A DNA stretch of 39,603 bases from Lysobacterales bacterium (lineage in GTDB: Bacteria; Pseudomonadota; Gammaproteobacteria; Xanthomonadales; Xanthomonadaceae), in assembly GCA_019510195.1 (NCBI GenBank), contig JAEKKW010000064.1:1-39603 (forward strand), read 5' to 3'. Each line of letters opens with the position of its first letter. Positions within the stretch are counted from its first letter, which is position 1. Positions 1-39,603 of the stretch are shown here, piece by piece. The notes under the pieces were generated by a model, which ran no database searches, was not told where the DNA came from, and saw only the letters and a list, made by a program, of their open reading frames with translations. The position numbers and the translations under genes are program-made.

Positions 1-921
1 ATCGCCAAGGATCTTGTGGGCGGCGGTCGACGGATGGATGCCGTCTGCAAACGCGTAGGCCTGATCAGCGCCCGGCGCGTAGGAGGACGGCAAGCCCATC
101 CCTTGCGGGCCGCAAGTCAGCGACGAACCGGCCGGGGCACTGCCGGTACCGCAAGCGGTGTGGGTGACATCGCGGAACCCGTATGTTGCAGGGCTGGCGA
201 CGATTTCCTGCAGCATGTGGAAGGTGTCGAGCGGAATGATCCGCAAATGATTCGATGCCATGGCGCTGTACAACGCCGCGTTGTAGTTCGCCGACAGTGC
301 GGTCGCCGTCGCGGAAGTGACGGGACCAGCCGCGAGCGATTCCGGCGTGAGGCCGATGTCCGGGATGTTCGGAACCATGATGTAGCGCGCTCCTGCGGCT
401 TGCAGCTTCATCACGATCCCGACATCGGCTGCAATCGCACCGCCCATGATTGCCGGGGCGCTGGCCGGGGTGGTGATGGCACGCAAGTCGTTTGCGCCGC
501 CCCACACTCCATACAATGCATTGGGATCGGCTCGGCCGCCGGTACGCGACAGGTAGAAGTTCACCTGCTGGTCCAGCGAAGGCGCACTGGCACTCACCCC
601 TCCGACACGCGCACCGCCAACCGCGTAATTGCTGCCGCTGTCCGGTCCGGCCGCGGTCCAGCCCGTCGATTGGTTGACGCCGTAATAATTCGCCACATCC
701 TGCGCCCAGGTGGTGCCCGGATTGGTGGTGAACTGGCCCATCACAGGCTGTCCGGCGGCAGGCAGCAGCGGACGGAAGAAGCCGGCGTCGGTCAGGCTGT
801 CGCCGAAAAAGATGGTCTGGCTGAAGGTCTGGGCGTGGGTGTCGACGTATTGGGCGGCGGCCGGCAAGGCCACCATCGACAGGGCCGAAGCCAGGGCGGT
901 GCAAAGGAGCTTGGTGCGCAT
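1..921 (-). CDS. GDSL-family esterase, probably autotransporter type (C-terminus beyond window edge)
   Basis: The reading frame is open from an ATG at 921 to the left edge, giving 307 codons with no stop. The N-terminus is a signal peptide ending around AAAQ (residues 21-24). Block I is FFGDSLTDAG with the nucleophile Ser42. A GGAND block lies at 141-145 and the catalytic Asp/His pair is in DGIHPS (Asp293, His296). These are the hallmarks of GDSL/SGNH esterases. The sequence ends just after the DGIH block, where family members of the EstA type continue into an outer-membrane beta-barrel, so an autotransporter esterase displayed at the cell surface is likely. The barrel itself is not visible. 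The substrate is probably a short-chain or lipid ester. It is transcribed away from thiS, with 114 bases between the start codons. Confidence 0.88.
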   Translation of the reverse strand, partial: MRTKLLCTALASALSMVALPAAAQYVDTHAQTFSQTIFFGDSLTDAGFFRPLLPAAGQPVMGQFTTNPGTTWAQDVANYYGVNQSTGWTAAGPDSGSNYAVGGARVGGVSASAPSLDQQVNFYLSRTGGRADPNALYGVWGGANDLRAITTPASAPAIMGGAIAADVGIVMKLQAAGARYIMVPNIPDIGLTPESLAAGPVTSATATALSANYNAALYSAMASNHLRIIPLDTFHMLQEIVASPATYGFRDVTHTACGTGSAPAGSSLTCGPQGMGLPSSYAPGADQAYAFADGIHPSTAAHKILGD

Positions 922-1035
922 CGATGCGGATCTCGTTCGACCGGGCTGGATTCGCCCGCGTATGGCGATCGTTTCACGAAAACCTAACGCTCGCATGCTG
1001 CGGCGCGTCATTACCATTCGCGCGACAATGACGCC

Positions 1036-1251
1036 ATGGACACCAACCACATCAACATCCGGCTCAATGGCGAAGCGCGCGACTGCGCCCCCGACACCAC
1101 CATCGCGACCCTGCTGCAATCGGAGGGTTTGGCCGAACGGCGCGTCGCGGTCGAGATCAATGGCGAGATCGTGCCGCGCAGCCGCCATGCCACCACAGCA
1201 TTGAACGATGGCGATCGCGTCGAGATCGTGCACGCGCTCGGCGGCGGTTGA
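1036..1251 (+). CDS. thiS: Sulfur carrier protein ThiS
   Basis: A 71-residue ubiquitin-fold protein that ends in HALGGG. The terminal Gly-Gly is the site that is adenylated and converted to a thiocarboxylate, which donates sulfur to the thiazole ring of thiamine. The internal [11 protein letters not shown] segment is typical of the ThiS beta-grasp. Length is close to the usual 65-70 residues. The ATG at 1036 was chosen because it gives a family-length protein. The gene lies directly upstream of thiG, its partner, with 47 bases between the stop and the thiG ATG. No other thiamine gene is present in the window, and no TPP riboswitch was recognised in the short 5' region. Confidence 0.95.
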
Positions 1252-1298
1252 ACGAATGCCCGCGGCAATCGTTCAGTGCTTTCAGCGATAATTGCGGG

Positions 1299-2102
1299 AT
1301 GAACATTTCCGACGACGCCCTGGTCATCGCAGGGAAGACCTATCGTTCCCGCCTGCTCACCGGCACGGGCAAATTCAGGGACCTCGACGAAACCCGCAAC
1401 GCCACCGAAGCCGCCGGCGCCGAGATCGTCACCGTTGCGATCCGCCGCACCCCGTTCTTCAACAAAGAGGTCGGGCAGAAGCCTGGCGAACCGAACCTGC
1501 TCGACGTGCTGCCGCCCGATCGCTACACCATCCTGCCCAACACCGCCGGCTGCTACACCGCCGCGGACGCCGTGCGCACCTGCCGGCTCGCGCGCGAATT
1601 GCTGGATGGCCACACCCTGACCAAGCTCGAGGTGCTGGGCGACCAGAAGACCCTGTTCCCCGACGTGATCGAAACGTTGAAAGCCGCCGAACAACTGGTC
1701 GCCGATGGCTTCCACGTGATGGTCTACACCAGCGACGATCCGATCCTGTGCAAGCGCCTGGAGGAAATCGGCTGCGTTGCGGTGATGCCGCTGGCCGCGC
1801 CGATCGGCTCGGGCCTGGGCATCCAGAATCGCTACAACCTGCTCGAAATCATCGAGAACGCAAAAGTGCCGATCATCGTCGACGCGGGTGTCGGCACCGC
1901 GTCGGACGCCGCGATCGCGATGGAACTCGGCTGCGATGGCGTACTGATGAACACCGCGATCGCCGGTGCGAAAGATCCGGTGCGGATGGCGCGCGCGATG
2001 AAGGCCGCGGTCGAAGCCGGCCGCGACGCGTTCCTCGCCGGACGCATTCCGCGCAAGCGTTACGCCAGCGCATCGTCGCCGGTGGATGGCCTGATCGGAT
2101 GA
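1299..2102 (+). CDS. thiG: Thiazole synthase ThiG
   Basis: A 267-residue TIM-barrel enzyme that condenses 1-deoxy-D-xylulose 5-phosphate, dehydroglycine and ThiS-thiocarboxylate sulfur into thiazole phosphate in the cytoplasm. Recognisable segments are LLTGTGKF near the N-terminus, [18 protein letters not shown] with the expected Schiff-base lysine at Lys109, [12 protein letters not shown], and the phosphate-binding [12 protein letters not shown]. The C-terminal [13 protein letters not shown] is also characteristic. An in-frame ATG at 1248 would add 17 residues overlapping the thiS end, but 1299 begins where homologues begin. The stop overlaps the trmB start (ATGA), so thiS, thiG and trmB are probably co-transcribed. 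Confidence 0.95.
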
Positions 2103-2833
2103 CCAATCCGTTCTCGAGCGACGGCGCCAAGGTTCCGCCGAAGCCGTTCACGGTGGAACCGGGGCGTCGCCGCATCCGCAGCTTCGTGCTGCGCCAGGGC
2201 CGCTTCACGCCGGCGCAGCAGAAGGCCTTCGATGATCAGTGGCCGCGCTTCGGTCTCGACTATGCCGGTGCGCCGCGCGATTTCGATGCCGCCTTCGGCC
2301 GCCATGCGCCGCGCATCGTCGAAATCGGTTTCGGCAATGGCGAGGCATTGCGCTATTCCGCCGCACTCGACCCGCACCGCGACCACATCGGCATCGAAGT
2401 GCACGCGCCCGGCGTCGGTCGCCTGTTGAATGCGCTGGCCGCCGATGATGCAAAGAACGTGCGCCTGTATCACCACGATGCAGTGGAAGTACTCGAAAAC
2501 GAAATCGCCGACGGTTCCCTCGACGAGATCCGCATCTACTTCCCCGATCCCTGGCACAAGAAGCGCCACGGCAAGCGCCGGCTGGTGAACACGGAATTCG
2601 CCACGTTGCTGGTGCGCAAGCTCGCGCCAGGCGGACGCCTGCATCTCGCCACCGACTGGTCCGATTACGCCGAGCAGATGTGGGACGTGCTTGATGCCAC
2701 GCCCGGCCTGGTCAATCGCGCCGGATCGCGTGGACAGGTGTCGCGCCCGCCATGGCGTCCACAGACGCATTTCGAGACGCGCGGCCAGCGACTGGGCCAT
2801 CCGGTCTTCGACCTGATCTACGATCGAGCCTGA
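2099..2833 (+). CDS. trmB: tRNA (guanine-46-N7)-methyltransferase
   Basis: A 244-residue class I SAM-dependent methyltransferase that makes m7G46 in the variable loop of tRNA. The SAM-binding motif [12 protein letters not shown] and the family signature [17 protein letters not shown] are both present, and [12 protein letters not shown] follows in the C-terminal half. The C-terminus [15 protein letters not shown] is also typical. The ATG at 2099 overlaps the thiG stop by the classic ATGA arrangement, pointing to translational coupling. The gene looks complete. Confidence 0.95.
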
Positions 2834-2837
2834 CACG

Positions 2838-4682
2838 GTGGGCAGCGGCCTCGTCCTCAGCAGTGACATGGCCATGGTCCTCGGCCTGGTCGGGCTGACG
2901 ATGGTGCTGTTCCTGTTCGAACGCATCCGTCCCGACGTCGTCGCGATCTGCGTGCTGGTGCTGCTCGGCCTGACCGGGCTGATCGCGCCGGAAGACCTGT
3001 TTGGCGGCTTCTCCGGCAGCGCGGTGATCAGCATCATCTCGACGATGATTCTTGGTGCCGGCCTTGAACGCACCGGCGCGCTGAATCGTTTGGCGGGATG
3101 GTTGCTGCGACGATCGAGCGGCTCGGACAAACGCCTGCTCACCCTCACCTGCCTGTCGGCGGCCGCGGTATCGCCATTGATGCAGAACCCGTCGGTGATG
3201 GCGATGTTCCTGCCGGTGTCGTCGCGCATTTCCGCGCGGACCGGCATCGCCACCTCGCGCATGCTGCTGCCGATCGCCGCGACGATCGTGATGGCCGGCG
3301 CGCTGACCATGGTCGGCAATTCGCCGCTGATCCTGCTCAACGACCTCTTGATGTCTGCCAACGCCAACATGCCGTCGGGCGCGGCGTCGATCCATCCGTT
3401 CAAGATGTTCGCGCCGATGCCGATCGGCATCGTGATGCTGACGGCGGTGCTGCTGTATTTCCGTTTCTACGGCGATCGCCGCCTGCGCGAGGAAGACGGT
3501 GCGGTCACGCCTGGCCGCACCGAAAGTTATTTCGCCAGCACCTACGGCATCAATGGCGAAGTGTTCGAGCTGAGCGTGACGGCGCAGAGTCCGCTGGTCG
3601 GCACCACCATCGGTGAAGCGGAACGCCTGGCCGGCGCGCCGTTGCTGCTGGCGCATCGCAGCCATGGCGAATCGCGACTGGCGCCGCCGTCCGATGCACG
3701 CATCTGGGTCGGCGACGTGCTCGGCGCGATGGGGCCGGGCGAGGATGTCCTGCGCTACGCCGAACAGCAGCACCTGGTGGCGTCGTCGCGACTGCGCGAA
3801 TTCGGCGACCTGTTCAATCCGAGCCGCGCCGGCATCGCCGAAGCGGTGGTGCCGCCGAACTCGCGCTTCATCGGCAAGACGCAAGCGGACCTGCGTTTCC
3901 GCAAGCAGTACGGCATCAGCCTGCTGGCGATCAATCGCGATCGCGAAGTGATCCGCGAGGACGTGCGCAACGTGCCGCTGCGCGCCGGCGACATGCTGGT
4001 GCTGCATTGCATCTGGCAACGGCTGGCGGAAGTGGCGGCGCAGAAGGACTTCGTCGTCGTCACCGATTACCCGAAGGCGCGCCAGCGCCCGCACAAGTTC
4101 AAGATCGCGATGGGCATCTTCGCGATCACCATGCTGATCGCGCTGTCGTCGCGGGTGCCGGTGCCGATCGCGCTGATGACCGGCGTCGCCGGCATGCTGA
4201 TCACCGGCGTCATCCACATGGATGAGGCCTACGCCGCGATCAGCTGGAAGACCGTGTTCCTGATGGCCTGCCTCATCCCGCTCGGCTGGGCGATGGATTC
4301 CAGCGGCGCCGCTGCCTGGATCGCCGGGCACACCGTCGACCGCATCCCGCAAGGCACGCCATTGTTGCTGATCGAACTCGCGCTGGCGGTGCTGACGGTA
4401 TTGTTCTCGCTGATCATCAGCCACGTCGGCGCCACCATCATGCTGGTGCCGATCGCGGTCAACCTGGCACTGGCGACCGGGGGCAACCCGACCAGCTTCG
4501 CGTTGATCGTCGCGCTGTCGGCGTCATGCAATTTCATGACCGCGTCGAATCCGGTGATCTCGATGATCATCGGCCCCGGCAATTACACGCCACGCGACCT
4601 GTGGCGGATCGGCGGGCCGCTGGCCTGCATCTACATCGCGATTGTCGTCGCGATGGTCAACTTCCTGCAGATGTTCCGCTGA
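2838..4682 (+). CDS. SLC13-family permease with two RCK-C (TrkA-C) domains
   Basis: A 614-residue membrane protein. The first 210 or so residues hold about six hydrophobic segments, with NPSVMAMFLPV in the middle. Residues of about 225-395 are soluble and read as two tandem TrkA-C/RCK-C type domains. A second set of membrane segments follows and carries the signature NPVISMIIGPGNYTPRDLW. This layout is that of SLC13/DASS-type anion permeases of the CitT/YfbS sort. The substrate (dicarboxylate, sulfate or another anion) cannot be read from the sequence. The chosen GTG start lies 4 bases after the trmB stop. An ATG at 2868, ten codons in, is equally plausible. Its 3' end overlaps the convergent Rieske gene by 26 bases. 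Confidence 0.85.
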   Translation: MGSGLVLSSDMAMVLGLVGLTMVLFLFERIRPDVVAICVLVLLGLTGLIAPEDLFGGFSGSAVISIISTMILGAGLERTGALNRLAGWLLRRSSGSDKRLLTLTCLSAAAVSPLMQNPSVMAMFLPVSSRISARTGIATSRMLLPIAATIVMAGALTMVGNSPLILLNDLLMSANANMPSGAASIHPFKMFAPMPIGIVMLTAVLLYFRFYGDRRLREEDGAVTPGRTESYFASTYGINGEVFELSVTAQSPLVGTTIGEAERLAGAPLLLAHRSHGESRLAPPSDARIWVGDVLGAMGPGEDVLRYAEQQHLVASSRLREFGDLFNPSRAGIAEAVVPPNSRFIGKTQADLRFRKQYGISLLAINRDREVIREDVRNVPLRAGDMLVLHCIWQRLAEVAAQKDFVVVTDYPKARQRPHKFKIAMGIFAITMLIALSSRVPVPIALMTGVAGMLITGVIHMDEAYAAISWKTVFLMACLIPLGWAMDSSGAAAWIAGHTVDRIPQGTPLLLIELALAVLTVLFSLIISHVGATIMLVPIAVNLALATGGNPTSFALIVALSASCNFMTASNPVISMIIGPGNYTPRDLWRIGGPLACIYIAIVVAMVNFLQMFR

Positions 4683-5046
4683 CTTCGCGCAGGAACACTT
4701 GGCCATCGCGCGTTTCCACCGTCACAGCGCGCAGAGACGATCCCATGCACGGCCCGCCGGTACAGCGGCCATCGATCGGCGAGAAACTGGCGCCATGCGC
4801 GGCGCACACCAGATCTCCGGTGCGCGCCACCAGGAATTGCCCGGGTGCCCAGTCGAGCCGGCGCCCCGCATGCGGGCAGATGTTGAACCACGCCGCCACC
4901 CGCGCGCCGTCGCGACGCAGGATCAACGATTCGGCATCGCCATCGACCACGCCCGATGCTTCGGCGAAACCATGGTCGGGAATCTGTTCGAGTGCGATGA
5001 GCGGTTCGGACACGGCTTGCAATGGTGGTGAATCCGAACGCAGCAT
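4657..5046 (-). CDS. Rieske (2Fe-2S) domain protein
   Basis: A 129-residue protein made of a single Rieske domain. The two cluster-binding boxes are C57-P-H59 (NICPHAG) and C81-A-A-H84 (CAAHGASF), which supply the Cys and His ligands. GPCMGSSLRA near the C-terminus resembles the Pro-loop region of ferredoxin-type Rieske proteins (NirD or biphenyl-dioxygenase ferredoxin-like). It probably moves electrons for an oxygenase or oxidoreductase, but no partner reductase or oxygenase is adjacent. The ATG at 5046 has a GGAA five bases upstream. The in-frame ATG at 5061 is the alternative and would leave only 15 bases to the divergent gene. The 3' end overlaps the convergent permease gene. Confidence 0.88.
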   Translation of the reverse strand: MLRSDSPPLQAVSEPLIALEQIPDHGFAEASGVVDGDAESLILRRDGARVAAWFNICPHAGRRLDWAPGQFLVARTGDLVCAAHGASFSPIDGRCTGGPCMGSSLRAVTVETRDGQVFLREVSGTSAGS

Positions 5047-5076
5047 AACGGTTCCGGCCATTTCGATGCTTCGCCC

Positions 5077-5775
5077 ATGAACGATGTCTTCCCGCCCCTG
5101 CCCGTTCCGCGCGTCGTCACCACCGATGGCCGCACGATCCCGGTGCATCGCATTCACTGCATCGGCCGCAACCTCGCCGACCACGCACGCGAGATGGGCG
5201 CGACACCGGCATCGCCGGAAGCGCGCGGTCGCCCGGTGCTGTTCCAGAAACCGGCCGACGCCATCGTCACCGATGGCCGCGTGCCCTACCCGTCGGCGAC
5301 GCACGAGTTGCACCACGAAGTCGAGCTGGTAGTGGTGCTCGGCGCGGATGCGCCCGCAGGTGAGCTCACGCGCGGACAGGCCGAAGCGCTGGTGTTCGGT
5401 TACGCCATCGGCCTCGACCTCACGCGCCGCGATCTGCAGGCGGAATGCAAGGCGAAATCGCTGCCCTGGGACATCGGCAAGGGCTTCGATCATTCGGCGC
5501 CGGTCAGTACGGTGATTCCGGCGACGGAAATCGGCGATCTCCAGGCACTGGCGATCAGCCTCGAGGTGAACGGGGAGCCGCGCCAGCACGGTGAATTGCG
5601 CGACTGGATCTGGGACGTGCCCGACGTGCTGATCGAACTGTCGCGCCTCTACGTGCTGCGTCGCGGCGACCTGGTGTTCACCGGCACGCCGGCGGGCGTT
5701 GCTGCACTGCAGCGCGGCGATCGTTTCGTCGCCCGGTTCGGGACCCTGCTGACGCTCGAAGGTGAAATCACCTGA
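5077..5775 (+). CDS. Fumarylacetoacetate hydrolase family protein
   Basis: A 232-residue protein of the FAH superfamily. It has the metal-binding acid pair in HHEVELVV, the following acid in GLDLTRRDLQ, the KGFDHSAP segment and the C-terminal FTGTPAGV motif. Members are cytoplasmic Mg-dependent enzymes that cleave or decarboxylate beta-diketo acids, such as fumarylpyruvate or oxaloacetate. The exact substrate is not decidable here. It is close in size to single-domain fumarylpyruvate hydrolase or oxaloacetate decarboxylase-like proteins. It is divergent from the Rieske gene with about 30 bases between start codons, and no strong Shine-Dalgarno sequence precedes the ATG. Confidence 0.88.
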   Translation: MNDVFPPLPVPRVVTTDGRTIPVHRIHCIGRNLADHAREMGATPASPEARGRPVLFQKPADAIVTDGRVPYPSATHELHHEVELVVVLGADAPAGELTRGQAEALVFGYAIGLDLTRRDLQAECKAKSLPWDIGKGFDHSAPVSTVIPATEIGDLQALAISLEVNGEPRQHGELRDWIWDVPDVLIELSRLYVLRRGDLVFTGTPAGVAALQRGDRFVARFGTLLTLEGEIT

Positions 5776-5824
5776 ACCTGTTTGCGCTACGCTGGTGGCC
5801 CCTCACCGCAGCAGGACCCATCCG

Positions 5825-6235
5825 ATGGGAATGATCAACGAATTCAAGGATTTCATCTCGAAGGGCAATGTTGTCGACTTGGCAGTCGGCGTGATCATCG
5901 GTGCCGCATTCGGCAAGATCGTCACGGCATTGGTCGAAGGCGTGGTGATGCCGACGATCAGCATCATCACCGGCGGCTCCAACTTCAAGGACTGGAAGCA
6001 TGTCATCACGCCGGCAGTGATGGATCCGGCGACCGGCAAGGAAAAGGTCGCGGAAGTGGCGATCAAGTACGGCGATTTCATCCAGACCTGCATCGATTTC
6101 CTGTTGATTGCCTTCGTGATCTTCCTCGCCATCAAGGCCTACAACCGCATGCGCCAACCGGCCGTCGCCGCCGACGCACCGCCGAGCGAGGAAGTGCTGC
6201 TGCTGCGCGAGATCCGCGACAACCTGAAAAAGTGA
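5825..6235 (+). CDS. mscL: Large-conductance mechanosensitive channel MscL
   Basis: A 136-residue inner-membrane channel that opens under membrane tension to release solutes after hypo-osmotic shock. The N-terminal amphipathic helix MGMINEFKDFISKGNVV is followed by TM1 (VDLAVGVIIGAAFGKIV), a periplasmic loop, TM2 (FLLIAFVIFLAIKAYNRM) and a charged cytoplasmic helix ending in EILLREIRD-like sequence. The in-frame ATG at 5762 would add 21 residues not seen in the family, so the start at 5825 is preferred. It is monocistronic by appearance, with a hairpin 57 bases downstream. Confidence 0.96.
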   Translation: MGMINEFKDFISKGNVVDLAVGVIIGAAFGKIVTALVEGVVMPTISIITGGSNFKDWKHVITPAVMDPATGKEKVAEVAIKYGDFIQTCIDFLLIAFVIFLAIKAYNRMRQPAVAADAPPSEEVLLLREIRDNLKK

Positions 6236-6291
6236 TCGCCGCGCCGCCGTTGACACGGTGGCGGCATGACCATTGGCACAGAAGATCGGGG

Positions 6292-6321
6292 ACCCCGGGC
6301 TGCTAGGCTCGGGGTTTCTCT
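6292..6321 (+). terminator. Possible rho-independent terminator after mscL
   Basis: An 8-bp stem (6292-6299 pairing with 6308-6315, one G-U pair) encloses an 8-base loop. It is followed by TTCTCTTTG, a T-rich but interrupted tail. It sits between mscL and the peptidase gene and would end mscL transcription. The weak T-run keeps confidence low. Confidence 0.4.
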
Positions 6322-6340
6322 TTGCCGCGTCGAGATCGCC

Positions 6341-7753
6341 ATGACCCGCACCCTGCTCGCTGTGTCACTCGCCACCCTGCTCGCCGCTTCGCCGGCATTC
6401 GCCGCCGAAACCCGGGCCACGCCTGCGATGGTGCAATCGGCGACCGCGTTGCGCGACCAGGCGCTGAAGGACGACACCGGCTGGAAGGTGCTGGAATCGC
6501 TGACCACCGAGGTCGGCCAGCGCATGGCCGGCAGCGAGGCCGATGCCCGCGCAGTGGAATGGGCCAAGGCCAAGTTCAAGGAACTCGGTTTCGACAAGGT
6601 GTGGACGCAGCCGGTGACCTTCCCGAAATGGGAGCGCCGCAGCGAGCATGGTGAAGTGCTTGGCGCGCATTCGCAGAAGCTGGTGCTGACCGCGCTTGGC
6701 GGCAGTCCCGGCGGCACGGTGGAAGGTGAAGTCGTGCGTTTCGATTCGCTGGAAGCCTTGCAGAAGACCGCGCCGGGATCACTGGCGGGCAAGATCGCCT
6801 TCGTCGACGTGATGATGCCGCGGGCGAAGGACGGCCACGGCTACGGCATCGGCAGCCGGGTTCGCACCACTGGCGCCTCGTCGGCGTCGAAGGCCGGCGC
6901 GATCGGTTACGTGATGCGCCCGGCAGGCACCGACTGGGAACGCAACCCCCACACCGGCATGACGCGCTTCGAGAGCGGCGTCAAACCCATTCCGGAAGCG
7001 TCGCTCACCAACATCGACGCCGACCAGCTCGCTCGCCTGGTCAAACTCGGCCCGACGCGCATCCGCGTCGCCCTCGATTGCGGCTTCAACGGCGAATACA
7101 CCTCGCAGAACGTGATCGGCGAATTCACCGGCAGCAGCAAGCCCGACGAAATCGTCGCACTGGCCGGTCATCTCGATTCCTGGGACCTCGGCACCGGCGC
7201 GATCGACGACGGCAGCGGCGTCGCCATCTCGATGGCTGCGGCGAAACTGGCCGCGCAAATGAAGCGCCCGCAACGCACCATCCGCGTGGTCGCCTTCGCC
7301 AACGAGGAACAGGGCCTGTGGGGCGGTCGCGTCTATGCCGAATCGCAGAAGGACAAGATCGCCAAGAGCCAGATCGTGATGGAATCCGATTCCGGTCCTG
7401 GTCGCGTCTACGAATTCGGCGGTCGCTGGTCGAAGGACGCCGAACCGGCGATGGCGCAGGTCGCGGAACTGCTGAAGCCGCTCGGCGTGGCCTACACCCC
7501 GGGCAAGGGTGAAGCCGAATCGGAGATGGGCCTGATGCAGGGCGCGGGATCCGCGGCCGGCGCGTTCGCGCACGACGCCACCCGCTATTTCGATCTGCAC
7601 CACACGCCGAACGACACGCTCGACAAGGTCGATCCCCAGGATCTGCGCGTCGACATCGCCGCGTATGCAACGCTCGCCTTCATCGCCGCGAACGTCGATG
7701 GCAGCCTCGGCAGCGGCACCATGCCGGCGCCGGAACCGAAGAAGCGCCACTGA
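6341..7753 (+). CDS. Secreted M28-family zinc metallopeptidase
   Basis: A 470-residue exported aminopeptidase or carboxypeptidase-like protein. The signal peptide is MTRTLLAVSLATLLAASPAFA, cleaved before AETRA. A protease-associated (PA)-like insert occupies roughly residues 120-245. The co-catalytic zinc centre is laid out in order: His and Asp in LAGHLDSWDLGTGAIDDGSG, the Glu pair in FANEEQGLWGG, Asp in MESDSGPG, and the last His in LHHTPNDTLDKVD. This is the M28 ligand order, so the enzyme is expected to be active in the periplasm or outside the cell. An ATG at 6266 is in frame, but 6341 gives a clean signal peptide. Its stop TGA abuts the stop of the convergent methyltransferase gene. Confidence 0.9.
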   Translation: MTRTLLAVSLATLLAASPAFAAETRATPAMVQSATALRDQALKDDTGWKVLESLTTEVGQRMAGSEADARAVEWAKAKFKELGFDKVWTQPVTFPKWERRSEHGEVLGAHSQKLVLTALGGSPGGTVEGEVVRFDSLEALQKTAPGSLAGKIAFVDVMMPRAKDGHGYGIGSRVRTTGASSASKAGAIGYVMRPAGTDWERNPHTGMTRFESGVKPIPEASLTNIDADQLARLVKLGPTRIRVALDCGFNGEYTSQNVIGEFTGSSKPDEIVALAGHLDSWDLGTGAIDDGSGVAISMAAAKLAAQMKRPQRTIRVVAFANEEQGLWGGRVYAESQKDKIAKSQIVMESDSGPGRVYEFGGRWSKDAEPAMAQVAELLKPLGVAYTPGKGEAESEMGLMQGAGSAAGAFAHDATRYFDLHHTPNDTLDKVDPQDLRVDIAAYATLAFIAANVDGSLGSGTMPAPEPKKRH

Positions 7754-8500
7754 TCAGATCGTCGCGCGTGCCCAGGCGGCCAGCAGGACTGCGGTCGCCG
7801 AAGCGACATTGAGACTTTCCACCGCGCCGGTGCCGGGGATCGACACGCGCAAATCGCAGCTCGCGGCCAGTCCGCGATCCATGCCGGCCTGTTCCGCGCC
7901 CATCACGTAGACGAGGCGTTGCGGCAGGTCGAGCGCGAACAGATCATCACCCCCATCGACCAATGTCGCCGCCGTGGTGTAGCCGGCCTCGTGGAGTATT
8001 GACTGCGCTTCGCGCGTTGGCGGCAGGCGCACCAGCGACACCGCTTCGGCGCCGCCTTCGGCCACGCGCGCCGCGGCGCCGGAGACCTGCAGATCGGAAC
8101 CTGGCGGAATCAGCAGTGCGTTGATGCCGAAATGGGCGGCACTCCGCAGGATCGCACCGAGATTGTGCGGATTGCCGACGCCATCCAGCCATAGCGCGCA
8201 ATCGCGGCCGGCGGGACGCGTGGCCAGCCATTCGTCGAGACGCGGCATCGACGCGCGCAGGACATCGGCGACCACGCCTTCGTGGTGCGAACTCGCCGCC
8301 AGCTTGCGCAGGTCGTCATCGGGCACGATGCGGTAACCGACGCGATGCGATGCGCACCACTTCAGCACGTCGCGCATGTCGCCGACGCGCTCCTCCGACA
8401 GCCACAGCTTGCGCAAGGCTTCGGGGCGATGCGTGAACACTGCGCGCACGGCGTTCACGCCATACATGCGCAGTTCGCGGGTGATGGCCGGATCAGGCAT
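7754..8500 (-). CDS. TrmH/SpoU-family RNA 2'-O-methyltransferase (RlmB-like)
   Basis: A 248-residue SPOUT enzyme. The N-terminal 85 residues form the small substrate-binding domain (YGVNAVRAVF start). The catalytic domain carries the three SpoU motifs: GNPHNLGAILRSAA (motif 1), YVMGAEQAGM (motif 2) and SIPGTGAVESLNVASATAV (motif 3). It 2'-O-methylates a ribose in 23S rRNA or tRNA. Similarity in layout to RlmB (Gm2251) is noted, but the residues AEQAGM and GTGAVESLNVA differ from the RlmB consensus, so the target is left open. Its ATG overlaps the end of the RND pump gene by 8 bases, so it may be read from the same transcript. Confidence 0.85.
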   Translation of the reverse strand: MPDPAITRELRMYGVNAVRAVFTHRPEALRKLWLSEERVGDMRDVLKWCASHRVGYRIVPDDDLRKLAASSHHEGVVADVLRASMPRLDEWLATRPAGRDCALWLDGVGNPHNLGAILRSAAHFGINALLIPPGSDLQVSGAAARVAEGGAEAVSLVRLPPTREAQSILHEAGYTTAATLVDGGDDLFALDLPQRLVYVMGAEQAGMDRGLAASCDLRVSIPGTGAVESLNVASATAVLLAAWARATI

Positions 8501-11500
8501 GACCGCCCACGCTCGGCGTTTCCGCTTCCAGCTTGTCGAGTTCGTGCGCGATCGCTTCCGGCGAATGCGTATGCGGCGCGATCACCAGGTAGAACGCCGG
8601 GATCACGAACAGCGACAGCAGGGTCGAAACCGAGACGCCGAACACCACGACCACGCCGATGGTGGCGCGACTGGCCGAACCGGGGCCGCCGGCGACGATC
8701 AGCGGGATCGCGCCCACCACCGTCGCGATCGACGTCATCAGGATCGGGCGCAGGCGGATCGATGCCGACTCGATGATGGCGTCGCGCACGCTGCGGCCTT
8801 CGTCGCGCAACTGGTTGGCGAATTCGACAATGAGGATGCCGTTCTTCGCCGCGAGCCCGACCAGCATCACGATGCCGATCTGCGAGAACAGGTTGAGCGT
8901 GCCGCCGGTAAGCCACAGGCCGAGCAGCGCGCCGAGTACGCCCAGCGGCACCGTCAGCATGATCACCAGTGGATGCAGGAAGCTCTCGAACTGCGCGCCG
9001 AGCGCGAGATAGACGATCAGCAACGCCAGCGCGAAAGTGATCAACACTTCGCCGCCGGATTGCTGCAGTTCGCGCGATTCGCCCTTCCAGCTGATCTGCG
9101 CCTGTTCCGGCAACGATTCCTTGACCGTCTTCTGCGCCCACGCCACCGCATCGCCGAGGCGCGCGCCCGGCGCGAGTCCCGCGCTGATGGTGATCGAACG
9201 CAGGCGGTTGAAGCGTGCCAGCGAACCCGGTTCGGCGACTTCCTTCAGCGTCACCAGGTTGGCCAGCGGCACCAGCGTGCCGGTCTTCGAACGCACCTGG
9301 ATGTTCTGGAGATCGGCCACCGAATCGCGATTGTCGCGACCGGCCTGCAGCATCACGTCGTATTCCTCGCCATCGTCGACGAAAGTGGTCATGCGTTCGC
9401 CGCCCATCAGCGCCTGCAGCGCACCGCCGATCGCCTGCGCGGTGACACCGAGATCGGCGGCGCGTGCATGGTCGATGATCACCCGCATCTGCGGCCGCGT
9501 TTCCTTGTAATCGGAATCGACGCCGTTCAGGCCGGGATAGGCGTTGATCTTCGTCATCAGGATGTCGCGCCACTGCGCCAGTTCGGCGTAGTCGGGGCCG
9601 CCCAGCACCAGCTGGAACGGTTGGCCGCGCGTGCGCACCAGGCCGCCGCTGACCATCGTGCGCGACTTCACGCTGGTGATCGCCGACAACTTCTTCTGCA
9701 GTTCGGCGGCGACGTCCGCGGTGCTCTGCTTGCGCTCGCGCCAGTCCTTGAGGAAGACGCTGGCGCGGCCGATATACATGTCCTCGCTCGGGCCGAAGCT
9801 GCCAGGCACGCGCGGGTTGGCGCGCTCCAGCGGCTTGCCGGGTCCGGTTTCGTCGAGCAGCACCTGCTCGACCTTCTTCATCTGCGCAACGGTGTAATCG
9901 AAACTCGCGCCTTCCGGGCCTTCCGCCATCACCTGGAAGGTGCCGCGATCCTCCGCTGGCGCCAGTTCGCTGGGCAGTGTCTTGAACAGCACCACCGTCG
10001 CCACCAGCGCAGCCACCATCAATCCCGCGAATAGCCAGGTGCGGCCGACCACGCGCATCAGCAATTTGCGATAGGCATCGGCCATGCGGGTGAAGCGCGC
10101 GTTCAACCATTCGCTGACGCGATTGGAATGCACCGCGTGCGGGCCGGTGTGCGGCTTCAGCAGTTTCGACGCCATCATCGGCGTCAGCGTCAGCGCGACG
10201 AAGGCCGAGATCGCCACCGCCGCCGCCATCGCCACCGACAATTCACGGAACAGCCGGCCGGTATTGCCCTGCAGGTAACCGACCGGCAGGAACACGGCGA
10301 TCAGCACCGCGGTCGTCGCCAGCACCGCGAACGCGACCTGCGCGGTCCCTCGGCGCGCCGCGACCAATGCAGGTTCGCCGAGATCGACGCGGCGCTGGAT
10401 GTTCTCCACCACGACGATGGCGTCATCCACCACCAGGCCGATGCACAGCACCAGCGCCAGCAGCGTCAACAGGTTGATCGAGAACCCGAACGCGTACAAC
10501 GCGATGAACGACGCGATCAGGCACACCGGCACCGTCACCGCGGGGATCAGCGCCGCGCGCACGCTGCCGAGGAACAGCCAGATCACCACCAGCACCAGGA
10601 TCACCGCTTCGATCAGCGTGCCGTAAACGCGTTCGACGGCGGCGGAGATGAAGGTGGTGTTGTCGAAGGCGACGTAGATGTCGCTGCCGGCAGGCAGGCT
10701 GGCACGGATGCGCTCGGCTTCGGCCTGCGCGGCCTTGGCGACGTCGAGGCTGTTGGCGGTCGACGTCTTGACGATGCCGAGGCCGATCGCCGGCTCGCCG
10801 TTGCTGTGGTACCAGGCGCGGCGTTCCGCCGATTCCCCGCAGGATGAAATCGCGATCCTTCGATTCCAGGTGTCCCGCGCCAAGCTCGACGTTCTCCTGC
10901 CGCAACGCCGTTTCGACGTCGGGAATGGTGATGCCGCGCGCGGCCATCGCGTCGTGGTCGAGCCAGATGCGCATCGCATAGGTCTGGCCGCCGCCCGTGC
11001 GCACGGTGGCGACGCCGGGCAGGCTGGAAAAGCGGTTGACCAGATAGCGCTTGGCGTAATCGGTGAGTTGCAGCGTGTCCATGTTGGACGAACGCAGGTT
11101 GAACCAGATGATCGGATCGGAGTCGCTCTCGACCTTGGTGATTTCCGGCGGGCGTGCTTCCGGCGGGATGTTGTCGGCGACGCGACTCACCGCGTTGCGC
11201 ACGTCGTTGGTCGCGCCTTCGATGTCGCGGGTCGGCAGGAATTCGATGCTGATGCGCGAGCTGCCGTTCTGGCTCGAGGAGTCGATGGTGTTGATGCCTT
11301 CGATGCCGGCGAGGCCGTCTTCCAGGATCTTGGTGATGCGCGTCTCCACCACGCTCGCCGACGCGCCGGGATAATCGACCTGCACCGAGACGATCGGCGG
11401 ATCGATCGCCGGCAGTTCGCGCAGGGTCAGGCGCATGAACGACATCACGCCCAGCACCACCAGCAGCAGGCTCATCACCACGGCCAGCACCGGCCGCTTG

Positions 11501-11523
11501 ATCGAGAGATCCGACAGCTTCAC
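8493..11523 (-). pseudogene. RND efflux pump inner-membrane subunit, interrupted by a deletion with frameshift
   Basis: This is an AcrB-type multidrug transporter gene read in two frames. The first frame starts at a GTG (11523) that overlaps the adaptor stop and reads MKLSDLSIKRPVLAVVMS through residue 229 (ENVELGAGHLESKDRDFILR). The second frame runs from about 10835 to the stop at 8493 and resumes at ESAERRAWYHSNGEPAIG. It carries TM2-TM12, including the GLVVDDAIVVVENIQ proton-relay helix and GLAAKNGILIVEFANQ. At 10833-10839 the frame changes, and some 35-40 residues that normally lie there, including the conserved V-R-L-x-D/E-V-A strand, are absent. As written, the product would stop after about 366 residues. 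It is either a decayed gene or an assembly deletion. The adaptor gene upstream is intact. Confidence 0.85.
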
Positions 11524-12617
11524 TTCTGCGCCGTTCCCGCCGGCGCTGCAGCTGCCACGGCCTTGAGCGCGGCATCCGCCTTCACCTTGCCGACGCCATC
11601 GACCACGATGCGATCGCCGGCGTTGAGTCCGCTGCGGATCATCGCCTTGCCGGGAATGCGCCCACCGACTTCGACCTCGACCTTCTGCGCCTTGCCCGCG
11701 GGCGTGACGCGCCAGACGAAGGTCTGCGAACCGACCTGCATCACCGCGAGCTCGGGCACGACGATGGCATCATGGGTGCCGCGGGTGACTTCGACGTTCA
11801 CCAGCATGCCCGGCTTCAATGCGTGATCTGGATTGGCGAAATCACCGCGCACCGTCATCGCGCGCGAGCTGGCATCGAGACGACCCGCCGAGGTCTGCAC
11901 CGTGCCGGAGAATGTGCGATCCGGATATGCCTGCGTCGTTCCGCTGATCGACTGTCCCGCCGCCACGTTCGCCAGTTCGGTTTCCGGCACCGGGAAATCG
12001 ACATAGACGCGCGAGACGTCATCCAGCGTGGCGATCGCCGTGCCCGGCGTCACCAGCGTGCCCGGACTGACCTGGCGCAAACCGAGCAGGCCGGAGAACG
12101 GCGCGCGGATCACCCGGTCGGAAAGATTGGCGCGGATCTGTTGCACCTGCGCAATCGCGGCATCGCGCGTTGCCTTCTGCTGATCGAGCATCGACTTCGC
12201 GATCAACTGCTGCGCCGCGAGTTGCGACTGGCGCCGATACAAGCTGTCGGCTTCCTTCGCACTGGCATCGGCGGCAGCGAGCGCGGCCTGCTGCTGCTGG
12301 CCGGTCAACGTCACCAGCGGCGCACCGCGATTCGCCCATTGCCCGCTCTCGAAATGCACTTTGTCCACGGTTTCGCTGACCTTGGCGGTCACCGTCACCG
12401 ATTCATGCGCCTTGACCGTGCCCAATGCCTGCAACATGTCCGTCCACGGCTGCAGACCGGCGGACTGGATCACCACTTCGACCGGCTGGTTGTTGCCCCC
12501 GCCACCCTTGGCCCCGGCCTTGCCGGCATCGCCATCACTGTGGCAGCCGGCAAGCATCAGGCCCACGACCATTCCACCGGCCCAGAGCCGGAACGTCGAT
12601 TCTGCGCAGAAATTCAT
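11520..12617 (-). CDS. RND efflux periplasmic adaptor (membrane fusion) lipoprotein
   Basis: A 365-residue adaptor of the HlyD/AcrA family that would bridge the inner-membrane pump to an outer-membrane channel. The N-terminus ends in a lipobox, LMLAGC with Cys25, followed by a Gly-rich linker. The barrel-sandwich half motif is TVTAKVSETVDKVHFESGQ, a coiled-coil hairpin spans about residues 105-170, and RAPFSGLLGLRQVSPGTLV completes the lipoyl domain. Beta-barrel and membrane-proximal domains follow. The stop codon overlaps the GTG start of the pump gene (GTGA), showing they form one operon. No outer-membrane factor gene is adjacent, so the complex may use a TolC-type channel encoded elsewhere. 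Confidence 0.92.
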   Translation of the reverse strand: MNFCAESTFRLWAGGMVVGLMLAGCHSDGDAGKAGAKGGGGNNQPVEVVIQSAGLQPWTDMLQALGTVKAHESVTVTAKVSETVDKVHFESGQWANRGAPLVTLTGQQQQAALAAADASAKEADSLYRRQSQLAAQQLIAKSMLDQQKATRDAAIAQVQQIRANLSDRVIRAPFSGLLGLRQVSPGTLVTPGTAIATLDDVSRVYVDFPVPETELANVAAGQSISGTTQAYPDRTFSGTVQTSAGRLDASSRAMTVRGDFANPDHALKPGMLVNVEVTRGTHDAIVVPELAVMQVGSQTFVWRVTPAGKAQKVEVEVGGRIPGKAMIRSGLNAGDRIVVDGVGKVKADAALKAVAAAAPAGTAQK

Positions 12618-12686
12618 GCGGCAATTTTAATGGGCCGGCGCATGACGCACCCGTGACTTTAGGCATGGATGCCGTCCCGCACGAAC

Positions 12687-12714
12687 AAAAACGCCGGCAC
12701 GGGGCCGGCGTTTT
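12687..12714 (-). terminator. Strong intrinsic terminator downstream of the aldolase gene
   Basis: A perfect 11-bp stem (12688-12698 pairing with 12704-12714, GC-rich core GCCGGC) with a 5-base loop lies 27 bases past the aldolase stop. On the minus strand it ends in TTTTTG. It separates the glycolytic transcript from the efflux operon and could also work in the other direction because of its A/T flanks. Confidence 0.85.
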
Positions 12715-12740
12715 CGATCATGATCGCGCAACAGCCTCGA

Positions 12741-13748
12741 TCAGGCCTTGCGCCACTGGCCCAGCGCTGCCAGGCCATTGTCCCTGGCGCGGGCGTGGAC
12801 GGTGTCCTGCGCCTTGGCCCAGTTGCCGCTCATGTCCTGCGCCCACAGCTTGAGCGCCGCCTGCTGCATGGCGCGCCCGTAGGAGAACGACAGCGGCCAC
12901 GGATTCGGACCCAGGCGGTTCATCGCGTCGAGGTGCGCGGTCGCGGCCTCGTCGCTCTGGCCACCGGACAGGAACACGATGCCCGGCAGGATCGCCGGCA
13001 CCGTCGACTTCAGGCACATCAGGGTGGCTTCCGCCACTTCCTCGACGCTGGCCTGGTGTTCGCAATCCTTGCCCGGCACGACCATCGACGCCTTGAGGAT
13101 GGTGCCTTCCAGCGCGACGTTGTGCTGGTACAGCGCGTCGAACAGCGAACGCAGGGTGATTTCGGTGACCTCGTAGCAGGTCTCGATGTCGTGGTCGCCG
13201 TCCATCAGCACTTCCGGCTCGACCATCGGCACGATGCCCTGCTCCTGGCACAGCGCGGCATAGCGCGCCAGTGCCTGGCTGTTGGCCTCGATACAGGTGC
13301 CGGACGGGATGTCCTCGCCGATGTTGATCACGGCACGCCACTTGGCGAAGCGGGCGCCGAGCTTGTAGTACTCCTGCAGGCGGGCACGCAGGCCATCGAG
13401 GCCTTCGGTCACCAGCTCGCCCGGGAAACCGGCCAGCGGCACGGTGCCCTTGTCGACCTTGATGCCCGGGATCATGCCGTGCTCGGCCATGTACCTGGCG
13501 AACGGCACGCCGTCCTTGGTGGACTGGCGGATGGTCTCGTCGAACAGGATGGCGCCGGACAGGTATTCGTCGACCTTGGGCACGGTCAGCAGCAGTTCGC
13601 GATAGGCGCGGCGGTTTTCTTCGGTGCTGGCGATGCCGACGCCGTCGAAGCGCTTCTGGCAGGTCGCTGCGGATTCATCGATGGCGATGATGCCCTTGCC
13701 GGGGGCAACCATCGCACGGGCGGTTTCGGCAAGCTGTTCGATGCTCAT
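12741..13748 (-). CDS. Class I fructose-bisphosphate aldolase
   Basis: A 335-residue Schiff-base aldolase of the animal/plant-like class I type, splitting fructose 1,6-bisphosphate into glyceraldehyde 3-phosphate and dihydroxyacetone phosphate. The Schiff-base lysine is Lys219 in TILKASMVVPGK. Supporting active-site residues are Asp24 (IAIDES), Lys136 (RFAKWR) and the acidic VEPEV strand at 176-180. FLSGGQSDEAAT and LSFSYGRAMQQAAL in the C-terminal half are family signatures. The protein appears full length. The start at 13748 was preferred over an upstream in-frame ATG because a TATAAT box lies just ahead. It is the last gene of the gap/pgk/pyk group and is followed by a strong terminator. 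Confidence 0.95.
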   Translation of the reverse strand: MSIEQLAETARAMVAPGKGIIAIDESAATCQKRFDGVGIASTEENRRAYRELLLTVPKVDEYLSGAILFDETIRQSTKDGVPFARYMAEHGMIPGIKVDKGTVPLAGFPGELVTEGLDGLRARLQEYYKLGARFAKWRAVINIGEDIPSGTCIEANSQALARYAALCQEQGIVPMVEPEVLMDGDHDIETCYEVTEITLRSLFDALYQHNVALEGTILKASMVVPGKDCEHQASVEEVAEATLMCLKSTVPAILPGIVFLSGGQSDEAATAHLDAMNRLGPNPWPLSFSYGRAMQQAALKLWAQDMSGNWAKAQDTVHARARDNGLAALGQWRKA

Positions 13749-13779
13749 TGCGTCTGGCGTCCTGGCGCGGGAAAACGCA

Positions 13780-13785
13780 ATTATA
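13780..13785 (-). promoter_or_regulatory. -10 box of an aldolase promoter
   Basis: A perfect TATAAT on the minus strand lies 31 bases upstream of the aldolase ATG, in the 77-base gap after pyk. No good -35 hexamer is found at 16-18 bases, so the promoter may be activator dependent or the match may be chance. It suggests the aldolase can be transcribed independently of pyk. Confidence 0.5.
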
Positions 13786-13825
13786 GCCCGCACCCGGGTT
13801 TCGATCGGGTCCGCCGCCCGGTCGG

Positions 13826-15277
13826 TCAGGCCGTCGGCATCGTCCTGCTGACCTCGATCACGCGCAGGGTATTGGTGGAGCCATGCTGGTGCATGCTCTC
13901 GCCGCTGGTGAACAGCACGCGTTGGCCCTCGTCCAGCAGGCCGTCATCGAGCAGGTGGCGAATCGCCTGGCGGGCGGCCTGGCCGGCGAAGAGGCCGCGG
14001 CTGTCGAACGCGATCGGGAACACGTCGCGCATCAGCGACATCCGGCGGCGGGCGTCGGCATGGCGCGAGAAGGCGTAGATCGGCACCGGCGAACGGAAAC
14101 GCGACAGGTAGCGCGCGGTGCCACCGGATTCGGTGAGGGCGATGATCGCCTCGACAGGGATGTGCTGGGTCAGGAACATCGTCGCCATCGCGATCGCATT
14201 GTCAACGCGGTCGAGGTCGCGCTGCGCGCCTTCGTAGTTGGTGTCGCTGTTGAACTGCTTCTCGGCGCCGATGCAGATGCGCGCCATCGCTTCCACCGCG
14301 CGCACCGGATACTGGCCGGCGGCGGTTTCCTGCGACAGCATCACCGCGTCGGTGCCGTCGATCACCGCGTTGGCGACGTCGAGCACTTCCGCGCGCGTCG
14401 GCATCGGGCTCGACACCATCGACTGCAGCATCTGGGTGGCGGTGATCACCACCTTGTTGCGCTGGACCGAGTGGGTGATGATCTTCTTTTGCAGGCCGGG
14501 CAATTCGGCGTCGCCGATTTCCACGCCGAGATCGCCGCGCGCCACCATCACCACGTCGCTGGCATCGATGATCTCGTCGAGGTTCTCGATCGCCTCGGCA
14601 CGTTCGATCTTCGCCACCAGCGCGGCATGGCTGCCATGCGATTGCGCGGCCTTGCGCGCCTCCTCCATGTCTGCGGCGTCGCGGCAGAACGACACCGCGA
14701 TGAAATCGGCATCGAGGCGCGCGGCGATCGCGATCAGCTCGCGATCCTTCTCGGTGATCGCGCCCAGCGACAGGCCGCCGCCCTGCTTGTTGAGGCCCTT
14801 GCGATCGGACAACACCGAATCGTTGAGCACGCGATTGATGATGCGCTGGCCTTCGATCTTCTCGACCTGCAACTGGACCATGCCGTCGTCGAGCAGCAGC
14901 ACGTCGCCCGGCGCGACATCGCCGGGCAGGCCGAGGTAACTGACGCCGACCTGGCTGGCATTACCCGGCGGCGGATTTTCCTCGGCGACCAGATCGAAAC
15001 GATCGCCTTCCTTCAGCGCGACCTTGCCTTCGGCGAAGCGTTCGACGCGGATCTTGGGGCCGGGCAGGTCTGCGAGGATGCCGATCTCGCGCCCGGCGCG
15101 CGCCGCCGCCTCGCGCACCGCCTGCGCGCGCGCGACCTGCGCCGAGGGATCGCCGTGCGAGAAATTGAGCCGCACGCAGTCGACACCGGCGCGAATCAAC
15201 GCATCGAGGACATCCGGCGAATCGGTCGCGGGCCCGAGCGTGGCGAGGATGCGGGTGCGGCGGCGGTGCTGTGGCAT
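13826..15277 (-). CDS. pyk: Pyruvate kinase
   Basis: A 483-residue pyruvate kinase that transfers phosphate from phosphoenolpyruvate to ADP. The N-terminal barrel begins RTRILATLGPAT, with Arg36 in RLNFSHGD. The catalytic lysine is Lys223 in LVAKIERAEA, and the metal-binding stretch is VMVARGDLGVEIGDAELP. The B domain lies at about 75-160 and the C-terminal regulatory domain from about residue 340. Length and motif order are complete, unlike the neighbouring pgk and gap genes. It lies 76 bases after the pgk stop and 77 bases before the aldolase start, all on the same strand. Confidence 0.95.
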   Translation of the reverse strand: MPQHRRRTRILATLGPATDSPDVLDALIRAGVDCVRLNFSHGDPSAQVARAQAVREAAARAGREIGILADLPGPKIRVERFAEGKVALKEGDRFDLVAEENPPPGNASQVGVSYLGLPGDVAPGDVLLLDDGMVQLQVEKIEGQRIINRVLNDSVLSDRKGLNKQGGGLSLGAITEKDRELIAIAARLDADFIAVSFCRDAADMEEARKAAQSHGSHAALVAKIERAEAIENLDEIIDASDVVMVARGDLGVEIGDAELPGLQKKIITHSVQRNKVVITATQMLQSMVSSPMPTRAEVLDVANAVIDGTDAVMLSQETAAGQYPVRAVEAMARICIGAEKQFNSDTNYEGAQRDLDRVDNAIAMATMFLTQHIPVEAIIALTESGGTARYLSRFRSPVPIYAFSRHADARRRMSLMRDVFPIAFDSRGLFAGQAARQAIRHLLDDGLLDEGQRVLFTSGESMHQHGSTNTLRVIEVSRTMPTA

Positions 15278-15353
15278 TCGTGGCTCCTGACTGAGCTCAC
15301 GACGCTAGCACAGCTGCCTGCGCGCGTCAGGGGTGGATTCGTTGCATTCGTTG

Positions 15354-16304
15354 TCAGCCGCGTGCTTCCAGTGCGACGACCGCCGGCAACGTCTTGCCTT
15401 CGAGGAATTCGAGGAAGGCACCACCACCGGTGGAGATGTAGGAGACGTCCTCCACGATGCCGAACTTGTCGACCGCAGCCAGGGTGTCGCCGCCGCCGGC
15501 AATCGAGAATGCATTCGATTCGGCGATGGCATGGGCCACGGTTTCGGTGCCGCGCTCGAAAGCCTTGAACTCGAACACGCCGACCGGGCCATTCCACACC
15601 ACGGTGCCGGCATCCTTGATCATCAGCGCGTAACGCGTGGCGGTTTCCGGGCCGATGTCGAGGATCATGTCGTCGGCAGCCACGGCATCGACAGCCTTGA
15701 TCGTCGCCGGCGCGTCGGCCTTGAACTCGGGCGCGACCACCACGTCGACCGGCAGCGGGATGTCGGCACCGCGCGCCTTGGCCAGCGCGTCGAGTTCCGC
15801 CATCAGCAGCGGGCCGCCCGCGGCCTGCTTCGCAAACCTGATGACGCCATGGGTCGATGCCTGCGCACGATGCGCGGTGCCGAACGCATCCATCACGAAG
15901 ACATCGCAGAGCGCGGCATACCGCTTCGACAACGCTTCGTCGTCCTTGCCTTCGCCGACATTCATCCGGCAATTCTCGAGCAGCACGATCTGGCCCGGCG
16001 CGACATCGACGCCATCGAGGTAATCGCGCGCGAGCGGCACTTCGCGGCCCAGCAATTCCGACAGGCGACGCGCGACCGGTGCCAGCGAATCGGCCTCGCT
16101 CCATGCGCCTTCCTTGGGGCGACCGAGATGCGACGTCACCATCACCGCCGCGCCGGCATCGAGCGCCGCCTTCAACGTCGGGATCGACGCGAGGATGCGC
16201 TGGTCGGAGGTCACTACGCCATCGGCGACCGGCACGTTCAGGTCCTGACGGATCAGCACGCGCTTGCCGCGCAGGTCGAGGTCGGTCATGCGGGTGATGG
16301 ACAT
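15354..16304 (-). CDS. pgk: Phosphoglycerate kinase with a large internal in-frame deletion
   Basis: The gene encodes 316 residues instead of the usual 387-395. The N-domain is normal: [36 protein letters not shown] and [12 protein letters not shown]. The C-terminus is normal too: [16 protein letters not shown], the phosphate-binding [11 protein letters not shown] and [11 protein letters not shown]. Between [10 protein letters not shown] (residue 177) and RGADIPLP the sequence jumps. About 75 residues are missing, including the inter-domain helix and the conserved G-x-K-V-S-x-K and VGGGIANTF blocks that hold the nucleotide and phosphates. Such a protein should not fold or catalyse normally. 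The junction encodes Ala-Lys-Ala, a short repeat that family members carry on both sides of the missing block. The start [11 protein letters not shown] is preceded by a plausible promoter. Confidence 0.9.
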
Positions 16305-16332
16305 GGCATTCCTGTTTCCGGCAAAGAAGCCT

Positions 16333-16361
16333 ATTGTCGCGGCCCGGGCGGCCCTGTTCAA
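16333..16361 (-). promoter_or_regulatory. Predicted sigma70-type promoter for pgk
   Basis: On the minus strand TTGAAC (16356-16361) and GACAAT (16333-16338) are 17 bases apart, each matching four of six consensus bases. The pgk ATG follows about 29 bases downstream of the -10. The site lies between the truncated hemoglobin stop and pgk. Confidence 0.45.
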
Positions 16362-16368
16362 ATCGCGC

Positions 16369-16779
16369 TCAGCCACCCGGATGCAGCGGCAGGCGCGATC
16401 CCGGCGGCCGCAATGCATCGAAGCCGAGGCCATAGCGCAGGCTCTGCCCGATCCGTTGCGCATACCCGTACATCACTTCGCCGTCGGCTTCGCCCAATAC
16501 TTCATGCGCGGTCGCGCGCCACAGTGCCAACCAGTGGCCGAAGTGTGCATCCTCGATCGCCGGTTGCGCACGATGCACCGCCATCGGATTGCCGCGATAT
16601 TCGCGGGTGCCCAGTGCGACCGAACTCCAGAATTGCACCAGCGTCGCCTTGTGCGCGGGCCAGTCGTGCACGACCGGGTTGAACACCGGCCCCAGCACCG
16701 GATCGGCCCGGACGCGGTCGTAGAAGGTGTCGACGACGCGAACGATCGATTCGCGGGTCAGTGCTGCGGGGGATTCCAT
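16369..16779 (-). CDS. Group III truncated hemoglobin
   Basis: A 136-residue globin. The helix B segment [13 protein letters not shown] has the B10 Tyr, [17 protein letters not shown] covers the CD/E region, and AVHRAQP gives the likely proximal F8 histidine. [12 protein letters not shown] forms the last helix. This pattern fits class III (P) truncated hemoglobins, small haem proteins linked to O2 or NO handling. An upstream in-frame TTG at 16794 would add five residues. The gene sits between a small unknown gene and pgk, all on the minus strand, and a terminator separates it from the former. Confidence 0.85.
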
Positions 16780-16792
16780 GCCGCATTGTCGC

Positions 16793-16818
16793 AAAAAGGG
16801 CGCCGTATGGCGCCCTTT
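16793..16818 (-). terminator. Intrinsic terminator after the small unknown gene
   Basis: A perfect 10-bp stem (16795-16804 with 16809-16818) with loop GTAT is followed on the minus strand by TTTTT. It lies 22 bases past the stop of the small gene and overlaps the 5' side of the hemoglobin gene. Confidence 0.85.
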
Positions 16819-16839
16819 GCATGGATCGATTCCGCCGAC

Positions 16840-17199
16840 TCAGCGATAACCGCTTTCGTTCGCGTCGTAGACGATCTTCAGCAGGTAAGCCGAACCATTG
16901 GCCTGGTTGGAGAAGATCAATCGGCCCTGCCCCTTGTAATTGCACTCCTGGCGCGAGTTGTCACTACCGAAGTGAAAGGGAATCCAGGCTTTGCCCGTCA
17001 TGTAGCTGCCGCACTCCTTGGCGGAGCCGATCATGTCATTGACTTGCGTCTGCGACATGCCGATCTGCAGTTTGCCGAACTTGCTGCCCGAAATCGGATT
17101 GCCGATGATTTCCCCTTCGATGTCGTGCAAACCCTTGACCGTCTTGACCGGACCTTGCTCGGCCTGCTCGGTCTTGGCCTTCCGGACACGTTGCTTCAT
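16840..17199 (-). CDS. Small conserved-looking protein of unknown function
   Basis: I do not recognise a named family with confidence. The 119-residue product starts with a basic, charged stretch MKQRVRKAKTEQ and has no signal peptide or membrane segment. The core KLQIGMSQTQVNDMIG resembles the GMs-x-x-Q-V-x-x-x-x-G turn of BamE/SmpA-like folds, which is suggestive only. It has two cysteines (KECGSYM and RQECNYKG) and ends in YDANESGYR. The start at 17199 was chosen over an upstream in-frame ATG because AAGGAGAATCGAT directly precedes it, an excellent ribosome binding site. It is followed by a clear terminator and is likely a single transcription unit or the last gene after gap. Confidence 0.75.
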   Translation of the reverse strand: MKQRVRKAKTEQAEQGPVKTVKGLHDIEGEIIGNPISGSKFGKLQIGMSQTQVNDMIGSAKECGSYMTGKAWIPFHFGSDNSRQECNYKGQGRLIFSNQANGSAYLLKIVYDANESGYR

Positions 17200-17271
17200 A
17201 TCGATTCTCCTTCCCCTGTTGGTCGCCCGCGACCCACAGATGTGATCGCGGTCACCGAATTCTGCCACGAA

Positions 17272-18222
<951 letters not shown>

Positions 18223-18227
18223 TCATC

Positions 18228-18233
18228 ATTTTA
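18228..18233 (-). promoter_or_regulatory. Possible -10 box of the gap promoter
   Basis: TAAAAT on the minus strand matches five of six -10 positions and lies 56 bases upstream of the gap ATG. No matching -35 is present. The place where it should be lies inside the signal-peptide codons of the divergent nuclease gene, at a point where sequence seems to be missing. Confidence 0.35.
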
Positions 18234-18234
18234 G

Positions 18235-19083
18235 CCGTTCTCTTTCCTCCTGCTCGCCTGTGCCCTGCCGGTCCTGGCCTGGGCGCCGCTGGGCCACCGC
18301 CTGGTCGGCGATCTCGCCGAGCGCCATCTGACCCCGGCCGCGAAGGCCGAAGTCGCGAAGCTGCTGGCTGGCGAACGCGAACCGACCCTGGCCGGCGTCG
18401 CCAACTGGGCCGACGAACTGCGCAACACCGACCCCGATCGTTTCAAGCGCACTTCGCGCTGGCACTACGTCAAGCTGACCGGCCCGGAATGCGCGTACGA
18501 ACCGCCGAAGGAATGCAAGGACGGCAACTGCGTGATCGCCGCGATCGAAGCACAACTGGCGATCCTGCGCGATCGCAGCCAGCCGGTCGAAGCCCGCCGC
18601 GATGCATTGAAGTTCGTGGTGCACCTGGTCGGCGACGTCCACCAGCCGTTCCATGCCAGCAATCGCCCCGACGCCGGCGGCAACCAGTACCAGATCAGCC
18701 TGCGCACCAAGCTCAAGCCCGAGGCCTACGCGCAGAAGAACTACGTCGATGGCGTGATGGGCACCAATCTGCATTCGATGTGGGATTACTACGTGCTCGG
18801 GGAAACCGGAATGCATCCGCGCGCCTTCGCCGACGAATTGGCCAAGCGTCCGTGGCCGCCGATCGCCACCAGCGATGGCAATCCGACGCAGTGGGCGCAG
18901 GAATCCTGCCGCCTGATCGACGATTGGGGCACCTATCCCGACGGCCACAAGCTGGACGCGGGTTATGGCGAGGCGATGCGTCCGCTGGCGGAACGTCGCG
19001 TGCTGCAGGCCGCGGATCGCTTGGCGCTGCTGTTGAACGAAGCGCTGGATCCGGGCTTCAAACCGGAGGCGTCGACGCCCTGA
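18235..19083 (+). pseudogene. S1/P1-type nuclease lacking its start codon
   Basis: The frame is open from just after a TAG (18232-18234) to the stop at 19083, but it has no ATG, GTG or TTG until a GTG at 18532, well inside the domain. The first residues, FSFLLLACALPVLA, are the hydrophobic core of a signal peptide. They are followed by the mature N-terminus WAPLGHRLVGDLAE, whose Trp and His bind zinc in this family. Other zinc ligands are visible in NWADEL, RWHYVKL, HLVGDVHQPFH and NLHSMWDYYV. A phospholipase C/S1-P1 nuclease that cleaves single-stranded nucleic acids outside the cytoplasm is the likely product. The missing start, with its basic n-region, fits a deletion in the gap-nuclease intergenic region rather than gradual decay, because the remaining frame is clean. 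Confidence 0.8.
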
Positions 19084-19101
19084 CGCCGAATCGCGCGCGT
19101 T

Positions 19102-21618
19102 TCAACGCGCGCACTTCACTGCATCCGGATCCCGGCCACTGCCGCTGACGATGCGGATATTGGCAAAGGCTGCGCTGAAAGGCGCATCGGCATCGATGTG
19201 GAACGGCTCCTCGATACCGGGCATGTCGGCCCCGGCCTTGGCGAAACACGCCAGCGGGATTTTGATCGTCTTCTTCTGGCCGATGCCGGCGGTGGCGATC
19301 GCTTCGCTGATGTCCACCTGCCCATTGCATCCGGCACCACACTGCATCGATGCCAGTACCGGGGACTTGGGCGCTGTCCGCACCATGACATCGAACAGCA
19401 ATGCCGCGTTCGCGACCTGCATCGCCGCGAGATTGTTGCGCGAGGGATTGCGCGAGAAGAACGATGCCGGCGCCAGCCATGTCACCTGCTTGGCATCCTG
19501 CTGCGTATTCACCTGCACGGTTTCGACCTCGACCACCGGCTTGCCAGCTGGCCACTTCAACGCACGATTGAGATCGGCGCCCAGGGCCTGGTCCTTGCCA
19601 TCCGCACCGACGCGCAGCGCGAACATCGGCGCATCGGCCATGTTGAAGATCGGCAACACCGTGGCATCGCCGCAATGATCGATTGGCGATAGCGGCAATT
19701 CGCCGAGATGCAATTTCTGCCCGTAACGCATCCCATAGCCCACCTGGAATAGTGGCGCGCGCTTGGCGTCCGCATGGTTGCCGGGCGCCGGGCATGGCAT
19801 GCTTGGCCACGGAAATCCGAGGCGCCCGCGGAATGCGGCACCATTGCGCGCGAACAGCACATCCGCAACGCCACCACCCTCGGTCCCCGGCAGCCACGCG
19901 GCCACGAAGGCATCGGACAAATTCATCAAGTCATTGGTGTAGAGCGGACGCCCGGCGACGAACACCGTCACCACCGGCTTGCCACTCGCGCGTGCCTTTT
20001 GCAGGACGGCGAGATCCTCGGGAAAGCGTCGGCTGTGTGCTTTGGTGTCGGAAGGCACGATGTCGCCATTGGTCTCCGCGTAGGGTGTTTCGCCGATCAC
20101 CGCGACCACGGCGTCGAACTTCGACGGATCGACATCCTTGCCATCGCTGCTGGCGATCACGCTGGCATTGCCTGCCACCTCGCGCAAACCCGAGAGGATG
20201 CTTTGTGCGTTGGGGAAATCGGCGTTGGTGTTGTCGGTGCCTTGCCAGGTCAGCGACCAACCACCGACCTGGTTGGCGATCGAGTCGGCGGTCTTGCCGA
20301 CAACGAGAATGCGCTGTCCATGATGCAGCGGCAGCAAGTTTTTCTCGTTCTTCAGCAACACCAGTGATTCGCGCACCGCACGCCGCGCGAGGTCGCGCGC
20401 CTGCAAGGCAGTCTCCTTTCCGGCGTAACGGCTGTCCGATGGTTTGCGCGTGAACAATCCTGCACGCAGCTTCACGCGCAGGATGCGGGCCACCGCGTCG
20501 TCGATGCGCGACATCGGGATCTGGCCATTTTCGACCTGTTTCGTCGTGTTGGCGATGAAGGCCTTCCAGTCATCCGGCACCATGACCATGTCGATACCGG
20601 CGTTGATCGCCGCGGCGCAGCTGTCATTCGTGCAGCCCGGCAATTGCCCGATACCGTTCCAGTCGGACACGACGAACCCGTCGAAACCCATCTTCTGCTT
20701 CAGGGCATCGGTCAACAGCGCTTTCGCGCCGTGCATCTTGCCGTAATCGATGCCACCGCCACGATCGTTCCAGCTGTTATAGCTCGCCATCACCGTCTGC
20801 ACGCCCGCGCCGAGCGCGCCGTAATAGCCCTGGCCGTGGACGTTGATCATTTCCGCGCGACTGACGGTGCTCTGGCCCTGGTCCTTGCCGTTGTCGGTGG
20901 AGCCATCCCCGATGTAATGCTTGGCGGTGGCGATCGCCGTGCCGTCGCCACGCAGGCCACCCTGCATGCCACGCACGTAAGCGTCTGCATATTGGCGCAC
21001 CAATGCGCCATCGGACGAGAAACTTTCGTAGCTGCGGCCCCAACGGGTGTTCTGCACCACTGCCAGCGTCGGCGAAAACGCCCAGTCGATGCCGGTGGCA
21101 CGGGTCGCACGTGCGGTCGCCGCGCCTATTTCCCGGATCAGTTCCGGATCGCGCGCCGCGCCCAGGCCGACATTGTGCGGGAACATGGTCGCGCCGAACA
21201 CATTGCTGTGCCCGTGCACCGCGTCCGTGCCCCAGATCACTGGAATCGGCACCTTGGCGTCGCTGGCCATCGATGCTGCGTGATAGGCATCGGCGAGCGC
21301 CAGCCAATCCTTCACGCTGGCATGCTTGTTCTTGCCCGGCCATGATCCGCCACCGTTCAATACCGAGCCGATGTAGTAACTGCGAACTTCCTCCGGCGTG
21401 ATCGATTTGATCTCCGGCTGCGTCATCTGCCCGATCTTCTGCGCCAGCGTCATCGACGCCAGGATCTCGCGCACCCGCGCTTCGATCGTCGCATCCTTTC
21501 CGACCGCGCTGCGGATATGCGGCCAATCGCGCAGGGCGCCAGCGGATGGCGCTTCACCCATCGTGATGACGGGCAAGGACAGGCCCGCCGCCACGGCGAC
21601 CGCAAGCAAGCGTCTCAT
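19102..21618 (-). CDS. Secreted GH3 beta-glucosidase / exo-1,4-beta-glucanase
   Basis: An 838-residue glycoside hydrolase family 3 enzyme with a signal peptide beginning MRRLLAVAVAAGLSLPV. The N-terminal TIM-barrel domain includes MTLAQKIGQMTQPE, PVIWGTDAVHGHSN, TAKHYIGDGSTDNGKDQG and the nucleophile region GFVVSDWNGIGQLPGC. The C-terminal GH3 domain spans ESLVLLKNEKNLLPL to LPGTEGGGVADVLF. A further C-terminal region of about 180 residues is the carbohydrate-binding-like domain of ExoP/CelD-type enzymes. It releases glucose from beta-glucans or cello-oligosaccharides in the periplasm. The start ATG (21618) has GAGGTGG just upstream. A GTG two codons earlier is possible. It lies 7 bases after the TonB receptor stop, so the two form an operon. 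Convergent with the nuclease, 18 bases away. Confidence 0.93.
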   Translation of the reverse strand: MRRLLAVAVAAGLSLPVITMGEAPSAGALRDWPHIRSAVGKDATIEARVREILASMTLAQKIGQMTQPEIKSITPEEVRSYYIGSVLNGGGSWPGKNKHASVKDWLALADAYHAASMASDAKVPIPVIWGTDAVHGHSNVFGATMFPHNVGLGAARDPELIREIGAATARATRATGIDWAFSPTLAVVQNTRWGRSYESFSSDGALVRQYADAYVRGMQGGLRGDGTAIATAKHYIGDGSTDNGKDQGQSTVSRAEMINVHGQGYYGALGAGVQTVMASYNSWNDRGGGIDYGKMHGAKALLTDALKQKMGFDGFVVSDWNGIGQLPGCTNDSCAAAINAGIDMVMVPDDWKAFIANTTKQVENGQIPMSRIDDAVARILRVKLRAGLFTRKPSDSRYAGKETALQARDLARRAVRESLVLLKNEKNLLPLHHGQRILVVGKTADSIANQVGGWSLTWQGTDNTNADFPNAQSILSGLREVAGNASVIASSDGKDVDPSKFDAVVAVIGETPYAETNGDIVPSDTKAHSRRFPEDLAVLQKARASGKPVVTVFVAGRPLYTNDLMNLSDAFVAAWLPGTEGGGVADVLFARNGAAFRGRLGFPWPSMPCPAPGNHADAKRAPLFQVGYGMRYGQKLHLGELPLSPIDHCGDATVLPIFNMADAPMFALRVGADGKDQALGADLNRALKWPAGKPVVEVETVQVNTQQDAKQVTWLAPASFFSRNPSRNNLAAMQVANAALLFDVMVRTAPKSPVLASMQCGAGCNGQVDISEAIATAGIGQKKTIKIPLACFAKAGADMPGIEEPFHIDADAPFSAAFANIRIVSGSGRDPDAVKCAR

Positions 21619-21625
21619 CGCCACC

Positions 21626-24382
21626 TCAGAGCTTGTAGCTCAGGCCGACCATGTACTGGCGGCCGTAGGTCGTATATTCCTGCGGCGCCATCAGGCCGCC
21701 GGGGAAGTTGCTGTCCTGCACGGTGCGATACGGCGTGTTGGTGATGTTGTTGACCTGGAACAGGATCGACAGTCCGTGCAAGCGGGTGTTCTCGCCGAAT
21801 TCGTAGCTGGTCTGGAAATCGAGCTGGCGTTCCGACTGCGAGCGCAACACGGAGCGCGATCCGAACAGGTAGGCGTACTCCCCTCGGTACGAGCTGCGAT
21901 AGCGCTCGCTCAGGCGAATCGAGAAGCCCTTGCGCTCGTAAAACACCGTGCCGTTGGCGACGATCTTGGACAAGCCCGGCAACGTGTCGGTCACCGGACT
22001 GCCCGTCCCCTCGGGCTGGATCGAGGTCTTGGTATAGGAGCCATTGACGACCGCACCGAAACCGTCCAGTACCGGATGCAGCAGGCCGAAGTCGAGCGAA
22101 CCGCTCAGCTCCACGCCCTTCATCTCGCCACCGCTGCCGTTGGCCCAGGTGTAGAAGGTCCCCATGTTCGAGATCGGCGTGATGCCGCTGTTGTTGGCAT
22201 AGCCAGTGAAATCCCACGGGATCCCCTGCTGGTACACGTAGGTATCAAGCTTCTTGTGGAAGAACGCCAAACCGACATAACTGGCGCGCCCGAAGTATTT
22301 CTCGAACGAGATGTCGAATGCAGTCGCACGATACGGTTCCAACTTGGGATTGCCGCCACCACCGCCCCACGTCCGCGTCGTCGCGTCGACGCCGGCGCCA
22401 CTGGCCGCATTGAGATAGTTGATCGGTGCGCGCGACAGCGTCTTCGCCGCGCCGAACCGCGTGATCCACCCACTGCCGAAATCGAACACCAGGTTCAGGC
22501 TTGGCAGGAGGTCGTCGTAATGCGTCCCGATCGTCTGCGATCCGGCCAGGCCGTTGTTGACGTTGAATGCCGTGGACGACTGGGTGGTGCGGATCCACTG
22601 GACGCCCGCGTTGCCACGCATGTGGACGCGGCTGCCGAGGTTGGCATCGATATCGACCTTGGTGTACATGGTGCTGACGTTCTCGATGACGTTGAAGTCC
22701 TTCTTGACGTCGTCGTCGCTCATGTTGAGCTGGAGATCGTAGTACTTGCCGAGGATCGCGCGCGGATCGTAGCTCAGTACGTCGCCGATCCCGCTGAAGC
22801 CCAATGACGTTGCACCGAGCAGGTCGGAACCACTCAACGCGGCGCTGGTCGCACCGTTCTTCAGGTTGGCGAAATAAACCAGCGAGCTCTTGTCCTTTTC
22901 GCGTCGGTTGAGGTTGGCGCCAAACGACCAGTGGCTCAGGAATTTCATGTCCAGCGCACGATCAAGGTCGAAACGCAGGGCACGCATCTTGTCTTCCTGC
23001 TTCGAATTCTCCATGCGGCCGTTGTGGCCCCAGCCCGCGGGATCGCCGAGCAGCATCGTGTTGGCATCGGCGAAGTTCGGCGTGTTGAATTGCGCGTACG
23101 CAGGGTAGAGGGGAATGTTGAAGCCGATGTCCTGGCCAGTGAGCGGTCCCGCATACGTCTCGAGTTGCGATTGGTGGCGACGCGCGCGCGACCAGCTCAT
23201 GTCGACGGTTGCAGTCCACGGATCGAGGCGGAACGTGTTGTTCCAGCCCAGCGCCGCAACCGTATCGCCACGGGTGTTGTTGTCATTGCGCACGACCGGC
23301 ATCACGTTGTGCAGGGTCCCGCCGGTGACGAACTCGCCACCATTGACGTTCGTCGTCTGCACGTTGGAATAGTTGACATTGCCGCCATTCGTCCATGGGT
23401 CGTTCGACCACATCACGCCGCGCATGATTTCGTTCTGGTCGAACTTCGAGTAGTACACGTCCAGGACGCTGTGGAAATTCTTGTTGGGCCGGAATTCCAG
23501 CACGCCCATCACGCCGGTGCGCTTGAGCTCATGCGTCTTCACCCAGTTTTCCGAACCCTGCAACGCGATCGCGCCATCGGGCTTGCCGTGCCCGCTCGGA
23601 TACCAGTCTTCGGACCCGCCCCACCACCACGCCTTGTAATGCTTTTCCTGCCACGGTGAATCCATCCGCGCGATGCCGATGGCCACGCCAATGGTGTTGT
23701 CGCGGAACTGGTCGACGTACGACGCGCTCATGCGGTAACCATTGGCCTTGGCGCCTGCCGTCAGCTTGCCGAACGAATTGCGTTCACCCGACGCCGACAC
23801 CACGACACGGCGCTTGCCGAATTCCAGCGGGCGGATCGCCTGCAGGTCGACCGTGCCTGCCAGTCCCTGTCCGACCAGCGCGGCATCCGGCGTCTTGTAG
23901 ACCAGCACGCCGTTCATCAATTCCGCCGGGAACTGGTCGTATTCGACGCTGCGGCTGTCGCCGGTGCTGACGATTTCGCGACCGTTCAACAACGTGGTGC
24001 TGAAGTCGGGCGACATGCCGCGGATGTTGATGACCTGCCCGCGCCCGTCCACGCGCTGCGAGGTGACGCCGGGCAGGCGCGCGATCGATTCCGCGATCGA
24101 CACATCGGGCAGCTTGCCGATGTCTTCGGCGCTCACGGCCTCCACGATCGAATTGGATTCTTCCTTTTTCTTCACCGACTTCTCGACGCTTCCGCGGATG
24201 CCGGTGACCGTCACGCTCCCCAGTTGCTTCTGGTCATCGGTCTTGGCAGCCGTCGATTGGTCCGACGACGTGGTGCTCTGCGCCTGTGCGGCGCCTGCCG
24301 CGAGCGCAAGCATGCACGCTACAGCCAGGGACGCATGACGCAGTTGGTGGGGACGGCGCATCGAATGGGCATCGCGTTGCAT
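21626..24382 (-). CDS. TonB-dependent outer-membrane receptor for carbohydrate uptake
   Basis: A 918-residue receptor with signal peptide core ASLAVACMLALAAGAAQAQ. The plug domain runs from about residue 55 (VTVTGIRGSVEKSVKKK) through SAEDIGKLPDVSIAESIARL and INIRGMSPDFSTTLLNGRE to VDLQAIRPLEFG. The rest is a beta-barrel closing with TYGRQYMVGLSYKL. It belongs to the long TonB-receptor class abundant in Xanthomonadaceae. The operonic GH3 gene and the divergent GH30 gene make a gluco-oligosaccharide the likely ligand. The C-terminal residue is Leu rather than the usual aromatic residue. The promoter has a consensus -35 and a palindromic operator over its -10. Confidence 0.93.
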   Translation of the reverse strand: MQRDAHSMRRPHQLRHASLAVACMLALAAGAAQAQSTTSSDQSTAAKTDDQKQLGSVTVTGIRGSVEKSVKKKEESNSIVEAVSAEDIGKLPDVSIAESIARLPGVTSQRVDGRGQVINIRGMSPDFSTTLLNGREIVSTGDSRSVEYDQFPAELMNGVLVYKTPDAALVGQGLAGTVDLQAIRPLEFGKRRVVVSASGERNSFGKLTAGAKANGYRMSASYVDQFRDNTIGVAIGIARMDSPWQEKHYKAWWWGGSEDWYPSGHGKPDGAIALQGSENWVKTHELKRTGVMGVLEFRPNKNFHSVLDVYYSKFDQNEIMRGVMWSNDPWTNGGNVNYSNVQTTNVNGGEFVTGGTLHNVMPVVRNDNNTRGDTVAALGWNNTFRLDPWTATVDMSWSRARRHQSQLETYAGPLTGQDIGFNIPLYPAYAQFNTPNFADANTMLLGDPAGWGHNGRMENSKQEDKMRALRFDLDRALDMKFLSHWSFGANLNRREKDKSSLVYFANLKNGATSAALSGSDLLGATSLGFSGIGDVLSYDPRAILGKYYDLQLNMSDDDVKKDFNVIENVSTMYTKVDIDANLGSRVHMRGNAGVQWIRTTQSSTAFNVNNGLAGSQTIGTHYDDLLPSLNLVFDFGSGWITRFGAAKTLSRAPINYLNAASGAGVDATTRTWGGGGGNPKLEPYRATAFDISFEKYFGRASYVGLAFFHKKLDTYVYQQGIPWDFTGYANNSGITPISNMGTFYTWANGSGGEMKGVELSGSLDFGLLHPVLDGFGAVVNGSYTKTSIQPEGTGSPVTDTLPGLSKIVANGTVFYERKGFSIRLSERYRSSYRGEYAYLFGSRSVLRSQSERQLDFQTSYEFGENTRLHGLSILFQVNNITNTPYRTVQDSNFPGGLMAPQEYTTYGRQYMVGLSYKL

Positions 24383-24404
24383 TTGGCAGCCTTAATGACG
24401 TGAA

Positions 24405-24434
24405 TTGACAGCGCTGTCATAACGGAGCATTAAT
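24405..24434 (+). promoter_or_regulatory. Predicted promoter for the GH30 gene
   Basis: TTGACA (24405-24410) and ATTAAT (24429-24434) are 18 bases apart on the plus strand. The -35 matches consensus fully and the -10 at four of six. The -35 hexamer overlaps the left half of the palindromic operator. A start site near 24441 leaves the ATG at 24474 with a normal leader. Confidence 0.5.
24406..24419. promoter_or_regulatory. Palindromic operator, TGACAGCGCTGTCA (LacI-family type)
   Basis: A perfect 14-bp palindrome with a central CG step, the general form bound by LacI-family dimers. It lies between the divergent TonB receptor and GH30 genes. It covers the -10 of the leftward promoter and the -35 of the rightward one, so one bound repressor could silence both. 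The LacI-family gene at 25827-26816 is the natural candidate to bind it. Confidence 0.8.
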
Positions 24435-24444
24435 GGAATGTCAA
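24416..24444 (-). promoter_or_regulatory. Predicted sigma70-type promoter of the TonB receptor-GH3 operon
   Basis: On the minus strand a perfect TTGACA (24439-24444) and TATGAC (24416-24421) are 17 bases apart. The -10 shares four bases with the operator palindrome and the start site would fall inside it, a layout expected for repression. The receptor ATG lies about 33 bases downstream of the -10. Confidence 0.65.
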
Positions 24445-24473
24445 CAATTTCACGGACTGCGTTCCATAGATCG

Positions 24474-25782
24474 ATGACTCGACATCCAATCTCCGGTATT
24501 CATCGTTTTTTTGCGCTGCGTTGCAGCATCGGTGGCGGCACGCATTTGCGCTCGCTCGCCGGGCTGCTCCTGCTGGCGGTCTACTGGTCGCCGTTGCACG
24601 CTGCCGTGCAGGCGCACGCATGGGTCACCAGCGACGACCACCGCCTGCAGATGCAGGCAGTCACGATCGAGCGGGCACGCAAGCCGATCGCGCATCCCGA
24701 TATCCGCATCGATGATGGCCAGCACATGCAATCGATCGTCGGATTCGGCGCCGCGATGACCGACGCTTCGGCGCTCCTGTTGCAGGCCTGATACCGCGCT
24801 CGATCACTATCGCTTCGATCACGTGCGCGACACCATCGTTCCATTGTTGCGCCAGGCGCGCGAACTGAACCCGCAACTGAGCGTGATGGCTTCGCCATGG
24901 AGCGCACCAGGCTGGATGAAGGACAGCGACAGCCTGATCAAGGGCACGCTGCGCCCGGAATACATCGATGCCTTCGCCGGTTACCTCGCGCGATTCGCAC
25001 GCGACATGGGCGCCGCCGGCGTACCGCTGTTCGCGCTCACGATCCAGAACGAACCATCATTCGAACCAGGCGATTACCCCGGAATGCGGCTATCGGCAAA
25101 ACAACGTGCCGCAGTGATCGCCGCGCTCGGGCCACGGCTGCCATCGTCGGTGCAGATCCTCGAATGGGATCACAACTGGGACAAACCCGAGGAACCGCTG
25201 GCGGTCCTCGCCGATCCCGCCGCCGCGCGTTACGTGCGCGGCATTGCCTGGCATTGCTACGGCGGCAAGATCGACGCACAAAGCAAGGTGCACGATCTCC
25301 ACCCGCAACTCGATGTCTACCTGACCGAATGCTCGGGTGGCGATTGGGAACCTGTACGCAGCAATGGAATCAGCGGACAGACGAGCAGCTTGGTCATTGC
25401 GCCATTACGCAACTGGGCACGCGGCGTGCAGTTCTGGAACCTTGCGCTGGACGATGCCGCCGGCCCGCACCTCGGTGGTTGCGGCAACTGCCGCGGCATC
25501 ATCACCGTGCACGCGGATGGCAGCTTCACCCCGACCGACGACGCCTGGGCGCTGCTGCATGCCAGCCGCTTCATCCGCGTCGGCGCCGTGCGCATCGGCA
25601 GCAGCGGCAACATGGTCGATCAGGTGGTCGTGGCGAATCCCGACGGCAGTCGCGTCCTCGTCGCCGCCAACACCCGCCGCAATGCGCGCAAAGTCAGCCT
25701 GTGCGATGGTGCCACCTGCCTGCGCTGGACCATGCCCGCGCGCAGTGTGGCAACGGTGCGTTGGCAAGGTACGCCGCGATAG
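24474..25782 (+). pseudogene. GH30 glycosidase (glucosylceramidase-like), interrupted by a deletion with frameshift
   Basis: The first frame gives a signal peptide (SLAGLLLLAVYWSPLHA) and the start of the GH30 barrel, SIVGFGAAMTDASALLLQ, then stops at 24789-24791. The second frame picks up at DTALDHYRFDHVRDTIVP and runs intact to 25782. It includes MASPWSAPGWMKDSDSLIKG, the acid/base Glu in TIQNEPSFEPGDYPG, ILEWDHNWDKP, the nucleophile Glu in LTECSGGDWEP and WNLALDDAAGPH. Between the two parts about 60 or more residues normal for GH30 are absent, and the frame changes at about 24783-24792. The ATG at 24438 was rejected as the start because it lies upstream of the predicted transcription start. 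Intact, it would be a secreted beta-glucosidase, glucosylceramidase or beta-1,6-glucanase. Confidence 0.82.
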
Positions 25783-25826
25783 TGGCAAAATCCGGGCAGC
25801 AACGTCACGTGGACCTGGGAAGCACG

Positions 25827-26816
25827 ATGCGCGCAAGAATCGAAGACGTCGCTGCCGCTGCTGGCGTGTCGATGAAAACCGTGTCGCGCGTGCTCAACGG
25901 CGAGTCCAACGTCCGCGAAGACACGCGCACGCACGTGATGGCCACCATCGAGAAACTCAACTACCGGCCGGATCCTTCCGCACGCCGGCTGGCCGGCCAG
26001 CGTTCCTACGAAATCGTGCTGGCCTACAACAATCCGTCCCGCAATTACCTGATGGATGTCGTCACCGGCGTGCTCGCGGCATCGCGTTCCAGCCACTACA
26101 ACCTCGTGCTGTCACCGATCACGAGCCCGCGCGACATCGACGAAATCTTCGTGCATGCACGCCCGGAAGGCGTCGTGCTGACGCCGCCACTCACCGATGA
26201 TCCGGTGGTGGTAGCCGCGTTGAAGCAACGTCGGCTTCCCTATGCCTGCCTGTCCCCGCATGATCGCAAGGCGCGCATCGGCGCCTACATCGACGATGTC
26301 GCGGCTGCGCGCGACCTGGTGTTGGCGCTGGCAAGGCTCGGCCATCGCCGCATCGGTCACATCCGCGGCGCGAAGGGACATGGTGCGCGCGAGTGGCGAC
26401 TGAGCGGATACAAGCAGGCGCTGACGGATGCGGGCCTGCCCTACGATCCCGCGCTGGTGGTGGACGGTGAATTCCTGTTCGAGTCCGGAGTGAAGGGCGG
26501 ACGCAAATTGCTGGCGATGAAACAGCCGCCCACTGCCATTTTCGCTGCCAACGACGACACCGCCGCAGGTGTCTTGCGCGCCGCTTCGGAGCTTGGACTG
26601 CGCGTTCCGTGCGACCTTTCGGTCTGCGGTTTCGACGATACGCCGGTCGCCAGCCAGATCCTTCCGGCACTCACCACCGTGCGCCAACCGATCACGGAGA
26701 TGGCGCGCGTCGCCACGCTGCAACTGATCGAGCGTATTCGCAACCCCAAGGCGGGCACGATGCAGCCGATCGGCTACGAACTGGTGCAGCGGGAATCGGT
26801 CGGCCCGGCGCCCTGA
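25827..26816 (+). CDS. LacI-family transcriptional repressor
   Basis: A 329-residue regulator. The N-terminal helix-turn-helix is [20 protein letters not shown], followed by the hinge segment [14 protein letters not shown] that inserts in the operator minor groove. The rest is a periplasmic-binding-protein-like sensor domain with [19 protein letters not shown] and [11 protein letters not shown]. It lies 44 bases after the GH30 gene on the same strand. It most likely controls the TonB receptor-GH3 and GH30 promoters through the palindrome at 24406-24419, with a gluco-oligosaccharide or glucose as effector. The effector is inferred from the neighbours only. Confidence 0.92.
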
Positions 26817-26854
26817 TTCACCGCACCGGCGCGGGCCCTGCGTATGCTGTGGCC

Positions 26855-28792
26855 ATGGACGCACCGGAGCGAACCGACAATCTGGAAGCCGCCGTCGAGT
26901 GGCTGTTGTCGCACATCGGCGGACCGCTGAAAATCGGCACGCCGCTCGGTCTCGGCAAACCGCATCGCCTGCTCAATGCACTGTACGCCCGCGTCGCCGC
27001 CGACCCGTCGCGGCCGCTGCACCTGTACACCGCGCTGTCGCTGGATCCGCCCGCATCCGGCAGCGGGTTGGAGCGGCGCTTTCTCGAACCGTTCGTCCGC
27101 CGTCATTTCGGTGACGATTTTCCGCGCCTCGCCTACGTGGAGGCGATGAAGCGCAATACCCTGCCCCGTCACATCGAGGTCGAGGAGTTCTACCTGCAAT
27201 CGGGTGCGTTGCTGGATTCGCTGGCCGCGCAAACCCGCTACGCCAGCCTCAACTACACCCACGTGGCGCGGGCACTCGCCGATCGCGGCGTCAACGCGAT
27301 CGTGCAGCGCGTGGCGCTTGAGCCCGGGGGCGCCCGCTTGTCGTTGTCGAGCAATACCGACCTGACCTTCGATGCTGTCGACGCGATCGTCGCGCGCGGC
27401 CTGCCGCGTCCGTTATTGATTGCGGAAATCGATCCGGAATTGCCGTGGCTGGACGGGGGCGCCGCCGTCGACGCCGGCTGGTTCGATCTGGTGATCACGC
27501 CACCGGGACCATATCCCAGGCTGTTCGGGCTGCCCCGGCAACCGGTCAGCGACGCCGAATACGCCATCGGTTTCTTCGCCAGCACCCTGGTCCGCGACGG
27601 TGGCACGCTGCAGATCGGCATCGGCGCGCTGTCGGATGCGCTATGCCATGCACTGGCGTTGCGCCATGTCGACAACGTTGCCTATCGCCGCGTGCTGGCG
27701 GCGCTGTCGTCGCCCGCCGCCGCCGATCCCGCGCTGGGTGCATTCGCCGAGGGCCTGTACGGCTGCAGCGAGATGATCAACGAAGGCTTCCGGCGCCTGG
27801 TCGAAGTCGGCGTGGTCAGGCGCAAGGTCATGGACGACGAAGCACTGATGCAGCGACTCGCCGACGGCAACGCCGATGCCGATGACCACGCACGACTGGA
27901 ACACGACGGCCAGTTCCTGCACGGCGGCTTCTATCTCGGTTCGCCCGAGTTCTATCGCTGGCTGCGCGAAATGCCCGAGGCGCATCGCCGCGGCATCGAC
28001 ATGCGCCGGATCAGCGAGGTCAACGAGCTGTACGGCGGCCACGAAACGCTGGAACGCCTGCAGCGACGCGACGCCTGTTTCTTCAATACCTGCATGATGG
28101 CGACCGCGCTCGGTGCTGCGGTGTCGGATGCGCTCGAGGATGGCCGGGTGATCTCGGGTGTCGGCGGCCAGTACAACTTCGTCGCCATGGCCCACGCCCT
28201 GCCCGGCGGCCGTTCGGTGCTGCTGCTGCGCTCATCGCGCGAAGCGCACGGGCATCTGCGTTCCAACGTGGTGTGGAATTACGGGCACGCCACCATTCCC
28301 CGCCACCTGCGCGATGTCTACGTCACCGAATACGGCATCGCCACCATCCGCGGGCTTGCCGACGAGGATTGCATCATCGCGATGGCCGCCATCACCGATG
28401 CGCGCTTCGTCGACGGCTTGCTGGACACCGCACGACGTGCCGGCAAGTTGCATGCGGACCTGGTGGCCCCGGCGCGTGCGCGAGGCGCGCGCAACACGCC
28501 CGAACGCCTGCGCGAGGCGCTGGCGCCACTGCATCGCGCCGGCGCCTTGCCCGACTATCCGCTCGGCAGCGATTTCAGCGCCACCGAACAACGCCTGGTC
28601 AAGGGGTTGAACTGGCTGAAACAGCGTACCGCCACGCGCGGCGGCAAACTCGCCACCGTGTTGCGCAGTCTCGGCGCCCGCACCGACGACGCCGAAGCAT
28701 TGTCACGGATGGCGCTGGCGCAACCCCGCGGTGTGGCCGCGCGCCTGGAAGCGAAACTGCTGGCCCTGGCCTTGCGCGAAACGTCGCGCTGA
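26855..28792 (+). CDS. Acetyl-CoA hydrolase/transferase family protein
   Basis: A 645-residue protein related to family I CoA-transferases and acetyl-CoA hydrolases. The N-terminal half has KIGTPLGLGKPHRLLNALY and the C-terminal half has GVGGQYNFVAMAHALPGGR and YVTEYGIATIRGLADEDCI, which are typical of the CoA-transferase C domain. GLYGCSEMINEGFRRLVEVG sits where the catalytic glutamate is expected. It is longer than classical members (about 430-510 residues), with an N-terminal extension and about 90 extra C-terminal residues, as in a proteobacterial long form. It would interconvert acyl-CoA and free acids, but the substrate is unknown. The start ATG lies 38 bases after the regulator stop. 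Convergent with tkt, one base apart. Confidence 0.85.
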   Translation: MDAPERTDNLEAAVEWLLSHIGGPLKIGTPLGLGKPHRLLNALYARVAADPSRPLHLYTALSLDPPASGSGLERRFLEPFVRRHFGDDFPRLAYVEAMKRNTLPRHIEVEEFYLQSGALLDSLAAQTRYASLNYTHVARALADRGVNAIVQRVALEPGGARLSLSSNTDLTFDAVDAIVARGLPRPLLIAEIDPELPWLDGGAAVDAGWFDLVITPPGPYPRLFGLPRQPVSDAEYAIGFFASTLVRDGGTLQIGIGALSDALCHALALRHVDNVAYRRVLAALSSPAAADPALGAFAEGLYGCSEMINEGFRRLVEVGVVRRKVMDDEALMQRLADGNADADDHARLEHDGQFLHGGFYLGSPEFYRWLREMPEAHRRGIDMRRISEVNELYGGHETLERLQRRDACFFNTCMMATALGAAVSDALEDGRVISGVGGQYNFVAMAHALPGGRSVLLLRSSREAHGHLRSNVVWNYGHATIPRHLRDVYVTEYGIATIRGLADEDCIIAMAAITDARFVDGLLDTARRAGKLHADLVAPARARGARNTPERLREALAPLHRAGALPDYPLGSDFSATEQRLVKGLNWLKQRTATRGGKLATVLRSLGARTDDAEALSRMALAQPRGVAARLEAKLLALALRETSR

Positions 28793-28793
28793 C

Positions 28794-30785
28794 TCAACCC
28801 AGCGCCTTCGCCACCTCGACCACGTGATCGACGGTGAAGCCGAAGTGCTTGAACAGCACGTCCGCCGGTGCCGATGCGCCATATCCGGTCATGCCGATCA
28901 CTGCGCCGTCTAGGCCGACGTACTTGCGCCAGAAATCCGCGGTCCCCGCTTCGATGGCGACACGCTTGCGCACCGAATTCGGCAGCACTGCTTCGCGATA
29001 CTCGGCATCCTGGCGATCGAACACGTCCGTGCTTGGCATCGACACCACGCGCACGCGATCGCCAAGTTGCGCGGCCGCATCCATCGCCAGACCGACTTCC
29101 GAGCCGGTGGCGATCAGGATCAATTCCGGCGCGCCGGTGCTGTCCTTCAGGATGTAGCCGCCGCGACGGATCGCCGCCAGCTGCGCGGCATCGCGCTGCT
29201 GGTGCGCCAGGTTCTGGCGCGAGAACACCAGGCAGCTGGGGCCATCGATGCGCTCGATCGCCGCCTGCCACGACACCGCCGATTCGACCGCATCGCAGGG
29301 ACGCCACAGGTCGTTGTGCGGGATGTAGCGCAAAGACGCCATGTGCTCGACCGGCTGGTGGGTCGGACCGTCCTCGCCGAGGCCGATGGAGTCGTGGGTG
29401 TAGACGTGGATGACGTGCGCGCCCATCAGCGCGCTCATGCGCACCGCGTTGCGCGCGTAATCGCTGAAGACGAGGAAGGTGGCATCGTAGGGAATGAAGC
29501 CGCCGTGCACTGCCAGGCCGTTGCTGATCGCCGACATGCCGAACTCGCGCACGCCGGAATAAATGTAGTTGGCATTGGCATCGCTGGTCGAAACCGATTT
29601 GCTGCCGCTCCACAACGTCAGGTTGGAATGGGCGAGATCGGCAGAGCCGCCGACCAGCTCCGGAAGGTGCGGCGCGAACGTTTCGATCGCCATCTGCGAG
29701 GCCTTGCGGCTGGCGACGACCGGGCCTTCGACCTGCAACTTCGCGGCATAGGTATCGGCCAGCGCGTTGAAGCCAGCCGGCAGCGCACCTGCCATGCGTC
29801 GCGTCAGTTCTTCGGCCTCCTGCGGGAATGCACTGCGGTAGGCCGCGAATGCCACGTTCCATTCGGCTTCGCGTTTCGCGCCCGCTTCGTGCGCGTCCCA
29901 CGCCTGCTTGATCCCGGTGGGGATCTCGAACGGCGCGTAAGGCCAATCCAGCGCCTTGCGGGTCGCCTCCACTTCATCCTTGCCCAGCGGCGCGCCGTGG
30001 CTGGATTCCTTGCCGGCCTTGTGCGGCGAACCGAAACCGATCGTGGTGCGGCAGCAGATCAATACCGGTTTGTCGGTCACCGCCTGTGCGGTGTTGATCG
30101 CGGTTTCGATTTCGACCGGGTCCTGGCCATTGACGCCGCGGATCACCTTCCAGCCATAAGCCTCGAAGCGCGCCGGCGTGTCGTCGGTGAACCAGCCCTG
30201 GGTGTCGCCGTCGATGCTGATGTGGTTGTCGTCCCAGAAGGCGACCAGCTTGTGGAGCTTCCAGGTACCGGCGAGCGATGCGGCTTCATGGCTGATGCCT
30301 TCCATCATGCAGCCATCGCCCATGAACACCCAGGTGCGGTGGTCGACGATGTCGTGGCCTTCGCGATTGAAACGCTGCGCCAGCAATTTTTCGGCGAGCG
30401 CCATGCCGACCGCGTTGGCGAACCCCTGGCCAAGCGGACCGGTGGTGGTCTCGATGCCGGGGGTCATGAAATTCTCGGGATGGCCCGGCGTCTTCGATTC
30501 GAACTGGCGGAACTGGCGGATGTCGTCGATCGACAGGTCGTAGCCGGTCAGGTGCAGCAGCGCGTACTGCAGCATCGAGCCATGTCCGTTGCTCAGCACG
30601 AAGCGATCGCGGTTCCACCACTTCGGATTCGCCGGGTTGTGCGACAGATGGTCGTGCCACAACACCTCGGCGATGTCGGCCATGCCCATCGGCATGCCCG
30701 GGTGGCCGGAATTCGCGGCCTGGACGGCATCAATGGCGAGGAAACGGATGGCGTTCGCAAGTTCGCGGCGCGTCGGTGTGGTCAT
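28794..30785 (-). CDS. tkt: Transketolase
   Basis: A 663-residue thiamine-diphosphate enzyme of the pentose phosphate pathway that moves two-carbon units between sugar phosphates. Features in order are [34 protein letters not shown], and the ThDP/metal motif [18 protein letters not shown] ending with WDDN. After these come [11 protein letters not shown], the pyrimidine-binding [19 protein letters not shown], and [19 protein letters not shown]. The length is normal and nothing is missing. The ATG at 30785 was preferred to a longer in-frame start because homologues begin at [18 protein letters not shown]-rich inverted repeat, GGCGGGC/GCCCGCC, lies in its short leader. Confidence 0.96.
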
Positions 30786-30839
30786 GGCGGCATCGGCGGG
30801 CGCCCGCGGCTCGGGGCCCGCCCATTGTCCCACAACGGA

Positions 30840-30935
30840 CTATTTGGCCGCAGCGTTCAGGATGGTGCACATCTCCTTCCGCACCGTTTCTTCCCCGACT
30901 GCAAGGTCGCCATCGGCGGGGAAGGCAACCGCCAT
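30840..30935 (-). CDS. Possible 31-residue peptide, or the 3' remnant of a lost gene
   Basis: An ATG at 30935 opens a 31-codon frame ending in VRKEMCTILNAAAK and TAG. It begins three bases after the stop of the symporter gene. It has no clear ribosome binding site and I do not recognise the sequence. The ending looks like a protein C-terminus, so it could be the tail of a gene whose front is missing rather than a true small protein. Confidence 0.25.
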   Translation of the reverse strand: MAVAFPADGDLAVGEETVRKEMCTILNAAAK

Positions 30936-30938
30936 CGA

Positions 30939-32288
30939 TCAGTGCGTCGCGCTTTCTTCCAGGCGCTCCAGCGTGGCGTCATCCGGCATGTCGGTTTCGC
31001 CGCTGCGGTTCGCCACGACAACGGCAGTCGCAAGATCACCGGTGACGTTGAGCGCGGTGCGGCACATGTCGAGGAAGGTGTTGACGCCGATGATGATGCC
31101 GATCTTCTGCGCATCGAGGCCGATGATGGCGCAGATCATCGCGATCACAGGCAGCGATCCCGACGGGATGCCGGCGGTACCGATGCCGCCGAGGATGCAC
31201 AGGATCAGCACCAGCAGCTGCTGGGTGATCGGCAGGTGCATGCCCGAGGCCTGCGCCAGGAACAGCACGGTGATGCCTTCGAACAAGGCGGTGCCGTGGT
31301 GGTTGGCGGAGGCGCCGACGGTCAGCACGAAGCGCGAGACCTTGCGCGGCAGCTTGAGGTTTTCCTCGGCCACGCGCAGCGTCACCGGCAGCGTCGCGGT
31401 GGACGACGCGGTGGCGAATGCGGTCAGCGTCGCTTCCTGGGTGCCGCGGAAAAACGCGCGCGGCGACATTCCGCCCATGAAACGCACCCACAGCGGCAGC
31501 ACCACGAAACCATGGATCGCCAGCGCCACCAGCACGGTGACGACGAACCAGGCCAGCGCGCGAATGGCGTCGAAGCCGAGCTGGGCGCTGAGGTTGAACA
31601 TGAAGGCCGCGACCGCGTACGGCGCCAGGCGGATGAACAGGCCGATCAGCGTCATCGAGATGTCGAACACGCCCTGCAGGGTGTTCTTGAACGCGCGGGT
31701 GCCGGCGCTCGGGTGCATCACCAGGCCGACGCCGAACATCAGCGCGAAGAACACGATGCCGAGCTTTTGCTTGTCGTCGCCCATCGCACCGACGATGTTG
31801 TGCGGCACGATGTTGATGATCAGGTCCATGAAGTTGAGCTCCTTGCCCTGCTCCACGATCTGTCCGGCCTTGGCGATGTTGCTGCCGACCACGCGGTCGA
31901 TCAGCGCGGGATCGAGGTGCGTGCCCGGCTGGAACACGTTGGCGCACAGCAGGCCGATGCCGACCGCGGCACAGGTCACCGCCGCGGTGTAGATCAGCGT
32001 GCGCCAGCCGAGCCGGCCCAGCGAGGCGATGTCGCCGAGTTCGGCCACGCCCAGCACCAGCGCCGAGAACATCAGCGGCACCACCAGCATGAACAGCAGG
32101 TTGAGGAAGATCTTGCCGAATGGCTGGGTGCCGTAGTTGATCAGCGTTTCCACCCACGGCGCGTTGCCGACGAAGGAATGCACGGCGAGCCCCGCCAGCG
32201 TGCCCAGCACGAAACCGATCAGCACCTTGTAGTGCAAGGCCAGGCCTTTGCCACCCGCGGCTGCGACGGGTTTCTGTTGTGGGGTCAT
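30939..32288 (-). CDS. Dicarboxylate/amino acid:cation symporter (DAACS family)
   Basis: A 449-residue membrane protein of the GltP/DctA type, taking up dicarboxylates or acidic amino acids with Na+ or H+. Hydrophobic helices alternate with the family segments NLLFMLVVPLMFSALVLG, the serine-rich hairpin TASSTATLPVTL and GIGTAGIPSGSLPVIAM in hairpin 2. VNTFLDMCRTALNVTGDL is the substrate-binding helix 8. The helix 7 motif that usually reads N-M-D-G-T is here NHHGT (VGASANHHGTALFEG), so the ion or substrate preference may differ. The protein looks complete. It lies 51 bases downstream of batD on the same strand and might be partly co-transcribed with it. Confidence 0.9.
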   Translation of the reverse strand: MTPQQKPVAAAGGKGLALHYKVLIGFVLGTLAGLAVHSFVGNAPWVETLINYGTQPFGKIFLNLLFMLVVPLMFSALVLGVAELGDIASLGRLGWRTLIYTAAVTCAAVGIGLLCANVFQPGTHLDPALIDRVVGSNIAKAGQIVEQGKELNFMDLIINIVPHNIVGAMGDDKQKLGIVFFALMFGVGLVMHPSAGTRAFKNTLQGVFDISMTLIGLFIRLAPYAVAAFMFNLSAQLGFDAIRALAWFVVTVLVALAIHGFVVLPLWVRFMGGMSPRAFFRGTQEATLTAFATASSTATLPVTLRVAEENLKLPRKVSRFVLTVGASANHHGTALFEGITVLFLAQASGMHLPITQQLLVLILCILGGIGTAGIPSGSLPVIAMICAIIGLDAQKIGIIIGVNTFLDMCRTALNVTGDLATAVVVANRSGETDMPDDATLERLEESATH

Positions 32289-32339
32289 GCTTCGGCTCCG
32301 GCCATGAAAATCCCGGGGAGCTTAGCAAAACGATCCGAT

Positions 32340-34034
32340 TCAGTGCTCGGGATAGAGCGGTGGCAGTGTGGTTTTTCCGATTTTGGCCGTTGTGGTTGTG
32401 CGCCACCGCGGTCCGTCGCGAAAGGCCTGCCGCAACGATGCCAGCGCCGTTTCCGGCGTGATCCGGCCATTGCCCCAGAGCGCAGCTTGCAAGGCATCGA
32501 TGGCATCGACCTGCTGCACGGATTGCAATCGCGACTTCAGTGCATCGAGGTCGGCGGCGGGCGGGTTCGCCATCCGTTGCAACGCCTGCGCGATGCGTGC
32601 CAGATCGGCGGAGTCGAGCGCATCCTTGAGGTCATCCTTGCGCAACGGTTGCGGCGCAGGCGATGGCGCCGTGGCTGTCGCGCCGGCTGCAATGGCGACC
32701 TGCTGGTCACGACGGCGCGAGACCCAGGCCAAGCTGGCGATCCACAGCAATCCGGTCACCGTGGCGGCAATGCTCCAGACCAGGCCGGAACGCAGCCAGC
32801 GCGACATGCCCGCGCGATCGCTGCTGCTGTCGGTCGGGGCGGTCGCTGCTGCCGGCGACGTCGCGAACGCGCCAGTTCCCGGCGCGACGTTCAGCGTCAC
32901 CGGCTGCGCCTGCGCGATCGCCGGTTGATCATTCGCGAGATTCCACCACTGGATCGGCGTCACCTGCAGATGCAATGCACCGGGATGCGCCGGCACCACC
33001 GAGTAGCGTCGCGTCACCGTCGCCTGCGGGCGGCCGCCAGTGTCACGCTCCTCGAGCGTCGGCGCTTCCGGATAGACCTGCGCATCGTTGTCGGCCGTCA
33101 GCTGCAATTCCGGCAGCTGTGCCGCGTTGGCGCCGTCGGCCTGCATGCGCAAGGTCACCACTGTCGCCTGCCCGGCCCTCGCAGCATTCGGGGCATTCCC
33201 CACCTGCAATTCGAGGCGATGCAGCGGCAGCCACGGTTGCGCGGCGTTCGCGGGCGTCACGCGTACCTGCAGTGCTTGCGGCTGTCCGCTGGCGCGCAGG
33301 TTTTCGCGGCCATCGCCGAAGACATCATCGAAGAATCCGCCCTGGCCGTGGCCGCTGAAACGCGCGGCCGGCAAGGTCAGTGCACCGCTGCGGTCGGGTA
33401 CCAGGACGTAGTGGCGCTCGATCACCGAGTAGCCGCGACCACCGACGTCTTCCCTGCCCTGGATGTCATCACCGACCCGGCGCAACGACGCGCCTCCCGG
33501 CGCATCGAGATCGAGCGCGCCATCGAGCATCTGCGTGGCGTAGAACAAGCGCACCGTCACTCCGACCGATTGCTGCACGTAAGGATGGTGGTCATCCACT
33601 TGTGTCTGGATGAAGACCGGCCCCTGTCCCGTTGTCGCTGCCTGCGTTTGCACTGGCGGTTGCGCCTGCGGCGATGGTGACGCCGCAGCGGACGCGGTCA
33701 CTTCCAGTTGCAGCGGCTGCGTGCGATCACGACCGACCACCAGCGCCGGAATGGTCTGGATGCCGGGTTGCAACGCAATCAGTTCGATGCGATAGCGCAG
33801 ATCGACCGACAGCGAACCATTGACGAAGCGCACCGAGCGTTCGGTTGCCACATCCTCGACACGGAAACGCGATCGCAGCGCCGAATAATCGGGCGCGCCA
33901 ACCTGGTCGGTGGCGATGGTCAACATCACCGCTTCGCCCTGCGCCACCCGTGCGCGGTCGAGCGTGGCCGAGCTTTTTGCCCACGCCGGTCCCAACAGCA
34001 TCGGCAACACGATCAGCGCGATCGCTCGTTTCAT
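32340..34034 (-). CDS. batD: BatD-like protein of the Bat (aerotolerance) operon
   Basis: A 564-residue exported and membrane-anchored protein. It has a signal peptide MKRAIALIVLPMLLGPAWA, then beta-rich domains with ATLDRARVAQGEAVMLTI and GPVFIQTQVDDHHPYVQQS. A single transmembrane helix lies at about residues 425-450, ending at SRRRDQQ. A cytoplasmic tail of about 110 residues has Ala/Pro-rich linkers. This is the BatD/oxygen tolerance layout. It is probably a periplasmic component working with the von Willebrand proteins BatA and BatB. Its ATG overlaps the batB stop (ATGA). It is the last gene of the operon. Confidence 0.87.
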   Translation of the reverse strand: MKRAIALIVLPMLLGPAWAKSSATLDRARVAQGEAVMLTIATDQVGAPDYSALRSRFRVEDVATERSVRFVNGSLSVDLRYRIELIALQPGIQTIPALVVGRDRTQPLQLEVTASAAASPSPQAQPPVQTQAATTGQGPVFIQTQVDDHHPYVQQSVGVTVRLFYATQMLDGALDLDAPGGASLRRVGDDIQGREDVGGRGYSVIERHYVLVPDRSGALTLPAARFSGHGQGGFFDDVFGDGRENLRASGQPQALQVRVTPANAAQPWLPLHRLELQVGNAPNAARAGQATVVTLRMQADGANAAQLPELQLTADNDAQVYPEAPTLEERDTGGRPQATVTRRYSVVPAHPGALHLQVTPIQWWNLANDQPAIAQAQPVTLNVAPGTGAFATSPAAATAPTDSSSDRAGMSRWLRSGLVWSIAATVTGLLWIASLAWVSRRRDQQVAIAAGATATAPSPAPQPLRKDDLKDALDSADLARIAQALQRMANPPAADLDALKSRLQSVQQVDAIDALQAALWGNGRITPETALASLRQAFRDGPRWRTTTTAKIGKTTLPPLYPEH

Positions 34035-35773
34035 CCGCCACCTCCGCGACGCCGCGCGCGCTCCAGCTGGAACTTGCTGCGCAGCAATGCCCCGGGATCG
34101 TCGGGGATGCGCCGCAACCAGGCATCGACCTGCTGGCGACGCTCGCGCTCGGCCGCGGTTTCCGGCTGCGATCCGCTACCCGATTGCTGCCCTCGCGCGG
34201 CATCCTTGCCTTGCTGCATCGCCTCGCGCATGCGTTCGCGTTGCGCCGCGTCGGCGGCTTCCTGCCCGGTGCGATCTTCCGGCCTGGGGCTGCCTTGCTG
34301 CCGACCGTTTTGTTGCTGGTCATTTTGTTGCTGGCCGTTCTGCTGTTGGCTGTTCTGTTGCGGTTTGTCCGGCTGCTGGCCACCTTGCTGCAGCGATCCG
34401 TCCCGCTGCTCATTTTTCCGCTGCTGCTGCGGATGGTCCTGTTGCGATTGCCCATTCGACGGCGGTGGCTGCTTCATCGCCTTGAGCACCGCCTCGCGAT
34501 TGGCCTTGGCATCGGCCATCGCCGGATCGCGTCGCAAGGCCTGGTCGTAGGCCTGCACGGCTTCGCGGTATTTCCCGAGTCGCGCCAACGCATTGCCGCG
34601 GTTGTAGCCCGCGTCGGCGCTGTCGACTTTCGCGAATTCGGATTCGGCTCGGGCGAAATCGCCTTTTCGATAGGCATTTTGCCCGGCTCGCATGTGATCG
34701 TAGGCCTGCTGGTCGGCGCGTCGCCACAAATCGCCGGCATGACCGGTTTGCGGAACCGTGGCCAACCCGACCACGACGAGCAGCATCGCCGCAAGCGCGC
34801 CGCCCCGACGGAATGCCGGCAACAGCAACAACAGCAACGGAACCAGCAGCCACGTGCCATCGTCCTGCCATTGGCTACCGGAATGGCCATGCGCATTGCC
34901 GCCGGCATCATCGGTTGCCGGCACATCGACACCAAGTTGCGCGATGTCCGCGGTCGTCGCCTGCATCGCCACCGCGCGGCCACCGCCAGCAGCCGCCATG
35001 GCCGTCAGCGATGCAAGATCGAGGCGTGCCATCGAGACGTCGCCGCCGGCATCGCGCACGGGTCGCCCGGACGCACTGCCCACGCCCAGCGCGGACACGC
35101 GGAAACCGTCGTTGCGCGCGGCCGTTGCGGCGCGCATGGCTGCGGCGTCGACGCGATCGGTCATCAGCACGATGTCGCCGTGGCTGTCGCCCGCCTGCTG
35201 CAGCAGGTCCTGGGCGAGACGGATCGCACGATCGGGGTTGTGGCCATCGTCGGGCATCACCTCCGGCGACAACGCATCAATGAACACCGCGACATTGGCC
35301 GGATCATCGGTCAGCGGTGCCACCGCGTAGGCATCGCGCGCGAACGCGACCAGCGCGACCTGGCCATCGGGACGTGCCTTCAGCCATTGCTGCAATTTGG
35401 CGCGCATCAGCAGCAGCCGCGAGGGCGCGACATCCTCGGCCGTGCTTGCCGACGACAGGTCGATCGCGATCACCAGCGGCGACTTCGATTGCTGCAACGG
35501 CGCTTCGCCGCGATGCCATGACGGTCCGGCCAGCGCCAACACCGCGCATGTCACCAGCGCCGCCACCCACAACAGTGACCAGCGTCCACCTGCGATCTTG
35601 CCGCCATCCTCCAGCACATGCGGTCGCAGCGCCGGGTCGATCACGCCCGTCCACGGATCGCGACCGTGGCGCAGGCGCCATGCCAGCCATGCCACCGCCG
35701 GAACCACGAGCAGGCCCCACAACCATTCCGGTCGCAGCCAGTGCAGCGTGTGCGCTGAAAGCACGGGAATCAT
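34031..35773 (-). CDS. batB: BatB-type von Willebrand A protein fused to a TPR/BatC-like region
   Basis: A 580-residue protein. Two transmembrane helices (about 18-33 and 66-82) precede a von Willebrand A domain at about 100-285. A third membrane segment lies at 308-342, two TPR repeats at about 355-425 and a Gln/Asn-rich stretch at 441-493. This is BatB joined to BatC. The metal-site motif is degenerate: D105-L-S107-S-A109, where D-x-S-x-S is expected, although LMTDRVD supplies the later Asp. It would sit at the inner membrane with BatA. The start at 35773 overlaps the batA stop (ATGA). A longer in-frame start at 35824 lies inside batA and was rejected. Confidence 0.88.
   Translation of the reverse strand: MIPVLSAHTLHWLRPEWLWGLLVVPAVAWLAWRLRHGRDPWTGVIDPALRPHVLEDGGKIAGGRWSLLWVAALVTCAVLALAGPSWHRGEAPLQQSKSPLVIAIDLSSASTAEDVAPSRLLLMRAKLQQWLKARPDGQVALVAFARDAYAVAPLTDDPANVAVFIDALSPEVMPDDGHNPDRAIRLAQDLLQQAGDSHGDIVLMTDRVDAAAMRAATAARNDGFRVSALGVGSASGRPVRDAGGDVSMARLDLASLTAMAAAGGGRAVAMQATTADIAQLGVDVPATDDAGGNAHGHSGSQWQDDGTWLLVPLLLLLLPAFRRGGALAAMLLVVVGLATVPQTGHAGDLWRRADQQAYDHMRAGQNAYRKGDFARAESEFAKVDSADAGYNRGNALARLGKYREAVQAYDQALRRDPAMADAKANREAVLKAMKQPPPSNGQSQQDHPQQQRKNEQRDGSLQQGGQQPDKPQQNSQQQNGQQQNDQQQNGRQQGSPRPEDRTGQEAADAAQRERMREAMQQGKDAARGQQSGSGSQPETAAERERRQQVDAWLRRIPDDPGALLRSKFQLERARRRGGGG
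34295..34453 (-). repeat. Low-complexity Gln/Asn-rich coding repeat in batB
   Basis: CAA/CAG/AAC codons repeat irregularly and encode runs such as QQNSQQQNGQQQNDQQQNG. The unit length varies, so this is a low-complexity linker rather than an exact tandem array. It could vary in length between strains. Confidence 0.7.
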
Positions 35774-36801
35774 CCGCGTCGCCTCCAGGCATTCAGCGCG
35801 AATGCCAACGCGAACAATCCACACGCCGCCAGCAGCAACGGGAAGTAATGTTCGACGCGCGGGCGCACCGCCTTGCCCTGCGTCTTGACCGGTTCCAGTC
35901 GCTCGATCTCGCCGTAGATGCCGGAAAGTTCCTGCGCATCGCGCGCACGGTAATAGCGACCGCCAGTCATCTGCGCGACCTTCTGCAAGGTCGCTTCGTC
36001 CACTTCGTCATCGCCACCCGGCATCGATACCGGAATGCCGAAGAAACTCTGCTGCGATTCGCCGCCGCCAACGCCGACCGTGTAGACGCGCACGCCGGCG
36101 ATCTGCGCCAGTTCCGCCGCCTTCAATGGTTCGATCACGCCGGATGTCGCCACGCCATCGGTGAGCAGGATCAATACCCGTTCCTGCGCCGGCACCGCGC
36201 GCAGGCGCTTCACGCCCAATGCGATGGCGTCGCCCAATGCGGTCGAGGTGCCCGGCAATCCGACCACGCTGTCGCGCAATTGCTGGCGCACGGTATCGAG
36301 ATCCGCGGTGATCGGCGCCAGCACGAAGGCGCGATCGCCGAACACGATCAGCCCGACGCGATCACCGCCACGGCGATCGAGGAAATCGGCAATCACCGCC
36401 TTGGCCGCGGTGAGGCGATCGACCGTCGCATTGCCCAGCGCCATGTCCGGCGTTTCCATGCTGCCGGAGAGGTCGACCGCCAGCATCATTCCGCGTCCAC
36501 TGCTTGGCGGCAGCATCGCAGGCCCGAGGCTCTGCGGTCGCGCCGCGGCCGCGCACAACACGATCCACGCCAGCCAGCCCAGCCATGGTGCGTGGCGGCG
36601 CAGCATGCCTGCCGCACCATCACCGATGCGGGCGAGCGCTTGGGCATCGGGGAACCTCAACGCGGCATGTCGCGTGCGTCGCGAGGGCAACAGCATCCAC
36701 GCCAGCCATGCCAGCGGAATCGCCCACAACATCCACGGCCAGGCCAGCGCCCAGTCATGTGGCCACAGGCGCTGCAACCATGCCGTCACTGCTGCATCCA
36801 T
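35770..36801 (-). CDS. batA: BatA-type von Willebrand A domain membrane protein
   Basis: A 343-residue protein with two N-terminal transmembrane helices (about 20-38 and 71-86), a von Willebrand A domain from about 103 to 290, and a C-terminal membrane helix (HYFPLLLAACGLFALAFAL). The MIDAS metal site is intact: D110-L-S112-G-S114 (AVDLSGSME) and the later Asp in LLTDGVATSG. GTSTALGDAIALGVKRL contributes the middle threonine. It is expected to pair with BatB and be acted on by the MoxR ATPase of this operon. Its start lies within the end of the DUF4381 gene (16-base overlap) and its stop overlaps batB. Confidence 0.92.
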   Translation of the reverse strand: MDAAVTAWLQRLWPHDWALAWPWMLWAIPLAWLAWMLLPSRRTRHAALRFPDAQALARIGDGAAGMLRRHAPWLGWLAWIVLCAAAARPQSLGPAMLPPSSGRGMMLAVDLSGSMETPDMALGNATVDRLTAAKAVIADFLDRRGGDRVGLIVFGDRAFVLAPITADLDTVRQQLRDSVVGLPGTSTALGDAIALGVKRLRAVPAQERVLILLTDGVATSGVIEPLKAAELAQIAGVRVYTVGVGGGESQQSFFGIPVSMPGGDDEVDEATLQKVAQMTGGRYYRARDAQELSGIYGEIERLEPVKTQGKAVRPRVEHYFPLLLAACGLFALAFALNAWRRRG

Positions 36802-37241
36802 TCGACGAAGCGGCTGCGCGCGACATCACGCAAGGCATGCACGTCTTCTGCATCGACTTCGCGACGGAACGCGCCATCCACCAGCACGCGGCCGGCATCC
36901 GTGTCGAACACCGGTGTCCGGTAGCCGGAGTCGAGAAAGCGCAACCAGGTCTCGCCTTCGAAGGTATCGGCATCACCCTGCTTGCGGCGCGCGGCACGGC
37001 GCAGCAGTTCCGACATCGCCCGCACCTGCGCGGGGGGTGTCGATGCGGCATCGACCGCATCGTCGAACATGGCTTCGAGCTCGCGGATCTGGCGGATCTT
37101 GCGCCGGCGCAGGACCCACACCGCGATCGCGACCGCGGCAACGACCGCGGCCACGAGCCACCATCCCGGTGCCGGCGGCCACCACGAAGGCGCGATCGCC
37201 TGGTGGATGTCGCGCAACGCGATCCGCGGCGCCATCACCAT
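36786..37241 (-). CDS. DUF4381 domain membrane protein of the Bat operon
   Basis: A 151-residue protein with a cytoplasmic or periplasmic lead IALRDIHQAIAPSWWPPAPG, one transmembrane helix (WWLVAAVVAAVAIAVWVL) followed by RRRK, and a helical C-terminal domain with EGETWLRFLD and VEWMQQ. This matches DUF4381, the small protein found between DUF58 and BatA genes. Its biochemical role is unknown. The ATG at 37241 shares a base with the DUF58 stop, and an internal ATG two codons later is also possible. Confidence 0.88.
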   Translation of the reverse strand: MVMAPRIALRDIHQAIAPSWWPPAPGWWLVAAVVAAVAIAVWVLRRRKIRQIRELEAMFDDAVDAASTPPAQVRAMSELLRRAARRKQGDADTFEGETWLRFLDSGYRTPVFDTDAGRVLVDGAFRREVDAEDVHALRDVARSRFVEWMQQ

Positions 37242-38137
37242 CACGCCACCTCCGCTTGCGTCGCACGGAAACCGGCCAGCCAATCGCTCGCCGATGCATC
37301 CGTCGCGACTGTTTGCGCCTCGCCACCAGCGTCGCGGATCGTCACCAACGCCTGTTGCAGCGTCGCCGCGAATGCCTGCTGCCAACGCTGGTATGCCGCC
37401 TTTCCCGCGAGATCGAGTTCGCTGCGTGCGCCTGCACTGAGGAAACGCAGGCGTCGCCGCGGTGGTGATTGCTCGAAGGCGTCACTCGGCAGCAGCACGT
37501 GCAATTCGCTCGCTTTCGCCAGCGCTCGCCAGCGCGCGACATCGATCGCAACGACACTGGCCGCATCCGCCAGCACCACGACACGCGAACCTGGGCGCAC
37601 CAGTCGCCGCATCTGCCGCAGTGCGTGGTCGAGGCCATGCGCGTCATTCGCCGGCATCGAATACCAGCGCACCAATGCTTCCAGCACCGGCAACACGCCG
37701 CGCATGCCGCCCGCGGGCATCCGTGGCGGTTCGCTGGAGCTGCCGCACAAGGCGCCGACGCGATCGCCATCATTGAACGCCGCCCATGCCGCGACTGCAC
37801 CCAGGCGTGCCGCCTGCACCGACTTGTAGCGCGCGCGCGTGCCGAAATACAGCGTCGCCGCGCGATCCGCGACAATCCAGCTGGCGCGTTCGTGTTCCGG
37901 CTGGAACAGCTTGGTATGCGGTCGCCCAGTCCGCGCGGTGACGCGCCAGTCCATGTGGCGGGCATCATCGCCGATCGCGTACTCGCGCGATTCCGCGTAC
38001 TCCATGCCACGACCGCGCAAGGGCGACAGCGCCGGACCGCTCACCCCTTCACGCGCGCGCCGCGGCGGATGTCGCGCGGACGCTTCGCCGCGCAACGCCA
38101 GCAGCATCGGAAGGGAAGGAGCGATCGCGTCGTTCAC
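37241..38137 (-). CDS. DUF58 domain protein of the MoxR/Bat operon
   Basis: A 298-residue cytoplasmic protein. The DUF58 signature is clear: LSPLRGRGMEYAESREY, GDDARHMDWRVTARTGRPHT and KLFQPEHE. The rest is a degenerate von Willebrand A-like fold, with VVVLADAAS in place of the usual D-x-S site. DUF58 proteins are always near MoxR ATPases and are thought to be their partners or targets. The start is a GTG at 38137 that lies 13 bases after the moxR stop. No ATG occurs before the conserved region, and the N-terminus VNDAIAPSLPMLLALRG fits homologues. Confidence 0.88.
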   Translation of the reverse strand: MNDAIAPSLPMLLALRGEASARHPPRRAREGVSGPALSPLRGRGMEYAESREYAIGDDARHMDWRVTARTGRPHTKLFQPEHERASWIVADRAATLYFGTRARYKSVQAARLGAVAAWAAFNDGDRVGALCGSSSEPPRMPAGGMRGVLPVLEALVRWYSMPANDAHGLDHALRQMRRLVRPGSRVVVLADAASVVAIDVARWRALAKASELHVLLPSDAFEQSPPRRRLRFLSAGARSELDLAGKAAYQRWQQAFAATLQQALVTIRDAGGEAQTVATDASASDWLAGFRATQAEVA

Positions 38138-38150
38138 GAATGCGTCTCGC

Positions 38151-39182
38151 TCAGGGCAGCGGCACCACGCCCAGCAATGCGTCGACCAGGCGATCGCCGT
38201 TCCAGCCTTCGGCCATCGCCTCGTAGCTGGGCAGGATGCGATGGCGCAACACGTCCGGCGCCACCGCGCGCACGTCTTCCGGCGTGGCGTAATCGCGCCC
38301 GAGCAGCCATGCCCGCGCCCGTGCGCAACGTTCCAGCGCGATCGATCCGCGCGGACTCGCGCCCCAGGCGATGCGCTTCGCCAGATCGCGGTCGTAACTT
38401 GCTGCATCGCGCGACGCCAGCACCAGTTCCACCAGGTAACGCTCGAGCGCGGGCGCGACGTGGACATCCAGTACCGCCGCTCGCGCCGCGAACAGATCAT
38501 CGAGCGCGACCGGCACCGGTGTTTCGGCCGGTTGCCCCAACACGTCGCCACGCGCCGTTTCGCGCGCGATCCGCAGGATCTCGCTTTCGACCCGGGCATC
38601 GGGATAGCCAATCCGCACGTGCATCAGGAAACGATCGAGTTGCGCCTCCGGCAACGGGAAAGTGCCTTCCTGCTCGATCGGGTTCTGCGTCGCCATCACC
38701 AGGAACAGCTTCGGCAGCGGATAGGTCTGGCGCCCGACCGTGACCTGGCGCTCTCCCATCGCCTCGAGCAGCGCCGACTGCACCTTCGCGGGCGCGCGAT
38801 TGATTTCGTCGGCCAGCAGCAATGAATGGAAGATCGGCCCCGACTGGAATTCGAAACGTCCGTCCTGCGGCCGCCACACTTCGGTTCCGGTGAGATCGGC
38901 GGGCAACAGGTCGGGCGTGAACTGGACACGCGCGAACTGCGCGTCCAGGCGCGCCGCCAGCGCGCGGATCGCCGTGGTCTTGGCCAGGCCCGGCGCGCCC
39001 TCCACCAGCAGGTGGCCATCGGCAAGCAGGGCGATCAGCAACCGCTCGATCAGCCTCGACTGGCCCACCACCTGCGTGGACAGGTCGTCCGCCAGCGCAC
39101 GGAAGGTCGCATGCAGGCGGCCATCGGCAACGACGCGTTGCGGCGCCTGCGTGGGCAACTCGGGAGGCAGGATCTGGCTCAT
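38151..39182 (-). CDS. MoxR-family AAA+ ATPase
   Basis: A 343-residue ATPase and first gene of the Bat operon. The Walker A motif is GAPGLAKT (62-69) and Walker B is LLLADEINR (121-129). Sensor 1 is ATQNPIEQEG, and SPRGSIALERCARARAWLLG marks the C-terminal lid. MoxR enzymes act as chaperone-like remodellers for von Willebrand A proteins. BatA and BatB downstream are the likely clients. An upstream in-frame ATG at 39305 would add 41 residues through a hairpin region, so the ATG at 39182 is preferred. Confidence 0.92.
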   Translation of the reverse strand: MSQILPPELPTQAPQRVVADGRLHATFRALADDLSTQVVGQSRLIERLLIALLADGHLLVEGAPGLAKTTAIRALAARLDAQFARVQFTPDLLPADLTGTEVWRPQDGRFEFQSGPIFHSLLLADEINRAPAKVQSALLEAMGERQVTVGRQTYPLPKLFLVMATQNPIEQEGTFPLPEAQLDRFLMHVRIGYPDARVESEILRIARETARGDVLGQPAETPVPVALDDLFAARAAVLDVHVAPALERYLVELVLASRDAASYDRDLAKRIAWGASPRGSIALERCARARAWLLGRDYATPEDVRAVAPDVLRHRILPSYEAMAEGWNGDRLVDALLGVVPLP

Positions 39183-39244
39183 CGGACGATCGCGGGGGAG
39201 ACGACCCAAGTTTGACCGATCGCCCGTTAAATGGTTCCTGACGC

Positions 39245-39294
39245 TGGAAACGGGACGCCCCAAATGGAAACGGGAGCCGAAGCTCCCGTTTCCA
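39245..39294. repeat. Three copies of an 11-base word, two direct and one inverted
   Basis: TGGAAACGGGA occurs at 39245-39255 and 39265-39275, and its exact reverse complement at 39284-39294. The inverted copy can pair with either direct copy, giving two mutually exclusive hairpins between the secretin and moxR genes. Confidence 0.75.
39265..39294 (-). terminator. Terminator-like hairpin after the secretin gene
   Basis: A perfect 13-bp stem (39265-39277 with 39282-39294) with a 4-base CGAA loop (TTCG on the transcribed strand) lies 24 bases past the secretin stop. The following minus-strand bases, TTTGGGG, give only a short T tail, so termination may be partial. Confidence 0.7.
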
Positions 39295-39317
39295 GCACCA
39301 CGCATTGCCTGGTGGCG

Positions 39318-39603
39318 TCAGTGCATCGTCTGCTTGACGCGGATGATGCGCGGCGTCAGGAACACCAGCAGCTCGGCCTTCTGGTGGCTCTTGCTCTTCT
39401 GGCGGAACAGGCTGCCGATCACCGGGATGTCGCCAAGGAACGGCACCTTGTTGACACTGTCGTTGTCCTTGAACTCGTAGACGCCGCCGATCACCACGGT
39501 CTGGCCGTTGTCCATCAGCACCGCGGTATCGACCGCGCGCTTGGCGATGATCGGTACCCGGCCGATCGAGGTATCGAGCCAGCTGTCGAGATCGTCCTTG
39601 GTC
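39318..39603 (-). CDS. pilQ: Type IV pilus secretin PilQ, C-terminal part (5' end beyond window edge)
   Basis: Ninety-four residues from the C-terminal end of a secretin, entering from the right edge. LMDNGQTVVIGGVYEFKDND, KVPFLGDIPVIGSLFRQK and KAELLVFLTPRII are the hallmark segments of the secretin/GspD domain, which forms the outer-membrane gate ring. The KDNDSVNKVPFLG spacing is typical of PilQ, through which type IV pili pass, more than of GspD. The N-terminal AMIN and N domains are outside the window. The gene is followed by a hairpin and then the moxR operon on the same strand. Confidence 0.88.
   Translation of the reverse strand, partial: TKDDLDSWLDTSIGRVPIIAKRAVDTAVLMDNGQTVVIGGVYEFKDNDSVNKVPFLGDIPVIGSLFRQKSKSHQKAELLVFLTPRIIRVKQTMH

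Follow-up and report, generated by a model that had tools for sequence, protein, structure and literature searches.

LacI control of sugar loci that contain a TonB-dependent receptor (TBDR) is already established for SuxR and BglR, as far as the excerpts drawn on here describe them (PMC1790865; PMC2996990), and the site reported below is very probably a new example of this familiar switch. In the sux CUT locus of Xanthomonas campestris, a TonB receptor and sugar enzymes are joined by a LacI-family repressor, and suxA, suxB, suxC and suxR rise in a suxR mutant without sucrose (excerpt of PMC1790865). The locus analysed here has the same kinds of components, but it concerns beta-glucan whereas sux concerns sucrose, and the excerpts give no operator sequence for SuxR (PMC1790865). 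Sites for the LacI-type regulator BglR of Shewanella are predicted upstream of an outer-membrane receptor and of divergent operons for beta-glucosides, an arrangement like ours, although the genes of its regulon differ (the excerpt does not name GH30) and the likeness is one of description rather than of orthology or motif (excerpt of PMC2996990). At the level of the DNA site, central-CG even palindromes are typical of the LacI family (excerpt of PMC4052901), and CcpA, a LacI-family protein, shifted probes into which exactly TGACAGCGCTGTCA, the 14-mer studied here, had been designed, in an excerpt that mentions no mutated-site control; the cre motif quoted for CcpA, TGWNANCGNTNWCA, also includes this 14-mer (PMC10992428).

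We analysed a 39,603-nucleotide stretch of DNA from a Lysobacterales bacterium, referred to throughout as the window, in which TGACAGCGCTGTCA lies between divergent sugar-use genes and near a LacI-family gene. CcpA (PDB 1rzr) is the closest solved relative of this LacI by sequence. The protein was nevertheless rejected as a CcpA equivalog, scoring 169.1 bits against the NCBIfam cut-off of 442.35 bits, and its genomic context is local whereas that of CcpA is global. A search of open-licence full texts, a scope that leaves out supplements and RegPrecise motif lists, returned no description of TGACAGCGCTGTCA as a natural operator in the excerpts matched, and the one text that has it presents it as the designed CcpA site (PMC10992428); an earlier in silico description in the RegPrecise motif lists is possible. 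Text matches to TGACA with GCGCTGTCA came mostly from papers unrelated by title and were set aside as primer matches. The locus offers a concrete and well-supported predicted regulator-operator pair for beta-glucan loci of the Xanthomonas/Lysobacter group. It also offers a natural set of paralogues, distinguished by one operator base and by a residue of the hinge, on which the LacI recognition rule could be tested cleanly.

The receptor, glycosidase and LacI genes around the palindrome

On the minus strand, the window encodes a TBDR of 918 aa (21626–24382; Pfam PF00593/PF07715, with NCBIfam TIGR01782 above its cut-off) and, directly behind it, a GH3 beta-glucosidase/exo-beta-glucanase of 840 aa (19102–21624; PF00933/PF01915/PF18559) whose best solved relative is the exo-1,3/1,4-beta-glucanase 3usz. 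On the plus strand lies a GH30 gene (24474–25782) that comparison with the intact gene of a congener (L054 8773–10224) reveals to be a remnant: it has an in-frame TGA stop at 24789–24791, lacks about 149 bases and is frameshifted. By sequence, the nearest solved structure to the unbroken GH30 of the congener is 5ngk, a Bacteroides beta-1,6-glucanase that the PDB lists as a glucosylceramidase. The interruption is either true decay or an assembly error; the latter is possible since the genome is a draft of 149 contigs (estimated completeness 90.39%). The LacI-family gene that the original prediction placed after GH30 is present at 25827–26816 of the plus strand. It encodes 329 aa with hinge L55-A56, as supported by its reading frame and orthologues, and its domains, matched inside a longer ORF (PF00356, 65.1 bits; PF13377, 119.6 bits), indicate a LacI helix-turn-helix joined to a periplasmic-binding-like sugar domain. 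No terminator-like site is listed between the GH30 remnant and lacI (25700–25900). A carbohydrate-utilization (CUT) locus joins a TonB receptor, glycoside hydrolases and a regulator with an inner-membrane transporter; of its receptor, hydrolase and regulator components, the window has the receptor, GH3 and LacI, with GH30 broken. The GH30 gene proposed as the rightward target is thus not intact in this genome as assembled. A rightward transcript would be expected to yield LacI alone as an intact product, so that rightward control would be mainly autoregulation.

The palindrome itself occupies 24406–24419, inside the segment 24399–24450 originally singled out. It is a perfect, strandless 14-bp palindrome, TGACAGCGCTGTCA, even in length with CG at its centre (TGACAG-CG-CTGTCA), and it lies on the leftward -10. 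Within the window, a scan allowing up to three mismatches returned three matches against 2.6 expected by shuffling, one of them this single exact copy and the other two with three mismatches each. The genome counts show the palindrome to be beyond chance: it occurs exactly three times in its own 2.19 Mb genome, in 11 of 60 genomes and in 72 of 297 family genomes (its own included in both), whereas a reversed-palindrome control occurs zero times in its own genome, in 0/60 and in 0/297.

From comparative sequence evidence we consider it very probable that the LacI-family repressor encoded at 25827–26816 uses the palindrome as its operator, and quite possible that a second LacI of the same genome (LacI_2, contig C134) does so too. 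The mechanism that we infer, from binding and repression to the inducer and the start sites, would run as follows. In the absence of inducer, a LacI dimer on 24406–24419 would mask the -10 and start region from which receptor-GH3 is transcribed and block RNA polymerase there. It would at the same time mask the -35 of a weaker promoter that reads rightward into (GH30)-lacI. A breakdown product of beta-glucan, entering through the receptor, would then release LacI. Glucose, or else a short beta-glucoside (gentiobiose, for example), is the likeliest effector to judge from the relatives of GH3 and GH30.

Promoter geometry at the divergent loci

The leftward promoter is as originally described. On the minus strand, a -35 TTGACA (24444–24439), a 17-base spacer and a -10 TATGAC (24421–24416) match 10 of 12 consensus bases and face the TBDR gene, which starts with ATG at 24382; the last four bases of TATGAC fall within the palindrome. 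The mechanical promoter scan of 23900–24900 did not list this promoter because it accepts only -10 boxes that end in T, and TATGAC does not. The same geometry recurs in 11 divergent TonB-receptor/GH30 loci, which include kin (the window, L054 and L055; L058, L106 and L117) and represent perhaps six or seven independent events. In all 11, a receptor-ward TTGACA starts 25–29 bases upstream of the operator (about 0.003 exact hexamers per locus are expected there by chance), and the operator, exact in 10 and with one change in L069, lies on or beside the receptor-ward -10, for which the best candidates are TATGAC in eight loci, TATTTG in two and CATTAT in one. Two further records stand outside the 11: L105, the same record as L058, and L129, a 12th divergent locus set apart by its degraded site with two mismatches, which retains the receptor-ward TTGACA. 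When 10 of the 11 were aligned (L106, near-identical to L058, was omitted), the main invariant blocks were the -35 TGACA, TATGACA-CGCTGTCAA and the start codon, with a few scattered columns besides. The leftward promoter and its predicted occlusion by the operator are thus well supported by comparison, and a LacI operator on this promoter is a strongly supported prediction.

The original prediction also placed a rightward promoter over the palindrome; its -35 hexamer is conserved. A plus-strand TTGACA (24405–24410) does overlap the left edge of the palindrome, and this GH30-ward hexamer is present in all 11 divergent loci whose site is exact or one mismatch away, and missing from L129. Its best -10, by contrast, is the weak ATTAAT at 24429–24434, which follows an 18-base spacer, matches four of six consensus bases without an A at position 2 and was not listed by the mechanical scan. 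This poor -10 makes the candidate rightward (GH30-LacI) promoter only suggestive: possible but weak. The partner -10 is likewise weak in most divergent loci, and yet the GH30-ward -10 scores sum to 36, compared with a null mean of 22 for random nearby positions, with 0 of 10,000 draws reaching 36. Because the null positions begin 30 bases further out and the loci share ancestry, we give more weight to a scan of 51 spacing windows, in which the best summed score, again 36, falls at spacings 16–18 and 17–19 and other windows reach 34–35.

These data bear directly on the alternative that the palindrome governs the leftward receptor-GH3 promoter alone, the rightward TTGACA being merely the T/A flank of the operator and the rightward genes using another promoter. 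We regard this as plausible, if somewhat short of an even chance. The poor ATTAAT, without A at position 2, is what it would predict, and the degraded L129 site has the leftward TTGACA and not the rightward one. The flanks of 74 other distinct sites also speak for it, since 116 of their 148 half-sites are bordered by A or T. Against it, a T specifically is found in 58/148 of these flanks, whereas the TTGACA is kept in all 11 divergent sites. The peak of the summed -10 score at spacings 16–19, slight as it is (36, with 34–35 in other windows), also speaks against it, and the mechanical scan of 23900–24900 lists no other promoter-like site from which the rightward genes might be read.

Co-occurrence of the predicted operator and its regulator, and the paralogues of LacI

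Conservation of the site upstream of orthologous TonB receptors was one of the checks originally proposed. The site is conserved upstream of related receptors, and it tracks the LacI gene across 297 genomes. LacI relatives, defined as matches at E<=1e-75, occur in 130 of the 297, and specifically in 69 of the 72 palindrome-bearing genomes versus 61 of the 225 that lack it in exact form (Fisher p 3.9e-27, uncorrected for relatedness); the three palindrome-bearing genomes without a LacI match are G080, G153 and G236. Counted from the side of the regulator, 69 of 130 LacI-bearing genomes have the exact palindrome and 61 do not. When TGACARCGYTGTCA is allowed, a site is found in 120/130 LacI-bearing and 52/167 other genomes (tallied by hand), with the reversed relaxed control in 7/297; ten of the 130 are without even the relaxed site, and the sites in the 52 genomes without a LacI relative may belong to an arginine-hinge paralogue, described below. 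Among the 17 genomes of the genus that were searched, window-type LacI is found, besides its own genome, only in G005 (88% identity) and G007 (84% identity), and the exact palindrome is distributed likewise.

The two other exact copies of TGACAGCGCTGTCA in the genome are on contig C134, one upstream of a second TonB receptor and one between the second LacI and second GH3 genes. This contig carries a second receptor-GH3-LacI-MFS cluster (L004 1–7527, that is G000:C134), and it ends inside the MFS gene. The idea that a single repressor dimer switches the whole locus is therefore too narrow, as the same 14-mer occurs twice more beside a second regulator. LacI_2 is 50% identical to the window LacI and has in common with it the S-x-K-TVSR core and the hinge L-A, so that two regulators may share operators, and the site does not distinguish the two paralogues. 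It is accordingly possible, though we think it the lesser part of the probability, that LacI_2 is the main user of the operator, or that the two proteins share it on equal terms, in which case the neighbouring lacI would not be the sole controller. The two identical 14-mers on C134 and the kinship of the proteins favour such sharing, as do the LacI_2-type loci of relatives that use the same 14-mer (e.g., L133, L139 and L142). G005 and G007 argue for the window LacI instead: each has a window-type locus, a window-type LacI and one exact palindrome, and the next LacI match in these genomes is 44–45% identical and of the arginine-hinge type, so that there window-type LacI alone goes with the site.

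A third LacI gene of the genome, on contig C139, lies near TonB receptor, GH20 and MFS genes together with TGACAACGTTGTCA, which differs from TGACAGCGCTGTCA by one base per half-site. The TGACAACGTTGTCA copy (L073 6763–6776, that is G000:C139:30762–30775) sits between the GH20/TonB-receptor cluster and an MFS-LacI pair, and the locus is probably one for GlcNAc/chitin. The LacI of this GH20 locus has hinge L-R and an AACGTT core, as opposed to the hinge L-A and GCGC core at the window. Hinge and half-site go together more widely. Counting each distinct LacI gene once and taking the nearest relaxed site within 3.5 kb, GCGC or the hybrid form is nearest to 52 of 53 alanine-hinge genes (the exception being L178) and AACGTT to 10 of 10 arginine-hinge genes; 44 of the 97 distinct alanine-hinge genes and nine arginine-hinge genes have no relaxed site within that distance. 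In a set of 16 enlarged arginine-hinge loci, of which L073 is the one checked for GH20 neighbours, nine have TGACAACGTTGTCA, seven have no relaxed site and none has GCGC or the hybrid. TVSR and the operator G are invariant in the aligned sets. Published work on the LacI family associates G at NT-6 with arginine at AA-20 and reports a correlation of NT-2 with hinge residue AA-55 (excerpt of PMC2978694). Our pattern, a correlation among related genomes, agrees with both of these associations (PMC2978694).

A bolder extension of these data is a graded operator code, in which the two beta-glucan LacI paralogues would share TGACAGCGCTGTCA, the GH20/GlcNAc-type LacI would read TGACAACGTTGTCA and both could read the hybrid TGACAACGCTGTCA of relatives, so that beta-glucan and chitin loci would be co-regulated through shared half-sites with a single hinge residue (Ala/Arg) discriminating between them. 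We think this unlikely; if true, it would place the two main fungal wall polymers under joint control.

More improbable still is that the window palindrome serves another LacI-type protein, namely a NagR-type regulator of GlcNAc use. NagR is of the same family as the window LacI, the consensus of Shewanella NagR has nearly the form of this palindrome, and the third LacI, with its GH20-TBDR-MFS neighbours and near-identical TGACAACGTTGTCA site, may itself be a NagR. The NagR regulons of two Xanthomonas species, moreover, include TonB receptors (excerpt of PMC5343134). The LacI of the GH20 locus is, however, arginine-hinged, and GCGC or hybrid sites occur at 0/16 enlarged arginine-hinge loci. 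Three congeners with a 43–44% LacI match and no window-type LacI (G002, G008 and G015) have a relaxed palindrome and not the exact one. In a comparison of hinge, gene partners and operator core, the window LacI is unlike the putative NagR in its L-A hinge, its GH3/GH30 partners and its GCGC core. We reject this assignment for the window site on account of the GH3/GH30 neighbours, the GCGC core and the use of AACGTT by arginine-hinge loci, and retain the window LacI, possibly with LacI_2, as the predicted regulator.

Sites around LacI relatives

A count free of any motif gives the same palindrome. When all perfect 14-bp palindromes were tallied in 1.31 Mb around LacI relatives in named genomes (the 80 best out of 531 that were confirmed), TGACAGCGCTGTCA was the commonest, at 33 loci, with six for the next and zero for the reversed control. 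The named loci contain 45 distinct exact sites. For 38 of these, a match to receptor, GH3, GH30 or LacI is found within 400 bp and points away from the site, and none (0/45) falls in a region that matches any of the eight query proteins. That the palindrome is a chance or structural element (a terminator or RNA hairpin) is scarcely credible, for while 14 bp of palindrome could fold, nothing else was found in favour, and we reject both chance and terminator given the conservation of the site, its tracking of a LacI gene, these palindrome counts, the lack of any terminator-like site in the mechanical scan of 23900–24900 and a position on the -10 from which the palindrome would be transcribed only partly.

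The remaining seven of the 45 sites have no outward-facing query gene within 400 bp. One of them, at 11563 of L105, is 33 bp from the frame of a sodium:solute symporter; in the relative L058, which is the same record, an SSF symporter thus lies by a second site. Against the general pattern, 16 kb around an exact site in L064 (G048; 8224–8237) contain no match to any of the eight query genes, and another exact site, in L056 (7426–7439), lies right where a reading frame with no Pfam match begins. Upstream of TBDR_2-type receptors, operator-like sites also occur in pairs 22–24 bases apart, some with one mismatch (L130 8770–8806; L132 8778–8814; L133 12833–12868; L139 9846–9883), a spacing that suggests two dimers might bind side by side.
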